Shown here piece by piece: positions 1 through 34,552 of a stretch of 34,552 nucleotides of DNA. The notes below the pieces were generated by a model, which worked only from the letters and a program-made list of their open reading frames with translations, was not told where the DNA came from and ran no database searches. This DNA comes from an uncultured Prevotellaceae bacterium (lineage in GTDB: Bacteria; Bacteroidota; Bacteroidia; Bacteroidales; Muribaculaceae): positions 1-34,552 of the forward strand of contig ONYP01000022.1 of assembly GCA_900322135.1 (NCBI GenBank), written 5' to 3'. Position 1 is the stretch's first letter. Each line of letters starts with the position of its first letter. Made by a program: the position numbers and the translations under genes.

Positions 1-174
1 GGCATTGTTGAGGATGGTGATTGTCATGTCGAGTTTCTGCTCGGGGGTCTTGGCGCCCAGCAACTCAAGGGCTTCGTCGAAATCGTCGGGGGCGCACACG
101 GGGACCGGCGCGGCATGGCTTGTCAACATCAGGCAGGCAATTGCCGCAATCGTCATCAGTAGTCTTTTCATCAT
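1..174 (-). CDS. Small secreted protein, C-terminus cut by window edge
   Basis: The minus strand reads from an ATG ATG pair at 174/171 to the window edge, giving 58 codons with no stop. The product begins MMKRLLMTIA and continues with a hydrophobic stretch ending near TSHAAP, a typical Sec signal peptide for export to the periplasm or outer surface. The mature part seen is acidic (DDFDEALELLG) and carries no motif I recognise. A full Bacteroidetes promoter lies upstream at 219-250, which supports the start. It has the same orientation and the same MKR-type leader as the next gene upstream, but I cannot show that the two are related. Function unknown. Confidence 0.6.
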   Translation of the reverse strand, partial: MMKRLLMTIAAIACLMLTSHAAPVPVCAPDDFDEALELLGAKTPEQKLDMTITILNNA

Positions 175-218
175 TACAATTCTTGTTATGGGTTATACAA
201 TTTCATTATTAATGGGTG

Positions 219-250
219 CAAATGTAGGTATAATTATTGAAAATTCCAAA
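219..250 (-). promoter_or_regulatory. Bacteroidetes-type promoter for the gene at 1-174
   Basis: On the minus strand, TTTG (250-247) is followed by a 20-base spacer and TACATTTG (226-219). This matches the TTTG / TAnnTTTG consensus of the Bacteroidetes primary sigma factor. The predicted start of transcription is about 40 bases before the ATG. Confidence 0.7.
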
Positions 251-371
251 GCCTATGCCCATTATCAAGGCTAAAGAAAAACAGTCCGGCAAAATCATTC
301 ATGCCAGGGAACAGGAAGCCGGCATGCGCGGCCTCGCCTGGAAGCTGCCCCTACAAAGGGCAAGGCACGGC

Positions 372-872
372 TCATTCCTCAAGGGCGATTGTCAATTCAT
401 CGGGGCTGTAACGGAACTTGACCGGGAGTTGCTCGGGCTCACCTTTAATGATGACAAGAAAGTCGTAGCCCGCCTGAACCATCTGCTCCACAAGCATCTG
501 GGTTTCCCGGGAGCCGAACCCCAAAAAACCGATGATGTAGGCCTCTTTAAACAATTGCAGCATCTCGGGGTCCTCGTCCAAATCTTGGCGCATCTGTCCC
601 AACGACACCGGGTCCTTGACCTCTACCACGACAGCCCGGTCCGCCTTATCCATGCGGAAATTCACGATGTCTTCTTGGCCTTCAAGTTCAATCTCATCCT
701 GAGCCGAAACAACAAGTTCCTCGAGCTGTTCTTCATCGGTCAATTCGACGAACACATCTTCACGAGGCATGCCCACAGAGGGTTCCTCAAGCATGGGCAC
801 AGCAGCACGCATCGGCTGCGCAGGCTGGATGGCGAACAACGCCACAACCAGCATCAGCATGATTCTTTTCAT
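372..872 (-). CDS. Secreted acidic protein of unknown function
   Basis: 166 residues. It starts MKRIMLMLVVALFAI, a signal peptide likely cleaved near residue 20-24, so the protein is exported. The mature chain is rich in Glu and Asp, with a segment near residues 83-150 (VVVEVKDPVSLGQ to DFLVIIKGEP) that looks like alternating strands and helices. There is no lipobox Cys and no catalytic motif that I recognise. Its length and leader resemble small exported hypothetical proteins common in Bacteroidales, but I cannot name the family. It has its own promoter at 925-955, divergent from the chaperone gene at 1150. Nothing strongly terminator-like follows it. Confidence 0.65.
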   Translation of the reverse strand: MKRIMLMLVVALFAIQPAQPMRAAVPMLEEPSVGMPREDVFVELTDEEQLEELVVSAQDEIELEGQEDIVNFRMDKADRAVVVEVKDPVSLGQMRQDLDEDPEMLQLFKEAYIIGFLGFGSRETQMLVEQMVQAGYDFLVIIKGEPEQLPVKFRYSPDELTIALEE

Positions 873-924
873 AATCGCAGTTTTTTTAGTGTTTAAGGTG
901 ATACAATTGTGTTAATGATTGCCG

Positions 925-955
925 CAAATATAAACATAAACTTTAAAAGCGACAA
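925..955 (-). promoter_or_regulatory. Promoter for the gene at 372-872
   Basis: On the minus strand, TTG (955-953), a 20-base spacer and TATATTTG (932-925) fit the Bacteroidetes promoter consensus. It is back to back with the promoter at 1058-1088. Confidence 0.7.
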
Positions 956-1057
956 GTCCAGCGTCCATTAAAACACATTTACTGGTGGGGAGGAAGCTCT
1001 CCAAAAAGTCGGGAAATTGGTGAAAAAGAAGAAAAAATGAGAAAAAAGGACAAGTTT

Positions 1058-1088
1058 TTTGTCAGTATATAAAAAATAACTACCTTTG
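1058..1088 (+). promoter_or_regulatory. Promoter for the SurA/PpiD-like gene
   Basis: TTTG at 1058-1061, a 19-base spacer and TACCTTTG at 1081-1088 match the Bacteroidetes promoter exactly. The untranslated leader would be roughly 55-60 bases before the ATG at 1150. Confidence 0.8.
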
Positions 1089-1149
1089 CGTGTTTATTTG
1101 GCGAAATGCCCTAAAATCGAGAGAAATAAACTAATATAAGTAATTGTAA

Positions 1150-3249
1150 ATGGCAACATTAGAGAAAATCAGGTCGAGAAAAAAGATTCTCGCCATCGTG
1201 ATCGGTGCCGCCTTGCTCGCATTCATTGTTGAGGCCGGTGTCGAAGCCATCGGACGCTCCGGTGGAAAAACCACAGCCGCCAAAGTCGGCAATGAGAAAA
1301 TTGACATCATGCAGTTCCAGCAGCGCTATGAAGAAGCTACTGCCGCGGACCAGCAGAATGGACAGCAACAACAGGTTGACCCTGCCGTGCGTCAGCAGCA
1401 GGTGCTCGACGAGATGATCAACGAGAAGCTCCTGGAGCAGGAGTATGACAAGCTGGGCATCGATGTCAGCGACTGGGAAATCAGCCAGCTCATGCTGGGT
1501 GACACCCCCGCCCCCGGTGTAATGCAGTTCGTTCAGCAGGTTAATGCCCAGTCCCCCGCGGAGTTCTATGACATCATCATGAACCCCAGCAAGTTTGGCT
1601 ACACCGACGGTCAGGTGGCACCGCTGCGCGCCCAGTGGGAAAAGCTCCAGGATGACATTGTCAAGCAATATAAGTTTGCCAAGTTGCAGTCGCTCATGGC
1701 CGGTTGCATGCAGGCCAACGATCTGGACCGCAAAATGATGGACGAGGATGAAGCAATCACCAATGTAATCAATTTCGTCAAGAAAGACTACGCTTCGCTG
1801 CCCGACGAGCAGTTCAAGGTATCGGATGCCGAACTCAAGGCAGAGTGGGAGAAGCTCAAACCGATGTTCAAGATTGACGAGGAGATTCGCGCCATCCACT
1901 TCATCGCCGTGCCCATCAACCCGAACTCAGAGGACATTGCCGCTGCCAACAAGATTGCCGATGCCGCCTACATCGCCCTGCAGAAGGGTGTTGGTGTCGA
2001 CTCGGTTCGCCTGTTGGGTACCGTACAGATTGACACTGCCAAGACCCTGGCTAAGGAAATGCCCGCCTCGGTTCGCGACTTGTTCACCAATGCCCCCGTC
2101 GGCACTACCCACCGCGACAGCGTCATGAACAACCACCACGCTATGTACAAGCTCATCAACAAGGAAACGAGCCTTGACTCGGTAGACCTGGGCTTTGTAG
2201 TCGTACAAGGTGACGCCAAGATGCAGAAGGAAGTCATGGACCAGCTGAACGCCGGCAAGACGCTTGACGACCTCAAGAAGTCTTATCCGCAGAAGGTTGA
2301 CGGCCAGCTGAGCAAATGGGAGCGCATCTACCTCATCGCCGACACCATGAAGAACAAGATTGCCAATGCCGAAATTGGCAAATACTTCGTGATGAACAGC
2401 AGCGAAGAGGGTGCCCAGCTCATGAAGGTCAACGAGAGGAAGCCCGCCAAGTTGTTCTACACGGTAGCTACCGTATCCTATGACGCCTATGCAAGCAACA
2501 AGACCATCGACGCCATCAACGAGAAGTTCCAGAACTTCCTGAGCAAGAACAAGACCGCCAAGGACTTTGAGGCCAATGCTGCCAAGGAAGGCTACAATGT
2601 GATGGAAACACTGATTAGCGCCAACTCACCCCAGTTGCCCATGGGCCAGTTTGGTCAGGGCATCAAGGATAGCCGCAAGGCCATCAAGTGGGCGTTTGAA
2701 AACGAGAAGGGTGCAGTGTCGCCCATTTACAACGACAACAACGACATGATGGTTGCTGTCGCCATCGACGACATCTATGGCGTTGACAAGAACGGTGAGG
2801 GTTATCTGCCCTACAACTTCGCACAAGGCAAGGAGATGCTCACCCAGCGCGTGCGCAACAGCAAGAAGGGCGACGCCCTGATGGCTCAGTACAAGGGCAA
2901 GGCCAATGACCTGAACGGCTATGCCGCCCTGATGGGTGCACAGGTCGACACCGTCCGCATCGTGTTTGCCGGCAATGGTGACGCCAAGCTGGGCAACGAG
3001 CCTGGTCTGATTGGCCGCATGGCTGCTGCCAAGCAAGGCACACTCCAGGGTCCCTGGAAGGGTGAGAACGCCGTATTTGTTTACCAGGTTGTAAAGCAGG
3101 AGAAGGCAGAGCGCAAGTCCTCGGTTGAGGAGCTCAACAACCGTTATGCCCAGACCCGTGGCGCAGGCATCTACGCCAACCCGTCGACCATCAACAACAT
3201 CCTGCGCAAGGCCACCAAGGTGACCAAACGACTGATAGACTTCTATTGA
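1150..3249 (+). CDS. Membrane-anchored peptidyl-prolyl isomerase/chaperone, SurA-PpiD type
   Basis: 699 residues. Residues 1-12 are short and basic (MATLEKIRSRKK), then one membrane helix runs from about 13 to 34 (ILAIVIGAALLAFIV), so the bulk faces the periplasm as in PpiD. Residues about 40-200 match a SurA-type chaperone domain (KVGNEKIDIMQFQQRYEEA, LDEMINEKLLEQEYDKLGI). Two weaker parvulin-like regions follow at about 240-340 and 345-450. Proteins of this layout and of about 700 residues are common in Bacteroidales and help fold outer-membrane and exported proteins. Isomerase activity itself cannot be judged from the sequence. It is a single-gene transcript: a promoter at 1058-1088 and a strong terminator at 3275-3309. 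Confidence 0.85.
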   Translation: MATLEKIRSRKKILAIVIGAALLAFIVEAGVEAIGRSGGKTTAAKVGNEKIDIMQFQQRYEEATAADQQNGQQQQVDPAVRQQQVLDEMINEKLLEQEYDKLGIDVSDWEISQLMLGDTPAPGVMQFVQQVNAQSPAEFYDIIMNPSKFGYTDGQVAPLRAQWEKLQDDIVKQYKFAKLQSLMAGCMQANDLDRKMMDEDEAITNVINFVKKDYASLPDEQFKVSDAELKAEWEKLKPMFKIDEEIRAIHFIAVPINPNSEDIAAANKIADAAYIALQKGVGVDSVRLLGTVQIDTAKTLAKEMPASVRDLFTNAPVGTTHRDSVMNNHHAMYKLINKETSLDSVDLGFVVVQGDAKMQKEVMDQLNAGKTLDDLKKSYPQKVDGQLSKWERIYLIADTMKNKIANAEIGKYFVMNSSEEGAQLMKVNERKPAKLFYTVATVSYDAYASNKTIDAINEKFQNFLSKNKTAKDFEANAAKEGYNVMETLISANSPQLPMGQFGQGIKDSRKAIKWAFENEKGAVSPIYNDNNDMMVAVAIDDIYGVDKNGEGYLPYNFAQGKEMLTQRVRNSKKGDALMAQYKGKANDLNGYAALMGAQVDTVRIVFAGNGDAKLGNEPGLIGRMAAAKQGTLQGPWKGENAVFVYQVVKQEKAERKSSVEELNNRYAQTRGAGIYANPSTINNILRKATKVTKRLIDFY

Positions 3250-3274
3250 TTTCATTATTGAATCCAATATCTGC

Positions 3275-3309
3275 AAGTCCCGCCGCTCATGCCGGCGGGA
3301 CTTGTTTTT
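3275..3309 (+). terminator. Rho-independent terminator after the chaperone gene
   Basis: An 11-base-pair perfect GC-rich stem (left arm 3275-3285, right arm 3293-3303) with a 7-base loop is followed by GTTTTT. Confidence 0.85.
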
Positions 3310-3375
3310 GCACCTAATCGAGGATGCAAAATGCATTTTTAGGCTATTTGTGATACCTTATTTAAAAAAAAGCGT

Positions 3376-3383
3376 TAATTTTG
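3376..3383 (+). promoter_or_regulatory. Candidate -7 box for sufE
   Basis: TAATTTTG fits TAnnTTTG and lies 34 bases before the sufE ATG. No TTG is seen at the normal distance upstream, so this is only a partial match. Confidence 0.4.
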
Positions 3384-3416
3384 TAGGTTAAACCATAACA
3401 TCACCTTTTTTTGGAC

Positions 3417-3851
3417 ATGTCAACAGTCAACGAACGACAAGACGAAATCATTGAGGAATTTGAGGGTCTGGACGACTGGATGGACCGCTACAGTGTCATC
3501 ATCGACATGGGCAACGCCATGCCCGCCCTCGACGAGCAATACAAGACCGCCGACAACCTGATTGACGACTGCCAGAGCCGCGTGTGGCTGCAGGCCGACT
3601 GCATCGACGGCCACATGCACCTGCAGGCCGACAGTGACGCCATCATCGTCAAGGGCATCATCTCGATGCTCGTGCGCGTGCTCGACGGCGCCACACCCCA
3701 GGAGGTGCTCGACGCCGACCTGTACTTCATCGAGCGCATCGGGCTGCGCGAGCACCTGTCGCCCACACGCAGCAACGGCCTGCTGGCCATGGTCAAGCAA
3801 ATCCGCGCCTATGCCATCGCCTATCAGGCCCGCGAGCATTCCGGCTGCTGA
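3417..3851 (+). CDS. sufE: SufE family cysteine desulfuration protein
   Basis: 144 residues from the ATG at 3417 (an in-frame TTG two codons earlier is less likely). The protein matches SufE: an N-terminal helix (QDEIIEEFEGLDDWMDRYSVIIDMG), then the active-site segment DDCQSRVWLQ, in which the conserved Cys accepts persulfide sulfur from the SufS desulfurase for Fe-S cluster assembly. It is cytosolic, and length and motif are standard. No sufBCDS genes are nearby, so it must work with a cluster elsewhere. The transporter gene starts 51 bases downstream without a clear promoter, so the two may be co-transcribed. Confidence 0.92.
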   Translation: MSTVNERQDEIIEEFEGLDDWMDRYSVIIDMGNAMPALDEQYKTADNLIDDCQSRVWLQADCIDGHMHLQADSDAIIVKGIISMLVRVLDGATPQEVLDADLYFIERIGLREHLSPTRSNGLLAMVKQIRAYAIAYQAREHSGC

Positions 3852-3902
3852 ACCAACGACAACAAAACATTATTAATATATTAACCTAAACGATTAAAAG
3901 TT

Positions 3903-5561
3903 ATGTTTAAAGATCAACCAAAAGGCTTGTATGTCTTGGCACTGGCCAACACTGGCGAGCGCTTCGGCTATTACACGATGATTGCCATCTTGCTCTTGTT
4001 CTTGCAAGCGCAATTCGGCTTCAGCACATCAACAGCCGGTTTCATTTACTCATCATTCCTGGCACTGGTGTATTTCATGCCCATGCTGGGCGGTATTGTC
4101 GCCGACAAATGGAACTTCAAGAAAACAGTAACCCTGGGAATCATCGTCATGTTCCTGGGCTATCTGGTTATGGCCATCTCCGGTCTTACCAGTGGTTCGC
4201 TGGCAATGCTGTATTCGGCATTGTTCCTGATTGCTTGCGGTACCGGACTGTTTAAGGGAAACCTCCAGGTGATGGTAGGTGACCTGTACAACGACCCGAA
4301 GTATGCCCACAAGCGTGATGTCGCTTTCTCTCTGTTCTACATGGCCATCAACATTGGCGCCATGTTTGCTCCCTCGGTATCTGAGGCCCTGTGCAACATG
4401 TCGCTTCACAGCGTGGGCATGGAGTATCAGTCTGGTCTGCCCGGACTGTGCAACAAGTTCCTTGCCGACCCGCAGCACATGGAGGCCAAGAGCTTTGTCG
4501 CTCTGATGAGCCAAACGGGTCTAACCGACTTTGAGTCCTTGAAGGCTTATTGCCAGACCTATGTAAACGCCATTACCAAGGGTTATGCTTATGCTTTTGC
4601 AGTAGCTTGCGCCTCGATGGTTCTGTCCTACCTCATCTATAAGATTGGTGCAGCTACCTACAAGCATGTAGGCAATAACATCAAGGACAAGAGCAGCGAG
4701 AACAATGCCAATGTTCCCGAGCTGAGCAAGGAGGAGACCAAGTCCCGTATCATCGCTCTGCTGCTCGTGTTTGCCGTGGTCATCTTCTTCTGGATGGTAT
4801 TCCACCAGAACGGTGCAACCCTAACCAAGTTTGCCGAGATCTACACCTCGCAAGAGGCTTGGGGCTTCACGCGCATCGGCTTCAATGTATGGGCACTTGC
4901 CACTATGGCCATCGGTGTGTATGCCGCCTTCTCGTTCTTCCAGAGCGAAAGCAAGAAGACCAAAACCATCTCAGGATTGGTACTGCTCGCAACCATTGTG
5001 GGAGTTGCCCTGTTCCTGTTCTACACTCCTAATCCTGTCAAGGGCATTCAGCCGCAGATTTATCAGCAGTTCAACCCCTTCTATGTCGTGGCCTTGACCC
5101 CGTTCTCGGTAGCTCTATTCGGCTGGCTTGCCAAGAAGGATAAAGAACCCAGCGCACCTCGCAAGATCGGTTACGGAATGATTGTTGCCGGCATCGCCTA
5201 CATAGTGATGATTATCGCCTCGTTGGGCTTCGGCCTGCCTCCCAAAGAGGGTGCCAGCGACTTGCTTGTATCGCCCAACTGGCTGATTTCTACCTATCTG
5301 GTACTGACCTTTGCCGAGTTGTTGCTCTCGCCGATGGGCATCTCGTTCGTCAGCAAGGTGGCTCCTCCCAAGTACAAGGGTTTGATGATGGGCTGCTGGT
5401 TTGGTGCAACCGCCATCGGTAACTACCTGGTATCGATTCCCACTGCCCTGTGGGACAAGATTTCCACCCCGACTCTGTGGGGCATCCTGATGGTCATCTG
5501 CCTCGTTGCAGCAGGATTTATCTTTGCCATCATGAAGCGTCTTGAGAAAGTAGCCAAGTAA
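3903..5561 (+). CDS. POT/PTR family proton-coupled oligopeptide transporter
   Basis: 552 residues with about 12-14 hydrophobic helices, an inner-membrane major facilitator. The N-terminal ANTGERFGYYTM matches the ExxERFxYY proton-coupling motif of peptide transporters, and the FKGNLQVMVGDLY and YMAINIGAMFAP segments match the PTR2 signature. It should import di- and tripeptides with protons. One oddity is that the first Glu of ExxER is Asn16 here, while Glu19 and Arg20 are kept. Pairs of long loops lie near residues 160-210 and 255-275. The lipoprotein gene starts 25 bases after its stop, so the two probably form one transcript. The exact substrate is not determined by sequence. Confidence 0.9.
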   Translation: MFKDQPKGLYVLALANTGERFGYYTMIAILLLFLQAQFGFSTSTAGFIYSSFLALVYFMPMLGGIVADKWNFKKTVTLGIIVMFLGYLVMAISGLTSGSLAMLYSALFLIACGTGLFKGNLQVMVGDLYNDPKYAHKRDVAFSLFYMAINIGAMFAPSVSEALCNMSLHSVGMEYQSGLPGLCNKFLADPQHMEAKSFVALMSQTGLTDFESLKAYCQTYVNAITKGYAYAFAVACASMVLSYLIYKIGAATYKHVGNNIKDKSSENNANVPELSKEETKSRIIALLLVFAVVIFFWMVFHQNGATLTKFAEIYTSQEAWGFTRIGFNVWALATMAIGVYAAFSFFQSESKKTKTISGLVLLATIVGVALFLFYTPNPVKGIQPQIYQQFNPFYVVALTPFSVALFGWLAKKDKEPSAPRKIGYGMIVAGIAYIVMIIASLGFGLPPKEGASDLLVSPNWLISTYLVLTFAELLLSPMGISFVSKVAPPKYKGLMMGCWFGATAIGNYLVSIPTALWDKISTPTLWGILMVICLVAAGFIFAIMKRLEKVAK

Positions 5562-5586
5562 TCATCAATCATTAAAATACAGAGAT

Positions 5587-5994
5587 ATGAAGAAATATAT
5601 ATTATTCGTCATTGCGCTGGTGTCGGTAGTCATGATGTCATGTTCTAGCGAAGAGGCCAAAATTGATGCAAAGAAAGATGCAGCCGACTTGTCAAAGAGC
5701 ATTGTGGAACTCATCAAGAACGCTCAAGTCAGTGACACGACTGCCTTGAACACTCTGGCTCTGAAAGTGGACTCTATAGAGAACACATTCTTCCAGTTCT
5801 ACGGAGAATACAAGAAGGACGAGAACGGTGCCAGCTTACTCGATTCGCTCAAGTATTACTACAGCGAGTCCGGCAAAGCCGTAGTCGACTCGGTCATCAA
5901 TGCCAAGCGTGACTCGCTGATGGGCGGTGCTCCCGCACCTGCACCCGCACCCCAAGAGGCCCCCGCACCTGCTGAACCTGCCCAAAAGCAATAA
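5587..5994 (+). CDS. Small lipoprotein with Ala-Pro-rich C-terminus
   Basis: 135 residues. A signal peptide MKKYILFVIALVSVVMMSC ends in a lipobox-like VMMSC, so Cys19 is the likely lipidated residue and the protein should sit in the outer or inner membrane facing the periplasm. The body (about 22-110) is predicted to be helical and charged. The last 20 or so residues are an Ala-Pro repeat tail (APAPAPAP, EAPAPAEPAQ), suggesting an extended spacer that could cross or bind the cell wall. The family is not recognised. It follows the peptide transporter by 25 bases and is closed by a hairpin at 6025-6062, so it is probably the last gene of that unit. Confidence 0.75.
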   Translation: MKKYILFVIALVSVVMMSCSSEEAKIDAKKDAADLSKSIVELIKNAQVSDTTALNTLALKVDSIENTFFQFYGEYKKDENGASLLDSLKYYYSESGKAVVDSVINAKRDSLMGGAPAPAPAPQEAPAPAEPAQKQ

Positions 5995-6024
5995 TATCAG
6001 TAGAAACTGATTCCCCCCCTATAG

Positions 6025-6062
6025 AATCGAGGGCGCGCCGTTGAAGCGGCACGCCCTCGATT
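6025..6062 (+). terminator. Hairpin terminator after the lipoprotein gene
   Basis: An 11-base-pair perfect stem (6025-6035 with 6052-6062), plus a small inner stem, sits 30 bases after the stop. It lacks a long T-run, so it may be a weak terminator or a stabilising 3' end. The rest of the gap to 6289 shows only A-rich imperfect repeats near 6239-6285. Confidence 0.6.
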
Positions 6063-6289
6063 GCTTATTATAGCATTATCATGGTCATCTAGTGCCATAG
6101 GGAATAATTCAGCAGATAACACTGCCGGCTAATGTTGACCAGGCTGATTTCAGGAATTGTTTTAACCATTAGTTAAATCCGTTAAAATCTGCATTAATGA
6201 ACAAGGAGTCAGACCAACTGCAATATCATTTCCCAAAATAAAACCGACAAAAACTGAAAACTTAAAACCGATAACTGAAAACTTTGTCG

Positions 6290-6297
6290 TAACTTTG
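6290..6297 (+). promoter_or_regulatory. -7 box for hpt
   Basis: TAACTTTG lies 14 bases before the first ATG of hpt and fits TAnnTTTG. No clear TTG is seen 19-20 bases upstream. Confidence 0.5.
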
Positions 6298-6311
6298 CAG
6301 CTTAATACTAT

Positions 6312-6866
6312 ATGCTCATGGAAGAAGTAACTTACCAGGGTCTGTCGTTTGAGCCCTATATCAGACGAGAAGAGATTGCCAAGCAGGTACACCGCCTCGC
6401 CGAGGAAATCAATCGTGACTATGCCAATGAAAAGCCCTTGTTCCTGTGTGTGCTTAACGGCTCCTTTATCTTTGCGGCCGACTTGTTCCGCGCCTGCAAT
6501 CTGCATGACGCCGAGATCACATTTATCCGCTTCAAGTCCTACGAGGGCATGTCCTCGACGGGCGAGGTGAGGGAAATCATGGGCCTGTCGGAAGGCATCG
6601 AGGGCCGCGATGTGCTCATCGTGGAGGATATCATCGACAGCGGCGTCACTGCCGCCCAGCTGCGCAAGGAGCTGGCCAAGCACAACCCCAAGTCTGTCAA
6701 GATGGTGTCGCTGCTGTTCAAACCCGAAGCGTTGTCGGTGGGCAAGGCACCTGAATATGTCGGCTTTGAAATCCCCAACAAGTTCATTCTGGGCTATGGC
6801 CTTGACCTTGACGGCCTGGCACGCAACCTGGCTGACATTTATGTGCTGAAAGAGGTTAAAGGTTAA
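6312..6866 (+). CDS. hpt: Hypoxanthine phosphoribosyltransferase
   Basis: 184 residues from ATG 6312; ATG 6318 (MEEVTY) is an equally good start. The phosphoribosyltransferase signature VLIVEDIIDSGVT is at residues 101-113, where the paired acids bind the ribose of PRPP. LCVLNGSFIFAADL is the P-P loop region. The family converts hypoxanthine (and usually guanine) plus PRPP to IMP or GMP in the cytosol for purine salvage. The stop codon lies inside a four-copy GGTTAAA tandem repeat (6854-6881), so the C-terminal residues VKG are encoded by repeat DNA. adk follows 70 bases on, giving a small nucleotide-metabolism unit. Confidence 0.93.
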   Translation: MLMEEVTYQGLSFEPYIRREEIAKQVHRLAEEINRDYANEKPLFLCVLNGSFIFAADLFRACNLHDAEITFIRFKSYEGMSSTGEVREIMGLSEGIEGRDVLIVEDIIDSGVTAAQLRKELAKHNPKSVKMVSLLFKPEALSVGKAPEYVGFEIPNKFILGYGLDLDGLARNLADIYVLKEVKG

Positions 6867-6881
6867 AGGTTAAAGGTTAAA
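6854..6881 (+). repeat. GGTTAAA tandem repeat, four copies
   Basis: Four perfect 7-base copies at 6854, 6861, 6868 and 6875 span the hpt stop codon. A related, less perfect array lies in minus orientation at 32561-32587 just after the nitroreductase gene. Confidence 0.9.
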
Positions 6882-6936
6882 GGACCTTTTGACTAGAGAA
6901 TAGAGAAAACTTAACTTAATAATTCACAAGATAACT

Positions 6937-7512
6937 ATGTTGAACATTGTCATTTTTGGTGCGCCCGGTTCGGGCAAAGGCACCCAGAGCGATAAAATTA
7001 TAGAGCACTATAAGTTGTTCCACATCTCCACGGGCGATGTGCTGCGCGACAACATCCGCCGCGGCACCGACCTGGGCAAGACTGCCAAGGGCTACATCGA
7101 CCAGGGCCAACTCGTGCCCGATGAACTTATCATCGACATCCTGGCACAAGTGCTTGACGAGAACAAGGAGAATGCCCGCGAGGGCGTCATCTTTGACGGC
7201 TTCCCCCGCACGATACCGCAGGCCGAGGCGCTGGAGCGTCTGCTCGCCGACCGAGGCATGCAGGTCGACGCCGTCGTTGGCCTCGAGGTCCCCGAGGAGG
7301 AACTCATCAAGCGCATCCTGCTGCGCGGCAAGATGAGCGGACGAGCCGACGACAACGAGGAGACGGCACGCAAGCGCCTGGAGGTTTACCACAACCAGAC
7401 CTCTCCGCTCAAGGCCTACTATGAGGAGCAGGGCAAGTACCGCTCAATCAACGGCCTGGGCACTATCGACGGCATCTTTGAGCTGATCAAGGAGCAACTC
7501 GACAACCGCTAA
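6937..7512 (+). CDS. adk: Adenylate kinase, short-LID form
   Basis: 191 residues. The P-loop GAPGSGKGT is at residues 8-16, the NMP-binding part HISTGDVLRDNIRRGTDLG follows, and FDGFPRT near residue 86-92 is the standard adenylate kinase signature. It catalyses ATP + AMP to 2 ADP in the cytosol. The LID region (RGKMSGRADDNEETARKR) is the short type without the zinc-binding Cys set, which fits the 191-residue length. It follows hpt by 70 bases with no recognised promoter between, so co-transcription is likely. A U-rich hairpin follows at 7530-7569. Confidence 0.95.
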   Translation: MLNIVIFGAPGSGKGTQSDKIIEHYKLFHISTGDVLRDNIRRGTDLGKTAKGYIDQGQLVPDELIIDILAQVLDENKENAREGVIFDGFPRTIPQAEALERLLADRGMQVDAVVGLEVPEEELIKRILLRGKMSGRADDNEETARKRLEVYHNQTSPLKAYYEEQGKYRSINGLGTIDGIFELIKEQLDNR

Positions 7513-7529
7513 CCACTGCACTGTGGTGC

Positions 7530-7569
7530 GTGACAAAAAAATGAACTGCCCCCTCTTATTTTTTGTCAC
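7530..7569. terminator. Symmetric hairpin between adk and the YihY-like gene
   Basis: An 11-base perfect inverted repeat, GTGACAAAAAA (7530-7540) with TTTTTTGTCAC (7559-7569), has an 18-base loop. The A/T-rich arms could terminate either strand, though the plus-strand gene at 7586 begins only 16 bases later, so it may instead attenuate or form part of that leader. Confidence 0.6.
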
Positions 7570-7585
7570 AGCCTAAGAACTAGTC

Positions 7586-8932
7586 ATGAGCGAGGAAAGA
7601 GCAAGCCTGTGGCAACGCATCATGCAGAACATCCGTTACTGCATCAGCGGTGTGTGGGACGACACACGCTCGCTGTGGACGGTCAGGATGGTGAAAATCC
7701 TGAACCTGAGCGTCAAGTCCTTTCTGGACCGGGACCTGCAGATGCGTGCCGGCGCATTGACTTACAGCACCGTGCTGGCCATCGTTCCGGCGCTGGCGAT
7801 GCTCTTTGCCATCGGTCGCGGCTTCGGTTTCCAGAACCTGCTGCAGAGTGAGCTGTTCCGTTACTTCCCTGCCCAGCAGGAGGCTCTGGCGACAGCATTC
7901 ACCTATGTAGACAACTACCTGGCCCAGGCATCCCAGGGAGCCTTTGTCGGGATTGGTCTTGTCGTGTTGCTGTGGACGCTGCTCTCGCTCATGGGCAATG
8001 TGGAAGACACTTTCAACCATGTGTGGGGCATCACCACCAAGCGTTCGCTGCGCCGCAAGTTCACCGACTACACCGCCCTGTTCATGCTGCTGCCGGTGCT
8101 GATGGTGTGCTCGGCGGGTATCACCATCTTCATGAGCGACGCGGTGCAGCATGTCTTTGATGGCGAACTGGTGTCACCGCTGATGCACCGCCTGCTGGCC
8201 TTCATGCCCACGGTGATTTCCTGGATTATCTTCACTGCCGCCTACTACATGGTACCCAACACCAAAGTGAAGTTCAGCGGGGCCCTGTTTGCAGGCATCC
8301 TGTGCGGCACATTATTCCAGGGAGTGCAGTGGGTATTCGTCACGGGCCAGATGTATGTGTCGAAGTACAACGCCATCTACGGCAGCTTTGCCTTCCTGCC
8401 CTTGCTGCTCGTGTGGCTGCAGCTCTCGTGGCTGATTACCCTGGCAGGCGTGGTACTCACCTATGCCTGGCAGAACTTCGAGAACTATGCCCATCGCGAG
8501 AAGGCCAAGGATATCTCCACAGGCTACTCTTACACGCTGGCCATTGCCATCCTGAGCGTTGCCGCCAACCGCTTCAAGAATCGCGAGCCCGCATTGACGC
8601 GCACCGAACTCCTGCGCGACTACGAGCTGCCTGCCACGCTGGCCGACGACCTGCTTAACCGCCTGAGCCGCGCCGGATTGCTCAGCACCATCGCTGCCAA
8701 CGAGAAGAACGGCGAGGAAAGCTACCAGCCCGCATTTGACCCCGACGACATGACCGTCAACGAGGCGCTCAACCGCCTGGGCGGAGTGGGCAACGCCGAA
8801 TTTATCCCCACGGCCGACAGCCGCTTTGGGCCACTCATTGAACGCTTCAAGCGACTGCATGAGCACCAGCAGGGCACCGATGACCTCCCCCTCATCCAAC
8901 TCACCGACAACGACAAGACGGACAAAAAATAA
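7586..8932 (+). CDS. YihY/BrkB family inner-membrane protein
   Basis: 448 residues. It matches the YihY/BrkB family (once misnamed ribonuclease BN): an N-terminal cytosolic part, the motif RAGALTYSTVLAIVPALAML at residues about 53-72, and about six membrane helices to residue 310 (LLPVLMVCSAGITIF, ISWIIFTAAYYMVPNTKV, LPLLLVWLQLSWLITLAGVVLTY). Residues 311-448 form an extra cytosolic domain resembling a winged helix (LTRTELLRDYELPATLADDLLNRLSRAGLLSTI), common in the Bacteroidetes members. The biochemical role of the family is not settled; transport or envelope functions have been suggested. It starts 16 bases after the hairpin at 7530-7569. Confidence 0.85.
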   Translation: MSEERASLWQRIMQNIRYCISGVWDDTRSLWTVRMVKILNLSVKSFLDRDLQMRAGALTYSTVLAIVPALAMLFAIGRGFGFQNLLQSELFRYFPAQQEALATAFTYVDNYLAQASQGAFVGIGLVVLLWTLLSLMGNVEDTFNHVWGITTKRSLRRKFTDYTALFMLLPVLMVCSAGITIFMSDAVQHVFDGELVSPLMHRLLAFMPTVISWIIFTAAYYMVPNTKVKFSGALFAGILCGTLFQGVQWVFVTGQMYVSKYNAIYGSFAFLPLLLVWLQLSWLITLAGVVLTYAWQNFENYAHREKAKDISTGYSYTLAIAILSVAANRFKNREPALTRTELLRDYELPATLADDLLNRLSRAGLLSTIAANEKNGEESYQPAFDPDDMTVNEALNRLGGVGNAEFIPTADSRFGPLIERFKRLHEHQQGTDDLPLIQLTDNDKTDKK

Positions 8933-8965
8933 TAAAGAAATAGGTGCGATATTTACAAAAAGTAG

Positions 8966-8973
8966 TATCTTTG
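8966..8973 (+). promoter_or_regulatory. -7 box upstream of the tRNA-Leu remnant
   Basis: TATCTTTG fits TAnnTTTG and lies 20 bases before the first tRNA base, suggesting that the remnant is still transcribed. The -33 part is not clear. Confidence 0.55.
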
Positions 8974-8993
8974 CACCCGCAACCGCACCGCAC

Positions 8994-9063
8994 GCCTGAA
9001 TGGTGGAATCGGTAGACACGAGGGACTTAAAATCCCTTGGCCATTGCGGCCGTGTGGGTTCAA
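8994..9063 (+). pseudogene. Truncated tRNA-Leu (anticodon UAA)
   Basis: The 5' two-thirds of a class II tRNA-Leu is intact: acceptor strand GCCTGAA (8994-9000), D arm, anticodon stem AGGGA/TCCCT (9021-9025 with 9033-9037) around a loop with TAA at 9028-9030, a long variable arm (GGCC 9039-9042 with GGCC 9048-9051), and the 5' side of the T arm to TTCAA. The sequence then departs from any tRNA: the 3' T-stem strand and the acceptor 3' strand (expected TTCAGGC) are missing, replaced by a palindrome from 9061. It cannot form a charged tRNA as written. A short deletion, or an assembly error, would explain it. Confidence 0.7.
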
Positions 9064-9109
9064 TACGGGCTGATAATCGATTGATTACCAGCTCGTATTG
9101 TTTGTTTTG
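9061..9109 (+). terminator. 40-base palindrome and T-rich tail fused to the tRNA-Leu remnant
   Basis: The left arm 9061-9078 and right arm 9083-9100 pair over 18 positions with one G-U and one A-C mismatch, around the loop GATT. TTTGTTTTG follows. It has the form of a strong intrinsic terminator and probably ended the tRNA transcript. Confidence 0.75.
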
Positions 9110-9147
9110 CAAATGGTGCGGCAATGCTTTTTATTGCCGATGAGGGC

Positions 9148-9194
9148 AAAAAAAGCGCCCCCATCTGCCGGAGAAACACCGGGTAGATGGGGGC
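9148..9194 (-). terminator. Terminator of the NAD(P)HX repair gene
   Basis: On the minus strand, a 10-base perfect stem (9194-9185 with 9166-9157), extended by a few inner GC pairs, is followed by GC and a run of T (complement of the A-run at 9148-9154). It lies 32 bases after the stop at 9226. Confidence 0.85.
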
Positions 9195-9225
9195 ATATCC
9201 TACTCTGTGGGTGGCTTATCGAGGG

Positions 9226-10746
9226 TTATTTCATGGCCTCGATGAAGGCTTTGCCCAGGTTGTTGACGATGTCGCTGGCCACCATGCCGTAAGTGCCATG
9301 CTCTTGCGCAGCGAGGTCACCGGCCAAACCATGCAGATAGACGCCGAGGACAACGGCCCAGTCGGGCTGATAGTTCTGCCCGATGAGTGCCGAGATGACA
9401 CCCGTGAGGACATCACCACTGCCAGGGGTCGCCATGCCCGCATTGCCGCTGCTGTTGACATAGACCTTACTGTCGGGGCGCACGGTCATGGTGTAGTGTC
9501 CCTTGAGCACGATGGTGATGTTGTAGCGCTTGGAGACATCGAGGGCCTTCTTGAGGCGTTCCTCGTCGGTGTGATGCTCGCCGAAGAGGCGGTCAAACTC
9601 GATGGCATGCGGTGTGATGATAGAGCGTGGCGGGATGCTCTTGAGCAACATGGGACGGCGTGCGATGCAGTTGAGAGCATCGGCGTCGATGAGGCAGGGG
9701 CGCCTGAAGTTCATAATGAACTGGTGTACAGCCTCGAGCGTCTCCTCGTTGACGCTCATGCCGGGACCCAGCGCGACGACGCTATAGGTGCGGCGCAGGT
9801 CGATGCTAGTCGTCACGAGCTCGTTGCGGTCGGGCTCAAAGAGTGCCTCGGGGACGGCGGTCTGCAGCACCTGATAGCCGCAACGGGGAGCATGGACAGT
9901 CACGAGTCCTGCACCGGCACGCAATGCCCCCTTGGCCGCCAGCACGGCCGCGCCCATCATGCCGTAACTGCCGGCGATGAGCAGGACGATGCCGTTGTCA
10001 TACTTGTTGATGAAGGGGTTGCGCGGTCTCATCACATCGCGGACATCCTCACGCTCAATGAGGTAGAAGTCGGTGGGTGTGCGTGCCAGGCTCTCGGCAT
10101 CCAGGTCCAGGTCCAACACCTTGCAATCCCCCACAAACTCGGCATTCTCGGAGAAATAGAAAGCGAGACGCTTGCTCTGATAGGTAAGCGTGAGGTTGGC
10201 ATGGATGATGTTGCGGCGGTCATTGCCCATGTTCCACTCGCCGAACATGCCCGAGGGCACATCGATAGAGACGACATAGGCACCGCTGGAGTTGATGTAC
10301 TGCACGAGAGCGGTATAGCCGCCCTTGAGCGGTGTGCGCAGGCCGTTACCGAACAAGCCGTCAACCACCACATCGTTCTCGTCGAGGGCGGGCGGCGTGA
10401 AATTGGTAATCACCTCGTTAAAGTCAAAATCATCGTCGACTGTCTCGATCAGGCGGTCACGATTGACGCGGCACGCGTCGGAGAGCTGTGCCGACTTGAT
10501 GTTGAAAAGATAGACCTCGGGGCGGTATCCCTGCTCATACATCATGCGAGCGACAGCAAGCGCATCGGCGCCATTGTCACCAGGACCGGCAAAGATGACG
10601 AAGCGCTTGGAGACTCTCCATCTCGATATCAGCTCATAGGAGACAGCCGATGCCGCACGCTCGATGAGATCGAGCATCGTAATATTATCTTTTTCAAGGG
10701 TGCGGTCACCGATACGCCGCAGCCCATCGTTAGTAAAAATCTTCAT
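9226..10746 (-). CDS. nnr: Bifunctional NAD(P)H-hydrate epimerase / ADP-dependent dehydratase
   Basis: 506 residues from the ATG at 10746 (MKIFTNDGLRRIGDRTLEKD). A longer frame opens upstream at 10839, but the -7 box at 10786-10793 lies inside it, so transcription would begin after that start. Residues 1 to about 215 are the YjeF N-terminal epimerase fold (FAGPGDNGADALAVARMM, VVDGLFGNGLRTPL). About 225-500 is the ribokinase-like dehydratase (IAGSYGMMGAAVLAAKGALRAGAGLVT, and the ATP/ADP-site motif ATPGSGDVLTGVISALIGQ). Together they repair hydrated NADH and NADPH in the cytosol: epimerisation of the R form to S, then dehydration. It is a single gene with its own terminator. Confidence 0.93.
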   Translation of the reverse strand: MKIFTNDGLRRIGDRTLEKDNITMLDLIERAASAVSYELISRWRVSKRFVIFAGPGDNGADALAVARMMYEQGYRPEVYLFNIKSAQLSDACRVNRDRLIETVDDDFDFNEVITNFTPPALDENDVVVDGLFGNGLRTPLKGGYTALVQYINSSGAYVVSIDVPSGMFGEWNMGNDRRNIIHANLTLTYQSKRLAFYFSENAEFVGDCKVLDLDLDAESLARTPTDFYLIEREDVRDVMRPRNPFINKYDNGIVLLIAGSYGMMGAAVLAAKGALRAGAGLVTVHAPRCGYQVLQTAVPEALFEPDRNELVTTSIDLRRTYSVVALGPGMSVNEETLEAVHQFIMNFRRPCLIDADALNCIARRPMLLKSIPPRSIITPHAIEFDRLFGEHHTDEERLKKALDVSKRYNITIVLKGHYTMTVRPDSKVYVNSSGNAGMATPGSGDVLTGVISALIGQNYQPDWAVVLGVYLHGLAGDLAAQEHGTYGMVASDIVNNLGKAFIEAMK

Positions 10747-10785
10747 TTGTGGCAGGGTATTTTCCAGTTGTTTGATTAGAGAAAG

Positions 10786-10793
10786 CAAAGTTA
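10786..10793 (-). promoter_or_regulatory. -7 box of nnr, deciding its start
   Basis: TAACTTTG on the minus strand, 39 bases upstream of the ATG at 10746. It excludes the upstream in-frame start at 10839. A TTTG lies about 23 bases further up, wider than usual. Confidence 0.55.
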
Positions 10794-10991
10794 CTTCTTT
10801 TTTAGGTTTTGGAAGACAAAAAAAGCAAAAACCACGCAAAAAAAATTACTGAAATATTGTTAAAAGAGCGATTGCAATTGAATGATAGAATTTTAGCGAA
10901 AAATCAGCAATTTAGCCACCCGTAACGGCATATTTGCCCAATTATTATTGAAAATAATAATCCTCGTCGAATTGCATAACAACTTTTTTAC

Positions 10992-10999
10992 TATCTTTG
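10992..10999 (+). promoter_or_regulatory. -7 box of the CotH-like gene
   Basis: TATCTTTG, 50 bases before the ATG at 11050. A TTG at 10972-10974 gives a 17-base spacer, shorter than usual. The rest of the 10840-11049 gap is AT-rich with nothing else recognisable. Confidence 0.5.
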
Positions 11000-11049
11000 C
11001 AGCTTAAAATAAACGACTAACATCAATTATCATTGGAATAAAAAGATTT

Positions 11050-12786
11050 ATGAGAAAACATTTACTTTTAGCCATGGCCCTCACCCTGATGAGCGTAGCC
11101 TCCTGGGCACAGACGCTCAACATCGGTGGCCATCGTGCTGTTCTGGACAGCCTTAACAACATCTGGCTGTGCAGTGTTCCGCAATCAATCTTCGGCACCG
11201 ACTATTCTGCCAAGGTAACCTTCGGCGACGAATTGACCGATTTGGCCATCGACGGCATCGCCGTCGAGAATGGCGACACTACTGTGTTTGCCAATATCGA
11301 GGGAGGCAAGAACTACACCCTGACGGCCTATCTGGACGGTGAATTGATCACAGGCAACATCACCTTTACATGGCTGCCTATCGTAGAACTGAACGGGACC
11401 TTCAATAACACCTACTCGGTGGGTACGGTGACCGTGAGCGAGCCCGACTCGGCCTATGCCGAGCCCCTGCTGGCCAAGGTGAAATGGCGTGGTGGCGCTA
11501 CCAATGCTGACACCAAGCACAAACGCAATTACCACATCAAGTTCATCAACGAGGACAGCACCAAGGTCAGCCACCGCTTCTTCGGCCTGCGCAACGACAA
11601 CAGCTGGCTCCTGGACGCCGGCCAGATGGACTTCCTGCGCGTGCGCAACCGCGTGAGCACCGACCTGTGGCTCGACATGGCACGCCGTCCCTGGTATGCC
11701 GACACGCTGCCCAATGCCCGTAACGGCTCCCGCGGCAAGATGGTCGAGGTGCTGCTCAACGGCAAGTATGTGGGCATCTACAACATGTGCGAGCCGCTGG
11801 ACCGCAAGCAGTTCAAGGTAAAACGCTATGACGAGGAGAACGGTGAGTTTCATGGTCAGCTGTGGATGTCCTACAGGCGAACGCGCACCGTCGCCATGAG
11901 CTACCCCGAGCCTCTTGATAAGAAAAAGGCCTACTGGGATGGTTTCGAGACCAAGTATCCCGACGCCGACGAGATTAATTCAGTAAAATGGGATGTGCTG
12001 AGCAACGCCGTCGATTTTGTCACTCGCGCCGATGTAGACTATGACCTGCGCGTCGACAGCATGGGCTACTATTTTGACCTGCCCGTCATGCAGGACTACT
12101 ATATCTTTATTGTAGCACTGCAGGCGATGGACAACGAGAGCAAGAACATCTATTGGGCATGCTATGACGGCCAGGACCATCCTCGCCTGACGATGGCCCC
12201 TTGGGACCTGGACATCTGCCTGGGCCAGAACTTCTCGCCCTGGGTAAATATCCCCAGCATGGTCAATCCTGAGCAGGATGCAAGTTGGGTGGGTCTGGTG
12301 CCCGCATGCGATATGCTCGAGGTCAAGGAATACTACGAGAGCCTGGTTGAGCGCTACCGTGAGCTGCGCACGACCATCCTTGACACCGACAACATGGTGA
12401 ACCGCTACCGCAGTGCCATCGACGAGCTCGAGAACAGTGGTGCCGCAGCCCGCGAGGAGGCCCGCTGGAGCCAAGATTCCGACCTTGGCAACAAGAAGCT
12501 TGACCTGAGCGCCGAGATGGACTATGTTGAAAACTGGATACGCTTGCACATGCCCTACATCGACGAGCATGTATTCCATGACTGGGTAGACCCCGTTCCT
12601 CCCTTCATCAAGGGAGATGTGAACGGTGACGGTGAGGTCAACATTGCCGATATCAACGCCCTGATCAGCATCATCCTGGGCGGTGAGGCCGATGATGCAA
12701 CCATGATCCGCGCCGATGTCAACGAGGACGGCGAGGTCAACATTGCCGACATCAACAACCTGATCGACATCATCCTGAACAACTAA
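11050..12786 (+). CDS. Secreted CotH-kinase-like protein with C-terminal dockerin-like repeats
   Basis: 578 residues. The signal peptide is MRKHLLLAMALTLMSVASWAQ, cut near residue 20. Residues about 140-500 resemble the CotH kinase fold: KVKWRGGAT near 143-151, LLNGKYVGIYNMCEPLDR at 235-252, and TMAPWDLDICLGQN at 381-394, where Asp386 and Asp388 sit in the WDxD motif that binds metal and ATP in CotH. CotH proteins phosphorylate secreted proteins; substrate and activity here are unknown. The C-terminus (522-578) has two Asp/Asn-rich calcium-loop repeats, GDVNGDGEVNIADINALI and ADVNEDGEVNIADINNLI, like type I dockerin or EF-hand loops. Such tails are frequent on exported proteins of Prevotella and relatives; no cohesin partner is in this window. 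Confidence 0.85.
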   Translation: MRKHLLLAMALTLMSVASWAQTLNIGGHRAVLDSLNNIWLCSVPQSIFGTDYSAKVTFGDELTDLAIDGIAVENGDTTVFANIEGGKNYTLTAYLDGELITGNITFTWLPIVELNGTFNNTYSVGTVTVSEPDSAYAEPLLAKVKWRGGATNADTKHKRNYHIKFINEDSTKVSHRFFGLRNDNSWLLDAGQMDFLRVRNRVSTDLWLDMARRPWYADTLPNARNGSRGKMVEVLLNGKYVGIYNMCEPLDRKQFKVKRYDEENGEFHGQLWMSYRRTRTVAMSYPEPLDKKKAYWDGFETKYPDADEINSVKWDVLSNAVDFVTRADVDYDLRVDSMGYYFDLPVMQDYYIFIVALQAMDNESKNIYWACYDGQDHPRLTMAPWDLDICLGQNFSPWVNIPSMVNPEQDASWVGLVPACDMLEVKEYYESLVERYRELRTTILDTDNMVNRYRSAIDELENSGAAAREEARWSQDSDLGNKKLDLSAEMDYVENWIRLHMPYIDEHVFHDWVDPVPPFIKGDVNGDGEVNIADINALISIILGGEADDATMIRADVNEDGEVNIADINNLIDIILNN

Positions 12787-12810
12787 TCCCGCCATCGGGA
12801 CGACATCACA

Positions 12811-12845
12811 CGATGGGCTCCGGCATGCATTGCCGGGGTCCATCG
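12811..12845 (+). terminator. Hairpin after the CotH-like gene
   Basis: CGATGG (12811-12816) pairs with CCATCG (12840-12845) and CCGGCA (12820-12825) with TGCCGG (12831-12836), with three unpaired bases between the two stems. It lies 25 bases after the stop. There is no T-run, so its terminator role is tentative. Confidence 0.5.
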
Positions 12846-12870
12846 CTCGTTATGGCCGATGCCAAATGCC

Positions 12871-12897
12871 GGCACTGGCGGCACTGGCGGCACTGGC
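12871..12897 (+). repeat. GGCACTGGC tandem repeat, three copies
   Basis: Three exact 9-base copies at 12871, 12880 and 12889 lie between the CotH-like gene and the tRNA-Lys terminator, with no coding role seen. Confidence 0.85.
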
Positions 12898-12908
12898 GAC
12901 CCTGCAGC

Positions 12909-12965
12909 CAGGGGACAACAAGAAACGCGGCTCCACATAGTGCGGAACCGCGTCATTTTCCCCTG
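12909..12965 (-). terminator. Terminator of tRNA-Lys
   Basis: It directly abuts the tRNA 3' end. On the minus strand an outer CAGGGG/CCCCTG stem (12965-12960 with 12914-12909) encloses a bulged GC stem (ACGCGG with CCGCGT). A T-rich stretch (TTTCTTGTTG) sits between the stems. Confidence 0.65.
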
Positions 12966-13038
12966 TGATTCGCGTGGGGCTCGAACCCACGACCCCATCC
13001 TTAAAAGGGATGTGCTCTACCTGCTGAGCTAGCGAATC
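12966..13038 (-). tRNA. tRNA-Lys (anticodon UUU)
   Basis: A 73-base cloverleaf on the minus strand: acceptor GATTCGC (13038-13032) with GCGAATC (12973-12967) and discriminator A at 12966. The D arm contains AGCTCAGCAGGTAGAGC, the anticodon loop CTTTTAA gives UUU, and the T arm GTGGGTTCGAGCCCCAC is complete. CCA is not encoded. A consensus promoter (13054-13085) lies upstream. Confidence 0.95.
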
Positions 13039-13053
13039 TCCGAAAAAGCGGTG

Positions 13054-13085
13054 CAAAGGTACAGCAAATTTCCATACCAGCCAAA
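13054..13085 (-). promoter_or_regulatory. Promoter of tRNA-Lys
   Basis: On the minus strand, TTTG (13085-13082), a 20-base spacer and TACCTTTG (13061-13054) match the consensus exactly, 15 bases before the tRNA. Confidence 0.8.
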
Positions 13086-13159
13086 TAATTTGGCCGAATT
13101 TTGATAAAAGCCGTTTTTTGAAGTCGTTAAAGAAACGCTCCTGCCACCGCTGTGAAGGG

Positions 13160-14377
13160 TCACTCTGCCACGAGTTTGCAGATCTCGACGATGGTCATCA
13201 TGGCTTTCTCCATCGAGGGAATGGGCACATACTCGAAGCGGCCGTGCATGTTCATGCCGCCGGCAAAGATGTTGGGACAAGGCAAATTCTTGAACGAGAG
13301 CTGTGCGCCGTCGGTACCGCCACGGATGGGCTGCACCTTGGGAGTTACTCCGGCGTTCTCCATAGCCTGCTTGGCAATGTCGATGACATTCATCACGGGC
13401 TCAATCTTCTCGCGCATGTTGTAGTACTGGTCCTTGATCTCGCAGGTGGCGCAATCGGGGAACTCGGCGTTGATCTTGTTGCACAGGTGCTCAATCTCGC
13501 GCTTGCGGCTCTCGAAGCGGGCGCGGTCGTGGTCGCGGATGATGTAGTTGAGCGTGGTCTGTTCAACACCGCCTTCCATGCGGATGAGGTGGTAGAAGCC
13601 CTCGTAGCCCTCGGTGTGTTCGGGGGTTTCCCATCGCGGCAGCATCATGGCGAACTGCATGGCGACACGCATCGAGTTAATCATTTTGTGCTTGGCGGCT
13701 CCCGGGTGCACATTCAGGCCCTTGAAGGTAATCTTGGCGCTGGCGGCGTTGAAGTTCTCAAACTCCAGCTCACCCACGGCACCACCGTCCATGGTGTAGG
13801 CCCAGTCACAGCCGAATTTCTCCACATCGAAGTGGTGGGCACCCAGGCCGATTTCCTCGTCGGGGTTGAAGCCCACGCGGATGTTGCCGTGCTTGACCTC
13901 GGGGTGTTCCTGCAGCCACTCGACAGCGCTCAGGATCTCGGCGATGCCGGCCTTGTCGTCGGCACCGAGCAGCGTGTCGCCGCTGGTAACGATGAATTCC
14001 TGTCCCTTGTAGTCGTTCATCTCGGGGAACTGTGCGGGATCGAGCACAATGTTCTGCTCCTCGCTCAAGACGATGGGCTCGCCCTCATATTTAACGATGC
14101 GGGGCTTGACATCATGGCCGCTCATGTCGGGCGCCGTGTCCATGTGGGCGATAAAGCCGATGGTGGGCACGGCCTTGTCGGTATTGGCGGGCAGCGTGGC
14201 AAACAGGTAGCCATTCTCATCGAGCGAGATGTCACTCAGGCCCATGTCGTGCAACTCACGCTCCATTTCCTTGGCAAACACCATCTGGCCCGGGGTGGAG
14301 GGCGTCAAGTTGGTGAGCTCGTCACTCTGGGTGTCGAACTTCACATACTTCAAAAATCTGTCAACTAATTTTGTCAT
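13160..14377 (-). CDS. pepT: Peptidase T (tripeptide aminopeptidase)
   Basis: 405 residues, the usual length for PepT of the M20B metallopeptidases. It starts [20 protein letters not shown]. Metal and catalytic motifs are present: [10 protein letters not shown] (His78, Asp80), [12 protein letters not shown] (bridging Asp140), [13 protein letters not shown] (catalytic Glu and its neighbour, residues 174-175), [15 protein letters not shown], and a C-terminal [17 protein letters not shown] with the last metal-binding His. It is a cytosolic zinc enzyme that removes the N-terminal residue from tripeptides, fitting with the peptide importer at 3903-5561, though the two are not adjacent. Its own -7 box lies at 14422-14429. 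It ends 121 bases before tRNA-Lys on the same strand. Confidence 0.95.
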
Positions 14378-14421
14378 AGCAATATTATACGGTTGTTAAT
14401 GGATTATTCTTTTCTAACCCA

Positions 14422-14429
14422 CAAAGTTA
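14422..14429 (-). promoter_or_regulatory. -7 box of pepT
   Basis: TAACTTTG on the minus strand, 44 bases before the ATG. The nearest TTG gives a spacer of about 22 bases. Confidence 0.5.
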
Positions 14430-14477
14430 ATACTTTTCTTTCAAACCACGGCAAGTGAGCGAAAGAAATTCATTACT

Positions 14478-14643
14478 GTTCCCTGCGGGCAAGATAGGCG
14501 GCGCCTCAACAATGCAAGAAAAATGGCTTTTTCTTGCCATTGTATTCGGCTTGCACTACCGTTCCCTGCGGGCAAGATAGGCGGCGCCTCAACAATGCAA
14601 GAAAAATGGCTTTTTCTTGTCATTGTATTCGGCTTGCACTATC
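14478..14643 (+). repeat. 83-base tandem repeat, two copies, carrying a promoter
   Basis: Copy 1 (14478-14560) and copy 2 (14561-14643) differ at only two positions. Each holds the palindrome-containing block GGCGGCGCCTC (14497-14507 in copy 1), a hairpin with arms CAAGAAAAA and TTTTTCTTG, and the end block GGCTTGCACTA. The last bases of copy 2 join TCTTTG to complete a -7 box, while copy 1 runs into GTTCCC and lacks one. A related arrangement occurs at 27123-27225. Confidence 0.9.
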
Positions 14644-14647
14644 TTTG
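14617..14647 (+). promoter_or_regulatory. Promoter of the first endonuclease gene, inside repeat copy 2
   Basis: TTG at 14617-14619, a 20-base spacer ending GGCTTGCAC, and TATCTTTG at 14640-14647. The ATG at 14652 begins five bases after the -7 box, so the transcript may be nearly leaderless. Confidence 0.7.
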
Positions 14648-14651
14648 TGAC

Positions 14652-15491
14652 ATGAAGAACAGAATTGAACGGTTGTGGCAGCGATGGGGCGATGCCGTCA
14701 GGTTCCTCGGGTGGGGGTTGACGGTGGCGTTGGTATGCTTTTTGCTGTACAGAATCATTGTGAACAGTTCCACTACACAGCAATTGGTTCCATTGAATGC
14801 CGAAACCCGCGACAGCCTGATGACGGTAATCGTGCCGCCCGGCATGAATGACACAATCGTGCGGTATAAGGCATTTGATGTGCACTTCAACAGCGAGAGG
14901 GGGATTGCCAACTGTTCTGCCTATGAGCTGATCCGCGATGAGCTGGACGGGAGCGCCCAACGCTCGGGCGAATTCCTGCAGGACGCAGGCGTCGAGGGAT
15001 GCCCCGCGCCACAGGACTATGCCGGCAGCGGTCTGCATCGCGGCCATCTGGTGCCCGCTGCCGACCTCAAGTGGGACGAGACGGCCATGCGCCAGTCGTT
15101 CATGATGACCAACATTAGCCCTATGCACAGGTCACTGAACGAGAATGGCTGGGCAAAACTGGAGGAGAAAGTGCGGGAATGGACCATGCGGGACAGTGCT
15201 CTGCTAGTGTTCGCGGGCCCCGTTGTCGGTCAGGGGGACACCACTATGACTAATGGCCGGGTGACCGTGCCTCATGCCTACTATAAGGTCATCATGGCTC
15301 CTTGCACCCGTCCCATGCGCGTCATCGCCTTCATTTACCCTAACGGGTACAGCGGTGGACCATTGAGTAAATATGCCGTCAGCGTCGACGAGGTGGAGCG
15401 GCGCACCGGACTGGACTTCTTCCCCACCCTCACCGGCGAGGAGCAGCAATGGCTGGAAAGCACAGCCAACATCGATGCATGGCTGAATTGA
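14652..15491 (+). CDS. Membrane-anchored DNA/RNA non-specific endonuclease, copy 1
   Basis: 279 residues from ATG 14652. The frame is open further upstream through the repeat, but the promoter excludes earlier starts. Residues 17-37 are one membrane helix (FLGWGLTVALVCFLLYRIIV), so the catalytic part should be outside the cytosol. Residues 70-270 match the Serratia-type endonuclease family: GLHRGHLVPAADLKWDETAM with the catalytic His132 (DRGH in classical members, HRGH here) and MMTNISPMHRSLN with the Mg-binding Asn154. LLVFAGPVVG and a C-terminal KYAVSVDEVERRTGLDFF are shared with the other two copies. It probably cuts DNA and RNA without sequence preference. The second copy starts 35 bases downstream. 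Confidence 0.88.
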   Translation: MKNRIERLWQRWGDAVRFLGWGLTVALVCFLLYRIIVNSSTTQQLVPLNAETRDSLMTVIVPPGMNDTIVRYKAFDVHFNSERGIANCSAYELIRDELDGSAQRSGEFLQDAGVEGCPAPQDYAGSGLHRGHLVPAADLKWDETAMRQSFMMTNISPMHRSLNENGWAKLEEKVREWTMRDSALLVFAGPVVGQGDTTMTNGRVTVPHAYYKVIMAPCTRPMRVIAFIYPNGYSGGPLSKYAVSVDEVERRTGLDFFPTLTGEEQQWLESTANIDAWLN

Positions 15492-15526
15492 GATGAATGT
15501 TTTCTAGGACTTATAGTGTTATAGAT

Positions 15527-16489
15527 ATGAAGCAGTTATTGAAGATATGGATTCTGGTTGTGGCAATGGTGACGGGTGGAGCCCTGCCGCCACAGGTCAC
15601 TGGCGACAGTGGCATAACCACACAGTGGAGTACCCAGGCCAAGAGCAAGAAAAAAACCAAGAAACAGGCAAAAAACAAAGCCAAGAAAGAGAAAAAGAGC
15701 AAGGCTCCGACCAAGAAATCGGGCAAGCAGCACTCGGCTGCCACCACCTCGACACTGACAAGTGTCCCCGTTATAGGCAAGACGAATGCCACTGCTGCAC
15801 AGCCGCAGAGCACCAACACACTGCTAGGTGTAGGCATCCCCAAGGGGGTCTTCAACCAGGTGCTTAACTACCAGTCCATCAGGGTAAACTTCAACCCTTC
15901 GCTGAGGATTCCCAACTGTGTGGCCTATGAGTTGACGGCAACGATGGTCGATATGTCTGACGCCCCCGGCCACGAAGTGCGCAAGAACTACAACTACAGC
16001 AAGGACCCGAGCGTCAAGTCGTGTCCTGAGAACTGGGAATACAAGGGCAGCGGCTACAGCCGCGGTCACATGGCCCCTGCCATGGATATGCGCTGGGACA
16101 AGACTGCGATGAAGGAGTGTTTCTACATGACCAACATGTGCCCGCAGGACACCAAACTCAACAATGACTACTGGCGCGTGCTCGAGGAGCGGGTGCACCG
16201 CTGGGCCAAGCGCGACAAGCGCATCCTGGTCTTCACCGGGCCCATCATGGGCAAGAATCCCAAGAAAATCGGCAAGGACAAGCAGAATATCGCCGTGCCC
16301 GACGCCTTCTTCAAGGTGCTGTATGCCCCTGAGCAGGGGCGTGCCATCGCCTTCATCTACCCCAACCAGCCCTGCCCCGGCGGCATCAGCAAGTATGCCG
16401 TCACAGTCGCCGAGGTGGAGCGCCGCACGGGCCTCACCTTCTCGAGCGCCATCCCTAAGCGGCAGTGCAAAGTCGCCGATTGGGAATAA
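15527..16489 (+). CDS. Secreted DNA/RNA non-specific endonuclease, copy 2, with Lys-rich linker
   Basis: 320 residues from ATG 15527. The signal peptide is MKQLLKIWILVVAMVTGGALP, so the enzyme is exported. Residues 38-67 are extremely rich in Lys (AKSKKKTKKQAKNKAKKEKK and on), a basic linker that could hold nucleic acid or anionic surface polymers. The nuclease domain follows at about 110-315: GYSRGHMAPAMDMRWDKTAM with catalytic His181, MTNMCPQ with metal-binding Asn203, LVFTGPIMG, and KYAVTVAEVERRTGLTF. It is more like copy 3 (17679-18572) than copy 1 at the active site. It lies 35 bases after copy 1 and is likely co-transcribed with it. Confidence 0.9.
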   Translation: MKQLLKIWILVVAMVTGGALPPQVTGDSGITTQWSTQAKSKKKTKKQAKNKAKKEKKSKAPTKKSGKQHSAATTSTLTSVPVIGKTNATAAQPQSTNTLLGVGIPKGVFNQVLNYQSIRVNFNPSLRIPNCVAYELTATMVDMSDAPGHEVRKNYNYSKDPSVKSCPENWEYKGSGYSRGHMAPAMDMRWDKTAMKECFYMTNMCPQDTKLNNDYWRVLEERVHRWAKRDKRILVFTGPIMGKNPKKIGKDKQNIAVPDAFFKVLYAPEQGRAIAFIYPNQPCPGGISKYAVTVAEVERRTGLTFSSAIPKRQCKVADWE

Positions 16490-16662
16490 TAAACTGCAAA
16501 TCTTTAACTCGGCGAACGCACGCTTTCAAAAAACTACAAATTACACAAATGTAGTTAATTTGCATCCGCACGCTTTCTTCAAACAAATGAACAGTCTGAG
16601 TTGTTTGAGGGCACCCGCATACAAAGCATGAAGCCCGAACCCATAATGAAGGGGCAAGGTCA

Positions 16663-17523
16663 CTAGAGAGCGAGGCGCAGCCCGAGGTGGCCGTCCTTGA
16701 GCGTCTGGTGGTAGTAGTTCCTGTGCGACACACGGCAGCGCCCACCGTCATGGCCATAACTGCCGCCACGGTCCACGCGGAGAGAGCCCGAAGTTGGACC
16801 CGTAGGATTTGTCTGAGCGCCACTCGTGTAACTGCCCCACGAATCCTGGCACCATTCATACACATTGCCACTCATATCAAAGATGCCCAATTCATTGGGT
16901 GCCTTGGTGGCGACAGGCTGTATGGTAGTGCTAGTACCATCCCAATACCATGCGACCTCGTTGATGTCGTTGCTGCCGGCATATTTATAGCCCAGGCTCT
17001 TGTTGCCGCCACGGGCTGCATATTCCCACTCGGCCTCGGTGGGCAGGCGGAAAGTCTTTCCTGTCAACTCGTTCAATTCAGCGACGAACATCTGACAATC
17101 TTCCCAAGAGACTTGTTCCACGGGATGTTGCAGGTTGCCCTGGGAGTTACTCGGATTGCTGCCCATCACAGCCTGCCATAGTTCTTGCGTCACCTCGGTC
17201 TGGCCGATGCAATAACTCGACAATGTCACCTGATGGGCTGGCTTCTCAATATCGCTGGCTTCTGTGTCATCATCGCTTGCGCCCATCATGAAGGTGCCAC
17301 CCTCGACAATCACCATCGTGAAGGTCACGCCATTGACCGTGAATGTCTGGGTCGCGGGCGGATTGGGGTTGATGTTGCCCAGCACGATGTCAATCAGCAA
17401 TGTAATGTCGTTGATGTCCACTTTGCCGTCGTAATTCACATCACCCTGTAAATAGTCGGCACTAGCGGTTTGCGGCAACAAAGCCGCTAACAGCAAAATG
17501 AGAGATTGTAATGTTTTTTTCAT
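16663..17523 (-). CDS. Secreted formylglycine-enzyme-like (SUMF1 fold) protein with dockerin-like repeat
   Basis: 286 residues. The signal peptide MKKTLQSLILLLAALLPQTASA is followed by one Asp-rich calcium-loop repeat (GDVNYDGKVDINDITLLIDIVLG, residues 27-49). The SUMF1-type domain fills 60-286: VEGGTFMMGASDDD, GQTEVTQELWQAVMG, HPVEQVSWEDC, FRLPTEAEWEYAARGG, MSGNVYEWCQD and RGGSYGHDGGRCRVSHRNYY. True formylglycine-generating enzymes carry a Cys pair near that last motif. Here the RGGSY segment has Gly-His-Asp instead and only one Cys (263), so sulfatase-activating activity is unlikely. Such proteins often serve as binding or structural domains. It is on the opposite strand between nuclease copies 2 and 3. 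Confidence 0.85.
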   Translation of the reverse strand: MKKTLQSLILLLAALLPQTASADYLQGDVNYDGKVDINDITLLIDIVLGNINPNPPATQTFTVNGVTFTMVIVEGGTFMMGASDDDTEASDIEKPAHQVTLSSYCIGQTEVTQELWQAVMGSNPSNSQGNLQHPVEQVSWEDCQMFVAELNELTGKTFRLPTEAEWEYAARGGNKSLGYKYAGSNDINEVAWYWDGTSTTIQPVATKAPNELGIFDMSGNVYEWCQDSWGSYTSGAQTNPTGPTSGSLRVDRGGSYGHDGGRCRVSHRNYYHQTLKDGHLGLRLAL

Positions 17524-17566
17524 TGAATAATTGGTTTAAGAAATGATTAATTTGCTTTCATGCTCA

Positions 17567-17574
17567 CAAAAATA
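17567..17574 (-). promoter_or_regulatory. -7 box of the SUMF1-like gene
   Basis: TATTTTTG on the minus strand, 43 bases before the ATG, with a TTG about 18 bases upstream. Confidence 0.5.
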
Positions 17575-17648
17575 CGAAAAAATTTGGAGAACCAAAATTT
17601 TTCAGCGTCTTTGCTAGGGCATTTTGGTTTCTTTTTATTAAAATCAAG

Positions 17649-17656
17649 TATCTTTG
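17649..17656 (+). promoter_or_regulatory. -7 box of endonuclease copy 3 and mnmE
   Basis: TATCTTTG, 22 bases before the ATG at 17679. A TTTG upstream gives a spacer of about 22 bases. It should drive both the nuclease and the overlapping mnmE. Confidence 0.55.
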
Positions 17657-17678
17657 TGGGCGAGAAACAAGCATTGAG

Positions 17679-18572
17679 ATGACAAAGAAACAGAAGAGAA
17701 AGTTGTATTACCTGTTGGCGCTGTTGCTATTGGCACTGGCGGGATATCATGGTTACCAGAAGAGCGGCTTCTACAAGAGCGCCTATAACGAGGACCTGCC
17801 CGGCCAGGAAACCACCCGGCAGGACAGTCAGGAGGGCAAGGAGTACCAGTCTACCGGCGACCCGTCGCTGCTGGATGTGAAGTTGCCCAAGGACCTGGCC
17901 AACCAAACGGTGCGCTACAAAGCCATCACGGTATATTTCAACAAGGATTACCGTGTGCCCAACTGCGTCGCCTATGAGCTGACCAACACCATGACATCAA
18001 TGGCCGACTCGCGTGACGCCGAGAACCGTGCCGACTACAAGTTTGAGCGCGACCACGATGTCAAGGGCTGCCCCGACTGGTGGGATTACAAGGAGAGCGG
18101 CTACACACGCGGCCACATGGCCCCGGCGATGGACATGCGCTGGGACAAGACGGCGATGGAGCAGTGCTTCCTGATGACCAACATCTGTCCGCAGCTCGAT
18201 GAGATGAACGACGGCGAGTGGCGCCACATCGAGGAGGCGGTGCACAAGTGGTCACGCACGGCAGGACGCCTCATCATCTTCACGGGTCCCATCTTCACCG
18301 ACAACATGGACCGCATCGGCAAGCATGGTGACATTGCCGTCCCCGAAAGTTTCTTCAAGGTCATCTATTCGCCCAAGCAGAATAGGGCCATCGCCTTTGT
18401 GATGGAAAACAAGGGCATGCCTAACAGCTGGACCAACTACGCCACCACCATCGACAAGGTGGAGGAACTCACGGGATATGACTTCCTCGCATTGCTCCAA
18501 GACAATGTGGAGAATGTCATCGAGAGTAAAGAGAACATCAAGGACTGGCCCGCTTACTATCCACGCCGATGA
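17679..18572 (+). CDS. Membrane-anchored DNA/RNA non-specific endonuclease, copy 3
   Basis: 297 residues. The N-terminus MTKKQKRKLYYLLALLLLALAGYHGY is a basic stretch followed by one membrane helix (about 9-22), so the enzyme is anchored with its domain outside the cytosol. The nuclease domain has GYTRGHMAPAMDMRWDKTAM with catalytic His146, LMTNICPQ with metal-binding Asn168, and LIIFTGPIF. It is close to copy 2. The stop TGA overlaps the mnmE start as ATGA, so translation of mnmE is coupled to this gene, an unexpected pairing of an exported nuclease with a tRNA-modification GTPase. Confidence 0.9.
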   Translation: MTKKQKRKLYYLLALLLLALAGYHGYQKSGFYKSAYNEDLPGQETTRQDSQEGKEYQSTGDPSLLDVKLPKDLANQTVRYKAITVYFNKDYRVPNCVAYELTNTMTSMADSRDAENRADYKFERDHDVKGCPDWWDYKESGYTRGHMAPAMDMRWDKTAMEQCFLMTNICPQLDEMNDGEWRHIEEAVHKWSRTAGRLIIFTGPIFTDNMDRIGKHGDIAVPESFFKVIYSPKQNRAIAFVMENKGMPNSWTNYATTIDKVEELTGYDFLALLQDNVENVIESKENIKDWPAYYPRR

Positions 18573-19966
18573 ACAATATTGAATTAACCGCCTATTCCGG
18601 CGACACCATTTGTGCAGTCTCCACGCCACCGGGGCGCGGAGGCATCGCCGTCATCCGTGTGAGCGGCCCGCAGGCGCTCGACATCGTGCAAGGGCGTTGG
18701 CAAGGAAAACCGCTCGCCGATATGCCATCCCACACCGTCCACCTGGGACAACTGACCGACTCTAACGGCGAAATCCTTGACCAGGCGGTCCTGACCGTCT
18801 ACCACACGCCCAACTCGTTCACTGGCGAGGATGTGGTGGAACTGGCTTGCCACGGCTCGACATGGATTCAGCAGCAGGTCATCCAGACGCTGATTGATGC
18901 AGGCTGCCGCCATGCCACGGCAGGCGAATTCACACGCCGCGCCTTTGCCAACGGACGCATGGATCTGTCGCAGGCCGAGGCCGTCGCTGATGTCATCGAG
19001 GCGCAATCCCGCGCCGCCCACCGCGTGGCGATGAGCCAGATGCGCGGCCGCTACAGCGACGAGCTGAGGGGCCTGCGTGACAAACTGCTTCACTTTGTGG
19101 CACTCATCGAGCTGGAACTGGACTTCAGCGAGGAGGATGTGACCTTTGCCGACCGTAGCGAGGTGACGGCATTGGCACGCGACATCCACGCCCTCATCGG
19201 CCGCCTTGCCGACAGCTACCGTGACGGCAACGCCATCCGCAACGGCGTGCCTGTGGCCATCGTGGGCCAAACCAATGCCGGAAAATCCACATTGCTGAAC
19301 GCCCTGCTGCGTGACGACCGTGCCCTGGTGAGCGACATCCACGGCACCACGCGCGACACCATCGAGGACACCGTGATGATGGGCGGCACCCTGTACCGCT
19401 TCATCGACACCGCCGGCATCCGCCAGTCAAGCGACGCCGTCGAGCGGATGGGTATCGAGCGCACCTGGCAGGCTATTGACAAAGCCAATGTCGTGCTGTG
19501 GGTTGTCGATGTCACCAGCGCCGACACCAGCATGGCCAGCGACATCCTGACGCACTGCAACGGCAAGGCCCTCATCGCCGTGCTCAACAAGACCGACCTC
19601 GACGACGATATTGCAGCGAGGAGTGAACTCAACGACCTCCTGCCCGAGGGGACACCGGTTGTGGCCATCAGCGCCAAGTGTGACGACGACATCGAGGCCC
19701 TGCGCAGCCTCATCGTTGAGACTGCCGCCCTGCCCGATGTGGACAGCGACGCCGTCATTGTCACCAATGCCCGCCACTACCAGGCCCTGACCCGCGCACG
19801 CGATGCCATCGCCCGTGCCATCGACGGCCTGAACAGCGGCCTGAGTGGAGACCTGCTCGACCAGGACATCCGCGAATGCCTCCACTGGCTCGGCGAAATC
19901 ACCGGCGAAATCACCACCGACAACATCCTCGGCGAAATCTTCGCCCACTTCTGCATCGGCAAGTAG
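18569..19966 (+). CDS. mnmE: tRNA modification GTPase MnmE
   Basis: 465 residues. The N-terminal tetrahydrofolate-binding domain begins TICAVSTPPGRGGIAVIRVSGP. The GTPase domain has G1 GQTNAGKST (near 232), G2/G3 GTTRDTIEDT and DTAGIR, and G4 NKTDLDD. The C-terminal end FCIGK carries the conserved Cys. With MnmG it installs the carboxymethylaminomethyl group on the wobble uridine of certain tRNAs, in the cytosol. It starts by ATGA overlap with nuclease copy 3. Its last five codons and part of the stop lie in an 18-base direct repeat whose second copy is at 21716-21733, so the gene end appears to be an integration site that still encodes the complete protein. Confidence 0.97.
   Translation: MNNIELTAYSGDTICAVSTPPGRGGIAVIRVSGPQALDIVQGRWQGKPLADMPSHTVHLGQLTDSNGEILDQAVLTVYHTPNSFTGEDVVELACHGSTWIQQQVIQTLIDAGCRHATAGEFTRRAFANGRMDLSQAEAVADVIEAQSRAAHRVAMSQMRGRYSDELRGLRDKLLHFVALIELELDFSEEDVTFADRSEVTALARDIHALIGRLADSYRDGNAIRNGVPVAIVGQTNAGKSTLLNALLRDDRALVSDIHGTTRDTIEDTVMMGGTLYRFIDTAGIRQSSDAVERMGIERTWQAIDKANVVLWVVDVTSADTSMASDILTHCNGKALIAVLNKTDLDDDIAARSELNDLLPEGTPVVAISAKCDDDIEALRSLIVETAALPDVDSDAVIVTNARHYQALTRARDAIARAIDGLNSGLSGDLLDQDIRECLHWLGEITGEITTDNILGEIFAHFCIGK
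19948..19965 (+). other. Proximal att-like repeat (mnmE end)
   Basis: CTTCTGCATCGGCAAGTA; with the following G it gives the mnmE stop TAG. It is identical to 21716-21733. Confidence 0.7.
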
Positions 19967-19997
19967 AGTTTTAGAAACAACTCTGACCGTCTAGCTC

Positions 19998-20086
19998 CGG
20001 GCGAAATGTATCCAATTATTTGCAGATTTCGCCCGAAATATTCACAATTCGGGCGAAATCTATCCATTTTGAGCTAGATTTCGCCC
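19998..20086. repeat. Two tandem GGGCGAAAT hairpins next to the att-like repeat
   Basis: GGGCGAAAT at 19999-20007 and 20051-20059 each pairs with ATTTCGCCC at 20026-20034 and 20078-20086. The two 37-base units are similar throughout (TATCCA follows each left arm) and repeat with a 52-base period. A fifth GGCGAAAT lies inside mnmE at 19931-19938. They may be recombinase-binding sites, terminators of mnmE, or a structured RNA. Confidence 0.8.
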
Positions 20087-20152
20087 AAAAATCTTTGTTT
20101 ATCTCAAAGGTTTGTCGTTACTTTGCGATAGAAAACAAAATGAGTATCATCT

Positions 20153-21580
20153 ATGGAGACAATCATTGGAAGGGAACTCGAGATAAAGAGGCTAAGGGCT
20201 GCTGTTGAGAGTACCAAGCCTGAATTTGTGGCCTTGTATGGACGCAGGCGTGTGGGAAAGACTTTCTTAATCAATCAGGTCTTTCGGAATCAGTTCGTCT
20301 TCAAAATGACTGGCGTTATTGAAGGCAAACTGAGAGACCAATTTACGGCATTTGCCGATGCCATGTACGACCATGGATTCGATATGCCGGAACAGCCGAA
20401 GGACTGGATGCAGGCATTTATCATGCTGAAACATGCTTTGAAGCAGAAAGTGGAAAGTGGCGAACGATGCGTCATTTTTATTGACGAATTGCCCGCATTG
20501 GATGCCGAAGGTTCAAATGTGGCTGGGGCGGTAGGCTATTTTTGGAATAGTTGGGCAAGCCAGTACGATAACATCATTTTCATCATTTGCGGCAGTGCAA
20601 CAAGTTGGATGATCACCAATGTCATCGACAGCAAGGGAGGACTGCATGACCGCATTACAGTTGAAATGCCTATCCATCCGTTTACACTTAAAGAGGTGGA
20701 GGCTTATCTTGATAGCAAACATTTCGTTTGGAACCGTCAGATGATACTCCAAGCCTATATGGTCTTTGGAGGCATACCCTATTACTTGAGCTTGTTAGAT
20801 TCAGAGGAAAGTTTGGTACAGAATGTGGATCGCCTATTCTTCAGCCAGGACATGCAGATGCGCCGTGAGTTCCGCCGTCTTTTCAATACCCTCTATAAGA
20901 ATCCAGATAGATACATCGATATCATCAGGGCTTTGGGCAAAAGCCGCAAAGGCATGACTCGTGAGGAACTGGCAAAAGAACTGAAAAGCGCCAACAACGG
21001 TCATCTGGGAAAGCGATTGGAAGATCTCGTCCATTGTGACCTCATACGCAAGAATATTGTGCGCGAGAAGGAAATCAAGCGAAAAGATGCCATCTATCAG
21101 CTATGCGACTTTTTCAGTCTGTTCTACCTTACTTTTATCGACCGGGCAGGGGTAGAGCAACAGTACTGGGCACATCACATCAACACCCCGGAAATCAATT
21201 CCTGGATGGGGCTAACCTATGAGCGTATTTGTCTTGCTCATATCCAACAGATCAAGCATGCGCTACGAATAGATGCGATATCAACCCTCAGCTATTCCTG
21301 GCGTAGTAAAATATCCAAGCCTGCCGCCCAAATAGACATCATCATTGAGCGGGCAGACAGAATCGTCAACATATGCGAAGTGAAGTATAGCCAGAATGAA
21401 TATGAGCTGAATAAAGAGGAATACGACAAGATCTGCAAACGAAGCAATGCCTTTATTCAAGAAACAGGCCTGAGGCATGCACCTTGGATAACCATGATAA
21501 CCACCGAAGGTGTGGCACAAGGTAAATACGCTGGCATGATCCAAAGCCAGGTGAAGCTCGACGATCTATTTGCTATTTAA
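20153..21580 (+). CDS. AAA-type ATPase with C-terminal nuclease-like (DUF234) domain
   Basis: 475 residues. Residues 1-230 form an archaeal-ATPase-type domain: IGRELEIKRL at 5-14, Walker A GRRRVGKT at 30-37, Walker B CVIFIDELPAL at 106-116, and an ICGSATSWM sensor-like segment. About 260-345 looks like a winged helix (MTREELAKELKSANNGHLGKRLEDLVHCDLIRK). The C-terminus has QIDIIIE then ICEVKYS, giving Asp395, Glu409 and Lys411 in a PD-(D/E)XK arrangement. This family is widespread in Bacteroidetes and archaea and is often found on islands; its role is unclear, with defence or toxin-like functions only proposed. It is the sole gene between the two mnmE-end repeats. Confidence 0.88.
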   Translation: METIIGRELEIKRLRAAVESTKPEFVALYGRRRVGKTFLINQVFRNQFVFKMTGVIEGKLRDQFTAFADAMYDHGFDMPEQPKDWMQAFIMLKHALKQKVESGERCVIFIDELPALDAEGSNVAGAVGYFWNSWASQYDNIIFIICGSATSWMITNVIDSKGGLHDRITVEMPIHPFTLKEVEAYLDSKHFVWNRQMILQAYMVFGGIPYYLSLLDSEESLVQNVDRLFFSQDMQMRREFRRLFNTLYKNPDRYIDIIRALGKSRKGMTREELAKELKSANNGHLGKRLEDLVHCDLIRKNIVREKEIKRKDAIYQLCDFFSLFYLTFIDRAGVEQQYWAHHINTPEINSWMGLTYERICLAHIQQIKHALRIDAISTLSYSWRSKISKPAAQIDIIIERADRIVNICEVKYSQNEYELNKEEYDKICKRSNAFIQETGLRHAPWITMITTEGVAQGKYAGMIQSQVKLDDLFAI

Positions 21581-21715
21581 TCAGTCTTTATGGGGGAAAT
21601 GACCGTTAAACTAAGTCAAAAGTGTTAAATGTGAAGGCTTTGAAAGTTGTACTTCAAAACTCTACCACATTTGTATCGCTTAATATATAAATATATTATA
21701 ATCAATTAGTTACAT

Positions 21716-21733
21716 CTTCTGCATCGGCAAGTA
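21716..21733 (+). other. Distal att-like repeat
   Basis: An exact second copy of CTTCTGCATCGGCAAGTA, not in a gene; followed by ATCGAG, so the reading here would end in TAA rather than TAG. The stretch before it (21581-21715) is AT-rich with no gene. Confidence 0.7.
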
Positions 21734-21753
21734 ATCGAGTCATTTTTGAGCTT

Positions 21754-22425
21754 ATGAAAATTGAAGAATTTAGGAATTTAATGCGTATCCCTTTTGATGC
21801 TAACAACATAGAGGATCGATTTGAACAAATTGCAGAAATCCTAAAGAAGTGTTGCGTTATAGAATTTGAGGATGAGGAGTACCGAATCCTGGATTTTGAA
21901 TTCTATTTCTATAACAAAAACCATCGAGATATTTCGGTTCATCCCAGGAATTCTGATGCTTTATGCTGGTACTTCAACGATTTTGGAGGAATAGATTTAA
22001 ACTTTGAAAGTAGAATTGAAAAGGAAGCGAAGAATTCTTTAAAATACAGGCTCTCTGAGAATTCCTACTTTGGCGGTATCCTTATTCGACAAATTCAGAA
22101 CATAAAAGATGGAACGCTCTACGATGGTCCTTGGAAGGTCGCAGAGCTATTTCGAGTATTCAATGCTGCATCCCAAATGCAGAGAAATCCCATTTTAAAG
22201 ATGAGGACAATTAACCAGATAGACTTTATGGAGCCGATGGAAAGAGTCAATCTTTTGGGGAGCTACAAAGGTACCACTGACAAGGAGAAGGCCAAAGCCA
22301 AAGCTGATAATAACCTTAAGACATCTTTTGTCGGCTATTCTAAATCTGATATGAACGAATTAGAAGAGCTACTTGACCATTTCAGCAAATGCAAATATCG
22401 TTATTGCTGGAAAAAGCCAAAATGA
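21754..22425 (+). CDS. Hypothetical protein in AT-rich DNA
   Basis: 223 residues, not recognised with confidence. It starts MKIEEFRNLMRIPFDANNIEDRFEQ, has no signal peptide or membrane helix, and should be cytosolic. The segment RILDFEFYFYNKNHRDISVHPRN followed by WYFNDFGGIDLNFES and YFGGILIRQIQNI has the flavour of a single enzyme domain with conserved aromatic and acidic positions. The C-terminal part is Lys-rich and ends KYRYCWKKPK. Base use is much richer in A and T than in the neighbouring core genes, suggesting acquisition. It begins 20 bases after the distal att-like repeat and faces the deiminase gene, with a 7-base gap between stops. Confidence 0.7.
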   Translation: MKIEEFRNLMRIPFDANNIEDRFEQIAEILKKCCVIEFEDEEYRILDFEFYFYNKNHRDISVHPRNSDALCWYFNDFGGIDLNFESRIEKEAKNSLKYRLSENSYFGGILIRQIQNIKDGTLYDGPWKVAELFRVFNAASQMQRNPILKMRTINQIDFMEPMERVNLLGSYKGTTDKEKAKAKADNNLKTSFVGYSKSDMNELEELLDHFSKCKYRYCWKKPK

Positions 22426-22432
22426 ATACCGT

Positions 22433-23260
22433 CTAATTCATAAGGATATTCCACGTACAGCAGTTTAGGGCGCCGCCTTCGCTGACAACACTTTTACAAT
22501 CTTGCACTGAGTGACATTCACAGGTAGGGAATGCCTGGGCGATCTGTCTGAATGCAATCTCGCCGAGTTTGTCGTCAATCATAGGGACAAAGATATGCTG
22601 GCCCAAGTGCAGGAAGTTGAGGTATGCCCAGCTGTTGTCAGTGTAATGGCCATAATGCAGCTCGGTGATGTTGAAATGAGGACTAAGCGCCGCCAGCAGT
22701 TTCTTGCGCAGGGTTTTGTCAAAGTCGCAATAATTGTTGAGCAGCACGTTCCCGCCTCCCATATACCGCACCATGCCGTCGGCGTGTCCGTATTCTTCAT
22801 AGATGTCCCAGGGAATCAAAACAGGCTCAGCTTCCAACAATTCAGTCAGTTCTTCTATTAGCCTGTTGTGGCTATATTGTGGGTTCTCACTAAAAATTTT
22901 GTCAGTCATTATTACCTTGTCTCCACAACTGACTACGTTGCCGCCATCAATGACCAAATCGTTATCTATCACCGTCAAACCCAGTTCTGAAAGGATAGAG
23001 GAAGTGTCAGGTTTATATTCTGGAACGTTACGCAGATAGTCGGGCGTGTAGTTGAACTTTACAAACTTCGTTTCACTCACCTGCACGGGCATATAGTCGC
23101 GTGCCCAAATGTGTAAATCGGATTCGGTGCAAGGCAGTTGTTCCCACTCCACGTGATGCCTGTCAAATGACGAAAACAGAGAATCGGCTGCCTGACAATA
23201 AGCGTCTGAGCATAATCCCTTTGCTATAAAAACTTTGTTGGTTTCAAAATTGGTAATCAT
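22433..23260 (-). CDS. Agmatine deiminase / peptidyl-arginine deiminase family protein
   Basis: 275 residues from ATG 23260, preceded by AAAGGAAT; the frame extends five codons up to a TTG. Motifs of the guanidino-group-modifying fold are present: IWARDYMPVQV (the WxRDxxP motif), VIDGGNVV (substrate acid region), GHADGMVRYMGGGNVL (catalytic His) and SEGGALNCCTWN at the end, whose first Cys aligns with the nucleophile. Members hydrolyse agmatine or a terminal arginine to the ureido product plus ammonia. At 275 residues it is shorter than typical agmatine deiminases (about 350), so the substrate is uncertain. There is no signal peptide. Base use is AT-rich, like the gene it faces. Confidence 0.82.
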   Translation of the reverse strand: MITNFETNKVFIAKGLCSDAYCQAADSLFSSFDRHHVEWEQLPCTESDLHIWARDYMPVQVSETKFVKFNYTPDYLRNVPEYKPDTSSILSELGLTVIDNDLVIDGGNVVSCGDKVIMTDKIFSENPQYSHNRLIEELTELLEAEPVLIPWDIYEEYGHADGMVRYMGGGNVLLNNYCDFDKTLRKKLLAALSPHFNITELHYGHYTDNSWAYLNFLHLGQHIFVPMIDDKLGEIAFRQIAQAFPTCECHSVQDCKSVVSEGGALNCCTWNILMN

Positions 23261-23697
23261 ATTCCTTTCGTTCAATTATTCTTTTTAACCGTTGGCAGCA
23301 AAGGTCAAAAAATATCGGCGAACAAAAGAATTTTTTCTGCTAAATTCGGTTAAAGTTTCCGAAATAGTTATTTTATTAATTTATTGTTTTTCAGAGAATT
23401 ATAATATAATAATTGACTAATAAAAGACAACAGAAATATAAAATAATTGTCCTTGTTGCTTGACAAAGTGTGTTGTCGTTTGGTTTACTGGGGGAACATT
23501 TAACCATTGTCATTGAGGACGGCGTCATCTCGCTTGCTACCTGGGTTTCACAATCCCACATGGCGTCGAGAGTCTTTTGCAGCACCTCTTCAAGGGGCCA
23601 TCTCAGCATTCTGCTCTCTTTCAATCTCCTCACGGTCGCCCTTTCCCTCTCGTGACATAGAGACTGGGTGCGAATGATTACTATTTATCTGCATCGG
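23261..23697. other. Intergenic region without a convincing gene
   Basis: The first part (23261-23460) is strongly AT-rich and should hold the deiminase promoter, though no consensus box is clear. The part from about 23470 to 23690 has balanced composition and open stretches on both strands (for example a minus frame ending 23391 containing WPLEEVLQKTLDAMWDCE), but no start, ribosome site or family I recognise. It may be decayed coding DNA. Confidence 0.5.
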
Positions 23698-24972
23698 TTA
23701 ATGGCGTTTATCAGGAACGATATGCCCGATATCGGTCAGGCGCTGGCGAACGAGGTCAAGAGGAACCTCACGGGGATCAACCTGGCTGGCAGCAGCGAGG
23801 GCGGCGACAATACCGGCAGCCTGCCCCATCGCCATGCATGACGCCTGGACACGCAAGGCCGAATTAGCGCCGTGGTCGCTCGAGACTGCGCGCCCAGCGA
23901 CAAGCATGTCAGGCACACCCTTTGGCAACATGGCACCCAGCGGCACCGCGCCGACGCGGCCGTTCTCATGGAAGACAAGACGAGCGCCACTGCTCCCTGC
24001 TTTGTGCTCGTCCACCATCCAGTATGACCACGAGAGTGCATCATCGGGCATGTAGCCCTCAAGATACTCGCTCTCGGTTATTGTCTTCTCGCCGACGACA
24101 CGATAGGTCTCGCGCACACCCACTTCGCTCGCGCAGGCCACAAGTTCGACATTTTCCAGTCCTTTCTGGCGTCGGATAAATGCCAAGACGCGATCCCGCG
24201 CCTCTACACCGCGGCGGTTCGTTTCAGCGCGTGCCTCAGAGGTGGAATTATCGGCCAGCGGGATGTAACACCCGGAACCGCCTCCCTTACGAATAAAAAA
24301 CGGCATACCCACATAGACATCCGTCGGCAACAGTTCGCCATCGGCAATCGCCTGTTTGTGCGCACGATTCACGGTGTCGGCGTCAAACTCCAAGCCCTGT
24401 GAGGAAATCCAAAAGAAATAAGAGCCTGGTTGACGGACATCGTCTGAGGGCTTAACGCGCTCGGCACCCGCCAATGCAGCCACCGTCGCATTTCCCGTCG
24501 CATCCACCACCTGCCGTCCCATGACTGGTCCGACCTGCCAGCCGCAGTTCACACGCTCGACAGAGGTCACCTCAACATTCAAGATGAGGTCCACACCGGC
24601 TTTACGCAAGGTTTCCTCGGCGGTGCGGGAATAAATAACGGGGTCAACATGGACACAACTCTCCATCCACTTGTCAGGCTCCTGCTTGGAAAAATCGGGC
24701 AGTTTACCATGAGCTGCGGCGACCGCCTCGGTTACCAAGTCCCAAACCGGACCCGCGATAATCTGCCGTCGCCACGCATAGAAAAGTCCCATATCACACA
24801 CCTCGGCCTGGACTGTCGTTCCGCCTATCCTGGAATCGCGCTCCACGAGCGCTGTCTGTGCCCCGACCCGGGCCGCCGCGAGCGCAGCGCCAATGCCGGC
24901 AGGGCCACCGCCAACAACGACGACATCATAGATTGGTCTGTCCACCTTCACGCCACTGGTTGCAAGCGGCAA
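23698..24972 (-). CDS. FAD-dependent oxidoreductase, leader interrupted by TAG
   Basis: 424 residues from a TTG at 24972, the first possible start after an in-frame TAG at 24982-24984. The dinucleotide-binding motif DVVVVGGGPAGIGAALAAARVGA is at about 16-38, ERDSRIGGTTVQAE follows, and a C-terminal DMLVAGRAVSSDHGANSALRVQASCMAMGQAAG completes the FAD site. It matches the FAD_oxidored family often found beside glycoside hydrolases in Bacteroidales; the substrate is unknown, with a sugar or polyol plausible. In the same frame upstream of the TAG is a signal peptide (ATG at 25044), so the ancestral product was exported. The enzyme is now either cytosolic from TTG, made by read-through, or inactive. 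It follows the GH97 gene by 26 bases. Confidence 0.8.
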   Translation of the reverse strand: MPLATSGVKVDRPIYDVVVVGGGPAGIGAALAAARVGAQTALVERDSRIGGTTVQAEVCDMGLFYAWRRQIIAGPVWDLVTEAVAAAHGKLPDFSKQEPDKWMESCVHVDPVIYSRTAEETLRKAGVDLILNVEVTSVERVNCGWQVGPVMGRQVVDATGNATVAALAGAERVKPSDDVRQPGSYFFWISSQGLEFDADTVNRAHKQAIADGELLPTDVYVGMPFFIRKGGGSGCYIPLADNSTSEARAETNRRGVEARDRVLAFIRRQKGLENVELVACASEVGVRETYRVVGEKTITESEYLEGYMPDDALSWSYWMVDEHKAGSSGARLVFHENGRVGAVPLGAMLPKGVPDMLVAGRAVSSDHGANSALRVQASCMAMGQAAGIVAALAAASQVDPREVPLDLVRQRLTDIGHIVPDKRH

Positions 24973-24981
24973 CTGCTGACC

Positions 24982-25044
24982 CTAAGAAACAAGAGCCAGC
25001 AGCATGAGTGAAAGCGTAATAACAAACCTTCTACAGATAGTCAT
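24982..25044 (-). pseudogene. Severed signal peptide of the FAD oxidoreductase
   Basis: ATG at 25044 reads MTICRRFVITLSLMLLALVS and stops at TAG (24982-24984). The same frame then continues GQQLPLATSGVKVDRP into the oxidoreductase. A single C-to-T change (CAG to TAG) explains it. The leader has the basic start and hydrophobic core of a Sec signal. Confidence 0.75.
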
Positions 25045-25070
25045 CGTCGGAACGGTGTGAGATATGATTC

Positions 25071-27017
25071 TTATTTCACGACACCGCACCAGCCACCGTT
25101 GCGGACGATGTGCAGCTGCAGTTTGGTCTGCGAGGTGACGGTCTGTTCGCCCTTCTTGTAATCCACGGCGATGCGGTGGGCGTTGCGGCCGTCCTGGAAA
25201 TAAGTCAATTGGCCCGGCTTGGTCAAGAAATCGAGTGAGATGGTCAAGTCGAGCGGTTGGTTGCGCTCGCCGGTGATAGCACCGATAAACCACTGCTCGC
25301 CCTTGCGCTTGGCGACGACATAGTAGTCGCCGGCTTTAGCGGCAAGGATGCGGGTGTCGTCCCAAGTGGTGGGCACCGATGCGATGAATGCGGTGCATTC
25401 CGCTTCACGCAGGTAGCGCGTGGGACTATCTGCCAGCATCTGCAAGCCACTCTCGAAGCACACATAGAGGGCCATCTGGTAGGCACGCGTGCCACCACCC
25501 ATCGGCAGGGAACCGGTTCCCCGATTGTCCTCGGGCTGGGCATTCTGCATCGCTCCCGGCGTGAAGTCCATTGCTCCCACAGCGTTACGCATAAACGGCA
25601 ACCAGATGCTGTTCTTGGGTTCACAACCAGCGCCCTGCTCCAGTCCAAGCACGCCCTCATAGGACAGCAGGTTGGGCAGGCGCTGCTCAAGTCCCGACGG
25701 CTTGAATGCACCGTGGAAATCGACCATCAGTTTGTACTTGGCACATTCGCGGACGATGCGCTCATAGTAGTCGACCATCCACTGATTACTGTGATCCATG
25801 AAGTCGATCTTCAAACCCTTGACACCCATTTGGGCATAATAGGGAATCAGGTCCATGTGCTGCTCGACGGTGAGCCATGACAGCCATAGCCAGACGCCCA
25901 CACCTTTCTGTCGACCATAGTCCACCAGTTCCTGAACATTAATCTCATCACGGGTGGTAAAGGGGTCTTTCACGCTCTTGTTCCAGCCCTCATCGAGCAG
26001 GATATACTCCACCCCAAATCCAGAAGCGGCATCGATGATGTATTTGTAGGTATCGTTGTTGATGCCCGTTTCAAAGTCCACACCCCAGACGGTCCAGTGA
26101 TTCCACCAGTCCCAATTCACCTGGCCGGGCTTAATCCACGACACATCATCAAGTTCGCATTGGCCAGCGAGCACGACTTCCATCTGGTTCCCCGCGATGG
26201 TGGCATCGTCACCAATAACGGCAAAGCGCCAGGGCAACGAGCGGCGCCCGTCAATCTGGGCCGCGATACAGTCACGCTCCTTAGTGATCTTCCAACCGCG
26301 GTCACCGCTGGGTTCCCAGGCCTCGGGCGACTTGGGAAAAATGGACGAGAACCCGTTTCTGCCATTAGGCGACAGGAAGATGTGGGGATAATCGCGCACA
26401 TCACTCTCTGAGAAGAGCACCTTGGTGCCCCGTGGGCTCTCGAGCAAGATGGGCAGATAAGTCATCTTGTCTCCCTCCTGCAACTCGCTAGTGGAGATGT
26501 GCGTATAGGGCTTCTCACATGACATGGCATAGGTGCCGGTCTGGGAGATATGCGCCATGAAAGGCTCAGGGAAATTCAGTTCCACGCCTTCGTCGATCAC
26601 ATCAACCCTCTTCTTGCCTTTGTTGATATTGAAACGATAAGCGATACCGTTGTCATAGGCACGGAAGTCGACACCAATGCCGCCCTTGAAAGTGAGTGAC
26701 ATCTGATTGGCCTTGTTGGGCACCACGGCATACTTCAAGGGCACTACAGGCCTGATGACCTCATCGATGCGGGACCGCTTGCAGCCCTTGAGTTGCGGTT
26801 TGTCGCCAAACCGTTCATTCCTCATCTGCAGGGTCAATACATTATTCTTGAGCACCAATTCATCACCGCTATAGACACTGTACTGCAACTGGTTGCCAAT
26901 GCTCACTTCAATCCTGATATTTCCATTGGGCGAGGAGATGGTTTCCACCCTGGGTGCTGCCATGGCGAGCACACTGAAGGCTGCCAACAGCGCTATAAGA
27001 AAAAATCTCTGTTTCAA
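25071..27017 (-). CDS. Glycoside hydrolase family 97, probable retaining alpha-galactosidase type
   Basis: 648 residues. The signal peptide is MKQRFFLIALLAAFSVLAMAA. A GH97 N-terminal beta-sandwich covers about 22-280 (ISSPNGNIRIEVSIGNQLQYSV, GIAYRF), the TIM barrel about 295-555 (NWDWWNHWTVWGVDFETG, EYILLDEGWN, GVKGLKIDFMDHSNQWMV) and a C-terminal beta domain the rest. Asp405 in KIDFMD fits the nucleophile of retaining GH97 enzymes such as the Bacteroides alpha-galactosidase, and Glu454 in SYEGVLG fits the acid/base; the inverting SusB type uses a different base. It would act in the periplasm on alpha-linked galactosides or related sugars. A promoter box is at 27046-27053, and the FAD oxidoreductase follows in the same unit. 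Confidence 0.92.
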   Translation of the reverse strand: MKQRFFLIALLAAFSVLAMAAPRVETISSPNGNIRIEVSIGNQLQYSVYSGDELVLKNNVLTLQMRNERFGDKPQLKGCKRSRIDEVIRPVVPLKYAVVPNKANQMSLTFKGGIGVDFRAYDNGIAYRFNINKGKKRVDVIDEGVELNFPEPFMAHISQTGTYAMSCEKPYTHISTSELQEGDKMTYLPILLESPRGTKVLFSESDVRDYPHIFLSPNGRNGFSSIFPKSPEAWEPSGDRGWKITKERDCIAAQIDGRRSLPWRFAVIGDDATIAGNQMEVVLAGQCELDDVSWIKPGQVNWDWWNHWTVWGVDFETGINNDTYKYIIDAASGFGVEYILLDEGWNKSVKDPFTTRDEINVQELVDYGRQKGVGVWLWLSWLTVEQHMDLIPYYAQMGVKGLKIDFMDHSNQWMVDYYERIVRECAKYKLMVDFHGAFKPSGLEQRLPNLLSYEGVLGLEQGAGCEPKNSIWLPFMRNAVGAMDFTPGAMQNAQPEDNRGTGSLPMGGGTRAYQMALYVCFESGLQMLADSPTRYLREAECTAFIASVPTTWDDTRILAAKAGDYYVVAKRKGEQWFIGAITGERNQPLDLTISLDFLTKPGQLTYFQDGRNAHRIAVDYKKGEQTVTSQTKLQLHIVRNGGWCGVVK

Positions 27018-27045
27018 TTTGTTACTTCTTTTTTGTTGAACTGCA

Positions 27046-27053
27046 CAAAGATA
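27046..27053 (-). promoter_or_regulatory. -7 box of the GH97 unit
   Basis: TATCTTTG on the minus strand, 28 bases before the ATG, preceded by GCAC. A TTG lies about 22 bases upstream. Confidence 0.55.
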
Positions 27054-27122
27054 GTGCTTCTATCAACTCGATGAGCAATTTTTTGAGCCAAAAGGTTGAA
27101 AAAATTCATCCAATCCCAAATA

Positions 27123-27225
27123 GATTTGGCAAATCGCTCTGCTTGCACTAAATTTGGATAATTCAGGCGGCGCCTCGAATTTGCTCAAATTGATTTGGCA
27201 AATCGCTCTGCTTGCACTAAATTTG
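27123..27225 (+). repeat. Direct repeats with GGCGGCGCCTC and promoter, related to 14478-14643
   Basis: A 34-base direct repeat (27123-27156 and 27192-27225) recurs with a 69-base period. Between the copies is GGCGGCGCCTC (27166-27176), as in the 83-base repeats at 14478-14643. Both copies end GCTTGCACTAAATTTG, and each has the short palindrome GATTTGGCAAATC. The block order (GGCGGCGCCTC, hairpin, GCTTGCAC, -7 box) is the same as at the nuclease locus although the hairpin sequence differs. Confidence 0.85.
27194..27225 (+). promoter_or_regulatory. Promoter of murB-murA, inside the repeat
   Basis: TTTG at 27194-27197, a 20-base spacer ending GCTTGCAC, and TAAATTTG at 27218-27225, 21 bases before the murB ATG. 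The upstream repeat copy holds the same elements at 27125-27156, so two promoters may exist. Confidence 0.7.
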
Positions 27226-27246
27226 CAGTCTTAAATCAATCATACG

Positions 27247-28272
27247 ATGAGAGACATGCCCATCACCATACATCATCATTACTCGCTGCTCAAGCACAAC
27301 ACCTTCGGGATGGATGTGAAAGCATCCCAGTTCATCAACTACAAAACGGTGGATGAACTTGTTGAGGTCTTGGCTTGCCTCAAAGAGAGCAAACAACGCA
27401 TCCTTCACATCGGTAGCGGCAGTAACCTGCTGTTCACCAAGGATTTTGAGGGAACCATCCTGCACTCTGACATCAAGTTTATCGAGGAAGTTCCTCGCGA
27501 CAGCCAGCACATCTACTTACGTGTGGGTTCAGGAGTGGTGTGGGACGATTTTTGTGCCCGAATGGCTCGGGAGAACTATTACGGGACCGAGAACCTGTCC
27601 TTTATACCAGGAGAAGTTGGAGCCTCTACCATCCAAAATATCGGAGCCTATGGCGTCGAGGTGGAGTCCATCATCCATGAGGTGGAAACGATAGCAGTAG
27701 CCACAGGTCAACCCCGGATATTCCAGGTCAAAGAATGCGAGTATGGCTATCGGGACAGCATTTTCAAGAACCGCTTGAAGGGGCAATACATTGTCACGGC
27801 AGTAGTCTACAGGCTGTCGCTCATCCCGGTGGTCCATCTGGACTACGGCCCGTTGCTGGAATTCAATTCACAGGGCGAGAAACCCACAGCCCAGGCTATC
27901 CGCGACGCGGTGATCGACATCCGCCGTTCCAAACTGCCAGACCCCAAAGAGATGGGCAATGCAGGCAGTTTTTTTAAGAACCCGATTGTTCCAGTTGAGG
28001 TCTACCAACAAATTGCAGCCACCCATGCCGATGTACCCCATTATGTGGTTGACGAGCGCCACATCAAGGTTCCGGCAGCATGGCTCATCGAGCGATGCGG
28101 ATGGAAAGGCAAGCAGCACGGCGGGGCTGGAGTCTATGAGAAGCAGCCGTTGATTCTTGTCAACCGCGGCCAGGCGACACCAGGCGACATCATGGAATTG
28201 GCCGCTCTCATCCAACAAAGTGTTTTCGAGAAATTCCACATATCACTTGAACCAGAAGTTAATTACATCTAA
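27247..28272 (+). CDS. murB: UDP-N-acetylmuramate dehydrogenase
   Basis: 341 residues from ATG 27247 (ATG 27256 is possible). This is a type I MurB: HNTFGMDVKA near 17-26, the FAD-binding HIGSGSNLLF (54-63) and SFIPGEVGASTIQNIGAYG (118-136), the YGYRDS motif (166-171) found in type I enzymes, the catalytic Ser241 in GNAGSFFKNP, and the C-terminal Glu in LEPEV. It reduces enolpyruvyl-UDP-GlcNAc to UDP-MurNAc with NADPH, the second step of cell-wall precursor synthesis, in the cytosol. murA follows by 21 bases, so the two first steps of the pathway are co-transcribed, from a promoter lying in a dispersed repeat. Confidence 0.95.
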   Translation: MRDMPITIHHHYSLLKHNTFGMDVKASQFINYKTVDELVEVLACLKESKQRILHIGSGSNLLFTKDFEGTILHSDIKFIEEVPRDSQHIYLRVGSGVVWDDFCARMARENYYGTENLSFIPGEVGASTIQNIGAYGVEVESIIHEVETIAVATGQPRIFQVKECEYGYRDSIFKNRLKGQYIVTAVVYRLSLIPVVHLDYGPLLEFNSQGEKPTAQAIRDAVIDIRRSKLPDPKEMGNAGSFFKNPIVPVEVYQQIAATHADVPHYVVDERHIKVPAAWLIERCGWKGKQHGGAGVYEKQPLILVNRGQATPGDIMELAALIQQSVFEKFHISLEPEVNYI

Positions 28273-28293
28273 TACACTAAAAATCTGAATATC

Positions 28294-29604
28294 ATGGCAT
28301 CACTCATTGTTGAAGGGAACCATCGCCTTCACGGCGAAATCATACCCCAAGGAGCCAAAAATGAAGCGCTGGAAGTCATCTGCGCGACCCTGCTGACGAC
28401 CGAAGAGGTCGTCATTGAGAACGTCCCCGACATCCTGGATGTGAACAATCTCATTCACCTGCTCGGCGACATGGGCGTCATCGTCAAGCAACTGGATGAC
28501 GGCACTTATAGTTTCAAAGCCGAACACATCAATACCGAGTTCATCGAGAGCCAAGACTTCATGAACAAATGCGCCAAACTACGGGGCTCGGTGATGCTGA
28601 TAGGGCCGCTGTTGAGCCGCCTGGGCAAAATGTATTTTGCCACCGCCGGTGGAGACAAGATTGGGCGCCGCCGTCTGGACACCCATTTCAGGGGCATTTG
28701 CAATCTGGGAGCCACCTACAGGTTTGACAGTGAAAAGAAAGCCTATCAATTCGAGTCCAAGGGACGCCTGAAAGGAACTTACATGCTGCTCGACGAGGCA
28801 TCAGTGACGGGTACGGCCAACATCCTGATGGCAGCCGTCATGGCACTGGGCACAACAACCATCTATAATGCGGCATGTGAGCCCTATATCCAGCAACTGT
28901 GCCGGATGTTGAACCAGATGGGGGCGAAAATCTCCGGCATCGCCTCCAACCTGCTGACCATCGAGGGCGTGGACCGTTTGCGCGGTGCGCATCATCGCAT
29001 CCTCCCCGACATGATCGAGGTGGGCAGTTTCATTGGCATAGCAGCCATGACGGGCAGCGAACTGACCATCAAGGATGTCTCGTGGGATAACCTGGGCATC
29101 ATCCCCGACAGTTTCCGCAAGTTGGGTTTGAGGCTGGAAAAGCACGGAGACGACATGTTCATCCCGCATCAGGAGCACTATGAAGTGGAACGTTTCATGG
29201 ACGGTTCAATCCTGACGCTGGCCGATGCGGTGTGGCCGGGACTCACTCCCGACTTGCTGAGCGTGCTGCTGGTGGTGGCAACGCAGGCCAAGGGCAGCGT
29301 CCTGATTCATCAGAAGATGTTTGAGAGCCGTCTCTTCTTTGTGGACAAACTCATTGACATGGGAGCCCAAATCATCCTGTGTGACCCGCACCGCGCCGTG
29401 GTCGTTGGTCACGACCACCACATCCGCCTTCGCGCTAACCACATGGTCTCACCCGACATCCGTGCCGGTATCGCCATGCTGATAGCCGCCATGAGCGCCG
29501 ATGGCGTGAGCCGCATCGACCACATCGAGCAGATAGACCGCGGATACGCCAAGATAGATGAACGCCTCAATGCCATCGGTGCCAAGATAACGCGCATCGA
29601 GTGA
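28294..29604 (+). CDS. murA: UDP-N-acetylglucosamine 1-carboxyvinyltransferase, Asp-type active site
   Basis: 436 residues. The EPSP-synthase-like double fold is clear: GAKNEALEVI with the conserved Lys22, KLRGSVMLIGPLLSRLGK, and DIRAGIAMLIAAMSADG. MurA adds enolpyruvate from PEP to UDP-GlcNAc, the first step of peptidoglycan synthesis in the cytosol. The active-site loop reads AGGDKIGRRRLDTHF, with Asp121 in place of the usual Cys (Cys115 of E. coli). Asp-type enzymes are known to work and to resist fosfomycin, which acts by alkylating that Cys. It lies 21 bases after murB, and a strong terminator follows at 29641-29680. Confidence 0.95.
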   Translation: MASLIVEGNHRLHGEIIPQGAKNEALEVICATLLTTEEVVIENVPDILDVNNLIHLLGDMGVIVKQLDDGTYSFKAEHINTEFIESQDFMNKCAKLRGSVMLIGPLLSRLGKMYFATAGGDKIGRRRLDTHFRGICNLGATYRFDSEKKAYQFESKGRLKGTYMLLDEASVTGTANILMAAVMALGTTTIYNAACEPYIQQLCRMLNQMGAKISGIASNLLTIEGVDRLRGAHHRILPDMIEVGSFIGIAAMTGSELTIKDVSWDNLGIIPDSFRKLGLRLEKHGDDMFIPHQEHYEVERFMDGSILTLADAVWPGLTPDLLSVLLVVATQAKGSVLIHQKMFESRLFFVDKLIDMGAQIILCDPHRAVVVGHDHHIRLRANHMVSPDIRAGIAMLIAAMSADGVSRIDHIEQIDRGYAKIDERLNAIGAKITRIE

Positions 29605-29640
29605 CCACACGCGCGTGTGTCGGTCTATAAGATAATGAGT

Positions 29641-29680
29641 GGCAAAGTGCGGTCAATTCCCGCATTTTGCCGCTTTTTTT
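29641..29680 (+). terminator. Rho-independent terminator of murB-murA
   Basis: A 12-base-pair stem (29641-29652 with 29660-29671, one G-U) with a 7-base loop is followed by a T-run. The T-run overlaps the -33 box of the next gene. A smaller palindrome ACACGCGCGTGT lies just after the stop (29606-29617). Confidence 0.85.
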
Positions 29681-29709
29681 GCTCTTTTCGTTTTTTTTGT
29701 CTATTTTTG
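29678..29709 (+). promoter_or_regulatory. Promoter of the GH109-kinase unit
   Basis: TTTG at 29678-29681, a 20-base spacer and TATTTTTG at 29702-29709. The -33 box is built into the T-run of the murA terminator, a very compact junction. Confidence 0.7.
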
Positions 29710-29744
29710 AGGCCGTTATCAAAAACATCCAATCCACTGAAACA

Positions 29745-31271
29745 ATGAATAGACTGAGGTATTTTTTAGCAGCACTAGCAATGGCTGTTGCCGCCCTATT
29801 GCCTGTAAACACATGGGCACAGTTCAATTGGCCATACACAATCCAGAACGGTACGATTATTACCCAAGTACCTGAACGCCCAGCCGGGCAACAGTCGGCA
29901 TTAGGGCTAGCGGTGGAGAAGATACCGGTCGTGAGAGTAGCCTTTGTGGGGCTGGGCATGCGCGGCCCTGATGCTGTGGAGCGCTGGACACACATCCCCG
30001 GCATCGAGGTGAAGGCGCTGTGCGACCACGAGCGTGACCGTGCCGAGGCCTGCCAAGACATCCTGCGGGCGGCGTCGATGCCTGCCGCCGACATCTATTA
30101 CGGTGAGGATGGCTATAAGGAGCTGTGCCGGCGCACCGATATCGACCTGGTGTATATCGCCACCGACTGGCTCCATCACTATCTGGTGGCGCGCGAGGCG
30201 CTGGAGCACGGCCATCATGTGGCCATCGAGGTGCCCTCGGCGATGAACATGACCGAGATCTGGTCGCTTATCAACCTGAGCGAGAGCAAGCGCCTGCACG
30301 TGATGATGCTCGAGAACTGCTGCTATGACTTCTTTGAACTCAACTCGCTCTATATGGCGCAACAGGGTCTGCTCGGCGAGGTCATCTATGTGCAGGGTGC
30401 CTACCGCCACGAGTTGTCGCCCTACTGGGACGAGTACTGGAAACGCGGCGATGATGACAAGTTGGGCTGGCGTCTGGACTACAACAGCCGTTTCCGCGGC
30501 GACATCTATCCCACCCATGGCCTGGGTCCCATCGCCCAGGTGCTGGACATCCACCGCGGCGACCGCATGAAGACGCTCGTTGCGATGGACACGCGCTCGT
30601 TCAACGGCAAGGAACTGGTCAAGGCGCGCACAGGCCAGGAGTGCCCCGACTTCCGCAACGGCGACCACACCACCACGCTCATCTCGACCGAGAACGGCAA
30701 GGTCATCGAAATCCACCACAATGTGATGACACCGCAGCCCTATAACCGCATGTATCAACTCACCGGCACCCGCGGATTTGCCAACAAATACCCTGTCGAG
30801 GGATTTGCGTTGGCTAAGGACGAAATGGAAAAGGCAGGCGTGACCCCCAGCAAGAACTACACGGGTCACTCCTATCTGAGCAAGGAGGATACCGAGGCGC
30901 TGCTGAAGGTATATACCTCACCGCTCGTCACCCGCTATGGCGAGGAGGCCAAGGAGGTGGGTGGACACGGCGGCATGGACTTCATCATGGACTCGCGGCT
31001 GGTGTATTGCCTGCAAAATGGCCTGCCGCTCGACATCGATGTGTATGACCTGGCCGAGTGGTGCTGCCTGGCGGAATTGGGCAGCCTCTCGATGGACAAC
31101 GGCAACCTGCCCGTGCAGGTGCCCGACTTCACCCGCGGCGAGTGGAACAAGACCCGCGGCTACCGCCATGCCATGGCCTCGCCCGAGGACGAGGCCGCCA
31201 CACGCGCTGCCGCTATGGAATTCACCAGGCAACTGAAAGCCAAGGGCGCCAAGTATTGGGAAAAGCATTAA
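29745..31271 (+). CDS. GH109 family alpha-N-acetylgalactosaminidase-like protein (Gfo/Idh/MocA fold)
   Basis: 508 residues from ATG 29745, chosen because the promoter lies at 29678-29709 and because it opens a proper signal peptide (MNRLRYFLAALAMAVAALLPVNTWAQ). An NAD-binding Rossmann motif GLGMRG is at 69-74, IEVPSAMNMTEIW follows, and the C-terminal half has GDIYPTHGLGPIAQVLDI, NRMYQLTGTRGFANKYP and GGHGGMDFIMD, characteristic of GH109. These enzymes use bound NAD in an oxidation-elimination mechanism to release terminal alpha-GalNAc, as on blood-group A and mucin glycans. It would act in the periplasm. The kinase gene downstream could capture the sugar released. Confidence 0.9.
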   Translation: MNRLRYFLAALAMAVAALLPVNTWAQFNWPYTIQNGTIITQVPERPAGQQSALGLAVEKIPVVRVAFVGLGMRGPDAVERWTHIPGIEVKALCDHERDRAEACQDILRAASMPAADIYYGEDGYKELCRRTDIDLVYIATDWLHHYLVAREALEHGHHVAIEVPSAMNMTEIWSLINLSESKRLHVMMLENCCYDFFELNSLYMAQQGLLGEVIYVQGAYRHELSPYWDEYWKRGDDDKLGWRLDYNSRFRGDIYPTHGLGPIAQVLDIHRGDRMKTLVAMDTRSFNGKELVKARTGQECPDFRNGDHTTTLISTENGKVIEIHHNVMTPQPYNRMYQLTGTRGFANKYPVEGFALAKDEMEKAGVTPSKNYTGHSYLSKEDTEALLKVYTSPLVTRYGEEAKEVGGHGGMDFIMDSRLVYCLQNGLPLDIDVYDLAEWCCLAELGSLSMDNGNLPVQVPDFTRGEWNKTRGYRHAMASPEDEAATRAAAMEFTRQLKAKGAKYWEKH

Positions 31272-31304
31272 GAGTGAGGAGTGAGGAGTTAGAAGAGAGG
31301 AATT

Positions 31305-31346
31305 TCTAGAGCATCTAGATTATCTAGAACCTCTAGAGCATCTAGA
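31305..31346 (+). repeat. TCTAGANNN repeat, five palindromic units
   Basis: TCTAGA occurs at 31305, 31314, 31323, 31332 and 31341 with an exact 9-base period; the spacers are GCA, TTA, ACC and GCA. It is preceded by a short GAGTGAG-type repeat after the GH109 stop and ends 20 bases before the kinase ATG, so it forms much of that gene's leader. Confidence 0.95.
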
Positions 31347-31365
31347 AACAAGAAATTAAAAAACT

Positions 31366-32457
31366 ATGAGCAACATCGACACCGCCGGCATCCTGGCGAA
31401 ATTTGAGATATCGGGCACGGTCAGGGAGGTCAAGCCACTGGGCAACGGCCTCATCAACGACACTTACCGTGTCGTCACCGAGCCTGACGACGCCCCTGAC
31501 TATGTCTTGCAGCGCATCAACAACGCCATCTTCCAGGACGTGGACCTGCTGCAACACAACATCGAGGTGGTCACCGCCCACATCCGCCATAAACTCGAGG
31601 CCGCCGGCACGCCCGACATCGGCCGCCGCGTGCTGCAGTTCGTCAAGGCCCGCAGCGGCAAGACCTACTACCGCGACGAGGCCGGCCGCTACTGGCGCGT
31701 GATGGTCTTCATCCCGGACTCCGTCACTCACGAGGCGGTCACGCCCGAGAGCGCATATGACTGCGGCAAGGCCTTCGGCAACTTCGAGAAGATGCTGGTC
31801 GATGTGCCCGAGCCGCTGGGCGAGACGATTCCCGACTTCCACAACATGGAACTGCGCATGCGCCAACTACGAGAGGCTGTCCAGAACGATGCTGCAGGCC
31901 GTCTTGACGAGGTGCGTGACATCGTCGACGAACTGGAGCGCGATGCCGACGAGATGTGCCAGGCCGAGCGCCTCTACCGCGAGGGACGCCTGCCCAAGCG
32001 CATCTGCCACTGCGACACCAAGGTCAACAACATGCTCTTCGACCGTGATGGACAGGTGCTTTGTGTCATCGACCTCGACACCGTGATGCCGTCGTTCATT
32101 TTCTCGGACTACGGCGACTTCCTGCGCACCGCCGCCAATTTCACTGCCGAGGATGACCCTGACCTGTCGCGTGTGGGCTTCAACGAAGCCATCTTCAAGG
32201 CCTTCTCCACAGGTTATCTCGAGTCGGCCCGCGACTTCCTTACGCCCATCGAGGTGGAACTGCTGCCCTATGCAGTCGCCCTGTTCCCCTTCATGCAGTG
32301 CGTGCGCTTCCTGGCCGACTACATCAACGGCGACACCTACTACAAAATCAAATATCCAACCCACAACCTCGACCGCACCCGCAACCAACTAACCCTCTAC
32401 CGCACCGTCCGCCAACACAACGACACAATGTCCACCTTCATCCACACCCTGCTCTAA
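31366..32457 (+). CDS. NahK-like N-acetylhexosamine 1-kinase (aminoglycoside phosphotransferase fold)
   Basis: 363 residues, cytosolic, no signal. It has the small N-lobe (EVKPLGNGLINDTYRV, a nucleotide loop at about 21-36) and the catalytic centre ICHCDTKVNNMLFD (His215, Asp217, Asn222) with VIDLDTVMPS (Asp236 for Mg). These match the phosphotransferase family containing N-acetylhexosamine 1-kinase of bifidobacteria, and the length agrees. Together with the GH109 enzyme just upstream, a role in phosphorylating GalNAc (and perhaps GlcNAc) at C1 for salvage is the best inference; homoserine or choline kinases of the same fold are less likely. It probably shares the GH109 promoter, although 94 bases of repeats separate the genes. 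Confidence 0.82.
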   Translation: MSNIDTAGILAKFEISGTVREVKPLGNGLINDTYRVVTEPDDAPDYVLQRINNAIFQDVDLLQHNIEVVTAHIRHKLEAAGTPDIGRRVLQFVKARSGKTYYRDEAGRYWRVMVFIPDSVTHEAVTPESAYDCGKAFGNFEKMLVDVPEPLGETIPDFHNMELRMRQLREAVQNDAAGRLDEVRDIVDELERDADEMCQAERLYREGRLPKRICHCDTKVNNMLFDRDGQVLCVIDLDTVMPSFIFSDYGDFLRTAANFTAEDDPDLSRVGFNEAIFKAFSTGYLESARDFLTPIEVELLPYAVALFPFMQCVRFLADYINGDTYYKIKYPTHNLDRTRNQLTLYRTVRQHNDTMSTFIHTLL

Positions 32458-32463
32458 CCTTAT

Positions 32464-32537
32464 CAAAAAAAGACAACTCAAACAACTGTTACAACTTTTT
32501 GATTATCAAAGTTGTCCAAGTTGTTTGAGTTGTCTTT
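32464..32537. terminator. Long bidirectional hairpin between convergent genes
   Basis: A 19-base-pair perfect outer stem (32469-32487 with 32519-32537) encloses an 8-base-pair inner stem (32491-32498 with 32508-32515). An A-run at 32465-32471 gives a U-run for minus-strand transcripts, so it best terminates the nitroreductase operon, and probably the kinase gene from the other side. Confidence 0.85.
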
Positions 32538-32560
32538 AATACTAAGTGCGCGGATTCCTC

Positions 32561-32587
32561 TTTAACCTCTAACCTTTAACCTTTAAA
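32561..32587 (-). repeat. GGTTAAA-type tandem repeat, minus orientation
   Basis: Read on the minus strand, about three to four imperfect GGTTAAA units follow the nitroreductase stop. It is the same motif and the same position (just 3' of a gene) as at hpt, 6854-6881. Confidence 0.8.
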
Positions 32588-32605
32588 CTACGAGCGGAGC
32601 GAGCA

Positions 32606-33298
32606 TCATGCCCACTGGAAGTTGTCGGTGCCAGCACCGAGTTCAAAGTGGTACTTGGCGATGCCCAGGTCTATCTGGGTGTAGCCGACGAGCGAGAAGT
32701 GGCGCTTGGCGAGGACGCGGGGCAGTTGCCCAGCCTCGGCGGGCAGCAACTCGAAGGAGAATTTCTGCTGGTTGATGGCGGTGGGGGCCAGCAGGGCGGC
32801 CTCTACGCCGCGGCGGAACCACTCGGGGGAATCGTCGCTGATGTTGCTCACCTGGTCGATGCGCTTGATTTTGTGCGCCACGCCCTGAGTCTCGCCATAG
32901 CCGATGGAGATGTAGGCCTTGATGACCTCGCCCTCGTTGAGGACATAGGTGCCCGGTATCTTGGTATAACTCAGTCCCACCCAGCAGGTGTTCATCCCGA
33001 GCATCTGAGCATAGAGCACCAACTGCTCACCATAGTAGCCGATGCGCTCGTCCAGGTCGTCGGCCTTCTCGCCAATCAGGACCAGGTAGTCGGTCACATT
33101 GCGGAACTTGCCGTAGCGCGCGAACGGACCCAGGAATGCCTTGGGCTCGTTGCGTATCAACTGGATGTGCAGCCGTCCCTCGCTGTTGACCTGGTCAATC
33201 TTTTCCTGGAGGGCATTGGCGTCGCTATCGGTCAGCGGCTGCTTCTTGTAATTCCTCACGCTGTGGCGGGCTTGAATCGCTTCTAAGAGTGTCATCAT
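32606..33298 (-). CDS. Nitroreductase family protein
   Basis: 230 residues. MTLLEAIQARHSVRNYKKQPLTD is the typical N-terminus whose Arg and Ser contact FMN. GYYGEQLVLYAQMLGMNTCWVGLSY is the central helix-strand region, and APTAINQQKFSFELL is the second-repeat motif. The layout resembles the TM1586-type putative nitroreductases rather than NfsA or NfsB. It is likely a cytosolic FMN-dependent NAD(P)H oxidoreductase; the substrate is unknown. The start overlaps the stop of the DUF4298-like gene (ATGA at 33295-33298), so the two are translationally coupled. It is the last gene of a four-gene minus-strand operon. Confidence 0.87.
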   Translation of the reverse strand: MMTLLEAIQARHSVRNYKKQPLTDSDANALQEKIDQVNSEGRLHIQLIRNEPKAFLGPFARYGKFRNVTDYLVLIGEKADDLDERIGYYGEQLVLYAQMLGMNTCWVGLSYTKIPGTYVLNEGEVIKAYISIGYGETQGVAHKIKRIDQVSNISDDSPEWFRRGVEAALLAPTAINQQKFSFELLPAEAGQLPRVLAKRHFSLVGYTQIDLGIAKYHFELGAGTDNFQWA

Positions 33299-33606
33299 TT
33301 TTTCTTTTTGGCTGTGACTTTCAGGAGAATGTCAAGTTCGCGGACATCGACGAGCAGGTTCCACAGGCCGTCCTCGCTGAGGACACCCCGCTTCAGGTCG
33401 GCAGGCAAGAGTCCCGCCTCATCGTCGGCAAAGTCTTGTCGCCACAAGTCGCTGCCATAGTATTCACCGAGCGCGGTGATGTCCTCCTGTGCGGCCTCCC
33501 ACTTGTCAAGGGCCACCGAGAGGCGCTTCACTGCTGCCGCGGCACGGTTCATCCGCTGTTCCATCGTGCGGATGCGTGCAATCTGTTGTTTGTTGTCTTT
33601 GTTCAT
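33295..33606 (-). CDS. Small DUF4298-like protein
   Basis: 103 residues from ATG 33606 (MNKDNKQQIARIRTMEQRMN). An upstream extension of the frame would run into the acetyltransferase gene and is unlikely. An N-terminal helix with heptad character (RIRTMEQRMNRAAAAVKRLSVALDKWEAAQ) is followed by LGEYYGSDLWRQDFADDEAGLLPADLKRGVLSEDGLWNLL and a Lys tail. It resembles the DUF4298 family of small proteins of unknown role. It is cytosolic. It sits 16 bases after the acetyltransferase gene and overlaps the nitroreductase start by 4 bases. Confidence 0.75.
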   Translation of the reverse strand: MNKDNKQQIARIRTMEQRMNRAAAAVKRLSVALDKWEAAQEDITALGEYYGSDLWRQDFADDEAGLLPADLKRGVLSEDGLWNLLVDVRELDILLKVTAKKKK

Positions 33607-33622
33607 CTTGCTGTTATTTTGA

Positions 33623-34390
33623 TTACATATTATACTTGCCGTCCTGGTAGCAGTAGCGGCAGTAGTCGAAGTTGGTGCTGCCGTCGGCATTGGTGCCGAA
33701 GTCCTCGGCGCTGGTCAGCGGCATGCCGCAACTCTGGCAGAACTGGGGCAACTGTCCCGGTTGGAAGGCCTTTTCCTTGGCGGGGAAGGTCGCTTCATAG
33801 GCCTCGAACGCCTCGGGGTCCATATCGGCGACGAAGTAGCCCTTGGGCGGGCAATAGGTCGCCTCGACGATGCCGCCCGCCTTCAGCCAGCCCGGGATGA
33901 GTTCCTGGGCAAGGAAATAAGGCACCTCGGCATCACGCGGCTCGGCATGGTAATGGATGCCGAGTTTGCTGGCAAGGCCAAAACCCGCCTGGCTGTAGAA
34001 GGCGATGTTGCCCTCCATGCACAGGAAGCCGACACCCATCTCGCGCGCCTTGGCCAGCGCATGGTTCAGCAGTTGCAGGCCATAGCCCTGCCGCTTGTAG
34101 TCGGGATGTATGCTGATGGGGCCGAAGGTCCACGACGGGCAGCGGGTGCCGTCGTCGAGGACGAGTTCCGCCCTGGAAAACATCACATGGCCGATGATGC
34201 GGCCGTCGTGCTCCATCACCAGGTCCAGTTCGGGAATGAAGTCGGGATTCTCCCTGAAGCGGTTGAGCACAAAATGCTCGGTGCATCCCGGACGATAAAT
34301 GTTCCAGAAGGCTTCGCGCGTGAGGTTCTCCACCTCACGGTAATCACTGGGTTGTTCTTGTCGGATGTTCATATCTTTGTCATCACTCAT
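33623..34390 (-). CDS. GNAT acetyltransferase with C-terminal zinc ribbon
   Basis: 255 residues from ATG 34390, chosen because it overlaps the stop of the upstream gene as ATGA; ATG 34372 (MNIRQEQPSDY) is the start of the conserved domain. Residues about 7-170 are the GNAT fold, with the acetyl-CoA loop HPDYKRQGYGLQLLNHALAKA (Q/RxxGxG/A form) and FYSQAGFGLA. About 215-255 is a small zinc ribbon: FCQSCGMPL and, 20 or so residues on, DYCRYCYQDG, giving two CxxC pairs. Both modules are common, and the fusion is seen in Bacteroidetes and Clostridia. The acceptor substrate is unknown. Second gene of the minus-strand operon. Confidence 0.87.
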   Translation of the reverse strand: MSDDKDMNIRQEQPSDYREVENLTREAFWNIYRPGCTEHFVLNRFRENPDFIPELDLVMEHDGRIIGHVMFSRAELVLDDGTRCPSWTFGPISIHPDYKRQGYGLQLLNHALAKAREMGVGFLCMEGNIAFYSQAGFGLASKLGIHYHAEPRDAEVPYFLAQELIPGWLKAGGIVEATYCPPKGYFVADMDPEAFEAYEATFPAKEKAFQPGQLPQFCQSCGMPLTSAEDFGTNADGSTNFDYCRYCYQDGKYNM

Positions 34391-34552
34391 TTGTCTTGAA
34401 AGCGCCGATATCTTGCCCACTCGGCGTTGACACCGCCGTCGTGGTCACCTATAAAGAAATCGGCCTGGCTGCCGTTCTTGAACGGTGCCCAGTTGCCGCA
34501 GATGATGCCGTCGAGGGCGACGACGGGCTGGAAGATGCCGCTGTTGTTGTGG
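34387..34552 (-). CDS. C-terminal fragment, possible winged-helix DNA-binding-domain protein
   Basis: The last 54 codons of a gene entering from the right edge, ending TGA at 34387-34389. The visible protein, HNNSGIFQPVVALDGIICGNW and on to YRRFQDK, resembles the end of the HTH_42 winged-helix family (a short beta hairpin with the form DGxxxGxW). It is too short for a firm call. It overlaps the acetyltransferase start by four bases, so it is the upstream member of that operon. Confidence 0.5.
   Translation of the reverse strand, partial: HNNSGIFQPVVALDGIICGNWAPFKNGSQADFFIGDHDGGVNAEWARYRRFQDK

What the first reader, a model, noticed from the sequence alone, without database searches (positions are those of the whole stretch)
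19948..21733. Integrase-less island at the 3' end of mnmE carrying a lone AAA ATPase with a nuclease-like tail
Seen: an exact 18-base repeat, CTTCTGCATCGGCAAGTA, at the end of mnmE and again 1768 bases on, bracketing one ATPase gene. Known: SGI1-family islands of gammaproteobacteria insert into these same final codons of mnmE (trmE) and regenerate the gene. Inferred: this Bacteroidales locus is a small island using the same target, and with no recombinase inside it is either a deletion remnant or a cassette moved in trans. The Walker A/B ATPase with D-ExK tail as sole cargo hints at a defence or addiction role.
Basis: partly seen in the sequence, partly recalled or inferred. Interest (0 to 1): 0.75.

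Follow-up and report, generated by a model that had tools for sequence, protein, structure and literature searches.

The report
Integrase-less defence-candidate island beside mnmE
A 1.8-kb stretch carrying one candidate phage-defence gene sits between two copies of an integration site at the end of mnmE, in a hotspot where related gut bacteria stack mobile elements one behind another.

Summary
Confirmed and enlarged. The 18-bp repeat at 19948 and 21716 is exact and not chance. In related genomes mnmE 3' ends carry tandem copies of this site with different cargo; some have tyrosine-recombinase elements there, and some show no recognised insert. The right end of the window unit (21602-21735) is a conserved ~134-bp sequence shared with units of unrelated cargo and with integrase-bearing elements. 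The unit looks like a CIME-type element: integrase-less, att-bounded, in an accretion array. Tandem sites with defence or toxin-antitoxin cargo recur at mnmE in other families of the order.

The cargo is an ORC/STAND-like ATPase with an intact PD-(D/E)xK nuclease, matching defence candidate PDC-S27. Two further findings: these ATPases carry gene-specific repeats upstream (48 of 53 versus 54 of 400 control ORFs), and away from this array they are often bracketed by long direct repeats (13 of 45 versus 3 of 573). Mobility in trans and defence activity were not shown.

The parts
18569..19966 (+). mnmE (trmE), target gene; last codons are the attachment site
   Evidence: Pfam TrmE_N, MnmE_helical, MMR_HSR1
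19948..19965 (+). left copy of the 18-bp att core, inside the end of mnmE
   Evidence: exact match, chance 0.01
19966..19997 (.). left end of the unit; by eye its first ~21 bp resemble the sequence that follows mnmE in Int389-bearing relatives and in G084
   Evidence: flank listing
19999..20034 (.). first interrupted palindrome GGGCGAAAT-N18-ATTTCGCCC upstream of the ATPase
   Evidence: at least one such palindrome upstream in 21 of 21 named relatives
20051..20086 (.). second interrupted palindrome
20153..21580 (+). cargo: AAA (ATPase_2) + winged helix + DUF234 PD-(D/E)xK nuclease, 475 aa, candidate defence family PDC-S27
21602..21715 (.). conserved right end (R-end), shared with other units and with integrase-bearing elements; presumed attP arm
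21716..21733 (+). right copy of the 18-bp att core
21754..22425 (+). 223-aa gene beyond the distal repeat, no Pfam, PADLOC, NCBIfam or PHROG match; flank of the array
22433..23275 (-). PAD_porph family gene; its homologue follows mnmE directly in G015, marking the unoccupied arrangement

Best explanation
It is an integrase-less, att-bounded islet (a CIME-type element) in a tandem-accretion hotspot at the 3' end of mnmE. Tyrosine-recombinase elements (HTH515-Int389 and HTH199-Int371 types in relatives) integrate at the last codons of mnmE and regenerate them. Each integration pushes earlier elements downstream, so att cores pile up in the same orientation. Elements decay or lose their recombinase but keep the core and the conserved right end; what is retained is often one defence-like gene. 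In the window that gene is an ORC/STAND-like ATPase with a PD-(D/E)xK nuclease, with its own palindromic repeats upstream, probably its own binding sites. Shown: repeats, shared right end, recombinases at the same site in relatives, different cargo, sites without recognised insert, intact catalytic motifs, gene-specific repeats. Inferred: the order of integration, that a resident recombinase can still move the unit, that the repeats are bound by the ATPase, and that the gene defends against phage or other mobile DNA.
For: Repeat not chance. Same-contig, same-strand copies of the mnmE-end pattern in 14 of 101 genus genomes, G000 included; the reversed control pattern matched in 3 of 101. The 134-bp right end of the window is 97% identical to that of a G081 unit whose own ATPase is only 40% identical. 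A right-end 26-mer (up to 3 mismatches) is in 20 of 101 genomes at 29 sites, control 0; 18 of the 29 are followed by an exact core (my count). Int371 elements run from mnmE to this right end on one contig in G048 (15,685 bp) and G029. Int389-type recombinase lies about 2 kb beyond mnmE in 12 genomes, 11 of them 97-100% identical in protein. G078 keeps only the right part of the Int371 element between mnmE and a right end. Seven of 19 bounded units hold one ATPase as their only CDS over 120 aa. Tandem sites at mnmE in 7 of 7 genomes fetched from other families of the order. CIME definition read in passages of PMC5704250.
Against: No relative of Int389 was found in the window's own genome (83% complete). 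In the two Int371 elements read through, the right end is followed by a degenerate core, not an exact one. The left end of the window unit is not shared with the other units, so a full attP cannot be inferred. The right end of the Int389 element was not found on the long G052 contig and is only inferred from broken contigs in G053 and others; one Int389 copy (G029:C15) is not beside mnmE. The exact junction of mnmE with the sequence after 21733 was not seen. Nearly all genus genomes are draft assemblies; 11 of 38 close relatives have a contig end within 1 kb of mnmE or inside it. The same ATPase subfamily (79-90% identical protein) lacks this right end in 17 of 21 named relatives, so the ATPase is not specific to this element.
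Confidence: 0.75

Rival explanations
1. A sharper version of the best explanation, not exclusive of it: the unit is not a decay product but a satellite cassette (core, minimal cargo, right end) that recombinases of co-resident elements move in trans.
For: Near-minimal units of 1.6-2.1 kb with only an ATPase occur seven times with two unrelated ATPase families; the right end is more alike than the cargo (97% versus 40%); G057 and G081 units also share a left-end type.
Against: Left ends differ among units with the same ATPase (window, G053, G057). A deletion derivative (G078) exists. No excised circle could be looked for; no read data were available.
Confidence: 0.3
2. The lone ATPase-nuclease is itself the mobile agent: it recognises its own repeats and moves as a single-gene unit, the mnmE array being one of many landing places.
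For: At other places 13 of 45 sampled ATPase genes are bracketed by direct repeats of 60 bits or more versus 3 of 573 control ORFs. Gene-specific repeats lie upstream. One site (L174) is occupied in 3 and empty in 22 of the 25 genomes in the listed part that have both flanks close together. Palindromes without the ATPase remain at two empty sites read (G094, G082) and in the mnmE array. One 1,826-bp block, 96.8% identical, carries a DUF4143 ATPase in different surroundings in G067 and G099.
Against: 32 of 45 show no such repeat. The repeats vary in length (38-186 bp) and identity (89-100%), unlike a target duplication of fixed length, and about half of them are the gene's own palindromes. At mnmE the ends are shared with non-ATPase units and with recombinase elements. 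One of the three occupied L174 sites (G067) holds something else, and one empty site (G013) has no palindrome left.
Confidence: 0.12
3. A local duplication or homologous recombination copied the mnmE end; no site-specific recombinase is involved.
For: In HipA islets (G012, G079) the duplicated mnmE end is longer than the core, as homologous exchange would allow.
Against: In right-end units the identity with mnmE stops at the core, and the sequence before it is a foreign conserved end. Recombinases sit at the same place in 15 genomes.
Confidence: 0.06
4. The repeat is a coincidence beside a resident ATPase gene.
For: None found.
Against: Chance 0.01; the repeat and its left flank recur with other cargo.
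Confidence: 0.01

Closest known systems
CIMEs and tandem accretion (ICESt1-related elements of Streptococcus; definition seen in passages of PMC5704250)
   Same: Lost integration and transfer genes, kept attL and attR, in tandem with ICE/IME at one target.
   Different: Bacteroidales host, mnmE target, cargo reduced to one gene, right end about 134 bp shared across unrelated cargo; cis-mobilisation untested here.
SGI1 family and other trmE islands of Gammaproteobacteria (PMC7449626, PMC8409611: search listing with start of abstract; PMC5704250: passages)
   Same: Same target, 3' end of trmE/mnmE; tandem SGI1 arrays are reported (passage).
   Different: No SGI1 backbone in the window unit; the recombinases found here were not compared with SGI1 Int.
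PDC-S27 and PDC-S01, single-gene phage-defence candidates (PADLOC; passages of PMC12988326 and PMC13356809)
   Same: Window ATPase matches PDC-S27 (E 3.1e-182); DUF4143 ATPases of other units match PDC-S01.
   Different: The passages read describe abundance, spread and domains and say that validation is pending for most; upstream repeats and att-bounded islets do not appear in those passages. The full papers were not read.
ORC/Cdc6 and STAND ATPases, including Avs3
   Same: Predicted fold matches archaeal Walker ATPases 2qen and 2fna, Cdc6/Orc1 on DNA (2qby) and, lower, Avs3 (8dgc).
   Different: Carries a C-terminal PD-(D/E)xK domain; at 475 aa it has no long sensor region as in Avs3 (about 2,000 aa chains).

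Membership tests
CIME (cis-mobilizable element) | Bounded by attL and attR with the same core | tested here: met
   Exact 18-bp core on both sides; core plus right end recurs elsewhere
CIME (cis-mobilizable element) | No recombinase and no transfer genes of its own | tested here: met
   The only ORF above 100 codons inside the unit is the ATPase
CIME (cis-mobilizable element) | Ends belong to an ICE/IME family that integrates at the same target | tested here: met
   Same right end on Int371 elements at mnmE in G048 and G029, there with a degenerate core
CIME (cis-mobilizable element) | Ends are recombined by the ICE/IME recombinase | not testable with these tools
   Needs an assay or read data
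CIME (cis-mobilizable element) | Found in tandem with ICE/IME | tested here: inconclusive
   Seen in relatives (G029 on one contig; G053 inferred over two contigs); the window has no recombinase element beside it
SGI1 family islands | Insertion into the last codons of trmE/mnmE | tested here: met
SGI1 family islands | SGI1 backbone genes (recalled: int, xis, transfer and replication genes) | tested here: not met
   Only the ATPase is present; not filed as SGI1
PDC-S27 | Match to the family profile over the whole length | tested here: met
   E 3.1e-182, residues 1-473
PDC-S27 | Protects against phage | not testable with these tools
   No assay possible
PD-(D/E)xK nuclease superfamily | Catalytic E, D, ExK residues present | tested here: met
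   E357, D395, E409, K411 invariant in 54 of 54
DDE transposon / insertion sequence | Transposase gene | tested here: not met
   No transposase domain in the one gene present
DDE transposon / insertion sequence | Terminal inverted repeats | tested here: inconclusive
   None joins the two ends among the 25 longest of 130 inverted pairs shown; the rest were not shown

The most novel reading that the evidence does not exclude
The ATPase-nucleases filed as defence candidates PDC-S27 and PDC-S01 are parasitic or satellite single-gene units. Each protein recognises its own upstream repeat set (interrupted palindromes for DUF234, about three direct repeats of roughly 30-35 nt for DUF4143) and gains or loses its place by recombination at those repeats and at borrowed att ends. 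Solo palindromes at empty sites are the footprints.
Probability: 0.2. Interest if true: 0.85.

Novelty: new variant of a known kind. Interest (0 to 1): 0.6.

Why it matters
PDC-S01 is given as the fourth most common defence across prokaryotes, and PDC-S27 was counted thousands of times (passages of PMC12988326), yet both lack a known mechanism. Finding them as sole cargo of integrase-less islets with a shared recombination end, each with its own repeat set, gives a handle on how they spread and a testable DNA ligand for each protein. It also points to the mnmE 3' end as an integration and defence hotspot in Bacteroidales. Three searches of the held library for such islands listed 15 of 51, 10 of 20 and 10 of 62 papers; by title and start of abstract, the trmE islands among them were gammaproteobacterial and none was about this target in Bacteroidales.

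Tried and rejected
Chance repeat: rejected. Insertion sequence: no transposase. ATPase always resident at mnmE: rejected; the family is multi-copy (78 of 101 genus genomes) and 17 of 21 named relatives of the window ATPase lack the right end. Palindromes as target-derived sequence: rejected for the window subfamily, since 21 of 21 named relatives carry at least one, 93 to 205 bp before the start, and palindrome likeness follows protein likeness (48 loci, Mantel r 0.65, 0 of 500 permutations). DUF4143 genes do not have palindromes more often than controls (3 of 15 versus 54 of 400, p 0.34); they have tandem direct repeats instead (21 of 27 versus 13 of 400; the 27 include near-copies, so they are not independent). 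The cut-offs were set after seeing the data.

Results against my reading: right end not found on the G052 contig; degenerate cores at the Int371 right ends; no Int389 relative in G000; mnmE joined directly to 21734 not found; one L174 insert is not an ATPase and one empty site has no palindrome. The controls included ORFs of array loci. The 40 regions fetched were picked by me from the list, not at random. Dropped rows: matches under about 60% of the query or without 200 bp upstream (69 found; 53 DUF234 and 15 DUF4143 counted), DUF234 loci with stem score under 9; one search was given 28 of the fetched loci. Lists were truncated, so tallies from them cover the listed part. Led nowhere: family libraries for the 223-aa gene at 21754; PHROGs for the ATPase; papers on DUF4143 (none, one unrelated).
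Full report
OBSERVATION. The 18-base repeat is exact at 19948-19965 and 21716-21733, with no other match at up to 3 mismatches and 0.01 expected. The first copy ends mnmE. Each copy is followed by a base that completes a stop codon. Between them lies one 475-codon gene (20153-21580), ATPase_2 plus DUF234.

THE SITE IN RELATIVES. 60 of 101 genomes match; in 14 of 101, G000 included, two or more copies lie on one contig on the same strand, 1.6 to 19 kb apart; the reversed control pattern matched in 3 of 101. I fetched 69 stretches around these sites and 20 more and mapped ORFs. Among 28 loci given to, 19 units in 15 genomes have both boundaries read. Cargo differs: a lone ATPase (window, G057, G081, G094, G067, G100, G019), an ATPase with one or two small ORFs (G053 and two units in G029), HipA (G012, G079; HTH and HipA domains in G079), a RhuM-type gene (G067, G047), a recombinase element (G047, G048) and others (G033, G064, second unit of G094).

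A SHARED RIGHT END. The sequence before many distal cores is conserved whatever the cargo. A profile of 19 copies finds it next to cores, some degenerate. The window copy (134 bp) is 97% identical to one in G081 beside an ATPase only 40% identical, 89% to the end preceding the G053 unit, and 69-94% to the others. As a 26-mer with up to 3 mismatches it is in 20 of 101 genomes at 29 sites with no control match; 18 of the 29 are followed by an exact core by my count, most of the rest by a degenerate one. Integrase-bearing elements carry it: in G048 an element of 15,685 bp runs from the mnmE core through HTH199 and Int371 to this end, and G029 shows the same on one contig, followed by two ATPase units each ending in the same sequence. 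In both, the core after the Int371 element is degenerate.

RECOMBINASES. Int389 (Phage_integrase, Phage_int_SAM_5, Arm-DNA-bind_5) lies about 2 kb beyond mnmE in 12 genomes. It is 97-100% identical in 11 of them although their mnmE proteins are only 82-90% identical to the window's, which suggests recent spread. In G100 it stands with an excisionase-like multi-HTH protein, a topoisomerase and a Mob_Pre relaxase; whether the element has its own conjugation machinery was not tested. Two more genomes have Int371 beside mnmE and one (G025) a 36% relative: 15 of 91 genomes with a detected mnmE. None was found in G000, and one Int389 copy (G029:C15) is not at mnmE.

OCCUPANCY. Among 38 genomes with mnmE at least 82% identical to the window's (G000 and a partial copy in G073 included), 11 have a contig end within 1 kb of mnmE or inside it. 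Of the 27 readable ones, by my tally, mnmE is followed by a recombinase element in 14, by an ATPase in 5, by other recombinase-less cargo in 2, and in 6 I recognised no insert. In G015 the next gene is the PAD homologue that in the window lies beyond the array; in G091 it is another gene of the window's right flank; the first ORFs in G080 and G059 are unidentified. G078 has only the right part of the Int371 element, a plain deletion derivative. The exact join of mnmE to the sequence after 21733 was not found: close homologues of the next gene (G053 96%, G071 75%) also follow a core with right end.

BEYOND THE GENUS. In 295 genomes drawn from the order, 205 match the pattern (match list truncated). 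I fetched 7 of the listed tandem cases; all 7 are beside mnmE (44-50% identical). Cargo includes SoFic alone (G194, cores 1,596 bp apart), a HipA gene with a 115-codon ORF before it (G216), a DUF4143 ATPase with DUF3843 (G200), a type IIG restriction enzyme unit behind an Int389-like element (G304) and an Int371-like element (G316). The hotspot is thus not peculiar to this genus; the right end itself was not searched outside it.

THE CARGO. In 54 aligned relatives Walker A (G35, K36), Walker B (D111, E112) and nuclease residues (E357, D395, E409, K411) are invariant. The AlphaFold2 model is good (pLDDT 91.5, pTM 0.89); its best matches are archaeal Walker ATPases 2qen and 2fna, then Cdc6/Orc1 on origin DNA (2qby), ORC subunits, STAND proteins and Avs3. 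PADLOC assigns it to PDC-S27 and the DUF4143 ATPases of sister units to PDC-S01. Passages of PMC12988326 describe these single-gene candidates as ATPase plus PD-(D/E)xK domains, validation pending for most; passages of PMC13356809 report them as abundant in the rumen.

GENE-SPECIFIC REPEATS. The window ATPase has two interrupted palindromes upstream (19999-20086). All 21 named relatives found have at least one upstream; only 4 of them have the right end, and in 16 of the other 17 homology to the window ends at or near the ATPase stop codon (the last is cut by its contig). Other DUF234 ATPases have other palindromes: 48 of 53 score at least 9, against 54 of 400 control ORFs (Fisher p 2.5e-30). 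Palindrome likeness follows protein likeness. DUF4143 ATPases have tandem direct repeats instead (21 of 27 against 13 of 400). The simplest reading is a cognate operator bound by the protein's own winged helix; this is inference.

LONE ATPASES ELSEWHERE. Of 45 DUF234 genes at other places, 13 are bracketed by direct repeats of 60 bits or more (38 to 186 bp, 89-100% identical), against 3 of 573 control ORFs (p 1.3e-13). Some repeats are host gene ends with terminators, some are the palindromes themselves. Three of 12 further DUF4143 loci show the same, two of them near-copies. At one site, in the listed part, 3 of 25 genomes with both flanks close together are occupied and 22 empty; of the three, two hold a DUF234 ATPase and one something else. 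Empty sites still hold one palindrome in G094 and G082, a degraded one in G088 and none in G013. In and near the mnmE array, GGGCGAAAT palindromes without this ATPase downstream were read in 9 genomes. These facts fit gain and loss of single-gene units but do not say what moves them.

VERDICT. The window shows a CIME-type integrase-less islet in an accretion array, a known kind of structure, in a host group and at a target for which my searches of the held library listed no earlier description. Deletion remnant and satellite moved in trans remain open. The repeat-bearing lone ATPase-nucleases are the part most worth following.

Noticed in passing
window 21754-22425; L072 3543-5039: The 223-aa gene beyond the distal repeat has no match in four family libraries; in G050 a related stretch (39% identical) is the N-terminal part of a PAD_porph protein.
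   Followed up: partly
L035, L045 (G012, G079): HipA islets at mnmE have a longer duplicated mnmE end instead of the conserved right end, so a second element family seems to use the same target.
   Followed up: partly
L208 and L209: A 1,826-bp block with a DUF4143 ATPase is 96.8% identical in G067 and G099 in different surroundings; its 70-bp end sequence recurs 3.4 kb away in L208, apparently another array site.
   Followed up: partly
L165 2432-4390: A DUF234 ATPase lies between two stretches that look like comM (recognised from memory, no family search), 98 bp repeated at 89%.
   Followed up: no
G018, G040, G045, G069, G071, G082, G088, G095 and others: Contigs end within about 150 bp of the mnmE end, as expected if the assembled populations differ at this site.
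   Followed up: no
L212 (G022): A distant species (mnmE 68% identical) has a degenerate core, a common left-end type and a palindrome identical to one in G064 and G081 just after mnmE.
   Followed up: partly
L039 6829-13788: A unit between att cores holds RhuM, a DNA methylase and an ORC-CDC6-like protein (PF24389).
   Followed up: partly
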